Shown here in pieces: positions 1 through 64,000 of a stretch of DNA of 64,000 bases. Under the pieces are notes generated by a model. That model saw only the letters and a program-made list of their open reading frames with translations. It was not told the origin of the DNA and searched no databases. The stretch is taken from NCBI GenBank assembly GCA_025360005.1, contig JANYDA010000032.1:62001-126000 (forward strand). The letters run 5' to 3'. The position numbers were made by a program, and so were the translations under genes. How positions within the stretch are numbered: position 1 is the first letter of the stretch; each line of letters begins with the position of its first letter. The stretch is from Fibrobacteria bacterium. Its GTDB lineage: Bacteria; Fibrobacterota; Fibrobacteria; UBA11236.

Positions 1-163
1 TCTTGGCCTTGTCCAGGCAGCGCATGGCCGGCTTCGCTTCGCAGATGCGTTCCTGCTCTCCGCTTTGCGCGAAAGCGCCGGCGGCGAATAAGGATAGGCC
101 AACCGCTCCGCACAAAGCTGCGGCCATCCTGCATGAGGATGTGGGGAATACGGAATTGAACAT
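1..163 (-). CDS. secreted protein, N-terminal part only
   Basis: A minus-strand reading frame starts at an ATG at 163 and runs off the left edge of the window after 54 codons. A good Shine-Dalgarno (AGGAG) lies about 5 nt upstream of the ATG. The translation has a polar start, a hydrophobic stretch (roughly residues 13-30) and an AFA-Q cleavage-like site near residue 33, so it reads as a Sec signal peptide. Two Cys follow soon after cleavage (ICEAK, MRCLD). Nothing more of the mature protein is visible, so no function can be given. The plus-strand frame over the same bases starts with TTG and has no family character; I take it as a shadow. Confidence 0.6.
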   Translation of the reverse strand, partial: MFNSVFPTSSCRMAAALCGAVGLSLFAAGAFAQSGEQERICEAKPAMRCLDKAK

Positions 164-427
164 GCTGCTCCTAAGGCTTACCCATAACATAAACGCCCTG
201 TTCATGCGCCTTTTTGCACCCTTGGCTGCGGAACCGGAACTTGGGGTTCCGAAGCCGGAGGCGTACCGAATGGGATGCAAAATCTTCTCCATGTTACGAT
301 TCCATCCCTTACTCTGCGAGCTTCCGGATCAAAATAAATGCAATTGCGTCCACCCCCCTCGTTAAATCAAAGGTTGTCCGCAAATAGCGGCGGGCTCAGG
401 CGATGGTCGTATGACCTTCGCTTTTTT

Positions 428-1705
428 TCAATGGACCGTGGTTTCGGCGGAAAGATCGATGCGACGGGATCGGCCGGCATCCTGGGACGGGAGGGCGGCC
501 AGGGAACGGTTCCGGGAAGCCATCCCGGTGCGGACCCGCCGCAGCTTGAGCAATCCCGCGCCCGGCACCTGGGACCAAATCACCTGGGGCTTATTGGGCA
601 GGCCCAGGCAAAAACGCAGGCGCGGGAAATCCTCCAGCAACCATTGCGCGAACCATGCCAGCAAATAGGTACCGGCCACTACCAGGATGATGCGGTTGAG
701 GAAATCGAACAGCGTCACTTCCCAGAGCAGGTAATCCACCACCCGCAGCACATGCGTGTGCGCCAGGTATACGAAGAAGGTGAACGGAGCCACGTGGGTG
801 AAGAGGAATTGCCAGCGCGGATTTCCGTAGACGCGGGCCGCGATGGCGCCCTTGGATTTCATGAAGAGCAGCAAGGAGGCCAGGCAATAAAGGACCACCG
901 CCCAGCGGTTGAAATGATCGGCATCGGACAGGTATTTCTGGTTGCGGATGTTCATCAGGAATTCGAAGTTCAGGAGCAGGAGGGTGGCGGCCCAGAAAAG
1001 CACGACTTTGCGGCTACTCCAGCGCGACAGCAGATTGACCAGGAAATCCTTGTTGAAGGCGGCATAGATGCCGGCGAAGCAATAGAACCAATGGAACAGG
1101 AGAAGGTTGGGATGGAGCTTGGGCAGCTCCAGGCCCAACAACTGCAGGTAGGTCTCCACGGGAGACATGAAGGCCAGATGCAGGAGCAGGAAAAATCCCA
1201 TGAACAAACGCGAACGTCCCAGCTTATACAGGAGCGGATAGACCAGGTAGAATTGGAAGATGATGATCACGAAATAATACTGGTAATCGAATCCGTCCAG
1301 GAACAGAAAGCGCAGGAGCGTCTTGGCGGTGGCCCACGGGTCCTGGGACCACGGCATGTTCACGATGAACTCCTGATGCCGGAAACCCGTCAGCAGGGAC
1401 CAAGCCAGGAAAGGCGCCAGGATTTTCAGCAACCGAAACCGATAGTACTTAGCCAAAGGAACGGGCTTACCCTGGAATTGAAGGGTCAAACCGAAACCGG
1501 ATAGGAAGAAGAACAGCGGGACGGTGAAACGGGTGATCTGATCCAGAATGGTGGCCAGATAGGAAAGCGATACCACGTCGCGGCCCGCGTAGAAGTCCTC
1601 CACCCAGAAATGGATGCAATGCGCCACCACCACCGACACGCTCGCGATGACGCGAAGGAATTCCCCATCCTTCTTGGTCAGGAGAAAAACCGAGGCAGGC
1701 TGCAA
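428..1705 (-). CDS. membrane acyltransferase, acyltransferase-3 (OafA/YrhL) family
   Basis: The 425-residue protein has about ten hydrophobic segments. Its first segment contains the family's early His (VVVAHCIHFW near residues 26-35), followed by TVPLFFFLSGFG, the second characteristic block of acyltransferase-3 proteins. Members move O-acetyl or other acyl groups onto sugars of O-antigen, exopolysaccharide or peptidoglycan at the inner membrane. The acceptor cannot be told from sequence. The C-terminal 50 residues are basic and not membrane-like. The start is a TTG and no better start lies nearby, so the N-terminus is uncertain by some residues. It stands alone downstream of the subtilase gene, from which a terminator-like hairpin separates it. 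Confidence 0.85.
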   Translation of the reverse strand: MQPASVFLLTKKDGEFLRVIASVSVVVAHCIHFWVEDFYAGRDVVSLSYLATILDQITRFTVPLFFFLSGFGLTLQFQGKPVPLAKYYRFRLLKILAPFLAWSLLTGFRHQEFIVNMPWSQDPWATAKTLLRFLFLDGFDYQYYFVIIIFQFYLVYPLLYKLGRSRLFMGFFLLLHLAFMSPVETYLQLLGLELPKLHPNLLLFHWFYCFAGIYAAFNKDFLVNLLSRWSSRKVVLFWAATLLLLNFEFLMNIRNQKYLSDADHFNRWAVVLYCLASLLLFMKSKGAIAARVYGNPRWQFLFTHVAPFTFFVYLAHTHVLRVVDYLLWEVTLFDFLNRIILVVAGTYLLAWFAQWLLEDFPRLRFCLGLPNKPQVIWSQVPGAGLLKLRRVRTGMASRNRSLAALPSQDAGRSRRIDLSAETTVH

Positions 1706-1760
1706 AGACCGGATAACGCCCCCGAAAATCGAAAAACTACTATCGGCTTGGCCATTTGTA

Positions 1761-1787
1761 AAATAAACGAAAGCGCGCCGCCGCGCT
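1761..1787 (-). terminator. Rho-independent terminator of the subtilase gene
   Basis: On the minus strand AGCGCG-GCGG-CGCGCT forms a perfect 6-bp stem (1787 to 1772) followed by the T-rich run TTCGTTTATTT. It lies just downstream of the subtilase stop codon and before the acyltransferase gene. Confidence 0.6.
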
Positions 1788-1804
1788 GGGAGTAGCGCTC
1801 CCGG

Positions 1805-4255
1805 TTACCCCGCCGATGCCAGGTAGATTCCGTCCACGCGGATTTGCAGGCGCATGATTACCGCTCCCCCCTCATCGCGCCCCGCCGATGGCAAGGCCTG
1901 CGGCCGCCGGAAAGAAGCCGCCTCCATCCAATTCCGCTTGAGGAGTTGGGACTTTCCCGCCGCATCCGTCCGGAAAACTTCGACAAGATGCCGGCCCTCG
2001 GCCAAACCGGGCCGCAACCGGAAGGTTTGTCCTCCCCATCGCCAGTTATCGGCGTACGGAACGGCCGCCAGCGGGATACTTACGGTTTGGGCGGGTTGGA
2101 TAAGGAAGCTGAAGTATTTGCGCAAGACGGTGGGGCCTTCCGCCTTGAGCCGTATGCCATACTCCCCGCTTTGCTGGGGTCCAGGGGTCCAGGTCAGCAT
2201 ACCCGCGCCGTCGATGACGGCCCCGTCGGGCAGGCCGGTTGCAGAAAAAGCATATGGTTGCGCGGGCGAAGGGCTCAACGTCAGATCGTAGGCCACCTTC
2301 TGGCCGTCCTTCCAAATACGCACGGTGGAGTCCAGCAGTTGGAAATCCGGCAAGGTCTTGAGATAAAACTCCAGGCCCTTGTACGCGTCCAACCTGCCGT
2401 TGCTGGATACCTTCCCCATCAATGAGCTTTCCGGAACCACCCCCGTCAAAGCGCGCGCGCGGTTCCAGGGCAAACCCATCCTGTCGCAGGCGAGTCGTTG
2501 CAGGCCCACGTAAGCGGTCACATGGGGCGCCGCCAGGGACGTTCCCGCCACCACGGTATAGACCGGCTCCTTGGGCGGATTGGGATCGGGAACGGAAACC
2601 GACATCGCATCCAGCTTGAGCACGCGCGCGGCCGCGGAATAGCGCGTCGACAGGGAAGTGCGGAAACGGAGTTTGAATTTCGAGCCGTCCAGATCCTGCA
2701 ATCCGTACTCCAGGTAGGCTCCGGGCTGGGTGCTGCCCTGGATTACGGCCAGCTCCGTCCATTGCGCCGTACCTTGCTTGTTACCCTCGACGATCACCAC
2801 GTCCTGGAAATTCGCCGGCTTGAAATCGATCCAGAAGGACAGTACCCCTCCTTTGCTGCCGGTCAAATCGACGGTGTCGGGCGCCACGGCGGAAACGTTG
2901 TTGCCGGAAACCCACGCCATGGTCTGCTTGCCTTCCGCGGAATCCCCCGTCGACAAGGCGTACGACCCGCCGGTAGTCCAGGCGAGGGCGGGCGCTTCGA
3001 AATCCTCTTTCCAGATCTCCTTGCGGGGGGGAAGGCCGGCCACCAGGATCAATTCTCCCGGCGCGGCCAGATGCACTTGGGTCTTCCCGTAATTGGAAAA
3101 CCCGCAGAGCAGCCCGGCATGATCATGGGCGGCAACCACCAGCAAATTGTCGAATGTATAGGAAGCGGGATAGTCCGGCGTGATGGAAATATCCGCTCCG
3201 TCGTTGCCGGCGGCGACCACGATGGGCACGCCTGCGTTCTGCGCCGTCTGGAAGGCGCCCCGCATGGCCAAGTTGTCCCCGGACCCGCCGATGCTGAAGT
3301 TGATCACCTTGGCTCCGTTCTTGATGGCATAGAGGATGCCCTGGGCGATTTGGCTCTGATCCCCATGGCCGCTGGCGTCCAGCACGCGCACCGGCATGAT
3401 CTTTCCCTGCGCCAGGATCCCGGCGATGCCTTCCTGGTTGTCAAATCCGGCCGCGATCACGGAGCTGACATAGGTCCCGTGGCCGTGGCAGTCCTGGGGC
3501 AGGTTGTCGTTCTCGACAAAGTCCCAGCCCACGGAATCGTCCACGTAACCGTTGTGGTCGTCGTCGACCCCCGGCAGCCCATGGGCTTCCGCCTGGTTGA
3601 CCCAGTTTTTCCCCTTAAGATCCGGGTGGTTGAAATCGAACCCCGCGTCCACCACGGCCACCACAAGGGAGTCGCTGCCGGAGAATTTGTCCCATACCCG
3701 TTCAATGTCGATATCCACCCCTGCCTTGCCGGGCCGGTCGCCGAAACTGGTCCCGGTATTGTGCAGGGCCCATTGCGGCGATCCCAGCAGCCATTTGTCG
3801 TTGGGCAGATAGGTCCCGAAGGCGGGCCCGGCGGATTGGAAATCCATGCCATTGGCCAAGTTCAAGAAGGCGGCCAAGCGCGCTCCCAGGGCGCCCCCCG
3901 TATTCGGCAAGTTACCTCCGGAAAGATCCTGGAGCATATCGTAGGAAATGCGGAGGCGGCCGCCTTTCATTTCCCAATGCCGGGTGGAATCGGAAGGCAC
4001 GCCCGCCGCCAGGGTCCTGAAAAGGCGCAGTTGCGCTTCGCTCTTGATTTCCAGGCCGGCCGGCAGATGCCGCGCGGAGATGGCCGGATCGGCCGATGGC
4101 CGCGCGATCCGATGCCAAGGATCGGCGGGGCCAGGTGACTTCCATGTTACGGGAGGCGGAGCGCCGGCTTCGCCCGGGGATACCGCCCAGGCGCACACGC
4201 AGAAACCGGCGAAGGCGCGGCGAAGCCCGGGGGCGGGCAATCCATTCCAGGTCAT
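1805..4255 (-). CDS. secreted subtilisin-like serine protease (S8) with inserted beta-sandwich
   Basis: The 816-residue protein begins with a signal-peptide-like segment (to about residue 32). The S8 triad is visible: Asp in VVDAGFDFNHPD (about 203), His in CHGHGTYVS (about 259) and Ser in AGTSLAAPHV (about 573). The oxyanion Asn is in VAAGND (about 351). Between that Asn and the Ser sits an extra stretch of about 150 residues (about 410-560) rich in beta-strand patterns, resembling a jelly-roll or MAM-like module. After the catalytic domain comes a putative-Ig (He_PIG-like) segment with ATGLPDGAVIDGAGMLTW near residues 690-710. The role is probably extracellular or periplasmic proteolysis; the substrate is unknown. 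A TATAAT box sits 7 nt upstream of the ATG and there is no Shine-Dalgarno, so the mRNA may be leaderless. Confidence 0.9.
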   Translation of the reverse strand: MTWNGLPAPGLRRAFAGFCVCAWAVSPGEAGAPPPVTWKSPGPADPWHRIARPSADPAISARHLPAGLEIKSEAQLRLFRTLAAGVPSDSTRHWEMKGGRLRISYDMLQDLSGGNLPNTGGALGARLAAFLNLANGMDFQSAGPAFGTYLPNDKWLLGSPQWALHNTGTSFGDRPGKAGVDIDIERVWDKFSGSDSLVVAVVDAGFDFNHPDLKGKNWVNQAEAHGLPGVDDDHNGYVDDSVGWDFVENDNLPQDCHGHGTYVSSVIAAGFDNQEGIAGILAQGKIMPVRVLDASGHGDQSQIAQGILYAIKNGAKVINFSIGGSGDNLAMRGAFQTAQNAGVPIVVAAGNDGADISITPDYPASYTFDNLLVVAAHDHAGLLCGFSNYGKTQVHLAAPGELILVAGLPPRKEIWKEDFEAPALAWTTGGSYALSTGDSAEGKQTMAWVSGNNVSAVAPDTVDLTGSKGGVLSFWIDFKPANFQDVVIVEGNKQGTAQWTELAVIQGSTQPGAYLEYGLQDLDGSKFKLRFRTSLSTRYSAAARVLKLDAMSVSVPDPNPPKEPVYTVVAGTSLAAPHVTAYVGLQRLACDRMGLPWNRARALTGVVPESSLMGKVSSNGRLDAYKGLEFYLKTLPDFQLLDSTVRIWKDGQKVAYDLTLSPSPAQPYAFSATGLPDGAVIDGAGMLTWTPGPQQSGEYGIRLKAEGPTVLRKYFSFLIQPAQTVSIPLAAVPYADNWRWGGQTFRLRPGLAEGRHLVEVFRTDAAGKSQLLKRNWMEAASFRRPQALPSAGRDEGGAVIMRLQIRVDGIYLASAG

Positions 4256-4261
4256 GGGTTA

Positions 4262-4267
4262 ATTATA
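4262..4267 (-). promoter_or_regulatory. TATAAT -10 box of the subtilase gene
   Basis: An exact TATAAT on the minus strand ends 7 nt before the ATG at 4255, which would place transcription start at or next to the start codon. No convincing -35 hexamer is seen 17 bp upstream. Confidence 0.4.
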
Positions 4268-4379
4268 CTCCGCGGCGGCGATTCGCACGACCCGTGCGGG
4301 AAAGCAACTACGAATTCAAACGGAACCATTTTTCCCCGCGTTTTTTGGGCCCGGGGCTCCACTTTCCCCAACCCTATCC

Positions 4380-4395
4380 TGTACCGGACGGTACA
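4380..4395. promoter_or_regulatory. palindrome TGTACCG-N2-CGGTACA, operator-like
   Basis: A perfect 7-bp inverted repeat with a 2-nt spacer lies in the 156-bp gap between the beta-propeller gene and the subtilase gene. It has no following T-run in either direction, so it looks more like a protein-binding site than a terminator. A second short perfect repeat (CGCACG-ACC-CGTGCG) lies nearer the subtilase start. Confidence 0.3.
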
Positions 4396-4411
4396 TCCGC
4401 CGGCATCGCGC

Positions 4412-6247
4412 TCAGCGCTTGGGACCGATCCAGGCAACCGGCAGAACCTGGTTGGTGCCGGAGAGAACCTTGATGGATTCCTTCGTGCCCAGCTTGATCA
4501 AGTAAATGTCCGGTTGCGTGGGCACGGGCTCGGCGGGAACGGTTTTGTCCCCTTCGGGATCGCGCGTGGTAGCCACGGCGTAATCCGCCTGGTTGGTCCA
4601 TTCCGGATCGTCCCAGGTATGTTGCTTGGCCAGCTCCGCGGGCGGCGTGTCGATGAAATCCACGATGCGGCCCGGCGCTTCCGATGCATAGTCCCCGATC
4701 AGAATCATGCGGTGCTGCGCATAAAGCTTGGGCAAGACTGGATTGGGGTACGATGGTTCGTCCGGAACGCCGAAGTCCAGGAAGAGCATACGGGAGGGAT
4801 GGGCGGGATCCCGGGAGATGGAACCGTTGCAGGCTTGCAGGGAATCCGTGGAGGATCCATCCCGTGCGGGCGGGTGCCCGGGATAGACATGCAAGTACCG
4901 CTTCGCCTTGTCGGTCAGATCCATCATCAGCGCGTACCGGAAAGCCGTCGCCAGATAACGCCCGTCGGGGGAAAGCCCCGCATTGTAACTTCCCTTGGCC
5001 AACACTTCCGGCGTTCCCACCAGGCTGTCGGCGGAGACTTTCTGGCGATAGGTCGTCGAAGCGGTATCGGACCAGCCGTCCTGTCTACCGGAACTGCACC
5101 AGATCAGGGAGGTGTCGCCGCCATCGGTCCACCAGCGGGGATTGGTGGCGGGATAAACGGGACCCTCTTTGCGCGGGCCGCCCAAGGGTTGGATGTATAC
5201 GCGGCTGACGGGGGTAGTCAGATTTTCCCAACCCGTTTCATAGGCGATGGCGCGGCCGTCCGGGGACCAGGAAGGCCCGAAGGCGCCGTAGATGGAATTG
5301 TCCGGGCCGCGGGAATCTACGAAAGCATGCTGCGGCATGGTGTCACCGGCCATCTCGGCGAAGTCCGCATAATTGAGGATATACTTGCGCGATCCGGGCG
5401 CTTCCAATTTCAGGAAAGCCAGCCTCAGGGTATTTCCCGCCCCGATGAAATCCTGGATCCGCTCCTTGAGCGAGGCCGACGCGGGCAGGAGCGTTAGGCT
5501 CAATCCCGACGCCACCGCCAGCGATTGCGCGGATCGCTTGGCCAGGAAACCGGATGCGCCGGCCTCCAGAAGAAAAACCTGGGAAGGGGCCGTGGTCAGG
5601 GCCGTGCGGGCGTTCCCGCCGATCGCGGACTTGGAAAGCCCCGCCCCTGCGTATGCGGGGGCCGGCGCGGTTCCGGCCCCGCCGGTCAGGATACCGTGGA
5701 TTCCGGCGGCGATTTTGTCGAACCGGAAGGTTGTCTGCCCTGCTTGCGATCGAATCCGCAGCCAATGCACGCCGGAGGCGCCGCCGGTCAACGCATCCAA
5801 ATCCGCTTGCGCCCGATCCGCGCCGCGGGGCGTCAGAACCAGCGCGCGGATCACGCCGGTGGGGGAAATCCACTCGCTTTTGATCCCGCCTTTGCCTATC
5901 CCGTTCAGTGTCAATATGCCGTTGCGATAGCTAAGATCCACGTTACCCGGCAACCGGGTCCTGCGGATGATGCCATTGGCGACAGCGCCTTTGATCAAGA
6001 AGTTCCCCAGCCCATCCGTGGTCGCGGATAAGGCGGATTCAAGCAGTTTCACGGTAGCCCCGACGATGGGCGATCCGCTTTGATCGAGCACGGTGCCCTG
6101 GAACTCCACGGCGACGGTTTCCGCAGCCGCAGCGGGTCTCCCGGCCATTGCCAGGGCCAAGACCAGGGCCGCCGATTTCGCCAGCCGATGGAGTATTTGG
6201 GGGAAGGTCGGGGTCTCGATTGTTTTTGGATTCGGTACTGTCAGCAT
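4412..6247 (-). CDS. secreted protein: carboxypeptidase-regulatory-like domain plus TolB-like propeller repeats
   Basis: The 611-residue protein has a long N-terminal signal peptide (hydrophobic about 23-42, ending AAAAE). Next comes a carboxypeptidase-regulatory-like beta-sandwich (about 45-95; GTVLDQSGSPIVGATVKL then TTDGLGNFLIKG). Further on are WD40/PD40-type strands such as FGPSWSPDGRAIAYET (about 320-335) and AGLSPDGRYLATAF (about 425), typical of TolB-like beta-propellers that read out bound ligands. Such architectures are common in secreted proteins of the Fibrobacterota-Bacteroidota group. No catalytic residues are recognised. It lies upstream of the subtilase gene on the same strand. 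Confidence 0.7.
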   Translation of the reverse strand: MLTVPNPKTIETPTFPQILHRLAKSAALVLALAMAGRPAAAAETVAVEFQGTVLDQSGSPIVGATVKLLESALSATTDGLGNFLIKGAVANGIIRRTRLPGNVDLSYRNGILTLNGIGKGGIKSEWISPTGVIRALVLTPRGADRAQADLDALTGGASGVHWLRIRSQAGQTTFRFDKIAAGIHGILTGGAGTAPAPAYAGAGLSKSAIGGNARTALTTAPSQVFLLEAGASGFLAKRSAQSLAVASGLSLTLLPASASLKERIQDFIGAGNTLRLAFLKLEAPGSRKYILNYADFAEMAGDTMPQHAFVDSRGPDNSIYGAFGPSWSPDGRAIAYETGWENLTTPVSRVYIQPLGGPRKEGPVYPATNPRWWTDGGDTSLIWCSSGRQDGWSDTASTTYRQKVSADSLVGTPEVLAKGSYNAGLSPDGRYLATAFRYALMMDLTDKAKRYLHVYPGHPPARDGSSTDSLQACNGSISRDPAHPSRMLFLDFGVPDEPSYPNPVLPKLYAQHRMILIGDYASEAPGRIVDFIDTPPAELAKQHTWDDPEWTNQADYAVATTRDPEGDKTVPAEPVPTQPDIYLIKLGTKESIKVLSGTNQVLPVAWIGPKR

Positions 6248-6437
6248 CGTATCAATTTAAGCTATTTCGGATATTGAGTGTATCCGCCAATACCTTAACT
6301 GAAAGAACCCGAACTCTCTTGATCGGCGGCATCGATCCGGGTAAAATGCCGCCCACGGATGGGGGATTTGGAGTATATTAATGGACAAATTCCGGCCCGT
6401 CGCCGCAGCGGCAGGATACTGAAGGGGTTCCATTTTT

Positions 6438-7175
6438 ATGAAGACAATATCCAGATCTCGGGTTTGCTTGGCGACGGTCATGGCTGTGCTCATGGCCTGC
6501 TCCTCGACCAAGAAGGACATCTCCCAGGCTCCCCGGTCGGATGATCTTTTGGAACTGCTCACCGGTTTCGGGGAGTCCCTTTCCAAACGGAACTTCACCA
6601 AAGCCGTAGACTACATGGTCCCGGAGGAAAAAGCCTTGATGATGGAAGGCGGTTCGGTACCGGCGGAAAAGCAGAAAATGTTGCTCGCCCTGCGCCTGTC
6701 CACCTTGATTCGGCATCCCGCCATCCGCGTGCAAGACGGTCATATCGCCGGCATCTACAGCGTTCTACCCAACCTGCGTCAGGGGGAAGCCAATCCCGTA
6801 GCCATTTCCGATAGCGCGGCCCCTGCCGATGTAGACGTACTGGCCTCCCAATCCAAGGGTCCGATGGGAACCGATCCGGCCGCCGCCGCGCCTTCCGAAG
6901 AAGAGACGGCCTCCACGGCAACCGCCGCCAATCCCAACGACCCCCAGTTGAAGTCCGCCGTCAACAAATTCTTTGCGGCCGTGAACCGGAAAAACTGGTC
7001 CAGCGCCTTGGCATTGATGAACGACAGCGAGAGGAAGTTCCTCTTGGATGACAAAGGCCGCTTGAAAGAATCCTCCAAGCAAAGGCTGGCACAAATCGAT
7101 CAGAAGAACCGGGATGCGCTCACTCTCCAGGACGGCAAGTTGACCGGCGTTACCCTGTTGTTGCCGAGCGACTGA
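6438..7175 (+). CDS. lipoprotein of unknown function
   Basis: The 245-residue protein begins MKTISRSRVC and reaches a lipobox VLMAC-SS with Cys at about 21, so it should be exported and lipidated. The mature part has two related alpha-helical segments (about 35-110 and about 165-245), each with a NFTKA/NWSSA-type helix, a short loop and a helix ending in a GVLL or GIYSVL strand. They are joined by an Ala/Pro/Ser/Thr-rich linker (about 120-160). The two halves resemble an internal duplication of about 75 residues. A weak Shine-Dalgarno (GAAGGGG) precedes the ATG. A strong hairpin terminator follows the stop codon. Confidence 0.7.
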   Translation: MKTISRSRVCLATVMAVLMACSSTKKDISQAPRSDDLLELLTGFGESLSKRNFTKAVDYMVPEEKALMMEGGSVPAEKQKMLLALRLSTLIRHPAIRVQDGHIAGIYSVLPNLRQGEANPVAISDSAAPADVDVLASQSKGPMGTDPAAAAPSEEETASTATAANPNDPQLKSAVNKFFAAVNRKNWSSALALMNDSERKFLLDDKGRLKESSKQRLAQIDQKNRDALTLQDGKLTGVTLLLPSD

Positions 7176-7202
7176 AACCGGGATCCGGTTCAGAATCAGG
7201 GG

Positions 7203-7239
7203 AACAGAAAAGGGGTGCGCCGAGCACCCCTTTTCTGTT
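7203..7239. terminator. bidirectional terminator, 16-bp perfect stem
   Basis: AACAGAAAAGGGGTGC pairs perfectly with GCACCCCTTTTCTGTT around a 5-nt loop (GCCGA). T-rich tracts follow the GC core in both directions, so it can end both the lipoprotein gene (+) and the convergent gene at 7255 (-). Confidence 0.85.
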
Positions 7240-7254
7240 GCTCCAAAAGCGGAC

Positions 7255-8433
7255 TCAGTTCTTGGTGTTGAAAACCAAGGCCAGAGTTAGCGCCACTACG
7301 GCCATGGCGCCCAACGTCCACCATACGAATTTATGGGATCCTCCGGACTCGCCCGGATCGGCATTGGGTTCTTCTTCATCGCCATCGTCTTCACCGGGCG
7401 GCTTATTGGCCTGCACTTGGGTTCCCGCTTTGGCGGGAAGAACCAGGGAATAGGTCAAAGCATCGGCGCGCTTCACCTCGAAATCCTTGCACTCGTTTTC
7501 GTATCCCGGACTGTTTCCGCAAATACGATGCTTGCCTGGGTTCAAAGGAACGCGGGAGGAAATGACCGCCATGGGCGAATTGTCGATGGTCAGCACCGTA
7601 TTCACCGGCGTAACGCTCAGGTTCAGGAAGGCGGCCTCATGGTTCTGCAGATCCACCGCCAGCTCGCCGAACCCTTCCGCCAGCAGCTTCTCCGCCTTCC
7701 CGGTATAGACCTTGGTAAGGGTAGTGGTGGCCTCGCCCGTTTCCACGTCCACGTAGGCCAAGGTAAAGGTGAAGACCGTGTCCAGCCTGGAGGCCTGCAC
7801 GGTTACCAGCTTGTCGGCGGTGAGCCGGCGGGCGATATCCAGGCGGCATTCCCGGCCCGCGCATTTCCCCGGTTGCAGACGCATGCGGTCCATGGTCTCT
7901 ATCACGTTGCTGCGATCCAAGGTATGGAACACTTCCAACCGTTGCATCTCCGCGATGAACTGCTGCGCCATGGCCACCCCGTCCTTGTCCTTGAGGCCAT
8001 CCCCCGCGAAGTCAAAGACCACCACGGCAGGTACCAAGGCTTTGCCGCCCTTTTGTTTCTGATAGTCCTTGCGGATCTTCTTGAAACGCGACAGGATGGA
8101 GTTGCTGGCGTAGGTATCGTGGATGGAGGCGAAAGGATCCAGGTCCAGCAACCGAAAAAAGTAGCGATCGCCCAGGTCCTTGCGCTTGGGGCTTGAACTG
8201 TACAGCACGCCCAGGTTCTTCAGGATATAGACGCTGTCCGGATAGGTGAGATCCGGGGATCCCAGGTAACTCTCCAGCGTCTTCTGGGCTTTGCCCACCT
8301 CCCCTTCAATGAGGAAGTTTTCCACCGCCGATCGGTTCACCACCTGGCCGCAAGCGGCCGAGAGGGAGAAGAGAACCAGCATGGCGAAGAATTGCTTAGG
8401 ACCTTTAATGCAAAAAGGGATTATTTTACCCAT
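7255..8433 (-). CDS. CsgG/curli-assembly-like protein with PEGA-like domain and C-terminal TM
   Basis: The 392-residue protein has an N-terminal hydrophobic segment ending LSAAC (about residue 28), which could be a signal anchor or a lipobox. A short TPR-like region follows (about 35-120). Next is a domain with the pattern VPAVVVFDFAG, MAQQFIAEMQ and VFHTLDRSNVIETM (about 135-190), like the periplasmic CsgG/TolB-N-type fold. A PEGA-like strand segment follows (NLSVTPVNTVLTIDNSPM, about 270-290). The protein ends in an acidic linker and one transmembrane helix (about 370-388). In related bacteria such proteins sense or assemble envelope structures; the exact function is unknown. It is convergent with the lipoprotein gene and shares its terminator. 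Confidence 0.6.
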   Translation of the reverse strand: MGKIIPFCIKGPKQFFAMLVLFSLSAACGQVVNRSAVENFLIEGEVGKAQKTLESYLGSPDLTYPDSVYILKNLGVLYSSSPKRKDLGDRYFFRLLDLDPFASIHDTYASNSILSRFKKIRKDYQKQKGGKALVPAVVVFDFAGDGLKDKDGVAMAQQFIAEMQRLEVFHTLDRSNVIETMDRMRLQPGKCAGRECRLDIARRLTADKLVTVQASRLDTVFTFTLAYVDVETGEATTTLTKVYTGKAEKLLAEGFGELAVDLQNHEAAFLNLSVTPVNTVLTIDNSPMAVISSRVPLNPGKHRICGNSPGYENECKDFEVKRADALTYSLVLPAKAGTQVQANKPPGEDDGDEEEPNADPGESGGSHKFVWWTLGAMAVVALTLALVFNTKN

Positions 8434-8463
8434 CCATACCCCTTGCGTAATAGGTAGCTCATC

Positions 8464-9543
8464 ATGGCGAACTTATCAATGACATGCGAAGGCCGGCGAA
8501 CGGGAACCTTCGCCTCGTTTCTCTTCGGCGCGGCCTTGGCCCACGCCGGTACCATGGCCGCCGTTCCGCCGGCTACCGGTTCCCGCGACACCAGCGCGAT
8601 AGCGCCCAGCGCGGCCTTCCTGAGTTATTGGAAATCCGGCCTCGCGGAGATCTCCAGTTATGCGATCACGGCGGAGCGATACGGAGAACTCCGCAAGGCC
8701 CAAGGCGTGATGGTTTTCGTTTACGAGGAGATCAATGCGGATACGCGCATCAAGGTGGAGTCGGATAAAACCCCGCCCGGCAAGCGCGTAGCGGTGCTGA
8801 AGCTGAACAATGTTCTCAAGTTCACCACCGGCATCTACGACTACTCGGTGATGACATCCGTCTTCGCGGGATTGTCAGGACCCGGAGTCCATCGGCCCTT
8901 CCAACCCCAGAAGGTTTCCTTCACTTCCCAGGAATGGTGCGGCAGCGTCTTCCACCAGCTGCTGCCGGGTCCCAAGGGATTGAAATCGGAAATCCATTCC
9001 TACTTTGAGGCGGAAGGCGATTCCATCGCCATCCTGCCCTACCCGGTATTGCTTCCCGGCCCGGCGGCCACATCCGCTCCCGGGCGCGCGACATTGCCTG
9101 CGGCCCGCTTCGCGGACGGATCGCGGACACCGTTCTATTATGAGGATGAACTCCCGATCCTGGTCCGGGAATTGGACGGGCCTTTTCTGCGCGAAGGCGA
9201 ATCCATCCGCGTCAACCTGGTGCCTAGCTTATGGGAGCGCCGCAAACGCCATGTTCCCCTGGCTTTCACGGAAGCCATTTTGACCAAGGCGGGCGCGGAG
9301 AACCTGACCGGCAAGGACGGCAGCCGGGCCGCCTGCAAATGGACGTTGGGCCTGGGCGGCTTCGCCATCACCTATCATGTGGAAGCCGTTGCGCCCAGGA
9401 AATTGCTGGCTTGGGAAAACACCCGCGGCGAGAAGGGGGCGCTGATCGCCAGCATCCGCAATGGCTATTGGGAACACAACCACAATAGCGACGCGGCCCT
9501 GCGGAAGAAGCTTGGCTTGGCCTTTGGGGTGGGTCCGGAATGA
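8464..9543 (+). CDS. conserved periplasmic protein related to Bacteroidota proteins often labelled Maf
   Basis: The 359-residue protein has a short N-terminal signal-like segment (ASFLFGAALAHA, about 17-28). The body contains SYWKSGLAEISSYAITAERYG, then VFVYEEI, VAVLKLNNVLKFTTGIYDYSVMTSVF and TSQEWCGSVFHQL. I recognise this order of blocks from Bacteroidota proteins that databases sometimes call septum formation inhibitor Maf. It lacks the nucleotide-pyrophosphatase signature of true Maf, so that name should not be transferred. Its function is unknown. Only 30 bp separates it from the divergent upstream gene, so one of the two starts may be misplaced. Confidence 0.6.
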   Translation: MANLSMTCEGRRTGTFASFLFGAALAHAGTMAAVPPATGSRDTSAIAPSAAFLSYWKSGLAEISSYAITAERYGELRKAQGVMVFVYEEINADTRIKVESDKTPPGKRVAVLKLNNVLKFTTGIYDYSVMTSVFAGLSGPGVHRPFQPQKVSFTSQEWCGSVFHQLLPGPKGLKSEIHSYFEAEGDSIAILPYPVLLPGPAATSAPGRATLPAARFADGSRTPFYYEDELPILVRELDGPFLREGESIRVNLVPSLWERRKRHVPLAFTEAILTKAGAENLTGKDGSRAACKWTLGLGGFAITYHVEAVAPRKLLAWENTRGEKGALIASIRNGYWEHNHNSDAALRKKLGLAFGVGPE

Positions 9544-9562
9544 ACCGTTGCGGAATAGGCGT

Positions 9563-10489
9563 TTAGGCGGCTTCCGGAGTGGTCTCGGGATCCGGGGAGA
9601 TTTCCATCGGCCTCCCGGATCCGGCATCCGGCCCGGTTCCGTCCGTTTGGGCCGCCCCGCTTTCCCGGCCGCGCGACCGTATGTTGGATTTCACCTTTTC
9701 CGGGGAAAGCTCGAACAGTTCCCAGCATAAGGCGTATAGATCCAGGGCCCCGATGGACGCCGGGGCGTATTCGAAAATGCTCAGTCCTTCGCGAGCGGCT
9801 TCCGCCAATTGGATGGTCTGGCGGACGGTTTGTTTCGCGATGCGCCCGGGGAATTCCTCGCCGATTTCCCTGAGGATGTTCTGGTGCAACTGGGTGTTGG
9901 AGCGGTACATGTTGACGACGATCTTGTACAACTGCGCCGTGGCCGTCATCTTATCCAGCATGGGGATCAGATCCTGCAACCCCTGCAAGGCATAGGGCTC
10001 GGCCTGAATGGGGACGATCACTCCCTCCACCGCGAACAGCACCATGCGCGTAAGCCAATTGACGATGGGCGGGCAATCGACCAGGATGAAGTCGTAGTCC
10101 GGGGCCAGCTCCTGGAGGATGAGCTTGAACCGGGCCGGCTCGCGGATGAGGCGCGCGTCCAGGATGGGCAGATCGTCCAGGCTGGTGCTTCCCGCCAGCA
10201 AATCCAGGTTTTCGTAACCCGTGGTGAGGATGGCTTCGTGCGGGGCGCAGCGTTTCAAGAGCACCTGGGAAATATCCGGAAAGCCCGCCGGGACGGCGCT
10301 GCCCGGGGCCGGAGTATCGCCGGGGTTACCTGCGCCCTTGAGCAGATGGCGAGTGAGATTCGCCTGCCCGTCCATGTCCACCAACAGGGTGCGGAACCGG
10401 GAGAAGGCCAGCGCATGGGCGCAGTTCAGGGAGAAGGTGGTCTTGCCCACGCCGCCCTTTTTGGAGAGAAAGCAGAAGGACCTGGTCAT
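9563..10489 (-). CDS. ParA/Soj-type chromosome-partitioning or cargo-positioning ATPase
   Basis: A deviant Walker A (SKKGGVGKTT) follows the start directly, then Walker A' (LLVDMDGQANLT) and Walker B (FILVDCPP). This order identifies the ParA/MinD superfamily. Proteins of this type use ATP-dependent dimerisation on DNA or membrane to segregate chromosomes or place protein clusters. I chose the ATG at 10489 because family members start only a few residues before the KKGG motif; an ATG at 10501 is in frame. No ParB or parS-like gene is visible beside it, so it may be an orphan ParA. The C-terminal 50 residues are low in complexity. It follows murA by 27 bp. Confidence 0.85.
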   Translation of the reverse strand: MTRSFCFLSKKGGVGKTTFSLNCAHALAFSRFRTLLVDMDGQANLTRHLLKGAGNPGDTPAPGSAVPAGFPDISQVLLKRCAPHEAILTTGYENLDLLAGSTSLDDLPILDARLIREPARFKLILQELAPDYDFILVDCPPIVNWLTRMVLFAVEGVIVPIQAEPYALQGLQDLIPMLDKMTATAQLYKIVVNMYRSNTQLHQNILREIGEEFPGRIAKQTVRQTIQLAEAAREGLSIFEYAPASIGALDLYALCWELFELSPEKVKSNIRSRGRESGAAQTDGTGPDAGSGRPMEISPDPETTPEAA

Positions 10490-10516
10490 TGGATTTCCCA
10501 TTTTTCACTTTGCATT
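10490..10516. repeat. heptad-repeat fragment related to the two palindromes in the flagellar operon
   Basis: The 27-bp spacer between murA and the ParA gene reads, on the minus strand, TGCAAAGTGAAAAATGGGA. Its first 13 bases match one arm of the palindrome at 31777-31899 exactly (TGCAAAGTGAAAA). It looks like a remnant of the same repeat family and now forms the leader of the ParA gene. Confidence 0.45.
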
Positions 10517-11830
10517 CTACCCTTCGACTACCGATATCGGCGTTCCCAGCGCCCGGAACTTCTCCACCACCCGGTCGTACCCTCGTTCGATATAATTCAC
10601 CCCGGAGATCTCCGTCTTGCCTTTGGCGAGCACGGCGGCCACCAAGTAGGAAAAACCGGCGCGCAGATCCGGGATCTCGATGTTGGCGCCTTTCAGCGGC
10701 GTGGGGCCCTGGATGATGGCGGAATGCTTGTGGCCGGAATTTCGGAAACGGCAATCGCGGCCGCCCAGGCATTCGTTATAGAGCTGGATCCGCGCGCCCA
10801 TGCGGTTGAGTGTTTCCGCATAACCGAAGCGGTTCTCGTAAACGGTCTCATGGATCACGGACATGCCCTCGGCTTGCGTGAGCAGGATGACCAGGGGTTG
10901 CTGCCAATCGGTCATCAGGCCCGGGTGCACGCCGGTCTCCACCGCGATGGGTTTGAGCTTGGAATTCACGCCGAAGAACCGGATGCCGTCCTCCACCATC
11001 TCGAACTCGCCTCCCGCCTTGCGCAACCAATTGAGGAAGGTGAGCATATGCAATTGATCCGCCCCGCGGATGAGCACGTCCCCGCGCGTGGCGATGGCGG
11101 ACACCGCGAAGGACGCGGCCTCGATCCGGTCGTTGATGACGCGATGCCGGGCGGCATGCAAATGGTCCACGCCCTGGATGATCCAGGTGCGATCGGTTTC
11201 CTGCGTGATGATGGCGCCCATGGATTGCAGGAAGAGCGCCAGGTCCACGATTTCGGGTTCGATGGCGGCGTTGCGGATCTCGGTGGTGCCATGCGCCGTG
11301 GCCGCGGCCATCATCAGGTTTTCCGTGGCTCCCACGCTGGGAAAAGGCAGGGTGATGCGCGCGCCCGCCAGCCGCTTGGATCGGAAATGGTAAGCGCCAT
11401 TCTGGTATTCGATCTTGGCGCCCAACCCGCGTAAGCCCTCCAGATGGAAGTCCACCGGGCGCGGGCCGATATCGCAACCCCCCATCATGGGGATTTCCGC
11501 CTTACCGAAGCGATGCAGGAGCACGCCCGCCAAGAGGATGGGAATCCGGTTCAGGCCGGAATATTCCTGGGGCACCACTTCCGTGGTGAGGTTGGCCGCG
11601 TCGATTTCAAGGATACCCGCTTCCTTGCGATGATCGATCTTGCACCCTATGGAAGTGAGGATTTGTTTGGTGATTTCCACGTCCCCGATTTCCGGAACGT
11701 TGTGGAGAACGGATTTGCCGGGCGCGAGCAAGGCCGCCACCATCTGCTTGGTGACCGCGTTCTTGGCGCCCCGGATGCGGATTTCGCCCTTCAGATAGCG
11801 CCCGCCCTCGATGATGAACTTTTTGGCCAT
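10517..11830 (-). CDS. murA: UDP-N-acetylglucosamine 1-carboxyvinyltransferase MurA
   Basis: MurA transfers enolpyruvyl from PEP to UDP-GlcNAc, the first committed step of peptidoglycan synthesis, in the cytoplasm. At 437 residues it has the usual length plus about 18. The UDP-sugar and PEP contacts are visible: GAKNAV (Lys about 23) and the active-site loop MGGCDIGPRPVD with the catalytic Cys at about 119. Because Cys is kept and not replaced by Asp, the enzyme should be of the fosfomycin-sensitive type. The C-terminal IPDLRAG block, usually near the end, is also present. The ATG at 11830 has only a weak Shine-Dalgarno. A divergent small motility-like gene begins 77 bp away. Confidence 0.96.
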   Translation of the reverse strand: MAKKFIIEGGRYLKGEIRIRGAKNAVTKQMVAALLAPGKSVLHNVPEIGDVEITKQILTSIGCKIDHRKEAGILEIDAANLTTEVVPQEYSGLNRIPILLAGVLLHRFGKAEIPMMGGCDIGPRPVDFHLEGLRGLGAKIEYQNGAYHFRSKRLAGARITLPFPSVGATENLMMAAATAHGTTEIRNAAIEPEIVDLALFLQSMGAIITQETDRTWIIQGVDHLHAARHRVINDRIEAASFAVSAIATRGDVLIRGADQLHMLTFLNWLRKAGGEFEMVEDGIRFFGVNSKLKPIAVETGVHPGLMTDWQQPLVILLTQAEGMSVIHETVYENRFGYAETLNRMGARIQLYNECLGGRDCRFRNSGHKHSAIIQGPTPLKGANIEIPDLRAGFSYLVAAVLAKGKTEISGVNYIERGYDRVVEKFRALGTPISVVEG

Positions 11831-11907
11831 GGCTCAAATGTACAAACTGACCCGCAAAATCCTGCCCCGCTTGCGCCTTCCCCGCGCCACCCTTTATGCT
11901 CGGGAAC

Positions 11908-12081
11908 ATGGATGGAATACCGGCAGTGAGCGGGCCTCAGGGCGCTGATGCGAGTATGGACTTGATCATGCTTAAAAAAACGCAAGACCTCATGAAGCAG
12001 CAGAGCTCCCAGTTGCTGGCGACCCTGCCGCCGCCGCCCAGTCCGGCCGGCGTGGGCGGCCGCATCGACGTCCGGGCCTGA
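11908..12081 (+). CDS. small YjfB-like putative motility protein
   Basis: The 57-residue protein begins MDGIPAVSG, has an amphipathic helix with LKKTQDLMKQQSSQLL, and ends GVGGRIDVRA. The MD start, the K-x-x-Q-D-x-x-K-Q-Q helix and the G-x-x-I-D-x-x-A tail match the pattern of the YjfB-like putative motility family (Pfam YjfB_N). These are short proteins of unknown role found in flagellated bacteria. I chose the ATG at 11908 because family members begin with MD; another ATG at 11896 is in frame. It is divergent from murA and convergent with the GT-C gene, so it stands alone outside the flagellar operon. Confidence 0.6.
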   Translation: MDGIPAVSGPQGADASMDLIMLKKTQDLMKQQSSQLLATLPPPPSPAGVGGRIDVRA

Positions 12082-12096
12082 TCGGCCCGCGTCCTA

Positions 12097-13551
12097 TCAG
12101 CCTATCGTTTCACCGCATCCTTGGGCACGGCCTGGACCGGAGCCGCCCGCTTGTATGCGCGCGCGCGTTTCCAGAACAGCCACGCACCACAGCGCCAGCA
12201 AAGGCAGCAACGGGAATACCTGGCGCGGGATTGCGCATACCAGGGACATCCCCCCCAGGGAAATCAGTGCGAAGACCAAGCAGGCATGGATCCAGGCCGG
12301 AATGGAATGCCTGGCCCGCCAACCGGGAACCGCCAGGATAAGGATCAGGAAAAAAGGGAAAGCATAAACAAAGGCCCGGTTCCCGGTGGAGAGTCCCGCT
12401 TCCGATCCCGGATAATGGGTGTTGGGATAATCGAATACCATCCGGTTCACATTGGCCCGCCAGTTCTTGACGCACTTGCCCGGATGCTCCCGGCAATTGC
12501 GGCGGGCCTCGCTTTTAAAGACGGAATCCTGGGTCACGAAATCCAGCTTCACCGTTTCCCGGATGAAGTCCACATGGTTGGGGAAAAGTTCCGGATGCTC
12601 CAGCACCGCGATCCAATTCAGCCAATCCCCGTAATACTCCTTTTCCGGCAGGGACATATAATAGAGCTGGAAACCGCCGGCATTGCCCCAGAAATTCGCC
12701 TTGCCGGTTTTAGCCCAGGTATGGGCCAGGTAGGGCGAACAAACCAATAAGCCCAGGACGCATATGGCCGCCGCCGTTCCCGCGCTGCGGGCCGTTGCGG
12801 CTCTGCCATCCTTTTTCTCCCGGCCTTGAGGGCCCATCGGTCCGGCTTGCGCGTCTTGCCTACCCGGTTGTCCCGGCTTCCCACCGCGCCGCCCGGCCCA
12901 CAGCCAAGCCAGCATTGCCGGCGCCAAGGCGGCCTCCAGCGCGTAGCCGAAAAAAACCTTGGTCAACGCCAGGTAACCCAGAAGTAACCCTGCCGGAATC
13001 AAATGCCGGCCGCCGCCCACCCGCGCCGCGCGACCGAAATGGTAGGCTGCCGCGCACACCAGGAAAACCGAGAGCGATTCGGTCATGATCATTCCCAAAA
13101 GGGGGCCGTGCAGGAAAAGCAAAGCCGCCAGGGCATAGGCGTAGGCCAGGCTTCGTTTTTCGATACCGGCCACGCGGAGCGCGCCCTGGAAATAAACCAC
13201 CGCCAGGTATAGGAAAACGGCATTGGCCAGGTAGGCAAGCAGCGGAGACAGACCTAAAGCCGCCAAAGGCATGAGGAAGATGGGATAGCCGGGCCCGTTC
13301 CAGAACATCAGCGTTTCCGGCGAAGCGAAATATCCGTGCAGGAGATTTTCCGCGTTCCGCAAATAGCGCCAGCCATCCCCTTCGCCCGGGCCTTTGGCTT
13401 GCGCCACGGCCATGATCGCGAAGAAGGCAAGGAGCGGCAGCAGCTTGAGGGCTTGCCCCCAGGGCGCGGCGGAGGATTGGGTTTGGCGCATGGGGTCCGG
13501 ATAATCTTCCAATTCCTGGACAGCGCTTGTCCACGCCCTGGACGGTCGCAT
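12097..13551 (-). CDS. GT-C-type membrane glycosyltransferase-like protein
   Basis: The 484-residue protein has about nine hydrophobic segments. Between segments one and two is GEGDGWRYLRNAENLL, in the position of the acidic luminal loop of GT-C enzymes of the ArnT/PMT clan that use lipid-linked sugars. A large periplasmic loop follows at about 295-400 (GNAGGFQLYYM and later). A Lys/Gln/Gly-rich cytoplasmic insert lies at about 228-258. The sugar and acceptor are unknown. The start could also be an ATG 60 nt downstream (MRQTQSS), since neither ATG has a strong Shine-Dalgarno. Confidence 0.65.
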   Translation of the reverse strand: MRPSRAWTSAVQELEDYPDPMRQTQSSAAPWGQALKLLPLLAFFAIMAVAQAKGPGEGDGWRYLRNAENLLHGYFASPETLMFWNGPGYPIFLMPLAALGLSPLLAYLANAVFLYLAVVYFQGALRVAGIEKRSLAYAYALAALLFLHGPLLGMIMTESLSVFLVCAAAYHFGRAARVGGGRHLIPAGLLLGYLALTKVFFGYALEAALAPAMLAWLWAGRRGGKPGQPGRQDAQAGPMGPQGREKKDGRAATARSAGTAAAICVLGLLVCSPYLAHTWAKTGKANFWGNAGGFQLYYMSLPEKEYYGDWLNWIAVLEHPELFPNHVDFIRETVKLDFVTQDSVFKSEARRNCREHPGKCVKNWRANVNRMVFDYPNTHYPGSEAGLSTGNRAFVYAFPFFLILILAVPGWRARHSIPAWIHACLVFALISLGGMSLVCAIPRQVFPLLPLLALWCVAVLETRARIQAGGSGPGRAQGCGETIG

Positions 13552-13703
13552 GGGTATTTAACCATCCCTGATGGCGATTTAAGCCGTTTCCCATCCCCTT
13601 TATGGGGATCGCGCTTGGCCCGGGATTTGATTTAAGAGAGCGCAGCTATGCGGATAACCGGGCCGGCCCCCTGGGCGGGAACGGAGTCCGGAAAGGAACC
13701 ACT

Positions 13704-14582
13704 ATGAAAACCTCGCTCACTCTTACCACTCTTACCACTCTTACCTTCCTGCTTTCCTCCTGCATGGTGGTGGACCTGCAATGGGAGCAGGGCAACGGCG
13801 TCGCCGCCACGGAAACCCGCAGCCTGCCGGCCTTTGAACGCGTGGACCTGGAATGCCCCGTGCATGTCATCATCAAGACCGGCCCGTCCTATTCCGCATA
13901 CGTCACTTCCGATGCCAACCTGACGGGTTATTTCCAAACCGACGCCTTCGCCGGAACCTTGACCATCGGTATGGCTTCCGGGATACAGCCTTCCGTGGAA
14001 CCGGAGATCACCATCGTGATGCCGGAGCTCCGCGGGCTCACGCATAACGGCAACGGCTTGGTGGAAATCCGGGAGGACGGGAACTTCCCAACCGTGGATC
14101 TTACCCTGAACGGGAGCGGGAAAATCTTCTACTCGGGAACCGCCGCCACGCTTTCGGCCGCTGTGAACGGATCGGGCGCCATCGAGATGGAGGGCTATGC
14201 CTCATTGCTCAGGGCCGAGGTGCGCGGCAACGGGGAATTGCACGGCGAGAATCTGCTTACCGGCGACGCGGACGTGGCGCTGAGCGGTTCCGGACTCGCC
14301 CTGCTCGACCTGGATTACCAATCCGTATTGAACCTTGATCTGACCGGATCCGGGCAGGTGGAATGGTGGGGATCGCCCTCGCAGTTGAATTACCATTTGG
14401 CCGGCGAGGGCAAGGTGGTGGAGCATCGCGGATTGCCCAAGAAAACCGCCGGTGCCAAAACCGCCGCCGATGCGGGCAAGCTTTCCCGCCGGCAAACGGA
14501 AGGCGGCCTGTCCACGGCGGCCGCGGCTGCCAAGGCCGGCGCGGCCCCGGCTTACGAGATGGTCGCCGCCGGAAAAAGGTAA
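13704..14582 (+). CDS. DUF2807 (GIN-domain) lipoprotein
   Basis: I start the gene at the ATG at 13704, which has AAAGGA about 7 nt upstream; the longer frame would begin at 13602. The signal peptide leads to a lipobox LLSSC-M (Cys about 20). The body is a series of short beta turns rich in GNGL, NGSGK, NGSGA and GSGL/GSGQ. This is the right-handed beta-helix repeat typical of DUF2807, the putative auto-transporter adhesin head or GIN domain. It also begins with the family's RSLPAFERVDLECPVHVII. The last 55 residues are Ala/Lys-rich. It is probably displayed on the periplasmic side of the envelope; no enzymatic role is known for the family. Confidence 0.8.
   Translation: MKTSLTLTTLTTLTFLLSSCMVVDLQWEQGNGVAATETRSLPAFERVDLECPVHVIIKTGPSYSAYVTSDANLTGYFQTDAFAGTLTIGMASGIQPSVEPEITIVMPELRGLTHNGNGLVEIREDGNFPTVDLTLNGSGKIFYSGTAATLSAAVNGSGAIEMEGYASLLRAEVRGNGELHGENLLTGDADVALSGSGLALLDLDYQSVLNLDLTGSGQVEWWGSPSQLNYHLAGEGKVVEHRGLPKKTAGAKTAADAGKLSRRQTEGGLSTAAAAAKAGAAPAYEMVAAGKR
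13719..13745 (+). repeat. three exact 9-bp repeats in the signal peptide
   Basis: ACTCTTACC occurs three times in tandem and encodes the Leu/Thr run of the lipoprotein signal peptide. Unit number changes would stay in frame and only alter the length of the hydrophobic core. Confidence 0.7.
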
Positions 14583-14592
14583 AAGCGCTCCC

Positions 14593-15879
14593 TCATCGCC
14601 CCAAAGCCTGATCCAACCGGGCCAAATCCGGCTCGCCGGGAAATTCCAGCAGCCCCGTGCGGACCACTGCGCGCGCTTGCGGTACCCGCCCAAGATGGGC
14701 CAAAAGCAAAGCCCGTAGGAATACGTAACGTCTACGATACTCCGGGGAGGCTTCCCGACCGCCCTCCGGCTCAAGCCGGGCAAGGGCTTCGGCATACCGC
14801 CCCTTTTCCAAATCCAGTTGCGCCAACGCCATCAGGGCGTAAGGTTCCCCCGGGGAGGATTCCAAGGCGGCCATGGCCAGGCGCCCGGCCTCCAGGGCGA
14901 AGAATTCCGCCAGCGGACCCGGATAATCCAGGCGCGATAGATGCTCATGGGCAGCGGCCAGATGGGCCAACACATGGCCGCGAGGGGACGGGGCCGGCAT
15001 GGCACCGGCGAGCACCTCCGTAAGCCGGTCCATCCTGTGCGCCATCCGATGGGAAGCGGCCACGCGGATCTGGCAACGTCGAGCCATGGCCTCCGCCTCC
15101 ACCGGATGATCCAACGCCCAAAGTACCCGGTCACGCAAATCCGCCGCATCGCCCTTTTCGTACACCAGGAAATCCTTGCCCGGCTCGCCGAAATCCTCCA
15201 ACGAATGCGAGATGCGATCCGTGATGAGCAGGGCCCCGTTTCCCATGGCTTCGAAAAAACGGAAATTGAGATCATCGCCCGCGGATTGGTTCAGGACCAG
15301 GCGCGAGTTCCGGTAAACCGCGTGGCAATCGCCTTGCACGGCATGGATGGGCTGGCCCAGGCTTTTGAGGCCGTTGAGCAATGCGATGCGTTCCGGATTG
15401 AGTGCGGGGTTGAGCGTGCCCACGAAGGAGAGATCGTGTTCCCGCCCATTCCATGGAAGGAAGACGGGCTCGGCCAGGAAGGCGGGCGGTAGCCATTCAA
15501 CCCGATCGCGGAAGCATGCCAGATCCCTTACCCGGTTCTTCTGCACGCAGAAAACCACATCGAAGACGGGCGCATAATGCCGGTGCCACTCCCAATGCAG
15601 ATGGGAGTCGATCGCATACCAGGCCTTGGGAGTGCCCAGGTTTTCCAGGCCCAAATGCGGTAGCGGGCTGGAATCGTCTACCTGGAGGATCCAATCGGGA
15701 CGGAATCCATCATTGAGTCGCTGGATAGCCGCGCGCGCGGAAAGAGGCGTGCGGAGGAAATCGGTTTCCGCGTCCTGCGGATGGTGGCTGGAGCCGGGGA
15801 CCCCCAGCGCCATAACCTCATGGCCCTGCTGCCGGAGAAAGTCCGTCAGCATCTTCGCGCCTAGGGTCAGGATGCGCAT
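14593..15879 (-). CDS. CgeB-type glycosyltransferase fused to TPR-like C-terminus
   Basis: The 428-residue protein opens with a Rossmann-like MRILTLGAKM segment. Its middle contains DLSFVGTLNPALNPERIALL, VYRNSRLVLNQSAGDDLNFRFFEAMGNGALLITD and GKDFLVYE. This series of blocks is typical of CgeB/YkvP-like GT-B glycosyltransferases. After about residue 300 the sequence changes to Ala/Leu-rich helical pairs (ALMALAQLDLEKGRYAEALARL) that look like TPR repeats. The acceptor is unknown. Its neighbours are the CtpA protease upstream and the convergent DUF2807 lipoprotein. The start ATG has no clear Shine-Dalgarno. Confidence 0.75.
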   Translation of the reverse strand: MRILTLGAKMLTDFLRQQGHEVMALGVPGSSHHPQDAETDFLRTPLSARAAIQRLNDGFRPDWILQVDDSSPLPHLGLENLGTPKAWYAIDSHLHWEWHRHYAPVFDVVFCVQKNRVRDLACFRDRVEWLPPAFLAEPVFLPWNGREHDLSFVGTLNPALNPERIALLNGLKSLGQPIHAVQGDCHAVYRNSRLVLNQSAGDDLNFRFFEAMGNGALLITDRISHSLEDFGEPGKDFLVYEKGDAADLRDRVLWALDHPVEAEAMARRCQIRVAASHRMAHRMDRLTEVLAGAMPAPSPRGHVLAHLAAAHEHLSRLDYPGPLAEFFALEAGRLAMAALESSPGEPYALMALAQLDLEKGRYAEALARLEPEGGREASPEYRRRYVFLRALLLAHLGRVPQARAVVRTGLLEFPGEPDLARLDQALGR

Positions 15880-15945
15880 ATTCGGGTTGCCTGTCCGCGA
15901 TGCCGCGGGAGGGGTGACGGGATAAGGGCTATCGGCCTATATCCT

Positions 15946-17655
15946 TCAGCCTTTGTCCTTGGCTTTTTTGAATGCCTTCGCGAACAGCTTTTGATCGCCC
16001 AGATAGCGGTTGGCTTCGATCACCTGATTGTCGTTCTTGAGCTCGAAGGCGGTGCGGGCATCCTCGCCAAGGGCGGCTCCCAGCAACTCCACCTTCAATT
16101 GGTAGGTGATATAGTCGAGATTCTTCTCGAACTCCTTTTCGGTTTCGGCCCGCAGCACCGCCTCCAGCGCCGCGGTGGCGCCTTCCACTTCGGCCTTGTC
16201 CTTGTTTCCCGGTAAGGTATCGCCCCGCTCCGCGCGTTCCTTCTTCGCGATTTCCCGGAAGTTTTCCAAGGCGATGATGGAGGCGCTCTTGAACTTGGTG
16301 AAGGTGGTGTCCGCATAGACGAACTTCTTGAAATCATCCACGATGTCCTTGGTGACCACGAAATCGGGCGTGATCTTGCTCTTCTTATTGATCTCGAAAC
16401 GCTTCTTGATCACGTAATTGAAGAACATGGTCTTCCGCAAAAGCTCCGTGGAAAAGCGATTGTATTTTCGGCCCGGCAGGATCACGTCCGGGGTGATGCC
16501 GCCGCCCGCCAGCACCTTGCGGCCGGCCTTGGTGTAGAAGAAGGCGGTGTCCTTCTTGGAAGTGTCCCCGGCCGCCGCCTTCAGCTTGAAGCGCACGGCG
16601 TTCTCGGGTTTGTTGATGCAGCGGCCCGCGGGCGTGTAATAATACGCGGTGGTGAGCTTGAGGGTATTCTGCTGGCCGTCCAGAGGGAGGATGGTTTGCA
16701 CGGATCCTTTGCCGAAAGAGGTCTCCCCCAGCACCACGCCACGGTCCCAATCCTGGATGGCTCCCGCCACGATTTCCGAGGCCGAAGCGGAGTTCTCGTT
16801 CACCAATACCACCATCTTCTTGGTCCAGATGGGATTGCGACGGCTCTTGTATTCCTGGTTCTGGGATTTGACGCGTCCCTTGGTATAGACCACCATCTGG
16901 CCCTTGTCCAGGAACAGCTCCGACACGGAAATGGCCTGGTTCAGCAATCCGCCCGGGTTCACGCGCAAATCGATGATGAGGGATTTCATGTCCTTCTTCT
17001 TGAGCTCATTGATCCTGGCTTCCAGATCCTCCGAAGTGCGCTTGGCGAACTGGGTAATCTTGATGTAGCCCACCGAATCGTTGATCATGGCCCCGTACGG
17101 CACGCTTTCGATCTTGATGACCTCGCGCACGATGTTGAATTCCATGGGTTCCGGCATGCCTTCGCGCAGGATCTGGATCTTGACGGGAGTGCCGGGCTTG
17201 CCACGCAGCTTTTCCACCGCGTCGTCGATGCTGATGCCCTGCGTGCTGATGGTATCGATGCGGATGATCTTGTCGCCTGCCTGCAGCCCCATGCGGTGCG
17301 CGGGCGTTCCCGCCAGGGGCGAGACCACGGTGAGGATCTGATCGCGGATGCCGATCTGGATGCCCAGGCCTCCGAATTCGCCTTCCGTATTCACTTTGAG
17401 ATCTTCGTAATCCTTGGGCGTGAAGTAGGCCGTATGCGGATCGAGAATGGAACGGATGCCCCCGATGGCCGCGTCCACCAGCTCCTCGGAGGAAACGTCC
17501 TCCACGTAATTCTCGTTGATCTTGGTGACCACCTTGTCCAGGCGGATCAGGTCCGAGTAGAACTTCTCCCCCCCCGCCTGCACGCGATTGCTGATGATGG
17601 CGAATCCCGCGATCAGGATGGCCACGGTTGCATAGTAGAACTTGCTCTTCTTCAT
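15946..17655 (-). CDS. ctpA: C-terminal processing protease, S41 family (CtpA/Prc)
   Basis: S41 proteases cleave C-termini of periplasmic proteins and trim cell-wall hydrolases. The 569-residue form starts MKKSKFYY with AGGGA 6 nt upstream; an in-frame extension to 17709 lacks a signal. An N-terminal hydrophobic segment (about 7-23) acts as signal anchor. The PDZ domain is at about 85-170 (GGLGIQIG, GLQAGDKIIRID). The catalytic core shows NENSASASEI with the nucleophilic Ser and SFGKGSVQ with the Lys base. The C-terminal 150 residues form a charged helical extension seen in Bacteroidota-type Ctp proteins. The next gene in the same direction, after an intergenic gap, is the CgeB-type transferase. 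Confidence 0.93.
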   Translation of the reverse strand: MKKSKFYYATVAILIAGFAIISNRVQAGGEKFYSDLIRLDKVVTKINENYVEDVSSEELVDAAIGGIRSILDPHTAYFTPKDYEDLKVNTEGEFGGLGIQIGIRDQILTVVSPLAGTPAHRMGLQAGDKIIRIDTISTQGISIDDAVEKLRGKPGTPVKIQILREGMPEPMEFNIVREVIKIESVPYGAMINDSVGYIKITQFAKRTSEDLEARINELKKKDMKSLIIDLRVNPGGLLNQAISVSELFLDKGQMVVYTKGRVKSQNQEYKSRRNPIWTKKMVVLVNENSASASEIVAGAIQDWDRGVVLGETSFGKGSVQTILPLDGQQNTLKLTTAYYYTPAGRCINKPENAVRFKLKAAAGDTSKKDTAFFYTKAGRKVLAGGGITPDVILPGRKYNRFSTELLRKTMFFNYVIKKRFEINKKSKITPDFVVTKDIVDDFKKFVYADTTFTKFKSASIIALENFREIAKKERAERGDTLPGNKDKAEVEGATAALEAVLRAETEKEFEKNLDYITYQLKVELLGAALGEDARTAFELKNDNQVIEANRYLGDQKLFAKAFKKAKDKG

Positions 17656-17800
17656 CTTTGTCCCTAACACAAACGGGGGATTCGTCCCCCCTATTCCAGA
17701 TCTTATCATCTCTGCCGGAATAAAAGCGACCCGGACGGCCGAGCCATGCGGCGGAACCTATGGAATGTACAAATTTCGTCTGATTGCGCGCTTAAACCAA

Positions 17801-17830
17801 GGGAAACGGAATGCCGGCAATTGGCGTTCC
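17801..17830 (-). terminator. possible terminator after tmk
   Basis: On the minus strand a 10-bp stem (with G-U pairs) around a 3-nt loop, GGAACGCCAA-TTG-CCGGCATTCC, is followed by GTTTCCC. The U-run is short, so this is a weak call. Confidence 0.35.
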
Positions 17831-17866
17831 ACTCCCACGGGCCTTAATCCAAGCAAGCGGAAAAGC

Positions 17867-18502
17867 TTAGAGCAACGGGATCAATTGGGCGAGGATTTCC
17901 CCATGGATCGATTCCGCGGCCTGGCCGGCATCGATCACGGTAAAACGATCCGTGTTTTCCCCGGCTATCGTCAGATAACCCTCCCGCACACGATGGAAGA
18001 ACGCGGCGCTTTCCCGCTCCATCCTATCCGCGGGCCGGCCATCCGTTTCCAAACGGGCGCGCATGGAAGCCACCGGAAGATCCAGCAAAAAGCTGTGCAG
18101 GGGCCAGACGTTCCCGCAGGCGATGCGGAATAACTCCCGGATGGGCGCGGGATCCATTCCCCTTCCGTAGCCTTGATACGCCAGGGTGGACCAACCGAAC
18201 CGATCCGCGAGGACGATTTTTCCCGCCTGCAGGGCGGGTGCGATGACTTCGGAAACCAATTGCGCACGCGCGGCCGAGAACAAGAGCAGTTCCGCCGCAG
18301 GCACGATGGCGTTTTCGGGATCCAGGATGAGCCGGCGGATTTTATCGGAGACGGGCGTGCCGCCCGGTTCCCGGACGGTGATGACTTCCCGGCCCTGCCG
18401 TTTCAGCGCTTCCGCGAGCAGAGCCATCTGCGTGGTCTTTCCGCTCCCATCCACGCCTTCCAGGGAAAAGAAGCCGCGTCTGCCTATCATGCCGTCAAGC
18501 AT
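17867..18502 (-). CDS. tmk: thymidylate kinase
   Basis: Tmk phosphorylates dTMP to dTDP for DNA synthesis in the cytoplasm. The 211-residue length is normal. The P-loop is LEGVDGSGKTT (about 14-24), followed by the dTMP-binding REPGGTP, and DRFGWSTLAYQG carrying the DR and S-T-x-A-Y-Q-G residues. The lid contains an Arg-rich segment (DRMERESAAFFHRVREGYL). I kept the ATG at 18502; another ATG four codons later (MIGRRGFF) is equally possible. It lies just downstream of secA on the same strand. Confidence 0.95.
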   Translation of the reverse strand: MLDGMIGRRGFFSLEGVDGSGKTTQMALLAEALKRQGREVITVREPGGTPVSDKIRRLILDPENAIVPAAELLLFSAARAQLVSEVIAPALQAGKIVLADRFGWSTLAYQGYGRGMDPAPIRELFRIACGNVWPLHSFLLDLPVASMRARLETDGRPADRMERESAAFFHRVREGYLTIAGENTDRFTVIDAGQAAESIHGEILAQLIPLL

Positions 18503-18551
18503 TCCGCGCCGGCGGGACGCGCGCGCATCCGGCGCTGCTCCCGGAGATCAT

Positions 18552-21446
18552 TCAAGCATCCGTTCCATGGCATTTCTTGAATTTCTTGCCGCTGCCGCAA
18601 GGGCAAGGATCGTTGCGGCCGACATTCTTGACGTCGATTCCGGGTCCGGGCATGGCCATGGGCCGCGCCTGCATGGGACGGGATTGGGCGGGCGCCTGCG
18701 CCGGACGGGACGGACCGCCCTGGATTTGCACGGGCGGCAATTCCCGCGGCTGGATAGCGGCCCCGGAAGGCCCTTCCACTACCACGTCGGAACCGGGTTC
18801 GCCCGGCATGCTGAAAGCCAGTTGGCGCATGCGTTCCATCTCGATTTCCCGGGCCCGCATCATGGCCTCCTGCTGGCGGCGCAGGAAATCCGGATCGATG
18901 TGCAGGATGCGCTGGGACACGTCCATGGCGATGCGTTCCAGGGTGGTGGCGAACATCGCGAAGCCTTCCTTCTTGTATTCCTGGAGGGGATCCTTCTGGG
19001 CATAGCCGCGGAAACGGGTGGCGTCGCGCAGATGATCCATGGCATAGAGATGCTCGCGCCAGAGGTGATCGATGACGCCCAGCAATACCTGGCGTTCGAT
19101 CTCGCGCAGTTGTTCCGAACCGATGGCGGTTTCGATGGACGCGTATTTCTTGTTCGCCAGTTCCACCACCTGATCCAGGGTCTGTTCCGTACTCTGGTAA
19201 TGCAGGGCATCCTCGGCGATGGAATAGTCGATGTCGAAGGCGCGCTTCAATTCGGCGTACAGCTTGTCCAGCTCCCAGTTCTCGGGATAGTTGCCCGCCA
19301 AGGCGTATTGGGACACCACCTGATCCACGGCCTCTTCCACGCGTACTTCGATTTCGTCTTTGATCTCCTCGCCCTTGAGGATGCGGCGGCGCAGGCCGTA
19401 CACCACGGTGCGCTGCTTGTTCATGACGTCGTCGTACTCAAGGAGGTGCTTGCGGATCTCGAAGTTCTGGCCTTCCACGCGTTTCTGCGCGGTGGCGATG
19501 GCGCGGTTCACCAGGGGATGGGAAATGACTTCGCCTTCTTCCACGCCCAGGCGATCCATAATGCGGGAGATGCGATCCGAACCGAAGATGCGCATCAAAT
19601 CGTCTTCCAGCGATAGATAGAAGCGGGACTCGCCCGGATCGCCCTGGCGGCCGGAGCGGCCGCGCAACTGGTTGTCGATGCGGCGGCTTTCGTGCCTCTC
19701 GGTGCCCAGCACGAAAAGGCCGCCGGTCTCGGTCACGCCTTCGCCCAACTGGATATCCGTACCACGGCCGGCCATGTTGGTGGCAATGGTCACCTTGCCC
19801 TTGGTTCCGGCCTCCTCGATGATGCCGGCCTCGCGCTGATGGTGCTTGGCGTTCAGCACTTCATGAGGCACGCCCTTCTTGAGGAGGAAGCCGCTCAGCT
19901 CTTCCGACTTCTCGATGGAAACCGTACCGACCAGCACGGGCTGGCCCTTCTCGTGGCGTTCCTTGATGTCCTCCACGATGGCTTCGATCTTCTCGCGGCG
20001 CGTCTTATAGATCAAATCGTCCTGGTCCTTGCGGACCATGTTGCGGTTGGTGGGAATCACCACCACGCGCAGCTTGTAGATCTGCTGGAACTCGGAGGCT
20101 TCCGTGTCCGCCGTGCCCGTCATGCCTCCCAATTTCTTGTAGATGCGGAACAGGTTCTGGAAAGTGATCGTGGCCAGGGTCTGGTTTTCCCGCTGGATGG
20201 GAACGTTCTCCTTGGCTTCGATGGCCTGGTGCAGGCCTTCCGAATAGCGGCGGCCTTCCATGAGGCGGCCCGTGAACTCGTCGACGATGACCACCTGGCG
20301 GTTCTTGACCATGTAATCCACGTCCCGTTTGAAGATCACGTGGGAACGCAGCGCCTGCTGCACATGATGGACCCATTCCACGTTCAGATCCCCGTAGAGG
20401 TTTTCCAGGCCGAGCTTTTCCTCGCAAACGTTCACGCCCTCTTCCGTCAGGGAAACGTGTTTTTCCTTTTCGTCCAAGGTGTAATGCGTATCCTTGACCA
20501 GGTAGCGCACCACCTCGTTGGCCTTCTTATACTTGTCCGTGGACTGTTCCGCGGGACCGGAAATGATCAGGGGGGTACGGGCCTCGTCCACCAGGATGCT
20601 GTCGACCTCATCGACGATGGCGTAGTTCAGCTCGCGCTGTACGCAATCCTCCAGGTTGTGCGCCATGTTATCGCGCAGGTAGTCGAAACCGAATTCGTTG
20701 TTGGTGCCGTAGGCGATGTCCGAATTGTAGCTGGCTTTGCGTTCCTCTTCGCTCAGGCCATGGACGATGATGCCCACGGTAAGCCCCAGGAAGCGGTATA
20801 CCTTGCCCATGGTCTGGGCATCGCGCTTGGCCAGGTAATCGTTCACGGTCACCACGTGCACGCCCTTGGCTTCCAAGGCGTTCAGGTATACCGGCAAGGT
20901 GGCCACTACGGTTTTGCCTTCGCCCGTTTTCATTTCCGCGATTTTGCCTTCGTGCAATACCATGCCGCCCAGCAGCTGTACGTCGAAAGGACGGTAGCGG
21001 AAGGGGAAGCGGCTTTCCGGATTGAGCTTGCGGATTTCCGCATAGAAGGATCCGGGAAAGAGCAAGGTATGATGGGCCACGGGAGCGGGTTCGCCTTCCG
21101 GGCCGCCGGCCAGCTTTTCCCGCGCTTCCAGCACAAGCTTTTGCGAGTCCGCGCTCAGCTTGGAGATATCGAAATTCAATTCTGGATTAAGCACGTTCAA
21201 CATGCCCAGGCGGCGATCGGCCGCTTCCCGACAAACGGCGAAGGCTTCCGGCAGCAAATCGTCCAGGGTTTTGCCTTCCGCCAACCGCTTGCGGAACTCC
21301 ACGGTTTTGGCGGCCAGGTCGGCGTCGTCCAGCGGCTCCATGGCGGGGCTTAGCAGGCTGACCTCTGCGACCCTGGGTAACAGGCGTTTGACCTCGCGCT
21401 CGTGGCTGGTCCCGAAAAGCTTGGCAAGTATGGCGTTCACAATCAT
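18552..21446 (-). CDS. secA: preprotein translocase ATPase SecA
   Basis: SecA drives Sec-dependent export through SecYEG by ATP hydrolysis at the inner membrane. The 964-residue chain has the Walker A block MKTGEGKTVVATLP, the DEAD-like VDEVDSILVDEARTPLIISGP, and the second ATPase half with GRGTDIQL and RGRSGRQGDPG. The C-terminus carries the zinc-binding SEC-C motif (DPCPCGSGKKFKKCHG), which binds SecB or ribosomes. I start at the ATG at 21446; a TTG three codons upstream is in frame, and neither has a clear Shine-Dalgarno. A Pro/Gln/Ala-rich linker (about 890-940) precedes the zinc motif. Confidence 0.97.
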   Translation of the reverse strand: MIVNAILAKLFGTSHEREVKRLLPRVAEVSLLSPAMEPLDDADLAAKTVEFRKRLAEGKTLDDLLPEAFAVCREAADRRLGMLNVLNPELNFDISKLSADSQKLVLEAREKLAGGPEGEPAPVAHHTLLFPGSFYAEIRKLNPESRFPFRYRPFDVQLLGGMVLHEGKIAEMKTGEGKTVVATLPVYLNALEAKGVHVVTVNDYLAKRDAQTMGKVYRFLGLTVGIIVHGLSEEERKASYNSDIAYGTNNEFGFDYLRDNMAHNLEDCVQRELNYAIVDEVDSILVDEARTPLIISGPAEQSTDKYKKANEVVRYLVKDTHYTLDEKEKHVSLTEEGVNVCEEKLGLENLYGDLNVEWVHHVQQALRSHVIFKRDVDYMVKNRQVVIVDEFTGRLMEGRRYSEGLHQAIEAKENVPIQRENQTLATITFQNLFRIYKKLGGMTGTADTEASEFQQIYKLRVVVIPTNRNMVRKDQDDLIYKTRREKIEAIVEDIKERHEKGQPVLVGTVSIEKSEELSGFLLKKGVPHEVLNAKHHQREAGIIEEAGTKGKVTIATNMAGRGTDIQLGEGVTETGGLFVLGTERHESRRIDNQLRGRSGRQGDPGESRFYLSLEDDLMRIFGSDRISRIMDRLGVEEGEVISHPLVNRAIATAQKRVEGQNFEIRKHLLEYDDVMNKQRTVVYGLRRRILKGEEIKDEIEVRVEEAVDQVVSQYALAGNYPENWELDKLYAELKRAFDIDYSIAEDALHYQSTEQTLDQVVELANKKYASIETAIGSEQLREIERQVLLGVIDHLWREHLYAMDHLRDATRFRGYAQKDPLQEYKKEGFAMFATTLERIAMDVSQRILHIDPDFLRRQQEAMMRAREIEMERMRQLAFSMPGEPGSDVVVEGPSGAAIQPRELPPVQIQGGPSRPAQAPAQSRPMQARPMAMPGPGIDVKNVGRNDPCPCGSGKKFKKCHGTDA

Positions 21447-21544
21447 GGGGAACAAATTAGGAAAAAGGGGGGTAAAGAAGGGGATGAAGAAGGGTTAAGG
21501 AAGGTTGGAAAAGAGTTTCGGAACCGGGTTTTGCGGTTAGGGCG

Positions 21545-21577
21545 GGAAAAGAGCGGTTTCTTACCGGAAACCTCGCT
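21545..21577 (-). terminator. terminator of the large secreted-protein gene
   Basis: On the minus strand GGTTTC-N6-GAAACC, with outer GCG/CGC pairs and an A bulge, is followed by TCTTTTCCC. It lies right after the stop of the 1517-residue gene. Confidence 0.55.
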
Positions 21578-21592
21578 TCCGCGCGCGGGGAT

Positions 21593-24500
21593 TCAGCGCA
21601 CCACCGCCACCTTCCCTTTATGGAGCAGTTTGGAGCCGTCCCGGTAAATGGAAAAGATGTAGACCCCGGTTCCCACCAGGCTCCCGTTGCTGTTCTTCAG
21701 ATCCCAATCCATGCTGGTATCGAACTTCTTGCGCGGTTGCGCCCGGACGGAAGCTTTCTCGGAATCGTACACCAGATCCCCGCCCATGGTATGCACCCGC
21801 AAAGTCACGTCGTTGCCAACGGCATAGCCGCGCAACGAATTCAGGTTCTTGAAGGTGATGCTTCCCTTGTCCCGATGGCGCGCGTCCGCGAAGCGATAGG
21901 GATTGGGGTATACGTAGAAATCCGCATCCGCGGTGATGAAGGTGAACCGGAAGGCATCGACGCTGTCTTTCTGGTCGTACAGCCAATCCGGGAATTTGTC
22001 CCCGTTGCCGTCCAGGGAAAGGCCGGAGGTATCCAAGATGCCGCCGGAAAGCGTGACGGTGACGGTATCCAGCGCGGGCAGCAGCGGGCGGGTGCGGAAA
22101 ATAAGGCTGGAATCGTTGTCAGACAGGGCGAGGAATTGGAAATCGTAAACCCTGCCGGCCCGGAAAACGGAAGTCACCTTGAGGGCGCGGTTATCCGCGC
22201 CTTTCAGAGCGCTCAAGGCCAGCAAGGTGAGCGAATCCGCGCCCGCCGGCGGGCCCTGGGAGAGTTTGCGGTTGAAACGGATCTTGATGGTGCCTTCCGG
22301 GGACCAGCCGCTGGCTCCCGCTTCCGGTTCCGATGCCAGGACCTGGAGACGGCTGGTGTCCACGCGCGCCTGGAACACGGTATCCAGCGCGCCCGGGTTG
22401 AGGAAACGGCGGTTCAAGCGCAAGTCCAGTCCATTGCCGGCCCTGTCCGTGATGCTGTTGGAGACGGCGACGTGGAGGATATCCCGGTAGATGAAGTATC
22501 CGGGTCGCGGGGTGACCTTGAGGGAGTCGGAAGGCTTGGCGTACCTGGGGGTGAAGATGACGGTATCCGCCAGCGAGTCCGACGCGGCCGATATCTTGCC
22601 CAACCCGGCCTGCCTGCGGCGATAGTCATAGGAACCGGGGATAAGCGAGAAACCCGCCGGGTTCTTCAGCGAATCCAGATACGAATAGACGCGGAATGAT
22701 TTTTCCGGTTGCAGCATGCGGATGGTTTCCGAAAAGACCATGGCGATGGAGGAACGGGCGGGCAGCAAGGCGGGAAGGCCGGTGGCGTTGAATCCCCCGG
22801 AGGGACCGGCCGGCTGGGACCCCGGGACCTCCAAGCGCACCAGGGGCAGATCCCGATGCTGGAGCCGGAAAGGGATTTTCAGCACCGGGTCGGAAAAATC
22901 GTTGGTGGCCACCAGCAGGGTATCCGTAAGCACGGAATCCCCGCGCAGGGAATCGCTGAAGAAATGGAAATCGAATTCCAGGGAAGCCCCGGTCGACAGG
23001 GAAATGATTTTTCCCGCGGTGACGGCGTTGACATTGGTGACGCCCGCGAAGCCCAGGCTGTCGGGACGCGGAGGCGATCCGGACGACCATTTCAATTTCA
23101 GGTCCAGCCATTTCCGATCGTTGTTCTTGGTGGCCACCGATAGGATTTGCAGCGGCGCCGTCCCTTGGCTCAGGATCTCCGCCTTCACGGTGGTATCGTG
23201 CAGATCCGACTTGATGATGAAATCGATATTGTTCTTCAGGGAATTGAGGGCCTTGGCGAAGCCGGCCGCTCCCGTGGAGGTGGTGTCCAGGATGGGATAT
23301 TCGAGCCAGACGCGTCTTTCCAGGAAGGCGCCGAAAAGATCCGTGACCCTCACCGTAAGGTATTGATCCTGGATGGAGAATACGCGCGCCAGCGTGGGCC
23401 CGGCGGCCGAATCGATCTTTACGTAGCACGAGGAGTTCCCGTGGGCGCATCCGGCGGGCTGTCTCCAGACGTTCCAGCGCACGGAAAGGGAATCCCCCGC
23501 GGTCCTATCGGGATCGGAAAACCCGCCTCCGATCACGGTGGCCAGCCCCAGTGGTACGGTCAGGCCGGTGTCCGCGTTGAAATCCTTCACCTTGTCGAAT
23601 GGCCCCGTTTTCAAGAGGGAGTCCTTCCCTTGGTAGGACAAGTGGAAAACCGAATCGATCCCGGGGGTGCGGTTCAGCCGGACAGGTATCCTGAATGTTA
23701 CGGAGGTATCCTTGTCCGCCGCCTTGAGCACCAGAGTGTCGATGACGGGCGGCAAGGTATCGGGCGAAAAGCGGAGCGTCAGGGAATCCGTGGTGGCCAG
23801 GGTCCGGGTCCCCAGTTGCACGGCGTTTCCCAGCCAGGTGGCGGTCAGGTTGGCGTCGTTGCCGTCCGCATAGCGGGCTTTAACGCCCAGGGAATCGCCC
23901 GACTGGATCACCAGCAATCCCCCGTCGATGGGAGACAGGGTATCCGTACCGCCCCCTCCGGGCACATAGACCCCGGAGGAATCCCGGCCGCGGTTGCGGT
24001 AAACGGTAAGGGTCTGCGCGGGCGGAAGATTGCGGAAGTCGAAGGAAAGCGGAACGGGCCGGCTGCTCCAACCTTCCGAATCGACCGTTGTCAGCGTCAG
24101 GGAAAGCGGGTTCAGCAGGGTATCCGGCGGCATGAAGACCAGGGTAGCGGCGAAGTTACCTGCGGAAATGCGCGCGCCCGCGGCGGACTTGAGCAGGATG
24201 CCCCCCAGGGAAACCCTGAAGTCGATCCCGTCGTCATCCGCATCGAATCCGGCGCAGACGATTCTCAGGGAATCCTTGCGGGGCAGCAACCGGTAGGCCG
24301 CCGCGGGATTGTAGGCCGCTTGCGGAAGCGAACCGGTCTGGATGGAATCGATGGTGGGCGTGGCCGGCTTGATGTCGTATTCGATGTCCAGGCTCTTGAG
24401 CTTGGGCGTGGTGAGGTTGGTGGTGATGGGATTGCCGGTGATGCCGGTAAGCAGATCCGCGCTGTAGCGGTAAAAGCCCGTGGCGGATTTCCTGGCGGCC

Positions 24501-26146
24501 GCAAGCGCTTGGAATCCAGTGCCCGCGCCGCTGAAAACGGGGTTGGCGGAAACGGCCAGCTTCAGGTGCGTTTTCGAAGTGTCCGTGGTATTCGGTCGGA
24601 ACGGCAGGAAGTTAACCGAATCCGAGGCCGGATTGAAAACGAAACCGGGTATGGCGGGATTTTCCACCTTGAGGATCTTGCTCAGGAAGGAGGCGGAGTC
24701 GAAATAGATGGGGGTATTGCGGACCAGCGCCACCTTGGCATGCGCGCCACTATCGTATGCGGCCACCACGTTTCCCTTGGAATCCATGGCCACGTTGGCG
24801 GCCTTGAACCAGTGGTACCGGTTCCAGCTCCCGCTCATTCCCGTAAACGTAATGTTCTCGGAAGCGAGATCGAGATCGGTCCGCCCTATCACGGAATACC
24901 CCGTCCCGGCCTTGTTGAAAATGGTCCCCATCAGCCTGCGCGCACCGCCCGCGCCGGGACGCTGGTACCAGCCCACCGTCACCCGGTTCTGCGTCACCGC
25001 CAGATCCGGAAACAGTGAATAGTGAATGCCTCCGCTCACCGTCACCGCATTGCCCAAGGCATAGGCTTGCGCGCCGATGTGCAGGGCCAGGGTGCGGGTG
25101 AAGATGTCGCTCACCGCTCCGGTGACGCGGGCATAGGCGATAAGGAAATTGCCCTTGGTCATGCTCGCCACCGCGTAGGGCCGGAACAAATGCTCGATGG
25201 AATCGTTGTAGGCCACGCCGGCCTGTAGTAGCACGGGCGCCATGATTTCCGTATGCGAACTGTCGAAGGCCGCGCCCCACAAATCGGCGGCCTCCCTCCA
25301 CATCACCACCGAGTTGCCGTTGGAGTCCGCGGCCACGGCGAAATCCTCCGGGAATACCAGCCGCGTGTATTGGGCGGAAGCCACGGAAGCGGCCGGGGAA
25401 ATCGTCTCCCAGCGCACTTGGAATTGGGCCGGCGCAAAGCTGGTCTCATAGGCGAGCACGGTCTTGTTGCCGCCGGATCCGGGCACCATCGCTGCGGAAA
25501 GCCGTCCGAATCCGCCCGTCACCGCCGGCGTTGCGGGCGGCACGTAGGTGGCCGCGAACGGATCGTTCTGAGTGATGCGCCGTACCGGTCCGTTGGGAGT
25601 GCCCGATCCCCAATAACCCGCATAATTGTTCCCTTCCGCGGCGAAGGTCAGGTAGGTGGGGGCGGGCGGGCCGTTGCTGTAGATGAACTTGGGCGGAGTC
25701 TCGGTGTTGATTTCCGCGGTGGCGAGCAGCTTGGCGGAGTCGTCCACCGCGGAAGTATCGGGGCTCAAATCGATAATGCGCGTGACGATGTTGGCGCGCG
25801 GGGCTTCTTTGCTCGGGGGCGCGGTGGCGTTGTCATGCGTGGCGCCCCTCCAGCTCAAGTACATCACCTTGAATTTGTAGAGCCCCATGGTGGAAACGTA
25901 AGGACCGCAGCTCACGTCCCCGTTGTTGTAATGCCCGTCGCTCAAGCGCACGGTCTTGGTGGTGGTATACCGGAAGAATTGGGATTCCAAAAGCAGGGAG
26001 TCGCCCCAAGTAGCGTCCAAATGGAATTTGTCGCCGGCGGCGGCGGAGCTGTCCGAGCGGAAATCCGTGACGCTGTGGATTACGGCGCGCGCCGGCAGGC
26101 CGGCGCATAACCCGATCGTAAAGAGGAGGACTCCGCGCGGGCGCAT
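21593..26146 (-). CDS. very large secreted protein with FlgD/T9SS-like C-terminal module
   Basis: The 1517-residue protein starts MRPRGVLLFTIGLC with a signal peptide ending at about residue 22 (PARA). The body is long, Ser/Thr/Asp/Gly-rich and beta-like, with no catalytic motif I recognise. It contains several Ig-like strand series (for example DSLRIVCAGFDADDDGIDF, about 635-655). The region at about 1180-1360 (ETIRML, RAGNGLDLRL, IRFNRKLSQG) resembles Big_5-type Ig-like domains. The C-terminal 100 residues (YPNPYRFADARH to GVYIFSIYRDGSKLLHKGKVAVVR, split here) match the FlgD-like domain used as sorting tail in T9SS-type exoproteins. It begins 37 nt after fliJ on the same strand, without a clear Shine-Dalgarno. 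Confidence 0.75.
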   Translation of the reverse strand: MRPRGVLLFTIGLCAGLPARAVIHSVTDFRSDSSAAAGDKFHLDATWGDSLLLESQFFRYTTTKTVRLSDGHYNNGDVSCGPYVSTMGLYKFKVMYLSWRGATHDNATAPPSKEAPRANIVTRIIDLSPDTSAVDDSAKLLATAEINTETPPKFIYSNGPPAPTYLTFAAEGNNYAGYWGSGTPNGPVRRITQNDPFAATYVPPATPAVTGGFGRLSAAMVPGSGGNKTVLAYETSFAPAQFQVRWETISPAASVASAQYTRLVFPEDFAVAADSNGNSVVMWREAADLWGAAFDSSHTEIMAPVLLQAGVAYNDSIEHLFRPYAVASMTKGNFLIAYARVTGAVSDIFTRTLALHIGAQAYALGNAVTVSGGIHYSLFPDLAVTQNRVTVGWYQRPGAGGARRLMGTIFNKAGTGYSVIGRTDLDLASENITFTGMSGSWNRYHWFKAANVAMDSKGNVVAAYDSGAHAKVALVRNTPIYFDSASFLSKILKVENPAIPGFVFNPASDSVNFLPFRPNTTDTSKTHLKLAVSANPVFSGAGTGFQALAAARKSATGFYRYSADLLTGITGNPITTNLTTPKLKSLDIEYDIKPATPTIDSIQTGSLPQAAYNPAAAYRLLPRKDSLRIVCAGFDADDDGIDFRVSLGGILLKSAAGARISAGNFAATLVFMPPDTLLNPLSLTLTTVDSEGWSSRPVPLSFDFRNLPPAQTLTVYRNRGRDSSGVYVPGGGGTDTLSPIDGGLLVIQSGDSLGVKARYADGNDANLTATWLGNAVQLGTRTLATTDSLTLRFSPDTLPPVIDTLVLKAADKDTSVTFRIPVRLNRTPGIDSVFHLSYQGKDSLLKTGPFDKVKDFNADTGLTVPLGLATVIGGGFSDPDRTAGDSLSVRWNVWRQPAGCAHGNSSCYVKIDSAAGPTLARVFSIQDQYLTVRVTDLFGAFLERRVWLEYPILDTTSTGAAGFAKALNSLKNNIDFIIKSDLHDTTVKAEILSQGTAPLQILSVATKNNDRKWLDLKLKWSSGSPPRPDSLGFAGVTNVNAVTAGKIISLSTGASLEFDFHFFSDSLRGDSVLTDTLLVATNDFSDPVLKIPFRLQHRDLPLVRLEVPGSQPAGPSGGFNATGLPALLPARSSIAMVFSETIRMLQPEKSFRVYSYLDSLKNPAGFSLIPGSYDYRRRQAGLGKISAASDSLADTVIFTPRYAKPSDSLKVTPRPGYFIYRDILHVAVSNSITDRAGNGLDLRLNRRFLNPGALDTVFQARVDTSRLQVLASEPEAGASGWSPEGTIKIRFNRKLSQGPPAGADSLTLLALSALKGADNRALKVTSVFRAGRVYDFQFLALSDNDSSLIFRTRPLLPALDTVTVTLSGGILDTSGLSLDGNGDKFPDWLYDQKDSVDAFRFTFITADADFYVYPNPYRFADARHRDKGSITFKNLNSLRGYAVGNDVTLRVHTMGGDLVYDSEKASVRAQPRKKFDTSMDWDLKNSNGSLVGTGVYIFSIYRDGSKLLHKGKVAVVR

Positions 26147-26183
26147 CAGTCAGTGCAAGGGAGCGGGGATGAAAACCGGGTTC

Positions 26184-26663
26184 TCATTGTCCAATCCCTT
26201 CCTTGAGATTGCTTTCCTGCGCGGCCAGGCGGGCCAGGTAGCGGGCCGAGGTTTCGTCCAGGTTCGCGTATTCATGGCGGTTGCGTTCCACCCGGTATTC
26301 GGCGCGCCGCCGCTCCTTCAGCTTCTCCAGCACCTTCCTCTCTTGCATCGCCTTCAGCAACAGATCGGATTTCTCCTTGAGCCGCTGGCCCTGCTCGGCG
26401 ATTTCGCCTTCCTGCCCGGAGATCAAGGTACCCATGTGGCGGGCGTATTGCAGTATTCCCAGGCGCCCGCGATGATCGACGACGGGTCCGTCGCCGTGCG
26501 CGTCGGATTCCCAAAGGACGTTCAACTCCTCTAGCAGCTCCGTCAGCCGCGAGCGCAGTTCCTCCAACGCGGCCACTTCCACCGCCAAGGCCTTCTTGGC
26601 CTCCTCTTCCTTCCAACGCTTCATCCGCAGCACCTGCTCCAGATCGAACGTGAACCTTCTCAT
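26184..26663 (-). CDS. fliJ: flagellar export chaperone FliJ
   Basis: FliJ is the central stalk of the flagellar type III export ATPase (with FliI and FliH) at the cytoplasmic base of the flagellum. The 159-residue protein is one long charged coiled coil. It begins MRRFTFDLEQVLRMKRWKEEEA, the family's usual opening of a short strand followed by VL-x-x-K (written here from positions 1-22 in two parts: MRRFTFDLEQ and VLRMKRWKEEEA). Its ATG overlaps the fliI stop (ATGA), indicating translational coupling. Low sequence conservation is normal for FliJ; position and form make the call. Confidence 0.85.
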   Translation of the reverse strand: MRRFTFDLEQVLRMKRWKEEEAKKALAVEVAALEELRSRLTELLEELNVLWESDAHGDGPVVDHRGRLGILQYARHMGTLISGQEGEIAEQGQRLKEKSDLLLKAMQERKVLEKLKERRRAEYRVERNRHEYANLDETSARYLARLAAQESNLKEGIGQ

Positions 26664-27982
26664 TTGACGGCGCCGGCCATGGCCGTGATCCTGTCCAGGG
26701 TGGCCTTCAGTCCGCTCTCCTCCTCCACGCTTTGGATCAGGAACTTGTCCACTTCCGGATGGACCGCGATGGCCATGTCCAACTGCGGATTGGAACCGCG
26801 CACGTAGGCGCCCAGGTTCACCATGTCCTCCGCGTCCGCATAGACGGCCATGGCGTTGAGCAGCTTCCCGGTGGCGGCGCGGTGTTCCTTGGAGGTTACG
26901 TCGGACATGCAGCGGCTCACGCTTTTGAGCACGTCGATGGCGGGATAATGGTTCCTATGCGCCAGAGAGCGCGACAGCACGATATGGCCGTCCAATACGG
27001 AACGCACCGCGTCCGCCACCGGCTCATCCATATCGTCGCCTTCCACAAGCACCGTGTACATGGCGGTAATGGAACCCGTCTTGCCCATACCGGCGCGCTC
27101 CATCAACCGAGGCAGAAAGGCGAAGACGGAAGGCGTGTAGCCGCGCGTGGAAGGGGGTTCGCCGATGGCGAGGCCGATTTCCCGCTGCGCCATGGCCAGG
27201 CGGGTGGAGGAATCCATCATCAGCATCACGTCGCCGCCCTGGTCGCGGAAGTATTCGGCGATGGCGGTGGCCACCAGGGCGGCCTTCAATCGGATCAAGG
27301 CGGGCTGATCGGAGGTGGCGACCACTACCACGGAACGGGCCAGGCCTTCCGCTCCCAGATCCTTCTCGAGGAATTCCTTCACTTCGCGGCCTCGCTCCCC
27401 TATCAGGGCGATCACGTTGACCTGGGCCTTGCAATTGCGCGCGATCATCCCCAGCAGTACGGATTTGCCCACGCCGGATCCGGCGAACAAGCCCACGCGC
27501 TGGCCTTTTCCCACCGTGCGGAAACCGTCGATGGCGCGGATGCCCGTGATCATAGGCTCGGAGATGCGGCGGCGGTCCAGCGGATTGGGCGGATCGTTGT
27601 TGACGCGGCCTTGGGCGGGCAACAGCATCGCCCCCTTGCCGTCGATGGGTTCTCCCAGGCCGTTCAATACGCGGCCCAGCAATTGCGGCCCCACCCGCAC
27701 GCTGAATACCTGCCCGGTAGCCATCACTTCCATGCCTGGCTTCAGGCCGTCCAATTGCCCCAGCCCCATTAGCAAGGTGGTCTTACGGCGGAAGCCCACC
27801 ACCTCGGCCTGGCCCACCTGTTTGGGGCCGTCGAAAACGGCGCAAATCTCCCCCAGGCTTGCGGACAGCCCCGTGCTCTCCATGACCAAACCTATCACTT
27901 GCACGATCTTGGCGCGGATGGGTGCCAGGCACATGCCGTCCAGGGCCTGGCTATATGGGGAAAAAGCGCTTTCAGCGGTCAA
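26660..27982 (-). CDS. fliI: flagellum-specific ATPase FliI
   Basis: FliI is the hexameric ATPase of the flagellar type III export apparatus, related to F1-beta. The P-loop is FAGSGVGKSVLL, then GERGREVKEFLE, the Walker B VMLMMDSSTRLAMAQREI, and the type III-typical ITAMYTVLVEGDDMDEP. I set the start at TTG 27982, which overlaps the fliH stop (TTGA). This gives 440 residues, the usual size, with about 28 residues before the VQVIGLVMESTG strand. An ATG 48 nt downstream (27934) is the alternative. The longer frame to 28180 only adds Arg/Gly-rich sequence that is fliH read out of frame. Confidence 0.93.
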   Translation of the reverse strand: MTAESAFSPYSQALDGMCLAPIRAKIVQVIGLVMESTGLSASLGEICAVFDGPKQVGQAEVVGFRRKTTLLMGLGQLDGLKPGMEVMATGQVFSVRVGPQLLGRVLNGLGEPIDGKGAMLLPAQGRVNNDPPNPLDRRRISEPMITGIRAIDGFRTVGKGQRVGLFAGSGVGKSVLLGMIARNCKAQVNVIALIGERGREVKEFLEKDLGAEGLARSVVVVATSDQPALIRLKAALVATAIAEYFRDQGGDVMLMMDSSTRLAMAQREIGLAIGEPPSTRGYTPSVFAFLPRLMERAGMGKTGSITAMYTVLVEGDDMDEPVADAVRSVLDGHIVLSRSLAHRNHYPAIDVLKSVSRCMSDVTSKEHRAATGKLLNAMAVYADAEDMVNLGAYVRGSNPQLDMAIAVHPEVDKFLIQSVEEESGLKATLDRITAMAGAVK

Positions 27983-28878
27983 AGGCCGCCGTCCCCGCCC
28001 TCGGATCCGGAAGCCTCGTCGCCGTCGGACTCGTCCACGGCGTCGGAACCGGCCGCGTCTTCCGGGCCTTTGAGGGCTTGCACCTTGGCCGCGAAGACGC
28101 GTTTCAATTCCTCGTCGATGCGATTGGCCAGTTCGTCCGCCTGCAGCCCCACCGAGGTGGAATCCGATTCCACGAAGCAACCGCCCTTGGGTATGCGCTC
28201 GTCGGAAACCACGCGCACATCCTTTGTCCCCGCGTCCACCGGCAACCAGAAATCCTGGTTATCCTGCACGATCCTGAAATCGGCGGGATTGATTTTCAAG
28301 GTCACGGTGGTGACCTGGCCCAGAGCCGTCACCGCCCTGCGGAGCAACGGCAGCACGGCGTCCGCATGATCCTTGGCCACTCCTTCGAATACGCGATGGA
28401 CGGTGGCGGAGAACAGCTCCAGGATCTGGCCCTCGAACTCCAGGAACAGCGATGCCTTTTCCTGGGAAAGCGCGTTCAGGCCCATGGCCGCGTTGCCGCG
28501 CAATTCCTCCAGGGCCGCCAGGTAATTGTCCCACGCTTGCTTTTCGCCTTCGCGCATGCCTTCTTCCCGGCCGCGCGCCCGGGCCGATTGCGCAGCCGCC
28601 TCCCCGTCCTTAACGGCCTTCTGCAGCGCCAGCTTGTGCGCCTGTTCGGCCTTGAGAGCGTTGCGAGACAACTCCTCGATCTTCACTTCCGATTCGTTGG
28701 GTTTCGGCAGGGCGCGTCCCGGCATGCTGAACGCCGTCATGGGAAAGCCTTTCATGCCGGCATCCGGCGCGGCCTCCCAATCGCCTTGCTTCATCACCCG
28801 CGCCGGCCCGTCCGCGGGAAGCTCCCGCTTGTCCCGGCCCGGCAATCCGTTCGCCTGCATTCCGAATCTGGATTCCAT
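27979..28878 (-). CDS. fliH: flagellar assembly protein FliH
   Basis: FliH regulates FliI and docks it on the export gate. I start at the ATG at 28878 (MESRFGMQ), which has CCGGAG about 7 nt upstream. The middle has a long helix with Ala/Glu/Lys and a G-R-E-E-G-M-R-E-G stretch, reminiscent of the GxxxG-rich FliH helix. The C-terminal globular part (VHRVFEGVAKDHADAVLPLLRRA, ADFRIV, GGCFVESDSTSVG) fits the FliH/HrpE/YscL fold. Unusually, the protein ends with a long Asp/Glu/Ser/Gly-rich acidic tail of about 20 residues. A 158-bp spacer with a palindromic repeat separates it from fliG. Confidence 0.85.
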   Translation of the reverse strand: MESRFGMQANGLPGRDKRELPADGPARVMKQGDWEAAPDAGMKGFPMTAFSMPGRALPKPNESEVKIEELSRNALKAEQAHKLALQKAVKDGEAAAQSARARGREEGMREGEKQAWDNYLAALEELRGNAAMGLNALSQEKASLFLEFEGQILELFSATVHRVFEGVAKDHADAVLPLLRRAVTALGQVTTVTLKINPADFRIVQDNQDFWLPVDAGTKDVRVVSDERIPKGGCFVESDSTSVGLQADELANRIDEELKRVFAAKVQALKGPEDAAGSDAVDESDGDEASGSEGGDGGL

Positions 28879-28908
28879 TATGACTCCGGAGTCGATACGG
28901 GAAAAAGC

Positions 28909-29026
28909 CAAATGTCAAAGCGCGAAATGCGAAATGCAAAATGGGAGGATCCTTCGCGGGCCGCCCTCCGGCTTTCTTCGCTCTTCAAATTTTGCGCCTT
29001 GCACTTTGAACTTCGCACTGTGAATT
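28909..29026. repeat. heptad-repeat palindrome between fliG and fliH
   Basis: The left arm holds 7-bp units GCGAAAT-GCGAAAT-GCAAAAT (28922 onward). The right arm runs TTTTGCG-CCTTGCA-CTTTGAA-CTTCGCA in the opposite sense (about 28991-29020). The arms can pair imperfectly over about 28 bp around a GC-rich centre. The base composition is clearly different from the neighbouring genes. It is non-coding and lies inside the operon. Confidence 0.6.
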
Positions 29027-29037
29027 CTCTCCCTGGG

Positions 29038-30096
29038 TCAAACCACAATCTCGTCATCGCCCCCGCGGCCGGAGATCACGATCTCCCCGTCGTCTTCCAG
29101 GCGCCTGACGATGTCCACTATGCGCTGCTGAGCGCCTTCCACGTCCTTGACCTTTACCGGTCCCATGAATGCCATGTCTTCCTTCATCATCTCCGCCGCG
29201 CGGCTGGACATGTTCTTGAAGAACTTGTCGCCCACGGTATCGCTGGCGCCTTTGAGGGCCAGGCCCAATTCCTTGGTGTCCACTTCCTTGAGCATACGCT
29301 GGATGCCGCGATCGTCCAGCAGCATGATGTCCTCGAACACGAACATGAGGTTCTTGATCTCGGTGGCCAACTCCGGATTCTCCCGCTCCAGGTTGCCCAG
29401 GATGTTCTTCTCGGCGCCGCGGTCGACCTGGTTGAGCATCTCCGCCACGAACTTGACGCCGCCCACTTCGGACACGTTGCCGCCGAACAGGCTCTTCATC
29501 TGCTGGGCCAGCACCTCTTCCACCTGCCCCAGCACGTCCGGAGACACGCTTTGCATGGTGGCCAGGCGCGTGGTGACGTCCACTTGCAGCTCTTGCGGGA
29601 GCGCGGACAGGATGGGCGCGGACATGGACGCTTCCATATGCGCCAGCAGCAAGGCGATGGTCTGGGGATGTTCCTTCTGGATGAAGTTGACCAACTGCGA
29701 CGGGTCCACGTCCTGCAACAGGCTGAAACCCGTGGTGCGGATGCTGCTCTGCACTTTTTCCAAAATCTCTTTCGCGCGCCGCGGCCCCATGGCGGCTTCC
29801 AGCGCCTGCCGCGCGTACTCCACGCCGCCTTGCAGAATGAACTTCTGGGCCACCGCCATCTGGTGGAACTCTTCCAGGACGCGCTCGCGCGTTTCCGGCG
29901 TGATGCCTTCCAGGCGGGCGATCTCGGAGGTGAGGATTTCCACGTCCTCATCGTCCAGGCTCTTGAAGATTTGCGCGCAAGCCTCCGGCCCCAAGGTCAC
30001 CATCATCACCGCCGCCTTGGTAGGCCCCGGGATGGTGAGAGTGGGTACGCGAGCGCTTTCGCTTTTGTTGTCCGGATCCGACTTCGCGTCAGCCAT
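29038..30096 (-). CDS. fliG: flagellar motor switch protein FliG
   Basis: FliG joins the MS ring to the C-ring and receives torque from MotA. The 352-residue length is normal. The N-terminal FliF-binding domain starts at about residue 20 (TKAAVMMVTLGPE). The middle domain contains the EHPQT motif (about 148-152). The C-terminal torque helix contains MLLDDRGIQRMLKEVD with the charged residues Asp/Arg/Asp expected to face MotA, followed by TKELGLALKG. The gene starts 5 nt after the fliF stop. Confidence 0.97.
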   Translation of the reverse strand: MADAKSDPDNKSESARVPTLTIPGPTKAAVMMVTLGPEACAQIFKSLDDEDVEILTSEIARLEGITPETRERVLEEFHQMAVAQKFILQGGVEYARQALEAAMGPRRAKEILEKVQSSIRTTGFSLLQDVDPSQLVNFIQKEHPQTIALLLAHMEASMSAPILSALPQELQVDVTTRLATMQSVSPDVLGQVEEVLAQQMKSLFGGNVSEVGGVKFVAEMLNQVDRGAEKNILGNLERENPELATEIKNLMFVFEDIMLLDDRGIQRMLKEVDTKELGLALKGASDTVGDKFFKNMSSRAAEMMKEDMAFMGPVKVKDVEGAQQRIVDIVRRLEDDGEIVISGRGGDDEIVV

Positions 30097-30101
30097 TTGC
30101 C

Positions 30102-31685
30102 TTAATCCTTGCCCGCGGCCTGTTTCTTCTTGCCCTTATCGCCACCACCATTGTCCCGTATTTTCTCCTCATGGAGCCACGTTTTGATGAGGTTGGCAAT
30201 ATTGATGGGCTCGGTGCGGGTCATGAACTCCACCCGCTCCAGGATGTCCTTTTGTTTTTGGACATTTTGGGGGACTTTTTCATCTTCCGGCTCCAGGTTC
30301 AGGCCTGCGTACTTGGGCATGGGGGGATTCATGGCGGAAGCCAGGTTCTGCACCAGCCCACGGAAGAACCACAGGCCGAAGAGGAGGATGAGCGCCACCA
30401 CGCCGTACTTCTTGAAGAAGTCCATCCGCTCGGTCTTCTCCAGCTTCTTCATCTCTTCCTGTTCTTCGACCATGAACTGATTGTCGAATTGCACATTGGT
30501 GACGAACACCTCATCCTTGGTGCCGGGCTTGAACCCCACGGCGTTCTTGACCAGGGCGGTGAACTTGTCCAGGTCCTCCTGGCTGCGCGGCACGTAGGTG
30601 CGGCTGCCGTCCTTCTCCACTTTGTAGGTCCCGTCTACGGCCACGGAAACGGTGATGCGCTTGCGGGCCCCGGGCATGCTCACTATGGAAGCCATGGTCT
30701 TGTCGAATTCGTAATTGGTAATCGATCCCTCCTTCTGCTCGGACTGCGCCTGGGGGCTGCCCTTGAGGGAATTCTCGTCGCGCTGCTGGGAACGGATCAC
30801 CTTGGTGTTGGGATCGTAGGATTCCACCGTCTTCTGCACCTGATCGAAATCCAGCTCCGCGGAAATCTTCACGCGCGTTTTGTTGGGGCCCAGCAGGCCC
30901 TGGAAGATATCGTCGATCTTCTGCTCCAGCTCTTTCTCCACGCTGTTCTGCAGCGTCTGGTTATGATCGGTCTGTTCCGCCAGCTGATTGTCGGCGAAGC
31001 CCTTGGTCAGCATGTTGCCGTGGATGTCCAGGACGGAAACCTGGCGGGGCTTGAGGCCTTCCACCGAGCTGGCCACCAGATGGGTGATACCGTTGACCAT
31101 GCGCTCATTTACCTCCTCGCCCGGACGCATCTTCAGGATCACGGAGGCGGTGGCCTCTTCCTTCTTTTCCGTGAAGAGGGAGGGCTTGGGTATCGTCACG
31201 TGCACGCGGGCCTTCTCCACTTCCTTCAGGCTCTCGATGGTGCGTGAGAGTTCGCCTTCCAACGCGCGTCGGTAATTCAGGTTCTGCACGAAATCGGTCA
31301 TGCCCAGATGCATCTTATCGAAGATCTCATATCCCTGCCCGCCAGTTTGCGGCAGCCCCACGCGCGCCATCTGCATACGCGCTTCATATAATTGGTCCTT
31401 GGGCACCGTCACCTGATGCCCGTTGTTCTCCAGTTTATACGGGGTCTTCATTTCCTTGAGCGCGTCCGTCACCTTGGCGGCGTCCTCCGGTTCCAGGTTG
31501 ACGAACAAAGTGGAATAACCCGAATCGGTCCCCCCGCTGCCTCCGGTGGCCGACCACGCAATGACGCTGATCATGCCCGCCAAAACCACCGCCGAAGTGG
31601 CGATCATAATGGCCTTCTGGGTGGCATTGAGCTTGTCCCAGATGGTGCGGAGCTGGATGATGAGTTGCTTCAGATATTCGGACAT
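30102..31685 (-). CDS. fliF: flagellar MS-ring protein FliF
   Basis: FliF forms the MS ring in the inner membrane, the base for flagellar assembly. The 527-residue protein has transmembrane helices at about 25-46 and about 435-455. Between them is the ring-building region with YSTLFVNLEPEDAAKV, MHLGMTDFVQNLNYRRALEGELSRTI (given in two parts) and KARVHVTIPKPSLF, all characteristic of FliF/YscJ. The C-terminal cytoplasmic tail holds the FliG-binding helix. GAGG lies 6 nt before the ATG. It follows fliE after a 248-bp spacer with a palindromic repeat. Confidence 0.97.
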   Translation of the reverse strand: MSEYLKQLIIQLRTIWDKLNATQKAIMIATSAVVLAGMISVIAWSATGGSGGTDSGYSTLFVNLEPEDAAKVTDALKEMKTPYKLENNGHQVTVPKDQLYEARMQMARVGLPQTGGQGYEIFDKMHLGMTDFVQNLNYRRALEGELSRTIESLKEVEKARVHVTIPKPSLFTEKKEEATASVILKMRPGEEVNERMVNGITHLVASSVEGLKPRQVSVLDIHGNMLTKGFADNQLAEQTDHNQTLQNSVEKELEQKIDDIFQGLLGPNKTRVKISAELDFDQVQKTVESYDPNTKVIRSQQRDENSLKGSPQAQSEQKEGSITNYEFDKTMASIVSMPGARKRITVSVAVDGTYKVEKDGSRTYVPRSQEDLDKFTALVKNAVGFKPGTKDEVFVTNVQFDNQFMVEEQEEMKKLEKTERMDFFKKYGVVALILLFGLWFFRGLVQNLASAMNPPMPKYAGLNLEPEDEKVPQNVQKQKDILERVEFMTRTEPINIANLIKTWLHEEKIRDNGGGDKGKKKQAAGKD

Positions 31686-31776
31686 GCGGACCTCGAAGGG
31701 GAAAAGACCGGTACTATGAAAAAGAGCTAAAGGATTTCAGGGAACGGGACGATGAACTGAAGAGGGGAGGATGCGA

Positions 31777-31899
31777 AGAATTTTGCAAATTGAAAATTGA
31801 AAATTGCAACATGCAAATTGTAAGAGGGATGCCGCATTGCCTGTTTTTTCTCGCATGGATTCCAATTTTCACTTTGCAATTTTCAATTTGCAAAATTCT
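31777..31899. repeat. heptad-repeat palindrome between fliE and fliF
   Basis: A perfect 23-bp inverted repeat (31777-31799 against 31877-31899; arm begins AGAATTTTGCAAATTG) encloses a 77-bp centre. Both arms consist of 7-bp units of the kind TGCAAAT/TGAAAAT and continue imperfectly inward. It is strongly A/T-rich in an otherwise GC-rich operon. No ORF is present. It shares its unit type with the element at 28909-29026 and the fragment at 10490-10516. Confidence 0.75.
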
Positions 31900-31933
31900 C
31901 TTTCTCTTCTGAAGGACCGCGGAGCTCCGCAAT

Positions 31934-32248
31934 CTACCCTCTCATCCTCATCACTTCCTGATACGCTTCCATCGTCTTGTTGCGGATTTCCAGGAGTAGG
32001 TTGAAGGCCACCTTGGCTTCGCCCACGGCCAGCATCACCTGGTGCACGTCCTTGACCTCGCCGGATACCATCTTCTGGATGGATTGGTCCGCCTTCAACT
32101 GCATCTCGTTCACGTCCTTTAGGAATCCCGTGAACATATCGTTGAAATTCGCGCTGCCTTCTTTGGGCTTGGTCGACGGCTGCGCGGTCGGCGCCAGTTC
32201 GATTTCCTTGGGAGGACCTACGTTCAGGATGGGGTTCAGATCTGCCAT
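31934..32248 (-). CDS. fliE: flagellar hook-basal body protein FliE
   Basis: FliE links the MS ring to the proximal rod in the periplasm. The 104-residue length is normal. The conserved end is present: KADQSIQKMVSGEVKDVHQ followed by VMLAVGEAKVAFNLLLEIRNKTMEAYQEVMRM (read here as two blocks). GGAG lies 5 nt before the ATG. The N-terminal 30 residues are Pro-rich and variable, as usual. Confidence 0.95.
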   Translation of the reverse strand: MADLNPILNVGPPKEIELAPTAQPSTKPKEGSANFNDMFTGFLKDVNEMQLKADQSIQKMVSGEVKDVHQVMLAVGEAKVAFNLLLEIRNKTMEAYQEVMRMRG

Positions 32249-32256
32249 ATCGTCTC

Positions 32257-32619
32257 CTACGCCGTGAAATCAACATGCCGGCCCAGCGTCGGCTTGGAGT
32301 CCTGTTTCTCTACACCGCCGGTGCGGCCATAGGCCGAAGATCCGGTCAGGCCCGGCAATGCCGAAGCCGCGTTCCCGGGGGCGGGCGCAGCGGCCGGTTT
32401 CGACGGGATGCGCTCCGCCGGATTCCGGGCCGCAGTGCCGGACGCTTTAGCCGCGGTCGCGTTGCCGCTTCCCAGCTCCAATTGTTTCCTTTTGATCAAT
32501 TCCGCCAAGCCCGCTTGCCCGTCCGCGCCGTCGATCTTTTTCTTGGCTGAATCCCGGATCGCCTGGAACCGTTCCAGCGCCGAACCGGCATCGCTTCCGC
32601 CAATCCCTTTCAATGCCAT
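32257..32619 (-). CDS. hypothetical protein inside the flagellar operon
   Basis: The 120-residue protein sits between flgC and fliE and is well placed to be translated: AGAGGA lies 8 nt before the ATG, and its stop is close to the fliE start. The first 50 residues are helical and charged (LERFQAIRDSAKKKID, LAELIKRKQLEL). The rest is Ala/Pro/Ser-rich and probably disordered. It ends TLGRHVDFTA. That tail resembles the end of the small motility-like protein at 11908 (VGGRIDVRA). No known flagellar family is recognised. It may be a lineage-specific rod or export accessory protein; this is inference from context only. Confidence 0.7.
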   Translation of the reverse strand: MALKGIGGSDAGSALERFQAIRDSAKKKIDGADGQAGLAELIKRKQLELGSGNATAAKASGTAARNPAERIPSKPAAAPAPGNAASALPGLTGSSAYGRTGGVEKQDSKPTLGRHVDFTA

Positions 32620-32657
32620 CCGCTAATCCTCTCAGCCATCCCCGCTGCCTCGGCCAT

Positions 32658-33164
32658 TCAGATATCCAGGGCCTTCATCAGCATGGCCTTGGTCGAATTC
32701 ATCGCCGTCACGCTCGCTTCATAGGAGCGCGTGGCCGTGATCATGTCGGTCATTTCCTGCACCACGTTCACGTTGGGCATGGCCACATAGCCTTCGCTGT
32801 TGGCGTCCGGATGGGTAGGATCGTATACCAGCTTGGCCGGAGTCTGATCCTGCTCTACCGAAGCCACTTCCACGCCGCTGCCCACATGGTCCTTGTCCAA
32901 CGGGAAACCGGGTTCCGGAATGGGGATATGATCGCTGTGGGTGGTGAATCCCTGCATCTTGTCGGGACCGAAAATGAAACGCTTCTCCGGGTCGACGGGA
33001 TTCTCGCGCAGGACCACGAATTGGCGCTTGTAGGGGCCGCCGTCCTTGGTGCGCGTGGTTTCCGCGTTGGCCAGGTTGCTGGAGATGACGTTCTGCCGCA
33101 TGCGCTGGGCGCGCAGGCCGCTCGCGCTGATCGACAATCCCGAGAACATATCCATCATGCCCAT
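32658..33164 (-). CDS. flgC: flagellar basal-body rod protein FlgC
   Basis: FlgC is a proximal rod subunit assembled in the periplasm through the flagellar export gate. The 168-residue protein begins MGMMDMFSGLSISASGL. The rod signature NVISSNLANAETT lies at about 25-37. The C-terminal flagellar helix is NVNVVQEMTDMITATRSYEASV and contains the conserved NV-x-EM and Y-E-A residues. AGGA lies 8 nt upstream. The protein ends LMKALDI, as is typical. Confidence 0.97.
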   Translation of the reverse strand: MGMMDMFSGLSISASGLRAQRMRQNVISSNLANAETTRTKDGGPYKRQFVVLRENPVDPEKRFIFGPDKMQGFTTHSDHIPIPEPGFPLDKDHVGSGVEVASVEQDQTPAKLVYDPTHPDANSEGYVAMPNVNVVQEMTDMITATRSYEASVTAMNSTKAMLMKALDI

Positions 33165-33182
33165 ATGCTTATCCTACCCCGC

Positions 33183-33602
33183 TTACGCGTGACCGGCTAT
33201 CGCCGAGTTGATGTCGCCCTTGCGCTCCTGGATGAACTTGATCCCGAACGCGTACAGCAACTGGTTTTCCGCCAGCTTGGCGGCCTCCATATCCACATCC
33301 ACATTATTGATCTCCCCCGGTAAAGTGGGGTCTTGGGAACGGTAGGCCACCGCTTGCACGTTGTCGAGGTTGGGCCGGCCCAGATTCAGGTGATCCGGCT
33401 GATCCTTGCCGCCCGCGATTTGCTTTTCGTCCAGCGCGGCCTTCAAGCGATCCTCGAAAGCCACTTCAATCCTCTGGTAACCGGGCGTAGTGATATTCGC
33501 CAGATTGTTGGCGATGGCCCGGCCGCGCAAAGTGCAGGCGTCCAGGCTTTTGGCCACTGCGGGGATGGATGTTCTTGAGAACAGGGCTTCCTTGAGGAAC
33601 AT
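33183..33602 (-). CDS. flgB: flagellar basal-body rod protein FlgB
   Basis: FlgB is the first proximal rod subunit, paired with FlgC. I start at the ATG at 33602 (MFLKEALFS), preceded by AAAGGA; a TTG six codons upstream is in frame. The rod signature is AIANNLANITTPGYQ (about 32-46). The C-terminal helix NNVDVDMEAAKLAENQLLYAF carries the family's V-D-x-x-x-E-x-x-K-L-A-E-N-Q pattern. It is the first gene of the operon, 20 nt after the predicted sigma-54 start site. Confidence 0.96.
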   Translation of the reverse strand: MFLKEALFSRTSIPAVAKSLDACTLRGRAIANNLANITTPGYQRIEVAFEDRLKAALDEKQIAGGKDQPDHLNLGRPNLDNVQAVAYRSQDPTLPGEINNVDVDMEAAKLAENQLLYAFGIKFIQERKGDINSAIAGHA

Positions 33603-33632
33603 GCGAGGTTTTCCTTTCAACAGGGAGAATTA

Positions 33633-33648
33633 AGCAACGCCCGTGCCA
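33633..33648 (-). promoter_or_regulatory. sigma-54 (RpoN) promoter of the flagellar operon
   Basis: The minus strand reads TGGCACG-GGCG-TTGCT, a complete match to the -24/-12 consensus TGGCACG-N4-TTGCW. Transcription should start near 33622, giving a leader of about 20 nt that contains the flgB Shine-Dalgarno. Confidence 0.85.
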
Positions 33649-33798
33649 CCGCCCCAGGATCGGAAAAGCCGCCCCGGCTTGCGGAATAAGGGATTGTGAT
33701 CGCAAGCGTGGCCCGCCCGATCGGCAATTTACGGGAGCGAAGGCAGAAAGTGCCGAAAAAAATAATGCTAAAGTCCCCTACCTGTTTTTGCCGATAAC

Positions 33799-33862
33799 GC
33801 TTGGGCGGGGAAGTTTTTTCCGTCCGGCGGACGGGACGGGGAAAATCCTGCCCCGCCCTGGG
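33799..33862. other. GC-rich structured region between flgB and the GT9-like gene
   Basis: An outer stem GGGCGGGG (33803-33810) can pair with CCCCGCCC (33851-33858). It encloses a perfect inner hairpin CCGTCC-GGC-GGACGG (33820-33834). No ORF is supported here. There is no T-run in the direction needed to end the GT9-like gene, so it is not a standard terminator. It could be a small RNA or part of the intergenic DNA structure. Confidence 0.35.
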
Positions 33863-33881
33863 CGGACGGAGCGCGGCAGAA

Positions 33882-34946
33882 TCAGCCGTGTTCGGAGTGC
33901 AGGGCTTCCCAAACCTCGCCAAGATCCCAACCCTTTTCCGAACTCAATACCACCTGTTTGTGCAGCGGCGAACAGTCGTATCCGTAAGGAATGGCCTCGC
34001 GGTGCAAGACGATGGCGGAATGCCCCAGGTAGTGGCAGATATGCGCCGGAAAGCTGTTGAAGCAGAGCACGGTGCCTTGGAAGGATCTCAGGATGCGGAT
34101 CAGGCGAGAGAGGGGAAACATCTGAGGTACGTAACCGGTCCCGCTGCGGACCTCCAGGGCTATGTCTTCATCTCCCGGGCCCATCACCACCTCAACCGGC
34201 CTGCCGTCCAGCTTGTTCAGGATGCCCAGCACCAAGCGGGTATAGACCCTATGCCCGAAATCCCGTTTCAGCCCGGCGCTGCCGATATGGAACAGGATCT
34301 TACCGTTCCCCCATTCGGGCACCTCTTCGCCCGGGAAAAGGGATTCGAGGGCTTCTTGATCGGAATCCCCCGCGCCCATGCGAATGGGGATGAAGAATGA
34401 CGGCACGCCCGCCAGGTCCATCACCTTCATATTCTCTTCCGCGAAGCTGCGCACTTCCGGCAGCAAGGGTATGGTGGCGGCATAACCGCCCCGACGGGCT
34501 TCATGCGAATGGCGAAAGCCGAAAGCGCGCCGGGCGCTGAAGCGGGCCGCGAAATCGAAACGCACGCGGTAGACGCCCACGCAATTGGTGAAAAGCAGAT
34601 CCACCGGATCCAGGATCCACCGGAAAGGATCCAGGGGAGGGGCGATGCGCAGCGAGGCCGGCAGCTCGGTGCTGAATTCACGGGCATACCGATCCGCCCC
34701 GTGGAGGATCACTTCCGCATGCGGATAAGCGGCCACCAGACGATGCAAAGGCCGCAGGATCTGGACGAAATCCCCATAAGAACCCGTGAACATATAGGCG
34801 ATGCGCTGGCGCCGCGAATCGGGATCGGCATCGTGGACATCGGGAGCGTGCGGGCGCGTAGGCAGCATGCGGAGCAATCCGCGCATGCGCCAACGGATTA
34901 CCTGGGAACTCTTTAACCAGAAGCGGGTGATGCTATGGGTAGACAC
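33882..34946 (-). CDS. GT9-like glycosyltransferase (heptosyltransferase fold)
   Basis: The 354-residue protein contains YMFTGSYGDFVQILRPLHRLVAAYPHAEV (given as a run of family blocks at about 51-79), in the place of the GT9 N-terminal G-D-x-x-x-x-x-P-x-L motif. Later come GKILFHIGSAGLKRDFGHRVY (about 238-258) and CFNSFPAHICHYLGHSAIVLHREA. The last replaces the usual S-G-D-T-G-x-x-H-L-A pattern. These suggest a GT-B transferase of the heptosyltransferase clan that has diverged at the donor-binding loop. The start is a GTG without clear Shine-Dalgarno and may be too far upstream. It lies upstream of the flg operon but is separated from it by the sigma-54 promoter. Confidence 0.55.
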   Translation of the reverse strand: MSTHSITRFWLKSSQVIRWRMRGLLRMLPTRPHAPDVHDADPDSRRQRIAYMFTGSYGDFVQILRPLHRLVAAYPHAEVILHGADRYAREFSTELPASLRIAPPLDPFRWILDPVDLLFTNCVGVYRVRFDFAARFSARRAFGFRHSHEARRGGYAATIPLLPEVRSFAEENMKVMDLAGVPSFFIPIRMGAGDSDQEALESLFPGEEVPEWGNGKILFHIGSAGLKRDFGHRVYTRLVLGILNKLDGRPVEVVMGPGDEDIALEVRSGTGYVPQMFPLSRLIRILRSFQGTVLCFNSFPAHICHYLGHSAIVLHREAIPYGYDCSPLHKQVVLSSEKGWDLGEVWEALHSEHG

Positions 34947-35108
34947 GGAGGAATCATACCATGCGCCGGCTTTCCCTTACAACGGCCCGTACCGATATCC
35001 CGTGCGGAGCGGGGTCCGGTTGCAAATATCCGGTAAAAATGTAAAACTGGGGATTGGGTAGGCAGTCAGGACTTGTACATTCCTTGAAAAGGAAACCTCG
35101 CAAAGAAT

Positions 35109-35936
35109 ATGGGTAAATCAAGTTTGGTCCGGTTTTCGTTCATGAACAAGGAATTCCTGCACACCAAGGATGGCCGCGCCATCCGCATCCTGGCGGAATT
35201 CCTGGAGCCGGAATACCGCTACCGGGAATTCGGCATCGACAACACCATCGTTTTCTTCGGCTCGGCCCGCATCCTGCCCAGGAACAAGGCCCTGGCCAAC
35301 CTCAGGAAGCTGAAAAAAGATCGCAAGGCCCCTGCGGCGGCCGTCCAAAAGGCGGAGCATAATCTGGAGATGTCCCGCTATTACGAGGAGGCAGTGGAAC
35401 TTTCCCGCCGCTTGTCGGAATGGAACAAGACCCAAAAGGATCAGTACGCCATTTGTTCCGGGGGAGGTCCCGGCATCATGGAGGCCGCCAACAAAGGCGC
35501 CAGTCTCGCCAAGGCCCCCTCCATCGGACTCAACATCCATCTGCCCTTCGAGCAGCATGCCAATCCGTATATCTCATCCCATCTGAATTTCGAATTCCAT
35601 TATTTCTTCGTGCGCAAATTCTGGTTCGTGTATACCGCCAAGGCCATCATCATGTTTCCGGGAGGCTTCGGGACCCTGGACGAAATGATGGAAGTACTGA
35701 CCCTGGTACAGACTGAACGCATCACCAAGAAGATGGTGGTGGTGCTCTACGGGGAGGAATTCTGGAGCAAGGTACTGAACCTCGATTATCTGGTGGAAAC
35801 GGGCATGATCAGCGCCGAGGATCTGGACTTGTTCAAGATCTGTTCCACTGTGGAAGATGCGTTCGCCTACGTCACCAAGGGCGTGAAGGCCAACCACGTA
35901 GCCGCCGCCGGAAAAAAGAAGGCCAAGAAGGGTTAG
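35109..35936 (+). CDS. LOG-family protein (TIGR00730, lysine-decarboxylase-like fold)
   Basis: The 275-residue protein has the signature GGFGTLDEMMEVL (PGGFGTLDE, about 179-187). Upstream are the nucleotide-binding TIVFFGSARI and the block ICSGGGPGIMEAANKGA. LOG proteins hydrolyse nucleotide 5'-monophosphates, as in cytokinin activation or purine turnover; they do not decarboxylate lysine. A helical insert at about 65-85 with Lys/Ala is typical of the longer type found in environmental bacteria. A Lys/Ala-rich tail ends the protein. A lipase-like gene follows 7 nt downstream, so the two probably form an operon. Confidence 0.88.
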   Translation: MGKSSLVRFSFMNKEFLHTKDGRAIRILAEFLEPEYRYREFGIDNTIVFFGSARILPRNKALANLRKLKKDRKAPAAAVQKAEHNLEMSRYYEEAVELSRRLSEWNKTQKDQYAICSGGGPGIMEAANKGASLAKAPSIGLNIHLPFEQHANPYISSHLNFEFHYFFVRKFWFVYTAKAIIMFPGGFGTLDEMMEVLTLVQTERITKKMVVVLYGEEFWSKVLNLDYLVETGMISAEDLDLFKICSTVEDAFAYVTKGVKANHVAAAGKKKAKKG

Positions 35937-35943
35937 GCCTCCC

Positions 35944-36747
35944 GTGAAGGGCATCCAACGGGAAAAACCCTGGCCAAGGGATGCAGTAACCGGCGTGATA
36001 CTGGGCGCCGAACCCTTCGCGTTGGGGGAGGGTTCCCACGCCATCCTGTTCCTGCATGGCTGGACTTCCACTCCGAGGGAACTCCGTTTTCTGGCCGAGC
36101 GCGCCGCCGCGTCCGGATTCCACTGCCACGGTCCGCTTCTGCGCGGTCACGGTACCAAGATCGAAGACCTCGTCCCCACCCGCTTCCCCGATTATCTCCA
36201 GCAGGCGGAAACAGCCTTCACGGCCCTAGCGGCCAGGCATGCCCGCGTATCCGTTTGCGGCCTTTCCATGGGAGGCCTGCTCGGCTTGAAACTGGCCGCG
36301 CGGATGCCGGTAGCCGGCCTGATCCTGATCGCTCCTTTCCTTTCCCCTTGGGGCAGGACCATAGGGCTGCCCAATCGCTGGCTCATAGGGCGCGTTCCGC
36401 TCCCGGCCATGATAGCCAAAAGCGCAGCCGGACCCATCATGGATCCCGTCCAGGCCCCGGAACACATCGCCTATCACGCCATGCCCAGCGCCGGCATAGT
36501 CAGCATTGTCGCGGCCGCGCGCGCCTTTGTCCCGGAAATCCCCCGAGTGGCCTGCCCCACACTCATCTTGCATAGCATCCACGATACCACCAGCGAATTC
36601 CGGGGCAGCCGAACCTTGATTGAAAACCTGGGAGCGGATGACAAAACCCTGGTGGCTTTCAACCGCGGAAACCATCTCATCACTCTGGATTATGAGAAGG
36701 AGCGCGTGGAAGAAACCGCCGTGGCCTGGTTGGAGCGGCGGCATTGA
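35944..36747 (+). CDS. alpha/beta hydrolase (carboxylesterase/monoacylglycerol lipase-like)
   Basis: The 267-residue protein has LFLHGWTSTP (oxyanion loop, about 35-44), the nucleophile elbow VCGLSMGGLLG (Ser about 108) and a GNHLITLDYE block with the catalytic His (about 245). An Asp is in place in SIHDTTSEF (about 220). The order and the small lid fit Est30-like carboxylesterases and monoacylglycerol lipases acting on short acyl esters in the cytoplasm. The start is GTG at 35944, with only a weak Shine-Dalgarno, 7 nt after the LOG gene. Confidence 0.85.
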   Translation: MKGIQREKPWPRDAVTGVILGAEPFALGEGSHAILFLHGWTSTPRELRFLAERAAASGFHCHGPLLRGHGTKIEDLVPTRFPDYLQQAETAFTALAARHARVSVCGLSMGGLLGLKLAARMPVAGLILIAPFLSPWGRTIGLPNRWLIGRVPLPAMIAKSAAGPIMDPVQAPEHIAYHAMPSAGIVSIVAAARAFVPEIPRVACPTLILHSIHDTTSEFRGSRTLIENLGADDKTLVAFNRGNHLITLDYEKERVEETAVAWLERRH

Positions 36748-36765
36748 CAGAGGAATGTTTTTTTC

Positions 36766-36799
36766 TTATCCTATTATTCCAGTAGGTTTAATAGGGTAA
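36766..36799 (+). promoter_or_regulatory. stem-loop over the ribosome-binding region of the ABC gene
   Basis: TTATCCTATTA (36766-36776) can pair with TAATAGGGTAA (36789-36799) around a 12-nt loop, giving 11 bp with one G-U pair. The only Shine-Dalgarno-like bases before the ATG at 36808 (AGGG) lie inside the 3' arm. The hairpin could therefore limit translation. No T-run follows on the plus strand. Confidence 0.4.
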
Positions 36800-36807
36800 T
36801 CATCTAA

Positions 36808-37860
36808 ATGCAAATTTCCATCCGCAATGTGAAGAAACATTTTGAAGGCACGCAAGCCCTGAACGATGTCTCCATCGAAGTTCCGGATGGGGAGTTGGTG
36901 GCTCTTTTGGGCCCGTCCGGCTGCGGCAAAACCACTCTTCTCCGCATCATCGCAGGTTTGGAAACGCCGGATTCCGGCGAAGTCCTGTTCGGAGAAACCG
37001 ATTCCACCAACCTTGCGGTGCGGAATCGCGGAGTGGGATTCGTTTTCCAGCATTACGCCCTCTTCAAGCACATGACGGTGAAGGAAAACATCGGCTTCTC
37101 GCTCAAGATCCAGAACCGCCCCAAGGAGGAAATCCGCCGTCGCGTCGAGGAGCTGCTCAACCTCATCCAGTTGAACGGCATCGGCAACCGGTTCCCATCG
37201 CAACTCTCCGGCGGCCAGAAACAACGCGTGGCCTTGGCCCGCGCTCTCGCCGCCCGCCCCCATGTGATGCTCCTGGATGAACCCTTCGGGGCCTTGGATG
37301 CCCAGGTGCGCCAGGATCTGCGCCGCTGGCTGCGCAACCTGCATGACGAATTGAAGATGACCAGCGTATTCGTCACCCATGATCAGGATGAAGCCTTTGA
37401 AGTGGCTGATCGCGTGGTCATCATGAATAAGGGCCGCGTGGAGCAGATCGGTTCCCCGGAAGAGATCTTCCATCATCCCGCCAACGGATTCGTGATGCAT
37501 TTCCTGGGGAACGTCAACATCTTCCATAGCCGTCTGGAACATGGCCAAGGTTCTCCCGACCTGGATCTGGTCCACCCCGGACATGCTCCCGCTGATTCGG
37601 GGGCCACTTCCGTCTACGTCCGCCCCCATGAGCTAACCCTATACCGGTCCAAGGAGAACGCCAATGCCATCGAAGGCCGCATCGTGCATATCCGCACCAT
37701 CGGGCTTTCCGTAAGGGTCAGCGTGGCCACGGTTTCCGGACCGGAAATCCAAGTGGAAGTTCCCAAGGAAGAATTCCAGGCCCTGGGCCTTGCCAAAGGC
37801 GACACCGCCTATGCCGTCGCCAAAGGCGTGAAGGTATTCCAGGACGATTACACGATTTGA
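36808..37860 (+). CDS. ABC transporter ATP-binding protein, CysA (sulfate) type
   Basis: The 350-residue ATPase has Walker [10 protein letters not shown] (about 35-43), the Q-loop in [16 protein letters not shown], signature [15 protein letters not shown], Walker [12 protein letters not shown] and switch His in [19 protein letters not shown] and the following [18 protein letters not shown] are typical of CysA-like importers. A TOBE-like segment ends the protein (about 270-350). It would energise uptake of sulfate or a similar oxyanion, but no permease or binding protein lies beside it. The prepilin peptidase gene overlaps its stop (TGATG). Confidence 0.9.
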
Positions 37861-38678
37861 TGAGCAGCCCTCCCTTCTCCCCGCTCTCCCCTTTCGCCGT
37901 TACCCTTTTAGGAGGCGTCTTCGGATTGATGGTGGGCTCTTTCTTCAATGTGGTGATCTACCGCATGCCGCGCGGGGAATCGGTGGTGTGGCCGCCTTCG
38001 CGTTGCATGCAATGCGGCTACCAAATCAAATTCTACCAGAATATACCCGTGGTTTCCTGGTTGTTGCTGAAGGGGAAATGCAAATCCTGCGGCACGCCCA
38101 TTAGCGCCCAATATCCCATCATCGAGGCCTTGACGGGTTTGCTTACGGCCTTGATCATCGGCTATTTCTCTTTCGCGGAAGCAGGGTATCCCCTGGATTT
38201 CAAAATCGGCGTCACCTTCCTGGTCATGGCCTCCATCCCCATCTTCGTGATCGATTTCCGCCATTTCCTGATCCCGGATCTGCTCACCTATCCGGGCATG
38301 CTGCTGGGATTGGCCTTGAGCTTTCTTCCCGGCGGCCAGACGCCGCTCCAGAGCCTCACGGGCGCTGCGGTATCCGGGTTGTTCTTGTGGCTTATCGGTT
38401 ATGCCGCCTCCCTAGTTTTGAAAAAGGAAGCCATGGGACTGGGGGATGTGAAGCTGGTGGCGATGGCGGGCGCATTGTTCGGGGCGCCTACGGCATTGTT
38501 CGGTTTGATTTTCGCTTCGGCTCTGGGTTGCCTCATCGGCCTGCCCATGATGCTATTGCGGAGGTTGGATGAGCATCGGCATATTCCGTTCGGGCCTTAC
38601 ATCTGCATGGGCGTGCTGCTGGCCGCCTTCTTCAGTCAACCGGTACTGGACTGGTATATGGGTTTGTTAAGCAGATAA
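37860..38678 (+). CDS. pilD: type IV prepilin peptidase / methyltransferase (A24 family)
   Basis: The enzyme removes leader peptides from type IV pilins and pseudopilins and N-methylates them at the inner membrane. The 272-residue protein has the methylase zinc motif C-M-Q-C-G-Y then C-K-S-C-G-T (two CxxC pairs, about 50-82). The catalytic aspartates are in IDFRHFLIPD (about 132-141) and LGDVKLVAM (about 194). Eight hydrophobic segments fit the family. The ATG at 37860 overlaps the stop of the ABC gene. It is the only pilus-type gene in this window. Confidence 0.93.
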   Translation: MSSPPFSPLSPFAVTLLGGVFGLMVGSFFNVVIYRMPRGESVVWPPSRCMQCGYQIKFYQNIPVVSWLLLKGKCKSCGTPISAQYPIIEALTGLLTALIIGYFSFAEAGYPLDFKIGVTFLVMASIPIFVIDFRHFLIPDLLTYPGMLLGLALSFLPGGQTPLQSLTGAAVSGLFLWLIGYAASLVLKKEAMGLGDVKLVAMAGALFGAPTALFGLIFASALGCLIGLPMMLLRRLDEHRHIPFGPYICMGVLLAAFFSQPVLDWYMGLLSR

Positions 38679-38837
38679 TCGCCGCGCCGCCACCGGAAAT
38701 GCGTTAGGAACTCCCGGCCTTGCCGCAAAACCCTCGCGAGCATTCGCCCCGGATTCCGGCCAAAACCGGGCCAATTTACTATCTTCTTCACCCTATTTCG
38801 TGGTATTTTTCCGGTTTTTTCCTCATCGGGGAGTGAT

Positions 38838-41585
38838 ATGGCCACAATCGTAAAGTTGGATGGTGCCTGGGATTTCTGTTTCGATGCCGTCGATGCCGGC
38901 CTCATCGACCAATGGTACCGGAAAAAACCGACTACGGCCAAGAAGGTAAGTCTTCCTCACGTTTGGAATATCGAGAGCAATGAAGAGAATGCGCATATAG
39001 CGTATTACTTCAAGGAATTCCAGGCCGATAAAAAGGAATCCCCCAAGCGGTTTTTCATCCGCTTCGGATCCGTTCAGCATCATGCCACCGTGTGGTTGAA
39101 CGGCGAGGAACTGGGAACGCATCTGGGCGGCCATGTGCCCTTCGATATGGACGGTTCCAAGGCGGTCAAGATCGGGGAGAATAATTTCCTGGTGATCCGC
39201 GTGCAAACCCTGGATCGCCAGGGCAAAATCCAGGATTACTCCTCCGCGGAACTGGCCCTGGGCGGGCCCTTCTTGCGCGGTGCGTTCGCGGGCATCACCG
39301 GGGACGTGGAGTTGTACATGGTGGGCAAAGCGGGCATCCGTTCGGTCAACTGCTTTCCGGATTTCGAGGCCGATCGCCTGACCATCGAAACCAAATTCTG
39401 GAACCCCAAGAATTACCAGGCCGAACTGGTTTTCGATATCACCAGCCCGGAAGGGGATACCGGCACGGTAACGCGCAGCGTCAAGCTCGAAAAAGAGAAC
39501 GGCAGCTTCGGGGTCACCATCCAGATGGAAAGCGGCAAGGTCTGGCATCTGCACGAGCCTCTCCTGTATAAGATCAAGGTCACCTTGGCCGGATCCTATC
39601 CCGTGGACACCCGCTTCGGCATGCGCAGCGCGGACGTGGAAAAAGGTGCTTTCAAACTGAACCATCATCCGGTCAAGATCAAGGGCGTCACCTATCCCTG
39701 GTTCTTCCCCTTCCTGCACGGGACTCCGCCCGCGGATTTTGAGCTGAAGAAGGAACTGGTGCTCATCAAGGAGTCCGGGTTCAACCTGCTCCGCTCCGGC
39801 GGCGCGCCGCTCCCCAAGGAAGCGCTGGACATCTGCGACGAAATCGGATTGCTGGTGCTGCAGGAAACCACCTGCTTCAACCAGAAGTCGAGCAAGGAAG
39901 GCCTGGAGAATCTCAAGCAGCAGCTCCAGACCCTCATCGACCATGACGGCCACCATCCATCCATCTTCGGTTGGGTAATCGGATCCGAGAACGGTTCCAT
40001 GGTGCTGGAGAACGGGAACAAACTGCTTCGCTACGCGGCCGAGCTGGATCCTACCCGGCCTGTTTTCTCCAATCTGGGTTCGGTCTCCATGGACAGCCTG
40101 GGCGGCGGCAAAATCGATCTCGGCAAGGTTTACGAGCCCATCGCCGCGACCATCAGCGCCTTTGAATCCCATCGCCTCAAGATCGGATTCCCGGTTTCGG
40201 TCAAGACCTATTCCCTGCTGGCCAACTACTGCTCTTCCAAGGACGGCAAGGCCGTAGCGGACGGCATCCACGGCAGCAAGTCCTTCTGGGAACGCTACAA
40301 TTATCTCAAGGACGATTTGGACGGGAAGGTACTGGTCGACGGCCTGGGCATCTCATCCCCGGAAGGCATCCAGGAGCTGCTGGAAGCCAACAAGAGGTTT
40401 TCCGGCCATTCCGAATACAAGGATCTGCAGAAGCTGAACGCGGAACTGGGCCAGGTCCTCAAGGACAGGAACATCACCATCTTCAAGGACGCGGAAAGCT
40501 TTTGGAAGGAAGCATCCGCCGTAGCCCGCCAGGGGATCTCCAAGCAGATCGAAGCCCTGCTGGTCAACCCGCAGGTTTCCGGATACATCCTGGAAACCTG
40601 GGGCGACTACGGAGCCCATATGTCCGGCATGGTCAATTGGCAAAGGAAGCCGAAGGCTTCCCTGGAAACCGTGCGCAAGGTCAACCGGCCCATCCACGTC
40701 ATCGCGGAAGCGGAGGATCGTACGCCCTATATCGGCACGTCCGCCGCCATCAAGATCCACATGGTCAACGACGGACACCTGGGCGACTACGGCCTGTTGC
40801 TGCGCGTCAAAGGACCCAATGGCCGCATCTGGCACCAGGAATCGCTGCCGGGCAAGGCCAAGATAGGCGTCAATCTGGTTGGCCGCTTCAAGTTCCCGGT
40901 CGGATTTGAAAAAGGCCGGTTCACCTTCGATCTGAACCTGTCCAAGAACAACAAGGAGATGGCGCGCACGGAGGAGGTTTTCCTGGTCCCGCCGGAAAGC
41001 AAGCTGGAAGTGCCGCTCAAGCAGGTCAGCGTATTGGGTAACTTCCCGGATACGGTCAACAGCTTCACCAATCCGGACGCGAACATATCCGTGCTGGCGG
41101 ATATCTCCACCTTGGTGGAAGGCTCCATCCGCAAGCGGTTCGACAAGGCGGCCGCGGGCGGCACCATCATCCTGGGCAACGTGTCCGAGGAGGATGCGCG
41201 CCTGCTGAACGGCATGAAGGTTTTGCCCACGGAGATCTCCTGCTTCCGTTCCTCCGGCAGCAGCTTCGGCAGCTTCCATTATGCCCTGGGCGGACCCGAG
41301 TTCAAGGATCTACCGTCCCAGTGCGTGCTCGATCAGACCTATGCGGACGTGATGCCCTATTGGAGCCTGGAGTCCTTGCCCAACCTATCGGTGGCGGCGG
41401 GAAGCATCAACCTGGTCGGCAACGGCCAAGGCAAATCGAAACTGCGTTGGGGCGCCGATATCGCGAGCATGCCCTTGGGCAAAGGCCGCGTGGTGTTCTA
41501 CCAGTTCGATATTTTCGGGAAGCTGGGAAAAAATGCCTTGGCGGACGCCTTGTTCGCGAACCTGATCACTTCGCTGACGAAGTAG
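38838..41585 (+). CDS. glycoside hydrolase family 2-like protein, possibly catalytically divergent
   Basis: The 915-residue protein has the GH2 order: sugar-binding domain (about 1-160, WLNGEELGTHLGGHVPF), Ig-like domain (about 165-275) and a TIM-barrel start VKIKGVTYPWFFPFLHG (about 283-299). The acid/base position reads IGSENGS instead of the usual G-N-E (about 380). The expected nucleophile strand shows GKVLVDGLGISS and lacks the usual Glu. A glutamine-amidotransferase-like segment forms the C-terminus (about 745-915). There is no signal peptide, so it should be cytoplasmic. It may be a beta-glycosidase relative that has lost or moved its nucleophile. GGGGAG precedes the ATG. Confidence 0.8.
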   Translation: MATIVKLDGAWDFCFDAVDAGLIDQWYRKKPTTAKKVSLPHVWNIESNEENAHIAYYFKEFQADKKESPKRFFIRFGSVQHHATVWLNGEELGTHLGGHVPFDMDGSKAVKIGENNFLVIRVQTLDRQGKIQDYSSAELALGGPFLRGAFAGITGDVELYMVGKAGIRSVNCFPDFEADRLTIETKFWNPKNYQAELVFDITSPEGDTGTVTRSVKLEKENGSFGVTIQMESGKVWHLHEPLLYKIKVTLAGSYPVDTRFGMRSADVEKGAFKLNHHPVKIKGVTYPWFFPFLHGTPPADFELKKELVLIKESGFNLLRSGGAPLPKEALDICDEIGLLVLQETTCFNQKSSKEGLENLKQQLQTLIDHDGHHPSIFGWVIGSENGSMVLENGNKLLRYAAELDPTRPVFSNLGSVSMDSLGGGKIDLGKVYEPIAATISAFESHRLKIGFPVSVKTYSLLANYCSSKDGKAVADGIHGSKSFWERYNYLKDDLDGKVLVDGLGISSPEGIQELLEANKRFSGHSEYKDLQKLNAELGQVLKDRNITIFKDAESFWKEASAVARQGISKQIEALLVNPQVSGYILETWGDYGAHMSGMVNWQRKPKASLETVRKVNRPIHVIAEAEDRTPYIGTSAAIKIHMVNDGHLGDYGLLLRVKGPNGRIWHQESLPGKAKIGVNLVGRFKFPVGFEKGRFTFDLNLSKNNKEMARTEEVFLVPPESKLEVPLKQVSVLGNFPDTVNSFTNPDANISVLADISTLVEGSIRKRFDKAAAGGTIILGNVSEEDARLLNGMKVLPTEISCFRSSGSSFGSFHYALGGPEFKDLPSQCVLDQTYADVMPYWSLESLPNLSVAAGSINLVGNGQGKSKLRWGADIASMPLGKGRVVFYQFDIFGKLGKNALADALFANLITSLTK

Positions 41586-41616
41586 ACGGACTTCCGTCTG
41601 CCCCGGCTGGGAGGTG

Positions 41617-42753
41617 TTATTTCTTCGGCTTGGAATGCTCGGTTCTTTTTTCGACCGGTTTATAGGGGCCTTTCACGGGAGTGGAAGGCCTTTTCGTTTC
41701 CTTGGAGGAGGAGGCTGCGGGCTTCTCCGCCCGCGGCAAAGTCTTCCTAGCCACGGAATCCTTAGTCGCGGTCTTGGGTTCCGGCAAGGTTTTTCCAGCT
41801 GCCGTTTTCAGGGAATCCTTATGGGCCTTGGCGGAGTCGGTCTTGGAAGCAAGCAAGGTGTCTGCAGCCGTCGATTTGGATTCGCCCTGATCGGGCACCA
41901 ACCGGGTTTCCTTCCCGCTATCCTGGGCCGAGACGGACGCCGGTGGCGGAGCCGGCAACTGCACGGCCCCGGTGTCGCTCTTGAGGGCGGAAGGATGCGT
42001 AGCCGTATCGGGGAGGGAAAAGCTTTCCGGCCGGGTGGGTTCGCCGGAAGCGCGCGAGGCCCACACATCCGGGACCAATCCCTGGTATTCCGCCTTACCG
42101 TTCTCGGGAGGAGCCTTGGCCAATTCGAACCAGGTGAAAACCGTTTTGGCCCACTCCTCGAACCAGATCTTGCGGCTCTCCCGGTTGGACCACCAGGCGT
42201 TGGGATCGTAAACATTGTATTCCGCGGAGGCCACCAGCACCACCGGATAACCTTGCGCCAGCTTGCGGAAAATCCGGCGCGTGCGCGCGGTGTGGAAGGA
42301 AGAGGTGATGATCAAAACCGTGTCCAGGTTCTGGTACCGGAACTGGCGCACCAGAAGGCGCGCCTCCTCCAAGGTGGAATAGGCGTCCTGGCGGAATTCA
42401 AAAACGCGGGTCCTGGGCACGCCCTGCTGCACATAATAGTCGACCATGAATTCGCTCTGGTAACGGTTCTTGAAGATGCGCGTGGAGGAAATGATCAGGG
42501 TATCGATTTTGGCATCATGATACATGCGGATGGCGGCGTCGCTGCGTTCGCAATCCCGGGACTCGCCCGCCAGCACCAGTCCCCAGCGGACATGCTCAAA
42601 GGCGTCTTCCCTGACCAGCCATTTACCGGACTTCCACAGGGCCACGCCGCCCACGCACAGAACCAAAGGCGCGACGAACCAGGCCCACAAGGTCCAGTGG
42701 CGCCACAGGCCCGCCTGCGCCGTACGCCGGGGCGTGCGTGGTCGTATCGGCAA
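41617..42753 (-). CDS. DUF218 (YdcF/SanA/ElyC-like) membrane-anchored protein
   Basis: The 378-residue protein has one transmembrane helix (about 19-42), then the DUF218 core. RWGLVLAGESRDCERSDAAIRMY, DTLIISSTRIFKN and DTVLIITSSFHTARTRRIFRK (about 55-165) carry the conserved S-x-H-x-x-R pattern. The family acts in cell-envelope or peptidoglycan/ECA precursor handling. The last 120 residues are Lys/Ser/Pro-rich and low in complexity, with repeated K-D-S and T-A-x-K motifs. The start is TTG, a few bases after the cyclophilin stop, with GAGG just upstream. Confidence 0.8.
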   Translation of the reverse strand: MPIRPRTPRRTAQAGLWRHWTLWAWFVAPLVLCVGGVALWKSGKWLVREDAFEHVRWGLVLAGESRDCERSDAAIRMYHDAKIDTLIISSTRIFKNRYQSEFMVDYYVQQGVPRTRVFEFRQDAYSTLEEARLLVRQFRYQNLDTVLIITSSFHTARTRRIFRKLAQGYPVVLVASAEYNVYDPNAWWSNRESRKIWFEEWAKTVFTWFELAKAPPENGKAEYQGLVPDVWASRASGEPTRPESFSLPDTATHPSALKSDTGAVQLPAPPPASVSAQDSGKETRLVPDQGESKSTAADTLLASKTDSAKAHKDSLKTAAGKTLPEPKTATKDSVARKTLPRAEKPAASSSKETKRPSTPVKGPYKPVEKRTEHSKPKK

Positions 42754-42757
42754 TGCC

Positions 42758-43234
42758 TCAGTCCTCGATCTTCACGGTCATGGAAACCGCTTCGACGGGA
42801 TTGTCGCGATGATCGGTCTCTTCCGCCACGATCTTGTCGACCACGTCCAAACCGGAGGTCACCTTGCCGAAGGCGCTGTACTGATTGTCCAGATGGGAAG
42901 AGTCCGCGACCACGATGAAGAATTGGGAGGAGGCCGAATCCGGATTGGCGGAGCGGGCCGCGGAAACGATGCCGCGCAGGTGGGGGGTCTTGGAGAATTC
43001 GGCTTTGACGTTCTTGCCGGATCCGCCCGTGCCGTGCAGGCGCTTATCGTCGTTCTTGCTGTTGGGATCGCCGCCCTGGATCATGAAGTCCGGGATGACG
43101 CGGTGGAACAGGGTCTTGTCATAGAACCCTTGCTTGGCCAGTTCGATGAAATTCTTGACGTGGTTGGGGGCGACTTCCGGGAGGAATTCGATGGTAATGT
43201 CGCCGTGACGGGTTGATAAGATGGCCTTGGACAT
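42758..43234 (-). CDS. peptidyl-prolyl cis-trans isomerase, cyclophilin type
   Basis: Cyclophilins speed prolyl isomerisation in protein folding. I start at the ATG at 43234 (MSKAILSTRHG), which has GGGAG 8 nt upstream; a longer frame begins at 43255. The family motifs follow: TLFHRVIPDFMIQGGDP (FHR-x-I-x-x-F-M-x-Q-G-G, about 43-59), SASSQFFIV (about 102-110) and NQYSAFGKV. There is no signal peptide, so the protein is cytoplasmic. About 160 residues is a compact single-domain form. Confidence 0.95.
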   Translation of the reverse strand: MSKAILSTRHGDITIEFLPEVAPNHVKNFIELAKQGFYDKTLFHRVIPDFMIQGGDPNSKNDDKRLHGTGGSGKNVKAEFSKTPHLRGIVSAARSANPDSASSQFFIVVADSSHLDNQYSAFGKVTSGLDVVDKIVAEETDHRDNPVEAVSMTVKIED

Positions 43235-43353
43235 GCGTAGGCTCCCAATATTCATGAGGTGACTCGACCGTACTACCGCCCGGCCGGCTCGACCGGAGCT
43301 CGCGCAAAAACGGGGACGGGGACTTTGAATTTAGCAATAGTTGGCCGGGCCTC

Positions 43354-43878
43354 CTATAAGGATTTGACCAGCAAGAGCGCGGCCTCGGCGTTGTCCCGGT
43401 AGTATTTGGGCCTGCGCCCTGCCTGCGCGAATCCCCAGCGCGCGTAGAACTCCCGCGCGCGCGCGTTCCCTTCCCGCACTTCCAAATGCAAGGTGCGCAG
43501 GCCATTGCGCCGGGCCCAGGCGCACAAGGTCTCCATCAGCGCGGACGCAACTCCGCGGCTCCAGTGATCCCGCGCCACCGCGATGGCCTGCAACTCCGCC
43601 TCATCGGCCGCTCCCACCACGCAGGCGAAACCCTGCACTTCCGGATCCGCCCAAACCCAACCCATTTGACCGGACAGGGTATGGCGTGGGTCGCCCGAAC
43701 CGTAGGCTTGCGGACTCCCGGCGTCGACCCCGGCATCCGGATTTTCGGATGGATAGGGCGGGCGCAGGAAAACGCGGAAATCCGAAGCCTGCCAGGGCAC
43801 CGGATTGGCCTGGGCCTCGATGGCCAGTACGGCGGCAAGATCGGTAAGCAGCATGGGTCGCACACAGGATACGGTCAC
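43354..43878 (-). CDS. rimI: ribosomal-protein-alanine N-acetyltransferase-like GNAT
   Basis: The 174-residue protein has the GNAT acetyl-CoA motif VARDHWSRGVASALME (R-G-V-A-S-A, about 104-119) and LEVREGNARAREFYARWGF, the RimI-type end motif. It also has the RimI-typical N-terminal segment LAAVLAIEAQANPVPW. A Gly/Asp/Pro-rich insertion of about 25 residues (about 45-75) is unusual. Its GTG start overlaps the tsaB stop (GTGA); in many bacteria rimI and tsaB are linked this way. It would acetylate the N-terminus of ribosomal protein S18 or of other proteins. Confidence 0.85.
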   Translation of the reverse strand: MTVSCVRPMLLTDLAAVLAIEAQANPVPWQASDFRVFLRPPYPSENPDAGVDAGSPQAYGSGDPRHTLSGQMGWVWADPEVQGFACVVGAADEAELQAIAVARDHWSRGVASALMETLCAWARRNGLRTLHLEVREGNARAREFYARWGFAQAGRRPKYYRDNAEAALLLVKSL

Positions 43879-44615
43879 TTGCGGGTATCTCCCGTTGCGG
43901 GCGGCCCCGGAGCCGGTCCCTCCGCCCGCCGCTTCTCTTCCGCCGCCGAGGCCATCAGGTAATTGGGCCGGAGCACGCCGTCCAACACCGGACTACCGCG
44001 CAGAGCCATGCGCGCGATGGCGCCGAAATCGACGCGCTCCTCGAAGCGGGAGAGGGCTCCGAATGCGGTGAGCAGGCGATCCCGATCCGGAATATTGCCG
44101 GACGTGATCAAATGCGTCTCCGCGTTCCCCAGTGCCAGCAATTCATCCGCCGCTAGCAGGATTTCCACGCCTCCGCTTTCCGGCGCTCCGCCGGACGGGA
44201 GAAACCGTACAAAATACCGTCCCGCATTGGCCGCGATGGCGGCCACCAAACGAGCCGCCTCCGGAGCGTTCCCTTGCTCGCTGGAAAGGACGGGCGCGCA
44301 AACAGCGAGCGCGGCCAATGAAGAAAACGGATAAAGCGGCAAGCGTTTCGGAAAGGCCAAGCCCTGCGCCAGGGCCGCGCATACCCGGATGCCGGTAAAG
44401 CTGCCCGGACCGACGCCGACACAGACGGCGGCGAGAGCGGAAATTTCCCGGCCCGCTTCGGCCAGGCATTCGTCCAACAGGGCATGGGCGGTTTCCCCGC
44501 GCGTCCCTTGTTCCTTGACGCGGCAGGAAAGGGTGCGTCCTGGAGAATCGACGATCCCCAGGCAAAGGGAGGCGGACAGGTCCAGGACTAGGAAAAGATC
44601 AGGCGTGCTTGGCAA
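43875..44615 (-). CDS. tsaB: tRNA threonylcarbamoyladenosine biosynthesis protein TsaB
   Basis: TsaB is the scaffold partner of TsaD in making t6A37 in ANN-decoding tRNAs. The 246-residue protein begins DLFLVLDLSASLCLGIV, the ASKHA beta hairpin. It has VCVGVGPGSFTGIRVCAALAQGLAF (the G-x-G-P-G-S-F-T-G-x-R signature; about 65-89, read in two parts). It lacks the metal-binding His residues of TsaD, as expected. The start is TTG 44615, which overlaps the ddl 3' end by 17 nt. RimI follows downstream. Confidence 0.93.
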   Translation of the reverse strand: MPSTPDLFLVLDLSASLCLGIVDSPGRTLSCRVKEQGTRGETAHALLDECLAEAGREISALAAVCVGVGPGSFTGIRVCAALAQGLAFPKRLPLYPFSSLAALAVCAPVLSSEQGNAPEAARLVAAIAANAGRYFVRFLPSGGAPESGGVEILLAADELLALGNAETHLITSGNIPDRDRLLTAFGALSRFEERVDFGAIARMALRGSPVLDGVLRPNYLMASAAEEKRRAEGPAPGPPATGDTRK

Positions 44616-45699
44616 GGCTTTCTTCGATGACCTTGGTCAGGAGCCCGCCGTAGCTCAGACCCGAGTGGGCGGCGGCTTGGGGCAAAAGCGAAGTGGGCGT
44701 AAAGCCGGGAAGGTTGTTGGTCTCCAGCACGTACAGGCGGCCCGGCTCCCCGCCGCCGGGGACGTATATGAAATCCGTGCGGCTGTAGACGGAAAGCTGC
44801 AGGGCGTCATGGCAACGGACCGCCAGCGATTGCATTTGCGCGATGATATCCGCGGGGAAACCCGCAGGCGTGATCTCTTCGGTGCGGCCCTGTTTGTATT
44901 TGGCCTCGAACGTGAAGAAGCTGTCCTGGATGGGACGGATCTCCGTAGGCGATACCGGAGGGAAATTGGCGATGACGCCGCAAGTGCCTTCGCGGCCCTT
45001 CAGGAACTCCTCCACCAGCAGGCGATCGGAGTCCGCGCCCAAGCCGGACAAGAGCGCGTCCAATTCCGGCGAGGAACGGGCGATGCCCATCCCTATGCTG
45101 GAACCGCCTTGCGGACTTTTGATCACCACGGGATAGCCGAATTCCTTTTCCAGCGCGATGCGGGTTTCCGCGGCCTTGCCGGCGGAGACGTATTCGCTTT
45201 TGGAAAGGACCCGGTAACGGCCGGTGGGAATCCCTTCCGCCCGGTAAATACGCTTGGCGGTGATCTTGTCCATGGCCAAAGCCGCGCCCAAGCTGGAGCT
45301 GCCGGTATAAGCTTGGCCCGCCAACTCGAAAAAGCCCTGCAAACGCCCGTCCTCGCCGCCCACGCCGTGCAAACCAATAAGCATGATGTCGCAGCGGGGG
45401 AAAACCTTGAAGTCTGGGAAGCGCGCGCTATGCCAGCTTGCGGGAGGCTCGGCTATGAAAGCCGCGGCGGTTTCCGCCGAATCAACACCGTAGCCGGGCG
45501 CACCCGGCGCGGGGGATCCCGTGCCGCCGCCTGCCGTATCCGGCCAGGACCAGACATTGTCCTTGGAGATGAGGATGGGGAATCCGCGATATCGATCGGG
45601 ATCCAGGTTCTTAAGCATGCCGGTTCCGGAAACCAGGGAGACGGGATGTTCCGGCGAAATGCCGCCCATCAGAACGCCAACGGTTTTCTGCGACGCCAT
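44599..45699 (-). CDS. ddl: D-alanine--D-alanine ligase
   Basis: Ddl joins two D-Ala for peptidoglycan precursors. The frame extends to 45948 but the family start is MASQKTVGVLMGG at 45699, with GAGAGG upstream; this gives 366 residues. Motifs: ISPEHPVSLVSG (about 15-26), LIGLHGVGGEDGRLQGFFEL (H-G-x-x-G-E-D-G-x-x-Q-G), SPQGGSSIGMG and ETNNLPGFTPTSLLP (N-N-x-P-G-F-T-x-x-S). A Gly/Ala/Pro-rich insertion at about 50-75 is seen in some Fibrobacter-type Ddl proteins. tsaB overlaps its 3' end. Confidence 0.95.
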   Translation of the reverse strand: MASQKTVGVLMGGISPEHPVSLVSGTGMLKNLDPDRYRGFPILISKDNVWSWPDTAGGGTGSPAPGAPGYGVDSAETAAAFIAEPPASWHSARFPDFKVFPRCDIMLIGLHGVGGEDGRLQGFFELAGQAYTGSSSLGAALAMDKITAKRIYRAEGIPTGRYRVLSKSEYVSAGKAAETRIALEKEFGYPVVIKSPQGGSSIGMGIARSSPELDALLSGLGADSDRLLVEEFLKGREGTCGVIANFPPVSPTEIRPIQDSFFTFEAKYKQGRTEEITPAGFPADIIAQMQSLAVRCHDALQLSVYSRTDFIYVPGGGEPGRLYVLETNNLPGFTPTSLLPQAAAHSGLSYGGLLTKVIEESLAKHA

Positions 45700-45721
45700 G
45701 CGGCCTCTCTTTAACAAAGCT

Positions 45722-45928
45722 TCAGAGTTCGACGATACTGCCCAGGGGATTTTCCGAATCGGAGAAATCCTCCTTGAAGTAGCTGAAGCCTTCGGAATCC
45801 TGGGAGTATCCGTGGGTGACGAATTGATTGAAGAAAAAACGCAGCGCCGATTCCCGGGAATCCATCTCCACCACCTGGTGTACCAATGAGGGTTTAGGCG
45901 TGATGAAAGCGATGGAATATCTGGGCAT
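45722..45928 (-). CDS. small conserved protein of unknown function
   Basis: The 68-residue protein begins MPRYSIAFITPK and has the pattern ESALRFFFNQFV, YSQDSEGFSYFKEDF and GSIVEL. I recall similar short proteins from Fibrobacterota and Chlorobi genomes, always with Y-F-K-E-D-F near the end; none has a known function. I start at the ATG at 45928; the frame continues to 45964 but without a good start. No Shine-Dalgarno is clear. It lies 22 nt upstream of ddl and may be co-transcribed with it. Confidence 0.6.
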   Translation of the reverse strand: MPRYSIAFITPKPSLVHQVVEMDSRESALRFFFNQFVTHGYSQDSEGFSYFKEDFSDSENPLGSIVEL

Positions 45929-46056
45929 GGGGGGAAAATTAGCAGCAATGGCCCGGCTTTCCAATTGAAATCGGCCTTTATCTGCGTGCCGGGAAAAGAT
46001 TATCGCAGCCTACCGTCATAGAGCGAGCGGCTTGTTTTCCAAGGCGGAAAAATGCC

Positions 46057-46221
46057 ATGCTTGTCCGCATGGAACCCACCGAATTGGCCAAGCTGGCGCA
46101 CGATGCTGAAGCCAAGCTGGCGCAAGGCATAGCCCTCTCGCGCAGGGAGCAATTGGCTCTGCTCGCCAGCTTGCTCATCAAGCAGGAAACCCCCCGGGAA
46201 CGAAAGTACGGCCAGGTGTGA
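46057..46221 (+). CDS. 54-residue small protein translationally coupled to the GT9 gene
   Basis: An ATG at 46057 opens 54 codons, MLVRMEPTELAKLAHDA (start only), then an amphipathic helix with AKLAQGIALSRREQLALLASLL and the tail KQETPRERKYGQV. The stop TGA overlaps the GTG start of the next gene (GTGA), a standard form of translational coupling. An AAGG-like Shine-Dalgarno lies upstream. Length and helical, Lys/Glu/Leu-rich composition are those of a real small protein, perhaps a partner or regulator of the transferase. No family is recognised. The minus-strand frame over the same bases has no family character. Confidence 0.5.
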   Translation: MLVRMEPTELAKLAHDAEAKLAQGIALSRREQLALLASLLIKQETPRERKYGQV

Positions 46222-47762
46222 ACGGCCCCATCCTCGTCATTCTCCCGCATAATCCCGGCGACGTGGTCATGGCCCTGCAAGCCATCCGGCGCGTCAAGGC
46301 CCGCTATCCCGGGCTCGATGTGGATTATCTGGTGGGGGAGGAATGCAAGGACTTGGCGCAGGCAAGCCCGCTGCTCCGCAAAGTCATGGTAATACCCAAG
46401 CGGGCCCTGAAAGCGCTGTGGGACGAGGGTGACGCGGATGGGGTCCTCACCCATCTGCAAACCTGGCTCGCGGAACTGGCTTCCACGCAATACGCATTGT
46501 CAGCCAATCTTTTCCAGGAACGTTCGGGCGGACTGCTGCAAAGCATGGTGCGGGCGGATCGGAAAATCGGATTGGAACTCGCCGCCGCCGCGCACTTCCA
46601 GGTCCGCTCCCGTTTTATGGAGCATCTTTTCGCCATACCCGCGCACCGCGCCGGCAATGGCTGGCACGTGGTCGATATCTATGTCCGGGCCATCTCGCAG
46701 GCTTTGGGGAAAGCCCCGCTCAAGGATCCGCAACGCGCGGCGCCGCAGCGGCGGGCCGAGAACGCAACCTCCATGTTACCCCTGCTTATCCGTCCGGAGA
46801 TCTGCAAATCGCTGGAGCCGGGGGAATACCTGGCCTTTCATCCGGGTTCCGCCTGGGCCGGCAAGCGTTGGCCGGAATCCCATTGGTCCGCTCTCGCGGA
46901 CAGATGCGTGGAAGAGGGGCTTACTTTGGTCTTCACCGGCGCGCCGGAAGACCGTGCCATGATGGATAGGATCACCGCCGCCATGGCCGGGTCGTCGCGC
47001 GCGGGCGTAGTCGATTGCGTGGGAGCCACTTCGCTGGCGGGAGCCGCTTGGATTTTCGCGCACGCGCGCCTGGTCGTGAGCGGAGATACCGTGGCCATGC
47101 ACCTAGCGGCCGCGGCCGGGGTTGGGACCCTGTGCCTGTTCGGCGCGTCCAACCCGGTGGAAACGGGGCCATACGGCAAAGGCCATGTCATTATCCAAAC
47201 GGACGCGAATCCTTTGCCCGAACTGGCATTCAACTCAACGCATACGGGGCTCCGGCACTTGCGCGCTGGAGAAGTGGCCGACTACCTGCTGGAAGGCGTA
47301 CCCCCGCCGGGTTTCCCGCTCTGGGAAACCGGTTGGGATAAAGCGCGCGAAGCCCAAGTGCTGTTCGATGCGAAGCGGCTGCCGCATCCTTACCTGCAAT
47401 CGTCGCAGGGATTGCTGCGGGTGCTGGATGAGCAGGCGAAGGGAACAGAAGAGCCCGCGTCCGATTCCACGGCTACGGCTGCGGGGCCGCGCGCCAAGCT
47501 GCAAGGCCTCCTGTCGGAATGCTGCGCGGATCCGCATCCGGGCAACCTGTCGGCCCTGGAAGCGGCCGAAAGGGAATTGGCGGCGGAAACGCAGGCCGAT
47601 CTGGTATGGGAGGCCTACCGGATTGCCGTGAACGGATTGCCGGTAGCGGAGCTGCCTGCGCATCTGATCGCACGCAGGGCGCGCTTGCAATCGGCATTGC
47701 GGGAGGAAGCCCTCTCACGTCCCGGACCCCTTCCCATTGCATTACCTCGCGAGGAGAGGTAA
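46218..47762 (+). CDS. GT9 family glycosyltransferase (heptosyltransferase-like)
   Basis: The 514-residue protein begins with GPILVILPHNPGDVVMALQAIRRVKARYPGL (family N-terminal block). Later it has LAFHPGSAWAGKRWPESHWSALAD (about 197-220) and the donor loop LVVSGDTVAMHLAAAAGVGTLCLFGASNPVETGPYG (about 274-309), both textbook GT9. It should transfer heptose or another sugar onto LPS core or a cell-surface glycan. It is longer than heptosyltransferases by about 150 residues; the C-terminal Ala/Glu-rich helical extension after about 400 is unusual. The GTG start overlaps the small ORF upstream. A diguanylate cyclase follows 15 nt downstream. Confidence 0.88.
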   Translation: MNGPILVILPHNPGDVVMALQAIRRVKARYPGLDVDYLVGEECKDLAQASPLLRKVMVIPKRALKALWDEGDADGVLTHLQTWLAELASTQYALSANLFQERSGGLLQSMVRADRKIGLELAAAAHFQVRSRFMEHLFAIPAHRAGNGWHVVDIYVRAISQALGKAPLKDPQRAAPQRRAENATSMLPLLIRPEICKSLEPGEYLAFHPGSAWAGKRWPESHWSALADRCVEEGLTLVFTGAPEDRAMMDRITAAMAGSSRAGVVDCVGATSLAGAAWIFAHARLVVSGDTVAMHLAAAAGVGTLCLFGASNPVETGPYGKGHVIIQTDANPLPELAFNSTHTGLRHLRAGEVADYLLEGVPPPGFPLWETGWDKAREAQVLFDAKRLPHPYLQSSQGLLRVLDEQAKGTEEPASDSTATAAGPRAKLQGLLSECCADPHPGNLSALEAAERELAAETQADLVWEAYRIAVNGLPVAELPAHLIARRARLQSALREEALSRPGPLPIALPREER

Positions 47763-47777
47763 AATCTACCTATCGAC

Positions 47778-48899
47778 ATGTTAATCGGGAAAAGGGGGTG
47801 GAAAACCTCCCTGGCATACATCTTGGTGGTCCTGTTCGGGCTGGGCGGAAGCGTCCTGTCCCATCGCGTCCATCCCTTACTCGGGTATCTTACCGCCGCG
47901 GCTACGGCGGCGCTGTGCATATGGCTGCATAAGAAAGCCGGTCTTTTCCTGGAAGATCAGCTGGTGCTCAGCCTCAAGCAAAAGCGCCTGGAAGCCAAGG
48001 CCTGGTATTTCGAATCGGTAATCACCAATTCCGGCAACATCATCTTCACCACGGACATAGAGCATCGTATCCTCAAGTTCAACCGCGGTTCGGAACGCGC
48101 CTTCGGCATGTCCCAGACCGACGTGCTGGGCAAGGAAGTTCATGCCCTCTTCGCCAGCCCCGTGGAGATTTCCGCCCTGCTGGCCCGCGTAGACGAGCAT
48201 GGATCGGCCGAAGCCCCGGAGCTCCTGATCAAGCAGGCCGATTCCGGGGAGGAACTCTGGATTTCCCTGAGCGTGGCGCGCATGTTGAACCGGGACAAGG
48301 AAGTGATCGGCGAGGTCTTCAATTGCAGCAACATCTCCAAGCGCAAGCAATTGGAAAGCCAGCTGCAGGAAAAGAACGAACAGTTGCTGCGCTTGGTGAT
48401 CACGGACAGCCTCACCGGCCTGTACAATGTGCGGCATCTGAACGCCGAACTCGGCAGGGTCATCCGCGCCCAAAAACGTTTCCCCAACCGTCCCGTCTCC
48501 ATCGCCCTCATTGACGTGGATAAATTCAAGATCTACAACGATACCAAAGGGCATCAGGCGGGCGATCACCTGCTGGTCATGCTGGGCAACATCTTCATGA
48601 ACGAGATCCGCCAGGAAATGGACTCGGCGTACCGCTACGGCGGAGATGAATTCGTGCTTTTGTTGCCGGATACCAAAGCCGAGGGCGCCAAAGTCATCTG
48701 CGAACGCATCCTGTCCGCCTTCCGTAAAATGCGGGTGGAGCCTACTTCCCTTTCCATCGGCATCGCCCAATACCTGCCGTCCGATCAGAACATGGATGCG
48801 GCCCAGGCGGTCAAGGACTTCATCCAACGCGCCGACGAAGCCATGTATTCCGTCAAGGAAACGGGCGGGGATTCCATCGGATTCCAAACCGCGGTTTGA
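47778..48899 (+). CDS. membrane-anchored PAS-GGDEF diguanylate cyclase
   Basis: The 373-residue protein has two hydrophobic N-terminal segments (about 8-45) and a PAS domain (about 70-195; IIFTTDIEHRILKFNRGSERAFG). The GGDEF domain follows (about 205-370) with RYGGDEFVLLLPD (about 285-297) and the nucleotide-binding DVDKFKIYND. The active-site GGDEF is intact, so it should make c-di-GMP. There is no canonical RxxD inhibitory site: the Arg is one residue further from GGDEF than usual, so product inhibition may be weak. It lies 15 nt after the GT9 gene and may be co-transcribed. Confidence 0.93.
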   Translation: MLIGKRGWKTSLAYILVVLFGLGGSVLSHRVHPLLGYLTAAATAALCIWLHKKAGLFLEDQLVLSLKQKRLEAKAWYFESVITNSGNIIFTTDIEHRILKFNRGSERAFGMSQTDVLGKEVHALFASPVEISALLARVDEHGSAEAPELLIKQADSGEELWISLSVARMLNRDKEVIGEVFNCSNISKRKQLESQLQEKNEQLLRLVITDSLTGLYNVRHLNAELGRVIRAQKRFPNRPVSIALIDVDKFKIYNDTKGHQAGDHLLVMLGNIFMNEIRQEMDSAYRYGGDEFVLLLPDTKAEGAKVICERILSAFRKMRVEPTSLSIGIAQYLPSDQNMDAAQAVKDFIQRADEAMYSVKETGGDSIGFQTAV

Positions 48900-48935
48900 G
48901 CCGGGAAAAGCCGGCCTGCCTGGACCGCGCCGCGC

Positions 48936-49739
48936 CTATGCCGGGCGTCGGTTCCAGGATTGATCGCGCAGGTTGAGCTGCGTCATTCGCCGTCTGGCCA
49001 ACCGCGGTCCCAGGTAGCGGTAGAAATACCAGTCCAGGAACCGGGGCGGCATGTACAGGTACAGGAACCGCTCCCATACGTTCCACCGCACCGAGCGGCG
49101 GCTTCCCCGCCGATTGGTATGCGTGCACCAGAAATCCAAATGGTAACGGGATTTCCCGATCTTGAACATCCGGTGCATGATCTCGTGATCTAGCAGCACG
49201 TAATTCCAGGTCGCGGCCGAAAATCCCCCGGCCTTCCGGAAAGATTCGGTGCGGAATACCTGGCCGCCGCCCCCGGTGAGGCACTTGGTAGGGAAAATCC
49301 GCGCCAGCATGGGCATTACCAAACGATAGGCCAGCACCGGAAAGGCGTCGGAATCGCCGTGAAGGTAAAGCGCCATCACCGCCGCGGTCCCTTCCGGCGC
49401 CGATCGGAAAAGGCGCTCGGCCGTCTCCAGGTAACGCGGCGGATACTGTATGTCCGCGTCCGCGAAAGCGACGAACTCGCCCGCGACCCAAGGCCCGACC
49501 GCCTCCAAAGCGAATATTTTCCCCGGCCGGGATTCCCGCAGGAAACGGATTTCCGGGATGCGGCATCCTTCCAGGACGGCGCGGCAAAGATCCTCGGTCC
49601 CATCCGTGGAGCCGTTGTCGACCAGGATGAGTTGATCGGGAAGGCGGGTTTGGGCCAGAAAGGTCCGCAGCGTTTGCGGCAGGAAGCCGGCCTCATTGTA
49701 ATATGGGATGACGACGGTAAAGGTGCGGGGTGCTGGCAT
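48936..49739 (-). CDS. family 2 glycosyltransferase
   Basis: I start at the ATG at 49739 (MPAPRTFTVVIPYYNE), which has GGAGG about 7 nt upstream; the frame extends to 49766. The GT2 signature is intact: VVIPYYNEAGFLPQTL, LVDNGSTDGTED (about 42-53) and FADADIQYPPRYLE with the D-x-D metal site (about 90-103). LTGGGGQVFRTES and ATWNYVLLDHEIMHRMF give the acceptor part with the E-D/H-E-like catalytic pair. The 267-residue enzyme lacks membrane helices, so it is probably cytoplasmic with an unknown acceptor. Confidence 0.92.
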   Translation of the reverse strand: MPAPRTFTVVIPYYNEAGFLPQTLRTFLAQTRLPDQLILVDNGSTDGTEDLCRAVLEGCRIPEIRFLRESRPGKIFALEAVGPWVAGEFVAFADADIQYPPRYLETAERLFRSAPEGTAAVMALYLHGDSDAFPVLAYRLVMPMLARIFPTKCLTGGGGQVFRTESFRKAGGFSAATWNYVLLDHEIMHRMFKIGKSRYHLDFWCTHTNRRGSRRSVRWNVWERFLYLYMPPRFLDWYFYRYLGPRLARRRMTQLNLRDQSWNRRPA

Positions 49740-49880
49740 GGATGGGCCTCCGGGTTGCATGGCCATAGAGGTTGGACGCGCAGCTTAGGGGTTTTGTAAC
49801 AGTGATTCCGGACAGGGCCGCCGGCGCGGGGCTATGGGAGCCGGGAACCCGGGAAGGGAGTTTGGCGAGGGCGCGCGACG

Positions 49881-51008
49881 CTAGCGGATCTTGCCGCGCC
49901 GGTGGGCCGCATAGTCCACGAATACGAATTCGCCCAGTCCGTCCAAACCGGTATAAAACGCCTTGCCGGCGCAGACCTTGCTGAACTCTTCCACGAATTC
50001 GATCAGGTAGGGATCCTGGGCGATCATGAAGGTGCAAACGCGGATCTTGCTCCTACGGCAGGCGCGGCCCTCGGCGAAGGTCTTCTGCAGCACCAGCGGG
50101 TCCAACCCGAAAGAGTTCCGGTACAGCCGGCCGCGGTCGAATACTGCCGAAGGCTTTCCGTCCGTGACCATGAAGATCTGCTTGTTGGTGTTCTTGCGCT
50201 TGCGCAGCAGCGTCTGCGCCAACCGCAGGCCGTCGCAGGTGTTGGTGTGGAAAGGCCCCACCGAAACATGCGCGATACGGTCCGCGGGGATTTCCTTGGC
50301 CTCGTCCCCGAAGGTGATCACGTCCAGGGTGTCGCGGGGATAATGACGCTTCACGAATTCGACCAGCGACATGGCCACCATCTTGGCGGGCGTGATCCTG
50401 TCTTCGCCGTACAGGATCATGCTGTGGCTGATATCCAGCATCAGCACGGTGGAACAACTGGCCAGCTGTTCCCGCTCATGCACTTCAAAGTCCTCTTCCG
50501 AGAGGCCGAGGTTGGGCAGGCCACCCCACTCCCCCTTGCCCGCGGCCTCTTCCCCGCCCCGGCGCAGGCTGTTGCGGAGGGTGGCGTTGAAATCCAGATC
50601 CGCCAGGTCGTCTCCGAAAGAGAAAGCGCGGGTTTCCGCTTGGCGCTCCCCGCCGCGGCCCGGCTTTCCGGTATTGTGGTTGCCGCGCAGGCCTTTGCCC
50701 ATGCCCTTGAAGACGCGCTCGAAAACGGATTCCCGGACCGCCTTATCGCCCGCTGGGGTGATCTCGAATCCGTCCCTATCCTGCTTGAGTACGCCTTTTT
50801 CCTTCAGCTCGTCCAGCATGTCCTCGAAGGTACGCTCGCGGTTGAGCCAGCCCTGCCGCTCCGCGATGCGCCTGAGCCATTCCAGCGCCTGGCCCACGTC
50901 CCCGTTGCTGCGTAGGAAAAGCTGGGAAAACAGATCGACCAGATCGATCTTGTCGTCGCCTTCGCCGCCTTCAGGCTCCGGGAGCGGCATGCCGTATCGG
51001 ATTTCCAT
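49881..51008 (-). CDS. VWA-domain protein paired with the AAA+ ATPase
   Basis: The 375-residue protein has a C-terminal VWA domain (about 180-370) with the MIDAS motif MLDISHSM (D-x-S-x-S) and MVTDGKPSA. The N-terminus has a helical region (about 20-90; LFSQLFLRSNGDVGQALEWLR) and a basic Gly-rich linker. Proteins of this kind partner with MoxR/ChlI-type ATPases to load metal ions or assemble complexes. GGGAGG precedes the ATG. It lies 26 nt downstream of the AAA+ gene on the same strand. The client protein is unknown. Confidence 0.85.
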   Translation of the reverse strand: MEIRYGMPLPEPEGGEGDDKIDLVDLFSQLFLRSNGDVGQALEWLRRIAERQGWLNRERTFEDMLDELKEKGVLKQDRDGFEITPAGDKAVRESVFERVFKGMGKGLRGNHNTGKPGRGGERQAETRAFSFGDDLADLDFNATLRNSLRRGGEEAAGKGEWGGLPNLGLSEEDFEVHEREQLASCSTVLMLDISHSMILYGEDRITPAKMVAMSLVEFVKRHYPRDTLDVITFGDEAKEIPADRIAHVSVGPFHTNTCDGLRLAQTLLRKRKNTNKQIFMVTDGKPSAVFDRGRLYRNSFGLDPLVLQKTFAEGRACRRSKIRVCTFMIAQDPYLIEFVEEFSKVCAGKAFYTGLDGLGEFVFVDYAAHRRGKIR

Positions 51009-51034
51009 GGTACCTCCCGCGTTACCTGGGTCCC

Positions 51035-52516
51035 TCAGCCCTTGAGGATGTCGGACATCATGTCCCGGTAAACGAACCCTTGCGTCAGGTTCTCCTTGCT
51101 CAGGCGGGAATGCAGGTGCAGCCCTTCCAGCAGCAGCTCCAGATACAGCATGTCCTCGCCCTTTTCCTTTTCCAATGCCTTGGCGTCCATGGCTCCCTGC
51201 GTCAGTACTTTGCGGATATCCGGGACCGATTCCAGGGCCTTGCGGTACTCTGCATCCGTCATGCGATCGCCCAAGGTGAGCTGATTGCCTTTTTCGAACC
51301 AGGAGATAACGGGATAATACGGGTTGGCTTCCGGGATCTTTTCCTTTTTGTTGTAAGGATCCTGGAAATGCTTATGGAACACGGTCCGCACCGCCTTGCC
51401 TATCATGGCGCGCGCGATATTGGCGGGGCCTTCCTGCTCGCCAGCGTAGACCAACTCCAGCTTACCGGTGATGGCGGGGACCACGTTTTCCAAATCGGAC
51501 AGGCGCGCCCTGGGGGCGGCTTCTCCCGTCAAGGCGCCGCGCAATTCAACCGCGCTGGCCAACAGTTCCATGGCCGCGATGGGAAGGCGCGCGGAAACGC
51601 CGGATTTCTGATCCACGTAGTCCTTATCCTCACGCGCCTCGAACGCGATCTGCTCCACGATGAGGCGGATGGTTTCCGGAATCACCGCTTTGGCCGCCGT
51701 ATCGGGCCTGTCCAACCACGCTTCCTGGCGCGTGATCTCCATGGCCGCTTCCGCGCTCTTGGGATAATGGGTGATGATCTGCGAATCGATGCGGTCCTTG
51801 AGCGGGGTGATGATATTGCCGCGGTTGGTATAGTCCTCGGGATTGGCCGAGAAGGCCATCAGGATGTCCAGCGGGATGCGCACGCGGAAGCTGCGGATCT
51901 GTATGTCCCGCTCCTCCATGATGTTGAGCAGGCCCACCTGGATGCGCGCTTGCAGATCCGGCAATTCATTGATGACGAAGATGCCGCGGTTGGTGCGCGG
52001 GATGATGCCGAACTGGATGGCGCCTTCATGGCCGTAGCCGATCTTCTGGTGGAAGGCCTTGACCGGGTCGATGTCGCCGATGAGATCCGCCATGGAAACG
52101 TCCGGCGTGGCCAGCTTCTCCCCATACCGGCGCTCGCGGCCGATCCATTCGATCAGGGTTTCGTCTCCCTGCTCCGCGATCAGTTCCTGGGCATAGCGGG
52201 AGATGGGCGCCAACGGATCGTCGTTCACCTCGCTCCCCGCCACGATGGGGATACGTTCGTCCAGGAAGCCGGCCAGCTTGCGCAGGATGCGGGTCTTGCC
52301 CTGGCCGCGCAATCCCAGCAGCAGGATATCGTGCTTGGACAGGATGGCATGCGTTATCTGCTTGAGCACGGTTTCCTCGTAGCCTATCACCCCCGGCATC
52401 AGGGCTCCGCCCCCGCGCACTCTGGCCAGCAGGTTGTTGCGCAACTCTTCTTTCACGGACTTGCTCCGGTAGCCGGAACGCTTGAGCGCCCCGAGTGTCA
52501 TCGGGAAATCCTTCAT
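51035..52516 (-). CDS. AAA+ ATPase, magnesium-chelatase ChlI/MoxR-like
   Basis: I start at the ATG at 52516 (MKDFPMTLGAL), which overlaps the galE stop (ATGA) and has AAGGAG 8 nt upstream; the result is 493 residues. Motifs: GLRGQGKTRILRKL (Walker A), GIFVINELPDLQARIQVGLLNIMEERDIQIR (Walker B with the ChlI-type LL-N-x-x-E-x-R block; shown here in family order) and DILMAFSANPEDYT with the sensor Asn. It resembles the ChlI subunit of magnesium chelatase but has no ChlH gene nearby, so chelation of magnesium is not implied. With the VWA protein it forms a two-gene MoxR-VWA-type unit. Confidence 0.88.
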   Translation of the reverse strand: MKDFPMTLGALKRSGYRSKSVKEELRNNLLARVRGGGALMPGVIGYEETVLKQITHAILSKHDILLLGLRGQGKTRILRKLAGFLDERIPIVAGSEVNDDPLAPISRYAQELIAEQGDETLIEWIGRERRYGEKLATPDVSMADLIGDIDPVKAFHQKIGYGHEGAIQFGIIPRTNRGIFVINELPDLQARIQVGLLNIMEERDIQIRSFRVRIPLDILMAFSANPEDYTNRGNIITPLKDRIDSQIITHYPKSAEAAMEITRQEAWLDRPDTAAKAVIPETIRLIVEQIAFEAREDKDYVDQKSGVSARLPIAAMELLASAVELRGALTGEAAPRARLSDLENVVPAITGKLELVYAGEQEGPANIARAMIGKAVRTVFHKHFQDPYNKKEKIPEANPYYPVISWFEKGNQLTLGDRMTDAEYRKALESVPDIRKVLTQGAMDAKALEKEKGEDMLYLELLLEGLHLHSRLSKENLTQGFVYRDMMSDILKG

Positions 52517-53502
52517 TGCCGCCGCTCCTTCGCATTCGCCTGGTAAGCCTTCCATGTGGTCGAAAGCAAAGTGCCCACATCGCTATGCTTGGCTTCCCAA
52601 CCCAACAGGGTTTTGGCGAGCCCGGCGGAAGCCACCACCACGGGCGGATCGCCTTCGCGCCGGCCAACGATTTGGTAAGGAACCGGCCTACCGCTGATCT
52701 GTGCCGTCTGGTTCACCATCTCCATCACCGTGATGCCTTCGCCCGTGCCCAGATTCACCAACAGTTTATCCGTACCGCCCATCAATTTGCCCAATGCCAT
52801 GGTATGCGCGCGGGCCAGATCACTCACATGTATGTAGTCGCGGATACAGGTCCCGTCGCGGGTCTCATAATCGTTCCCGAAAATCTGGATCTGCTTGCGC
52901 CAACCCATCGCCGCTTCCATGAGCACGGGGACCAGGTTGGCGGGATTCTGTTCCAGGCCGTTCAGCTCGCCGTCTACATCGTACCCGGCCGCGTTGAAAT
53001 AGCGCAGGGCCGCGTAACGGATCCCCTTGAGCCGTCCGTACCACTCGAGGAAACCTTCAATGGCGAGTTTGGTATAGCCGTAGTAGTTGGCGGGCTTGGT
53101 GGGATGCTTCTCATCCATGGGCAGGTAATGCGGATCCCCGTACACGGCCGCCGTGGAGGAAAAGACGAAATGCCTGATTCCGTGTTTGGCGACGGCGTTG
53201 AGAAGATTCAGGGTACCCGTGATGTTATGGACGGAATAGCGTTCCGGAACCGTCATCGATTCGCCCGCCGCTTTCAATGCGGCCAAATGGATGACGCCGT
53301 CGTATCCTTTCTCGCCGCAGACCTCTTCCAAAGCCTTGGCGTCCAGGATGTCGCCATGGCGGAAGGCCGCGCCTGGGCGCAGGTTACCGCGCAAGCCGGA
53401 AGAGAAATTATCGAATACCGTCACCTCGGCGCCTTCGCGCAGCAATGCTTTGACCACATGGGAACCGATATATCCGGCTCCGCCGACCACGAGAACTTTC
53501 AC
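52513..53502 (-). CDS. galE: UDP-glucose 4-epimerase
   Basis: GalE interconverts UDP-glucose and UDP-galactose, supplying sugar for LPS or capsule. The 329-residue protein has GGAGYIGSH (NAD-binding), SSTAAVYGDP with the catalytic Ser (about 120), and YYGYTKLAIE with Y-x-x-x-K (about 142-146). NYETRDGTCIRDYIHVSDLARAH is the typical substrate-binding end block (given here at about 212-234). The start is GTG with GGAGGAAG upstream. The AAA+ gene overlaps its stop. Confidence 0.95.
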   Translation of the reverse strand: MKVLVVGGAGYIGSHVVKALLREGAEVTVFDNFSSGLRGNLRPGAAFRHGDILDAKALEEVCGEKGYDGVIHLAALKAAGESMTVPERYSVHNITGTLNLLNAVAKHGIRHFVFSSTAAVYGDPHYLPMDEKHPTKPANYYGYTKLAIEGFLEWYGRLKGIRYAALRYFNAAGYDVDGELNGLEQNPANLVPVLMEAAMGWRKQIQIFGNDYETRDGTCIRDYIHVSDLARAHTMALGKLMGGTDKLLVNLGTGEGITVMEMVNQTAQISGRPVPYQIVGRREGDPPVVVASAGLAKTLLGWEAKHSDVGTLLSTTWKAYQANAKERRQ

Positions 53503-53606
53503 GGAAGCTTCCTCCAGGGTAGATGGAATTAAGATAAAAATCGGAGGGGACGAACGCGACCTGATTCACCATGGCATCGGAGGAGCCCATCTCGGTACCT
53601 GGTGGT

Positions 53607-53738
53607 GCGAACGCCACGCGGAAGTCTGTGGTTTCAGGTCGTCTCGTGGCGCGAACGCCACACGGAGGCCCTTGGTTTCAGGTCATCTCGTGGCGCGAAC
53701 GCCACACGGAGGCCTTTGGTTTCAGGTCGTCTCGTGGC
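53607..53738. repeat. three tandem 44-bp repeats with hairpins
   Basis: Three head-to-tail copies of a 44-bp unit (each begins GCGAACGCCAC and ends TCTCGTGGC) lie between the RsbU-like gene and galE. At the junctions GTGGCG-CGAA-CGCCAC makes perfect 16-nt hairpins (53646-53661 and 53690-53705); the first junction has one G-T change (53602-53617). The first unit differs from the other two at about six positions. The last unit also forms the 3' end of the phosphatase gene, including its stop codon at 53722. There are no spacers, so it is not CRISPR. Confidence 0.75.
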
Positions 53739-55464
53739 GCTTGATGGCGAAAATGGAGATATCATCCAGGCTTTGGCGGCCTTCCGAGAATCTCTCCTTA
53801 TCCATCTGGGCCTGGGCGATGGTTTCCGACGAACCTAAAGGTGAGTACTTCTTGATGACCGCGTCCAGGCGCTTGCGACCGTACAACTCATCCTTGTTGT
53901 TGAAGCTTTCATTGATGCCGTCGGTATAGACAAAGAGGAGATCGCCGGGATGAAGGACGGTTTCCTGCTCCGAGTAGTTGTTGTCCTCGAACATGCCCAG
54001 GAAGAAGCCGCCGCGCATTTGCAGATGCTCCAGGGTGTTGTCCGCATGCCGGTACACCACCGGGTAAGGATGGCAGACGCGGCTGTAGATGAGCTTGCCG
54101 CTCCGCAGATCCAGGATACCGGCGAAGGCGGTGAGATAATGATCGGTATTGATGGCGGCGCAGAGATCCACGTTCACGTTAGTGAGAATCTGCGCCACGG
54201 AAAGACCGGACTTGACGTGCCGATCGAAAGCCATCTTGGCCATCGCCGTTACCAGCGCCGCGGGAACCCCGTGGCCGGATACATCCGTCATCAACATGAA
54301 GATCCGGTTCTCGTCCAGGCGGATGAAGTCGTAGAAATCGCCGCTGACCTTCCCGGTGGGCGCGTAAGCCGCCGCCACCTCGTAGCCGTCCAGGCGCGGC
54401 AGGGTCTTGGGCAACATCCCCTGCTGCACCTGCTTGGCCATGTCCAGTTCCATTTCCGTTTCCTGCCGCACGCGCACCATCTCCTGGTTCTGCACGTAAA
54501 GCTCCTCGGTACGCTCCTTGACTTTGACTTCCAGGTCGGCGGCATTGGCCACCAGTTTCTTTTCCATTTCTTTGAATTGGGATACGTCGGTGACGAACCA
54601 GACGCGCCCGATCAGGCGGCTCTGCTCGTCCACTATAGGCCGGGTATAGATCTGGTAGGTGGCGGAATGCGGCAGCACCATTTCGAATATCTGTTCGGCG
54701 TGGAGCTGGGGCTCCTTCTGGATGGCGCCGTAGAAGGCCATGAACTGATGGGCCTCCGTGAAATGATATTGCAGCAGTTCCGCGGCGATATCGAATTGCA
54801 TGCCCGCGAATTGGCGCCAGTTCAGGCCGAACAGCTTGCCGAAACGGGCATTGGTGGATCGGATTACGGAGCCCTCATCCACAAGGGCGATGCCGTCCTT
54901 GGACGATCCGATGATGGCCTTGACGCGGCTTTCGGACAGGCGCAGATCGGTCACCTCATGGATGCTGACGAGGCGGGTGCCGTTGATGAGCGCGCTGCGG
55001 AAATGGTAATAGCGCTTCTCCCCGTTGGGCATGGGGATTTCCTTCTCCCACTCGCTCTCCTTACCCTCCGGTTCCAGGTAATAATCGATGTCCCCGAAAA
55101 TGGGACGGCCCGATTGCGAATGGATGCCCACTTCTTTGATGGGCCTGCCGATGGCCTGGGTATGCAGGGTACCCAGGATCTCCAATGCGTAGCTGTTGAT
55201 CTTCACCACGCGCATATCCTTGTCGATATGGATGATGCCGGACTGCCGGTCGATGAAGTCTTCCTGTTTTACCGTCTCATGGAGCAAGGCCTTGGTCGAT
55301 TGCAACTCATGCTGGAAATGGACCATCTGCCGTTTGAGGGTAGGGATCTCCACATCGTCCTTGTACTTAAGGAGATGCTGCAACTGAATATTTTGCTGCT
55401 TGAGCTTATAGACCTCGGGGGTCAATTCACCATGGCTGGGCCCGAAATCCAAGGGGATATCCAA
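53722..55464 (-). CDS. PAS-domain PP2C/SpoIIE-type phosphatase (RsbU-like)
   Basis: The 580-residue protein has an N-terminal coiled coil (about 15-70), two PAS domains (about 75-180; about 180-300) and a helical linker with KVKERTEELYVQNQEMV. The PP2C/SpoIIE catalytic domain (about 340-575) has SGDFYDFIRL, MLMTDVSGHGVPAAL, GDLLFVYTDGINES and DDISIFAI. The metal-binding Asp residues are present. Such phosphatases dephosphorylate anti-anti-sigma factors in partner-switching. No RsbV/RsbW homologue lies in the window. The start is TTG, the only start codon after an upstream in-frame stop. Confidence 0.92.
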   Translation of the reverse strand: MDIPLDFGPSHGELTPEVYKLKQQNIQLQHLLKYKDDVEIPTLKRQMVHFQHELQSTKALLHETVKQEDFIDRQSGIIHIDKDMRVVKINSYALEILGTLHTQAIGRPIKEVGIHSQSGRPIFGDIDYYLEPEGKESEWEKEIPMPNGEKRYYHFRSALINGTRLVSIHEVTDLRLSESRVKAIIGSSKDGIALVDEGSVIRSTNARFGKLFGLNWRQFAGMQFDIAAELLQYHFTEAHQFMAFYGAIQKEPQLHAEQIFEMVLPHSATYQIYTRPIVDEQSRLIGRVWFVTDVSQFKEMEKKLVANAADLEVKVKERTEELYVQNQEMVRVRQETEMELDMAKQVQQGMLPKTLPRLDGYEVAAAYAPTGKVSGDFYDFIRLDENRIFMLMTDVSGHGVPAALVTAMAKMAFDRHVKSGLSVAQILTNVNVDLCAAINTDHYLTAFAGILDLRSGKLIYSRVCHPYPVVYRHADNTLEHLQMRGGFFLGMFEDNNYSEQETVLHPGDLLFVYTDGINESFNNKDELYGRKRLDAVIKKYSPLGSSETIAQAQMDKERFSEGRQSLDDISIFAIKRHETT

Positions 55465-55522
55465 TTCAGTGCCGCTGAAGGACGGGGAAAGCGGCGCAAA
55501 ATCCCGGTATTTTCACGTCCTA

Positions 55523-55552
55523 ATTATACAATATTGGCATAGCCCCCCACAA
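55523..55552 (-). promoter_or_regulatory. sigma-70-type promoter of the RsbU-like gene
   Basis: On the minus strand TTGTGG (55552-55547) and TATAAT (55528-55523) are 18 bp apart. The -10 box is exact. Transcription would start about 50 nt before the gene's TTG. Confidence 0.5.
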
Positions 55553-55625
55553 TTCCCATCCTGACAGGACCCGGATGGCCGCTGGGAAGGAGCCGCTTTT
55601 TTATATTTTTCACGTTCACTTGTCC

Positions 55626-55640
55626 GGCTGCAAAGCAGCC
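55626..55640 (+). promoter_or_regulatory. hairpin with U-rich tail in the leader of the thioredoxin-like gene
   Basis: GGCTGC-AAA-GCAGCC forms a perfect 6-bp stem followed by TTGTATTTT, about 40 nt before the gene start. It is terminator-like in form and could be an attenuator, but the stem is short. Confidence 0.3.
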
Positions 55641-55681
55641 TTGTATTTTCCCAGGGTACATTCTAGGAGATGAACGATTCT

Positions 55682-56260
55682 ATGCGGCACACTAAGCTTT
55701 TCCTGACGGTTTCCTTCCTGACCGGACTGGCACTCAACATCGCAACCGCCCAACCCATGCGCGGACCCGTCCAGGGTCCTGCCGCATCGGAGCCCCCGCC
55801 CACCTGGGAGCCGGACAAGAAGGTGAAAGGCAAACGGGATCACATCGATTTCGCCTTGACCCCCAAGCCCATCTCGGATGCGAACATGAAGTTCTCGCAC
55901 TTCTCCAACCGTAAGCTCATGATCTTCTACTTCTCGGCCAAATGCCCCCACTGCCAGCATGCGTTCCCCTATGTGCAGAAGCTCTCCGATGAGTTGACCG
56001 CGCAGGGATTCACCTCCATCGCCATCGCCATCAAATACAACACCGAGGACGACATCCGCAGCTTCATCCGGGACTACCAAGTCCATATGCCCGTCTTCTA
56101 CGATGAGGATCGCAGCATCGGCGAGAACTATGGAACCGGTTCCATTCCCCTGATCCTGGTCATCAACGAGAAAGGCGAGTACATCCGGTACAAGTCTTTC
56201 GATGCGGATCAGACTCCGGGAATGATCAAGGCCGAAGCGGCCCAGTTCGCATCCAAGTAA
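55682..56260 (+). CDS. periplasmic thioredoxin-like protein (CPHC)
   Basis: The protein begins MRHTKLFLTVSFLTGLALNIATAQ, a signal peptide, followed by a Pro-rich linker and the thioredoxin fold. KLMIFYFSAKCPHCQHAFPYV carries the redox motif C-P-H-C (DsbA-like dipeptide) and GSIPLILVINEKGE holds the cis-Pro. It is therefore probably a secreted TlpA/ResA-type disulfide oxidoreductase or chaperone. The start may be the ATG at 55670 or 55682: AGGAG directly touches the first ATG and lies 11 nt before the second, so I prefer the second. A hairpin terminator follows. Confidence 0.85.
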   Translation: MRHTKLFLTVSFLTGLALNIATAQPMRGPVQGPAASEPPPTWEPDKKVKGKRDHIDFALTPKPISDANMKFSHFSNRKLMIFYFSAKCPHCQHAFPYVQKLSDELTAQGFTSIAIAIKYNTEDDIRSFIRDYQVHMPVFYDEDRSIGENYGTGSIPLILVINEKGEYIRYKSFDADQTPGMIKAEAAQFASK

Positions 56261-56314
56261 TTCCCCTTTCCTCCGCGCCCTTACGTCCGTACAAAGGGTT
56301 CGCTTGGGATATTC

Positions 56315-56341
56315 GGGGCGGCCGTCGGGTCGCCCCTTTTT
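56315..56341 (+). terminator. terminator after the thioredoxin-like gene
   Basis: GGGGCG and CGCCCC (56315-56320, 56331-56336) form a stem around a 10-nt loop, followed directly by TTTTTC. Confidence 0.6.
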
Positions 56342-56383
56342 CTTTGCCTGTTTTCATTTCGGAATCCAGCCCGGGAAACTCGC

Positions 56384-57421
56384 TTGCCCCTTATCAACTC
56401 CTCCTTCACCGCCAAGGTCCGCAATCCGGGAGCGGATCGTTTGCTGGAATACCTGGCCAGGCGCTTCACCTACCATTCGCGGGAGGAATGGACGCAGCTA
56501 TTGGCCCAAGGCCGCTTGCAGCTGGAAGGCGCGGTGGCGCAAGGCGGTGAAGCCTTACGGGAAGGCATGGCGTTGCGCTTTGCGGTGGTGGATTACCCGG
56601 AGCCGGATGTCCCGCTGGATTACCGCATCCTGGAAAGAGGCGATAGGATAGCCTTTGTGCATAAGCCCGCGGGCATGCCCGTGCATCGCACCGGGAAGAT
56701 TTTCTTCCAGACCCTGGCCAATCTGGTCAAGGAGGAATTGGCCGATGCAACCTGGGCGCCTTTGAATCGACTGGACAGGGAGACAAGCGGATTGGTCGCC
56801 TTCGCGCGCGGCCCGGACGCGTTCCGGGAACTGGCCCCATCGGCCGCGGATTCGCGCTGGACCAAATTCTATGCGGCCGTGGTGCGCGGCGATTTCCCCG
56901 AGGAAGGCGGCCGCCTGGAAATGCCTTTGCGCGAGCGGGGGGATACGGAAGCCGGAGGCATCCGTTGCAAAATGCATGCGCTCCCGGACGGCAAACCCGC
57001 GATGACGCTGTATCGGAAGGTTTCCTCGCGCGCCGGATTATCGCTGCTAGTCCTCTCCCCCATCACCGGACGCAAGCATCAATTGCGCGCCCACCTGGCG
57101 GAAACCGGCTACCCCATTTTGGGGGACAAGATCTACTCGCTGGGCGGCAAGGCGTATCTCAAGCAATTGGAGGGAGACCTGGGTGAAAGCGACTACGCGG
57201 AGCTGGGCGCAGGCCGGCACCTATTGCATTCCTTTTGCCTGCGCATCGGGAGTAAAGGAGAGCCGGCCAGCGAGGCGTGGGACTGGGACGTGGGTCCGGA
57301 ATTCGCCCGCGTGTTCAAGGCCCTGGAAGTGCGGGCCTGGTGCGGGTCCAAAGCGTTCTCGGAGTTATGGGGGGAAGCGGAGGAAGCCGGAAGCGGATCG
57401 CGGAAGGGATCGCCGGAGTGA
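56384..57421 (+). CDS. RluA-type pseudouridine synthase
   Basis: The 345-residue protein has an S4-like N-terminal segment (about 18-65; LLEYLARRF, REEWTQLLAQGRLQ). LNRLDRETSGLVAFAR follows with the catalytic Asp (about 129-144), as does GRKHQLRAHLAETGYPILGD. It should make pseudouridine in rRNA or tRNA; the substrate site cannot be predicted. Asn takes the place of the His usual before R-L-D in many members. The start is TTG, which is uncertain. The C-terminal tail of about 40 residues is Glu/Gly/Ser-rich. Confidence 0.9.
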   Translation: MPLINSSFTAKVRNPGADRLLEYLARRFTYHSREEWTQLLAQGRLQLEGAVAQGGEALREGMALRFAVVDYPEPDVPLDYRILERGDRIAFVHKPAGMPVHRTGKIFFQTLANLVKEELADATWAPLNRLDRETSGLVAFARGPDAFRELAPSAADSRWTKFYAAVVRGDFPEEGGRLEMPLRERGDTEAGGIRCKMHALPDGKPAMTLYRKVSSRAGLSLLVLSPITGRKHQLRAHLAETGYPILGDKIYSLGGKAYLKQLEGDLGESDYAELGAGRHLLHSFCLRIGSKGEPASEAWDWDVGPEFARVFKALEVRAWCGSKAFSELWGEAEEAGSGSRKGSPE

Positions 57422-57430
57422 TGGATGCAC

Positions 57431-57766
57431 TCAGCCCGGCTTTGGATCCATGTTCGCGGAAAGCCCTTTGGGAAGGGAAGCCAGGATATCATTCACGGAG
57501 GTTTCGATGGCCGCCATGTCCTCAACCTTGACGTCCTGATACCAGACTTGCTGCGGATAGCACATGATGTTCGGGCCTTGCGCGCAAGGGCCCAGGCAAG
57601 CGGTGCGCGTGATGCGGACGGGAAGTTTGGCCTGCTTGAAACGCTGTTTCAATTGATCCGCAAGGATGGCCGTATCCGGAGTATCACCGCAGGATTTCTC
57701 ACCGTTCCCGCGCGTATTGGTGCAGAAGAAAAGATGGAGCGCATGGGGAGTGGCTTCGATTCGCAT
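57431..57766 (-). CDS. (2Fe-2S) ferredoxin domain protein
   Basis: The 111-residue protein has Cys at LFFCTN, EKSCGD, ACLGPC and IMCYP, the spacing of the thioredoxin-like [2Fe-2S] ferredoxin family related to the NuoE fold. It should carry electrons between unknown partners. GAGG lies 5 nt and AAGGAG about 11 nt before the ATG. It is divergent from lpxH. No partner redox enzyme lies beside it. Confidence 0.9.
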   Translation of the reverse strand: MRIEATPHALHLFFCTNTRGNGEKSCGDTPDTAILADQLKQRFKQAKLPVRITRTACLGPCAQGPNIMCYPQQVWYQDVKVEDMAAIETSVNDILASLPKGLSANMDPKPG

Positions 57767-57852
57767 GGGACCTCGCTCCTTAAAGTAGGCATTTTACGTC
57801 CGGACGCCGAATCCGGAATTAACTTTAAGGGCCTATCCACCGGAACCCTGCG

Positions 57853-58584
57853 ATGACGAATTCCCCTCTCGCCTATTTCATTTCCGACCTGCACCTGGGG
57901 GCGCGCTATCGCGGTCTCGATCCGGATCGGGAAGAAGTGGTGTTGCGTTTCCTCCGGGAAAAGGCGCCCCGGGCCTCGCATCTGTTCATCCTTGGGGATC
58001 TGTTCGAGTTCTGGATGGAATACGCCAGCTTCATTCCCAAGGAGCATTTCCGCATCCTGGCCGCGCTCCAAGAACTGGTCCGCCTCAATGTGGAAGTCCA
58101 TTACCTGAGCGGCAACCACGATTTCAACCTGGGGACCTTCTTCAGCGATCAGATGGGCCTGCGCGTGCACGCGGACGAGATCCGCATCGACCTGCAGGGC
58201 AAGCGCTTATTGCTCTTGCACGGAGACGGGCTGGCCAAGTCGGATTGGAAGTACCGGATCATGAAGAAGGTTTTCCGCCATCCCCTGTCCAACCGCTGCT
58301 TCCGGTTCCTGCATCCGGATTTCGGGATGGGCTTGGCGCGCGCCATGAGCAAGGCTTCGCGCGATCGGCATCAGAACCGACCGCGCCATATGGATGAATA
58401 CGAGGCGGCCTGCCGCGCCATCCTCGCGGATGGGCGCCAGGACATCCTGATCCACGGCCATACCCATGCAGCCTTCGTCAAGACCTTCCCGGAAGGCGTT
58501 TACATCAACTCCGGCGAGTGGCTGACCAGGATGGAATACGTGGCGATGCAGGGCGGGGTGGGTAGCATCGAAAAGTTTTCCTGA
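57853..58584 (+). CDS. lpxH: UDP-2,3-diacylglucosamine diphosphatase LpxH
   Basis: LpxH makes lipid X from UDP-2,3-diacylglucosamine in lipid A synthesis, at the inner membrane. The 243-residue protein has all metallophosphoesterase blocks: ISDLHLG (about 10-16), LGDLFEFW, SGNHDFN, LLLHGDGL and IHGHTH. The length and the GDLFEFW block fit LpxH and not LpxI or LpxG. The presence of lpxH supports a Gram-negative outer membrane. The start is an ATG at 57853 with a weak Shine-Dalgarno. Confidence 0.93.
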   Translation: MTNSPLAYFISDLHLGARYRGLDPDREEVVLRFLREKAPRASHLFILGDLFEFWMEYASFIPKEHFRILAALQELVRLNVEVHYLSGNHDFNLGTFFSDQMGLRVHADEIRIDLQGKRLLLLHGDGLAKSDWKYRIMKKVFRHPLSNRCFRFLHPDFGMGLARAMSKASRDRHQNRPRHMDEYEAACRAILADGRQDILIHGHTHAAFVKTFPEGVYINSGEWLTRMEYVAMQGGVGSIEKFS

Positions 58585-58587
58585 TTC

Positions 58588-59562
58588 TCATGGCAGTCCT
58601 TTGATCTCCCTTCTGATCGCTTCCAGCTTCTCGTAGTCTTCTTTCTGCAGCGCCTCCACCTTGGCCACCAGCAGTTCCAGCTTGCGCCGCACCTTGGCGT
58701 CATGGGTGGGCGTGGACTCGATGAGGCTGATGATCTCCTGCATATCTCCCGGATAGCCGAAGTCCCCCATGAAATCCTTGAACTGCGCCAGCGCCTTGGC
58801 GTACTCCACGGCATCGCTGAGGCTGTAGATCATTTTCGGGATCAGGTCCTTCAGCAGGAAAGCCTTCACATCCCCTTTAAAGTTCTGGATCCTGGGGGCC
58901 GGGCCCGGGCCCATGTGATCGCCGGAAGCCGCGGGATCGCCGGAACCAGCGGGCTCTTTGGCGCGCGGATTCTCGATAGTGCCCAGCAACGCCGCGATTT
59001 CACTTTCCATGGCCCGATGTTCCTGCTCGCGGAAATACGCCTGGTAGATGATGGGAAAGGAATTGACGCACAAATGCGCGTGGCTTATCACGGTGAAATG
59101 GCCCAGGAAATAAACGTCCGCTTCAGTAGCGAGCATCTCCTCTTCGCTGTTGAAGAAAGCGATCTTCGCGGGGATGGGGATGAAGTCCGCATTCTTCATC
59201 GACTCCAGGCGCTCTTTGACGGCTTCCGGATCCAAGGCGCCTTCCAGGCCGCCCGTTTCCTTGGCCTGATCAATCACCTCCTGGATGCCTTTCTCCAGCG
59301 AGATGCCGAATTCGACGCGGAAGAAATCCCGGATATTGCGCTGGTCCACGTAATTCGCCTGCACCGCCAGGATGCCGTTCCGCACCATGGCGTTCAATGG
59401 GCTGGACGGTTCGGTACCGCCCACTTCACCCGCGCCGAAGGACTCCGGACCCGTGCCGCCCTCTTCGCCGACGATGCGCACATAGGCCAGCAGCTTTCCC
59501 TTGAGTTTCTCCGGATCGCCTTTGCGTTGTTCGATATGCATGCCGGGGGTGAGCATTTTCAT
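58588..59562 (-). CDS. hypothetical protein, possibly cytoplasmic
   Basis: I start the 324-residue protein at the ATG at 59562 (MKMLTPGMHIEQRKGD); the open frame goes to 59721 but overlaps larC and reads there like out-of-frame larC. There is no signal peptide. The N-terminal part is mixed alpha/beta (LLAYVRIVGEE; VDQRNIRDFFRVEFG; FIPIPAKIAFFNSEEEML). The region at about 225-245 is Gly/Pro/Asp-rich. The C-terminus is a coiled coil (KLELLVAKVEALQKEDYEKLEAI). No family is recognised. Its start lies 20 nt downstream of the larC stop. Confidence 0.7.
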   Translation of the reverse strand: MKMLTPGMHIEQRKGDPEKLKGKLLAYVRIVGEEGGTGPESFGAGEVGGTEPSSPLNAMVRNGILAVQANYVDQRNIRDFFRVEFGISLEKGIQEVIDQAKETGGLEGALDPEAVKERLESMKNADFIPIPAKIAFFNSEEEMLATEADVYFLGHFTVISHAHLCVNSFPIIYQAYFREQEHRAMESEIAALLGTIENPRAKEPAGSGDPAASGDHMGPGPAPRIQNFKGDVKAFLLKDLIPKMIYSLSDAVEYAKALAQFKDFMGDFGYPGDMQEIISLIESTPTHDAKVRRKLELLVAKVEALQKEDYEKLEAIRREIKGLP

Positions 59563-59581
59563 TGCCGGGCCGTGATGAGAT

Positions 59582-60799
59582 TCATTCTGTTTCCTTGCCG
59601 TTGAGGCCCTTGAGCGCCGCTTGCGCCAGGGCTTCGCGATAAACTTCCTGCAGGGGCACGTCCGCCTCGCCCGCCAGCTTGCGGCAGCTTTCGTACTCGG
59701 GCGAAAACCGCGCGGCCGCACGGCCCGGAAAGACCACCTTCTTCAACTCCACCTCGCCGAAGCGCGTAGCCACCGTATGATGGGACTTTTCCGCGATCAG
59801 GCGCTCCACCCGAAAATAACGCATTCCCCCCGTGGCCGTCTCGGATGCGATCAGGGACAAAGCCGCGTCGAGTCCGCTTTTTTCAACCAAGGCGCAGAGC
59901 TTGACCGCGGATCGGTTCTTTTTCATCAGGATGGATTCCTGCCAGACATCCTTGCAGCCGGATGCCAGCAGACGTTCCGCCACGTAACCTACAAGTTCCG
60001 GGGTCATGTTGTCCAGGTTGCATTCCACTTGGTATACGGAAGCGGAAGCGCAAGCGGCCGCGCCGGTTGCCCATCTTGCTTCCGTTTCCGCTTCCAGGAT
60101 GCAGATGCGCAGCACGTTGGCGATGCCGTCCAAATCCTTCCCGCCCGCGCCATAGCCTATCCGTTTCACCGCGCCTATCCAATCGGCCGGCAAAGGTTTC
60201 GCCATAGTGGTGATGATGGCGGTTCCCGTAGGGGTACAGAGTTCGCCCGGAATGCCGGTGCGGCGGGAGGGGAAGCCCTCGCTCAAGGCCAAGGTTGCCG
60301 GGACCGGGACGGCCAGGATGCCGTGCTGGGTGCGCACCGTGCCGGTCCCGAAGGTGAAGGGGGTGGTGAAAAAACCGGCGACGCCGAGCATCTCAAAGCC
60401 GACGCAGGCGCCGACGATGTCCACGATGGCATCCAAGCCGCCTACTTCATGGAAGTGGACTGCCTGCAAAGGCATGCCGTGGATGCGCGCTTCCACCTGC
60501 GCCAACCGCGTGAATACGGCAATCGCATCCGTCTTCGCCTTGGCGGCGATACCGCTCCGCTCGATGATGCCGGCGATTTCGGCCAGGCCGCGATGCGCGT
60601 GTTCATGGGGGACTTCCACCTGGAAACGCGTGGCCATGATCCCGTGCTTGGAAATCGATTCGCGCCGGAACCCGATACCGGACAGTCCCAGGGTATCCAT
60701 CCGTTTTTTCCAGGCGGTGAAATCCAACCCCAGATCGAACAAGGCGCCCAGGATCATATCGCCCGCCGCGCCGGTCTGCATGTCGAAAAGAAGGATCAG
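59582..60799 (-). CDS. larC: nickel-pincer cofactor nickel insertase LarC
   Basis: LarC puts nickel into the pyridinium-thiocarboxylate cofactor of lactate racemase. AGDMILGALFDLG (about 12-24), VHFHEVGGLDAIVDIVGA and TPFTFGTGTVRTQHGILAVPVPATLAL (three family blocks), plus GELCTPTGTAIITT, identify it. The first ATG (60781) would cut off the usual N-terminal strand. An in-frame CTG at 60799 gives M-I-L-L-F-D before MQTGAAGDM, as in the family, and has GGGGAGA 5 nt upstream, so I start there. No LarA, LarB or LarE gene is in the window. Confidence 0.88.
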   Translation of the reverse strand: MILLFDMQTGAAGDMILGALFDLGLDFTAWKKRMDTLGLSGIGFRRESISKHGIMATRFQVEVPHEHAHRGLAEIAGIIERSGIAAKAKTDAIAVFTRLAQVEARIHGMPLQAVHFHEVGGLDAIVDIVGACVGFEMLGVAGFFTTPFTFGTGTVRTQHGILAVPVPATLALSEGFPSRRTGIPGELCTPTGTAIITTMAKPLPADWIGAVKRIGYGAGGKDLDGIANVLRICILEAETEARWATGAAACASASVYQVECNLDNMTPELVGYVAERLLASGCKDVWQESILMKKNRSAVKLCALVEKSGLDAALSLIASETATGGMRYFRVERLIAEKSHHTVATRFGEVELKKVVFPGRAAARFSPEYESCRKLAGEADVPLQEVYREALAQAALKGLNGKETE

Positions 60800-61000
60800 A
60801 AAATCTCCCCGGATCCCCGTCGGGAATCCTTGCGGCGGCGCCTGGATGGGCGGCCGGGGCGGCAGCCCCGTGGGGAAAAGCTACAAAAAGACCGGGGGTG
60901 ACTCCGCACGCGGACGGCGGAAAGGGAGATCAGGTTTCCCGGATGTTACCGGGGCGCCCGCTGCGCCGCGAACGCCCGGTTTAGCGATGGGATTGCAGCG

Positions 61001-61861
61001 TCAGATTTCAAAAGCGGCTTGGAATTTTTCGATTTCGTCGTGTGCGCAGGCCTTGACGGCGTCGATGTCCTCCTGGGTGAAGCCCAGCTGATTGATGAGG
61101 GCCGTGTCCAGCGCGGGTTTGGTATCCAATCCCGGGAGGGCGAAACCGATATCATAGCAGAGACTGTCCGCCAAATGGACCAAAGTGGTTATCTCGCGCG
61201 CGTATTCGGTTTTGGAAGGGGCGTGGTGATAGACGATGGGAACGCGGATGTCCTGGGGCAATTCCCAGCGCGAGGTAAGCCAATCGCCCACGTCCATATG
61301 GTTGAATCCGAAAACGTCATTCTCCGCCTGGAGCAGCGAGATTTTATCCTGCACGGATTTCTGGATGGCCTTGAGGAAGTTGTCGTGGAAGTATTGGTCG
61401 AGCACGATTCGGCCGATATCGTGGATGAGCCCTGCGCAAAAGCATTCTTCCGGATCGAAAAGGGTGAACTTGCGCATCCGCAATGCCAACTGGCGCGAGA
61501 GCACCGCGCAAGCCAGCGAGTGGGCCCAGAATTTCTTGCGGCTGAACATCTCGTTACGTCCGTCACCGGGGAACATTTTCACCACCGTGATACTGAACAC
61601 CATGGTGTTGATCACCTTGAGCCCCAGGATCACCACCGCGTTCTGGACCGTTGTGACCGTACGCGGGATCCCGTAGAAGGCCGAATTGGCCAAACGCAGA
61701 ACCTTGGAAGTGAGACTCAGATCCCTCGAGATCAGGTTGGCCACGTCCACGGCCGTGGTGGTTGGATCGTTGATGATCTTCAGGAGCTTGTTCGCCACCT
61801 CCGGCAGCGTAGGCAGGTTTTCGATCTGCTCTATCTTCTTCTGTTCAAGGCTCTTGCTCAT
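61001..61861 (-). CDS. HDOD-domain signalling protein
   Basis: I start at the ATG at 61861 (MSKSLEQKKIEQIENLPTLPEV, first part), with GGAG 6 nt upstream; the frame extends to 61882. LPTLPEVANKLLKIINDP and ISRDLSLTSKVLRLANSAFYG (about 17-62) are the HDOD hallmark. The HD-like helices FCAGLIHDIGRIVLDQYF include an HD pair (about 145-160), but HDOD proteins usually lack the full phosphohydrolase set. The 286-residue protein has no output domain. Proteins of this type act in chemotaxis, motility and c-di-GMP-linked regulation. Confidence 0.9.
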   Translation of the reverse strand: MSKSLEQKKIEQIENLPTLPEVANKLLKIINDPTTTAVDVANLISRDLSLTSKVLRLANSAFYGIPRTVTTVQNAVVILGLKVINTMVFSITVVKMFPGDGRNEMFSRKKFWAHSLACAVLSRQLALRMRKFTLFDPEECFCAGLIHDIGRIVLDQYFHDNFLKAIQKSVQDKISLLQAENDVFGFNHMDVGDWLTSRWELPQDIRVPIVYHHAPSKTEYAREITTLVHLADSLCYDIGFALPGLDTKPALDTALINQLGFTQEDIDAVKACAHDEIEKFQAAFEI

Positions 61862-62151
61862 GCCAACTCCGGGTGTGCGCACCCTTTTTTGACGGCGTCA
61901 TGGAAACCCTCGGACCATCAGGAAAGACTATCCAGCTTCAGGATTCCCATGCGAACCGGCTCCGGTAATTTTATACTTATTCAGGGGGTAAATTCAATCT
62001 TAAGCCATCCAAACCGGGCCGATGCCGCATCCGATCCGATAATAAGTACTTTTGCTCATCCTGAAGGTGCAGCATTGGCCGGCTCCGACCTTGACATCGG
62101 CTTGAAACCCCTGCCCGAATCCCTCTTTCCAGGCACAAGCGAAACACGCGT

Positions 62152-64000
62152 ATGAAAATGGTAAAGTCCCTCGCACTTTGGGCTGCCCTGCTGGTATCCG
62201 GCGCTCGCCCCTACACTTTGGACGGCATGTCCGGAACGATTTTCCAACCCTCCGCGCAGCCGCTCAATCACCTGGGCCTGATCATTTCCGCGAGCGCATA
62301 CGGGCATCAGGACGAGTCCATGATCCGGGACAATACTTTCCTGATTTTCGATAAGGACAAGAACGCGTACGATACCAGCCAAATCCAGGATTTGCAAAGC
62401 GCGGGCGCGCGTTTCAACGTGGCGATGGGAATCGGCAGGCATTTCGACCTGGGGATATCGGCCCCGCTGTTTGGGGACTTCATCAGCGATACGGATGCCA
62501 AAGGTCTTTCCGGCGTGGGCTTCGGCGATCCCACCGTTACGGCCAAGGGAAGCTATACTCTGACGGGCAACCATCTCTTCGACGTGGCTTTGTACACATC
62601 CGTGAGTATCCCCACCAAATCGGATAAGGGCTTTCTGCCTAAACAAGGCGGATATATGCGCAAGGACACCATGCCTTCGCTGCCCCGGTATTTTTCCAGC
62701 TTCGCGCCCGGGGCTTCCGCTCAATTCCTGATGACCTTGGACTTGTCCAAGATTGAAGACATCCCGCCGCCTTTCCGGGCCACGGTAGGAACGGGCTTCC
62801 TCAATTCCGGCATGACGGGCACGGAGCCGCGCTTCCAATTGGGCGGGGCGCTGGAATGGCTGGCCATGCCCAATCTGGCATTCATCGCGGGAGGCCAATC
62901 GGAAACGCGCCTGGCCAAGCTCGACAAGCTGGCTGAAATCGGGAAGGAATATTCCTTCGCCAACGTGGGCTTTTCCGCTCAAGGCGACGACGGGATTTTC
63001 TTCTCCGTGAGCATCCAGAAAAGCCTGCCCTCGCAACGTCCTTTCCGGTCTTTTGATGCCACCTTGCCGGACAAGCATGTGGTTTATGCCGCCCGCTTCC
63101 AACCGCGCCTGGCGTTGGCCGCCACCCTGGGCTGGTCCGGAGCCCTGGTCTCCGCGGACGAGGACAAGGACGGCATCCCAGACAAGGATGATCTTTGCCC
63201 CAAAGAGAAAGAGGACTTCGACGGATTCCAGGACATGGATGGCTGCCCGGATCCGGACAATGACGGGGACAGTATACCCGATGCGTTGGACAAGTGTCCG
63301 AACGTACCCGAAGATATGGACGGCTTCCAGGATCAAGACGGCTGTCCCGAATTGGACAATGATAAGGACGGCATTCCCGACGCGCAGGACAAATGCCCCA
63401 ATGAACCTGAAGACCTGGACGGCTTCGAGGATTATGATGGCTGCCCCGAATTGGACAATGATAAGGACGGCATTCCCGACGCGCAGGACAAATGCCCCAA
63501 CCTGGCCGAAGACAAGGACGGCTTCGAGGATGCCGACGGTTGCCCGGAACCGGATAATGACAAGGACAAGATCCCCGACATAAATGACAAATGCCCCAAT
63601 GAACCGGAAACCTACAATGGCTTTGAAGACGGCGACGGGTGCCCGGATATCAGCCGCAGCATGTTGAACCAGGTACCGCTGGAAAAACGCCTGCTTTTGA
63701 AAGGTGTGCACTTCCAAGGCAACTCCGCTGAAATGCTGCCGGAATCCTTTTTAAGCCTGGATACCCTGGCCGAAAGGATCCGAGCCGTGCCGGGCGTGAT
63801 GTTAGAAATCCGCGGGTATTGGGACGCGGCCGGAGCGGAATTGGATGGCTTCCGCAACTCGGAAAACCGGGCGAACGCAGTGCGCAAATACCTGGTGGGC
63901 AAAGGCGTGGAGTCCAACCAGATCCTGGCAAGGGGAATGGGCTCCCATGATCCAATCGGGAACAACAAGACGGCCGCCGGAAGGCTACAGAATCGCCGCG
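62152..64000 (+). CDS. OmpA-family outer membrane protein with thrombospondin type-3 repeats, 3' end missing
   Basis: The frame starts at the ATG at 62152 and continues past the window end without a stop (616 codons seen). It begins MKMVKSLALWAALLVSGARP, a signal peptide. Then comes an OMP-like region of about 300 residues with alternating hydrophobic strands. Six thrombospondin type-3 repeats follow (D-x-D-x-D-G-I-P-D, then D-K-C-P-N and D-G-F-x-D-x-D-G-C-P; about 340-500), which bind calcium. The OmpA peptidoglycan-binding domain (VMLEIRGYWD, NRANAVRKYLVGKGV) comes last and is cut at NRR. It should link outer membrane and cell wall. A Shine-Dalgarno is weak. Confidence 0.9.
   Translation, partial: MKMVKSLALWAALLVSGARPYTLDGMSGTIFQPSAQPLNHLGLIISASAYGHQDESMIRDNTFLIFDKDKNAYDTSQIQDLQSAGARFNVAMGIGRHFDLGISAPLFGDFISDTDAKGLSGVGFGDPTVTAKGSYTLTGNHLFDVALYTSVSIPTKSDKGFLPKQGGYMRKDTMPSLPRYFSSFAPGASAQFLMTLDLSKIEDIPPPFRATVGTGFLNSGMTGTEPRFQLGGALEWLAMPNLAFIAGGQSETRLAKLDKLAEIGKEYSFANVGFSAQGDDGIFFSVSIQKSLPSQRPFRSFDATLPDKHVVYAARFQPRLALAATLGWSGALVSADEDKDGIPDKDDLCPKEKEDFDGFQDMDGCPDPDNDGDSIPDALDKCPNVPEDMDGFQDQDGCPELDNDKDGIPDAQDKCPNEPEDLDGFEDYDGCPELDNDKDGIPDAQDKCPNLAEDKDGFEDADGCPEPDNDKDKIPDINDKCPNEPETYNGFEDGDGCPDISRSMLNQVPLEKRLLLKGVHFQGNSAEMLPESFLSLDTLAERIRAVPGVMLEIRGYWDAAGAELDGFRNSENRANAVRKYLVGKGVESNQILARGMGSHDPIGNNKTAAGRLQNRR
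63346..63500 (+). repeat. exact 56-bp duplication in the calcium-binding repeats
   Basis: The 56 bases at 63346-63401 recur exactly at 63445-63500, an offset of 99 bp or 33 residues. This implies recent duplication or gene conversion within the type-3 repeat array. Confidence 0.8.

Follow-up and report, generated by a model that had tools for sequence, protein, structure and literature searches.

A heptad-repeat palindrome between fliE and fliF is probably an ORF-less relative of elements that carry S23 genes

INTRODUCTION

What is a long palindrome made of 7-bp units doing inside a flagellar operon? The question is raised by the spacer between fliE and fliF in a member of the Fibrobacteria. 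For decades, heptad repeats have been recorded in one bacterial group after another without explanation, and the cyanobacterial STRRs were originally a descriptive class. One report describes GGGAATC heptamers in Xanthomonas and Nostoc, 70 to 75 of the Xanthomonas cases being convergent inverted pairs (PMC4692102), and another describes TAACTGA repeats in Beggiatoaceae, Cyanobacteria, and Bacteroidetes without giving a mechanism (PMC4679880). The roles proposed for heptamers in these reports are G-quadruplex, translational, or unknown, and the passages on the repeats make no connection to S23 genes (PMC4692102, PMC4679880). In the intervening sequence (IVS) of Coxiella burnetii, tandem GACAGAT heptamers precede the S23p ORF, and excision is by RNase III; a homopentamer form of S23 is cited in the same work (PMC4990558). 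Our literature search, confined to open-licence publications, found no general link between heptad repeats and S23 genes.

Here we propose, with a probability of about 0.7, that the fliE-fliF palindrome is an ORF-less, REPIN-like member or relative of a class of small mobile elements, which we call S23-heptad elements. In the complete form, an inverted pair of heptad arrays encloses one gene for a four-helix-bundle protein (PF05635/TIGR02436); in the ORF-less form, paired heptad arms surround a short, unique interior.

RESULTS

Structure of the fliE-fliF palindrome

The window, which is the whole stretch of 64,000 nucleotides analyzed here, covers positions 62001 to 126000 of contig 32 of the host genome (G000; 4.98 Mb in 65 contigs, 98% complete). 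The features at the locus are as follows.

31777..31799 (+), left perfect arm, 23 bp, AAATTGM heptads, sequence AGAATTTTGCAAATTGAAAATTG
31877..31899 (-), right perfect arm, 23 bp, exact reverse complement of the left arm
31777..31823 (+), entire left heptad array, decaying inward: TTGCAAA TTGAAAA TTGAAAA TTGCAAC ATGCAAA TTGTAA
31861..31899 (-), entire right heptad array, inverted
31824..31860, interior of the element, with no second genomic copy
30102..31685 (-), fliF, downstream of the palindrome, with orthologues in five congeners (protein identity 85 to 91%)
31934..32248 (-), fliE, upstream of the palindrome, with orthologues found in congeners

A sequence-only reading had described two perfect 23-bp arms, 77 bp apart, in a noncoding, A/T-rich position between fliF and fliE, and we found exactly this arrangement: the palindrome is AT-rich in a window of 60% GC, and the ORFs of 66 to 135 codons that overlap it are spurious, none being fliE, fliF, or a four-helix-bundle gene. 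The period of seven given in that reading also stood, with the unit, then written TGCAAAT/TGAAAAT, better expressed as AAATTGM (TTGCAAA/TTGAAAA). The arm length of 23 bp applies to the perfect match. The arms extend to 27 bp if one mismatch is allowed, and the heptad arrays continue inward past them, so that the full imperfect inverted repeat has 40 bp per arm at 85% identity.

The 23-bp arms are the longest exact inverted repeat (within 120 bp) in the window. By chance, exact inverted repeats reached at most 14 bp for the window (20 first-order Markov simulations) and at most 13 bp for a 140-bp segment (500 simulations using the segment's own dinucleotide composition). Within the window, strong lag-7 periodicity was confined to the palindrome, and no comparable signal appeared anywhere in the window at the other periods from 4 to 12. 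No Rfam family matched window positions 28500 to 33000 at the gathering threshold. The transcript of the palindrome would fold into a long stem, better than shuffled sequences (z = -3.6). Such a stem would suit an alternative, a fixed regulatory hairpin (an attenuator or RNase III processing site) that fixes fliE output relative to the genes downstream and that selection on pairing maintains.

Dispersal of heptad palindromes in the host genome

For the host census, we combined whole-genome pattern searches with the examination of approximately 0.7 Mb of contigs. Allowing up to 2 mismatches, a 20-mer taken from the arm matched the genome 78 times, compared to 0 matches for the reversed pattern, and a looser three-heptad pattern matched 179 times, compared to 2. 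Dozens of heptad palindromes are scattered over the host genome. In de novo inverted-repeat scans of contigs, period-7 palindromes predominated and occurred in several units, namely, AAATTGM, AAAGTGC/AAAATGC, and CGTCGGG in the host and GGGTAAA and AAGGTYT in congeners. Judged by a simple home-made gene finder, 21 of 25 palindromic elements were located mostly outside predicted genes. Two further elements lie in the window.

28905..29027, second ORF-less heptad palindrome, AAATGCR/AAAGTKC unit, imperfect arms
10493..10519 (-), solo arm remnant, 27 bp, AAAGTGAAAAATGG...

The regulatory alternative gains something from the setting of these palindromes, since 17 of the 21 intergenic elements have co-directional flanking genes, although this is also true for 251 of 431 background spacers. 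Against it, the same units recur at dozens of unrelated loci, and the arms are not matched element by element: for type-A elements, the similarity of an element's own two arms was 0.854, the same as for re-paired arms (0.854; permutation test, p = 0.47). For type-A elements, an attenuation hairpin, an option named in the sequence-only reading, is consequently not supported as an individually selected feature, since pairing is not kept element by element despite the stem predicted at fliE-fliF.

The interiors of the ORF-less elements are unique, and their arms vary in both length and sequence. At fliE-fliF, a 67-bp query (31812-31878) gave a significant match in the genome only to itself. Like MITEs, heptad palindromes are short and noncoding, have inverted ends, and differ in presence between species; unlike MITEs, whose copies share terminal repeats and interior, they have no conserved interior, and we saw no obvious target duplication and, in a survey for Y1_Tnp, found no parental transposase. 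A classical MITE is accordingly not supported. The tandem 7-bp units, the dispersal, and the intergenic position are instead those of STRR-type repeats.

Other hairpins were present in these genomes. A terminator-like hairpin at window positions 7203 to 7239 has a perfect 16-bp stem and a 5-bp loop (AACAGAAAAGGGGTGC...), and a similar one occurs in G002 (contig 122, 27721-27749). On the same G002 contig, the interiors of CGTCGGG palindromes at 82434-82586 and 133817-133965 contain terminator-like hairpins between A and T runs.

Orthologous spacers in congeners

We then compared presence and absence between the host and five other species of the genus (G001 to G005). Heptad arrays are present in the fliE-fliF spacer in all six species, with only one clear arm in G002. 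The unit is GGGTAAA in G003, AAGGTTT in G005, AAGTTAAAAGTCA-like in G001, and mixed and AAA-rich in G004. Between species, the unit, arm length, and interior are unrelated, while the flanks are conserved. Because the sequence just upstream of fliF is recognizably conserved, turnover of the element must be far more rapid than that of the sequence around it.

The presence of arrays in six of six species, together with a T-run after the pyrimidine arm in G003 and G005, is what a regulatory hairpin would lead one to expect. The unrelated units, arm lengths, and interiors speak against such a hairpin, as do other spacers that are empty in some congeners. The element at 28905-29027 is missing in G002, where the orthologous spacer is 23 bp long, and in G004, where it is 13 bp long, and the site of the 10493-10519 arm holds a full 115-bp heptad palindrome in G005 and is a 12-bp spacer in G002. 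ORF-less elements therefore show insertion polymorphism among congeners, and we regard a fixed regulatory hairpin at fliE-fliF as improbable. What the sequence-only reading had proposed as a mobile or amplifying, STRR-like intergenic repeat was borne out by the dozens of dispersed copies and by orthologous spacers that differ by presence and absence. It had asked whether the arm recurs in the genome and whether the spacer is strictly conserved in relatives; many further arm copies were found, and the heptad element is kept in six species with a different sequence in each.

A separate motif upstream of fliF (window 31718-31764, minus strand) consists of GTTCATCG, approximately 8 to 10 bp, TGAARTCCT, and then an A/T-rich stretch. 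It is recognizable in all six species, while the remainder of the spacer turns over, and is possibly the fliF promoter or leader.

S23 genes sit between heptad arms

Genes of the PF05635 family (23S_rRNA_IVP, TIGR02436) were present in 36 of 61 related genomes. Among the 30 S23 genes first taken from these relatives, inverted heptad arms were found at 17 by a strict automatic scan and at all 30 by inspection. We also examined 80 named S23 loci from one scan of public genomes of many phyla, including Chloroflexota, Proteobacteria, Planctomycetota, Kiritimatiellota, Bacteroidota, Cyanobacteria, Acidobacteriota, Gemmatimonadota, Clostridia, Fibrobacterota, and others. Strong lag-7 arrays flanked both sides in 51 of the 80 loci, compared to none of 80 control regions approximately 0.5 kb away, and seven was the best period in 63 and 62 of the 80 flanks, compared to 4 to 5 of 80 in controls. 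The remaining 29 loci fell below the two-arm threshold, and in a few loci (e.g., L317 and L214), the arms are in direct rather than inverted orientation. Plasmid-borne TIGR02436 genes of a more distant branch had arrays on both sides in six of six cases (cyanobacteria, Bernardetia, and Treponema).

The link between arms and gene extends to sequence. Within an S23 element, the same unit recurs in the left and the right arm (distance, 0.174, versus 0.484 ± 0.011 after re-pairing), and the similarity of heptad units tracks that of S23 proteins (Mantel r = 0.25, p = 0.0005). Across phyla, the arms fit one loose heptad logo, roughly KGRNYAG, beyond a phase-permuted control. The common logo of the 51 named loci often contains TAG; with seven-base spacing, each of the three frames of the outer-to-inner strand then meets a stop codon once per 21 bases.

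Two settings of S23 genes were unusual. In the Anabaena cylindrica plasmid pANACY.01 (L317), a four-helix-bundle gene and heptad arrays that both run in the same direction lie between cas2 and cas1. At L123/L124 and L132, and in the same manner at the named locus L247, complete S23-heptad elements lie inside long open frames with DNA methyltransferase domains (N6_N4_Mtase; Eco57I-type), and the host frame stays open across the insert in L123, L124, and L132.

To our knowledge, no function has so far been assigned to the four-helix-bundle proteins encoded in 23S rRNA intervening sequences, and we know of no recombinase or nuclease motif in the S23 protein. Homologues with solved structures (PDB 2GSC and 2RLD) were deposited as uncharacterized proteins.

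In G003 and G005, ORF-less palindromes share the units of S23 genes in the same genome

Neither the fliE-fliF element nor any other part of the host genome contains a PF05635/TIGR02436 gene. The fliE-fliF feature, made of inverted arrays of 7-bp units in an intergenic spacer, is therefore filed only as an ORF-less relative, and the G000 elements are orphans because the gene is absent from that genome. In congeners with S23 genes, the units can be compared directly. G005 has exactly three TIGR02436 genes, with CGTCGGG, AAGGTTT, and AAAAGTG arms, and four ORF-less palindromes in 60 kb of this genome use exactly these three units. Three AAGGTYT heptads in a row were counted 202 times in G005 and never in 20 other genomes, five congeners among them. 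The single S23 gene of G003 has GGGTAAA arms, and the three ORF-less palindromes that share its contig are built of GGGTAAA/GGGTTAA units. At fliE-fliF itself, the unit is shared with S23 arms of the same genome in G003 and G005 and not in G000. The AAATTGM unit of the host resembles, by eye, the arms of the more distant TIGR02436 branch, and its cognate S23 gene may have been lost.

A profile search at maximum sensitivity gave no credible match to relics of the S23 gene in ORF-less interiors. Since these interiors are also unique, descent of the palindromes from a single master by simple deletion is not supported. One orthologous site, with flanks 72 to 79% identical on both sides, occurs in three states: an S23 gene with GGGTAAA arms in G003, an S23 gene with AAGGTTT arms in G005, and an ORF-less type-A heptad remnant in G000. 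This interchange of complete and ORF-less forms is our most direct reason for placing the fliE-fliF palindrome, as an ORF-less form, among the S23-heptad elements.

The palindromes might instead be MITEs or REPINs of the usual kind, mobilized by a classical transposase (RAYT/Y1 or DDE), with the S23 genes as passengers at such sites. They are, after all, dispersed, intergenic, ORF-less inverted repeats, and in REPIN-RAYT systems, too, one gene is accompanied by many satellite palindromes. This explanation is unlikely, given that the elements lack a common interior, that the heptad unit matches S23 genes of the same genome, and that S23 genes of many phyla carry arms. The transposase survey covered Y1_Tnp, which is absent from G000, G002, G003, G004, and G005, and we rejected RAYT involvement on this basis. 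Reverse transcriptase involvement was likewise rejected: no RVT_1 was found in G000 to G004 or G006, though G002, G003, and G006 hold S23 genes.

Probable repeated filling of the lysS-lolC spacer

In 30 species of a related genus, the lysS-lolC spacer is empty (3 to 7 bp) in 13, carries a 24-bp remnant in 3, and is filled in 14 by complete elements of 441 to 507 bp. The S23 proteins of these fillers are 40 to 100% identical to one reference and belong to several lineages, their units differ (AGTAGAC/AGTAGGA, AGTGGTT/AGTAAAC, AGACGAG, and others), and some of the elements (L146, L155, and L161) lie within remnants that have another unit. This pattern would be better explained by repeated, independent insertion into a favored spacer than by vertical descent and loss. 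Target-site duplication was not obvious at the lysS-lolC junctions, where the divergence of the species limits what junctions can show.

On the lysS side of the insertion (L146, L161, L162, L165, L167, and others), there are short hairpins with GAA or TTT loops. They copy the 3' end of lysS, inverted, beside the inserted element (in L167, GAGAGCTGCTAGGC-TTT-GCCTAGCTGCTCTC), which suggests fold-back synthesis at the insertion border in these genomes. Fold-back hairpins with arms of at least 7 bp occur at 5.1% of insertion edges, compared to 1.3% of controls; because they are mostly from Fibrobacter-like genomes, we rejected them as a general feature.

Small fold-back hairpins that copy the flank at some S23 insertion borders in Fibrobacter-like genomes, together with the variable copy number of the arrays, could also mean that the arrays arise passively, much like microsatellites, from replication slippage and from fold-back synthesis at quasi-palindromes, without any protein. 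Such a process accounts neither for one species-specific unit at approximately 100 places or the strict period of seven nor for the linkage of the unit to S23 genes, and we consider it very improbable.

DISCUSSION

We infer that S23-heptad elements are mobile and, from the linkage of heptad arms to S23 genes, that S23 drives the movement in trans. The S23 protein, perhaps as the homopentamer seen in crystal structures, would recognize its cognate heptad arms and aid host DNA-processing enzymes in placing the complete element into intergenic sites. ORF-less palindromes would be placed in trans by the same protein, much as RAYT does for REPINs, and spacers in which an older heptad element already resides would be among the target sites. 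If transcribed, the arms would form a long stem open to cleavage by RNase III, as happens with 23S rRNA intervening sequences; such cleavage, we propose, would make insertion in operons such as fliE-fliF tolerable.

REPIN-RAYT systems consist of one gene plus many satellite ORF-less palindromes. S23-heptad elements resemble them in that a repeat-flanked gene is accompanied by ORF-less palindromes in which its genome-specific repeat stands in inverted pairs, but they lack a RAYT (Y1_Tnp is absent from the host), they have a heptad array in place of the REP hairpin, and their protein is a four-helix bundle without known catalysis. With the 23S rRNA IVS of Leptospira and C. burnetii, they share an S23-family protein between inverted repeats and a small, selfish, and sporadic character. 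The IVS are found in 23S rRNA helices, whereas S23-heptad elements occupy ordinary intergenic regions, the fliE-fliF element lies in a protein-gene spacer and has no ORF, and heptad arms are not stated as a general feature in PMC4990558. A related four-helix-bundle family is Avd of diversity-generating retroelements (NF033474 match, E = 2e-8, below the cutoff of that model), from which the present system differs in that reverse transcriptase is absent from G000 to G004 and G006.

STRR, GGGAATC, and TAACTGA repeats are similarly intergenic, with a 7-bp unit and many copies. Sampled S23 genes of Xanthomonas and cyanobacteria carry such heptad arms, and heptad patterns outnumbered their reversed counterparts in Xanthomonas (388 versus 0) and Pseudoxanthomonas (176 versus 4); for cyanobacteria, this control is uninformative, since the arrays there match the reversed pattern as well. 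We tentatively suggest, at a little short of an even chance, that the heptad palindromes of many phyla (cyanobacterial STRRs, Xanthomonas GGGAATC, and Beggiatoa TAACTGA) form one ancient mobile class whose sole gene is S23, which moves without a known transposase or reverse transcriptase, in which unit and protein coevolve, and in which new elements replace old ones at the same sites.

Within the genus, wherever S23 genes were found, the ORF-less palindromes have the same units as S23 genes in their genome. Reading heptads as the arms of elements whose single gene is S23 links two unexplained things and would connect several bacterial repeat families that lack an explanation to the S23 gene. 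It would also explain a class of insertions inside operons, offer a REPIN-like system that moves without a recognizable transposase, and give a very common, conserved protein family a testable function, the binding or moving of heptad arms.
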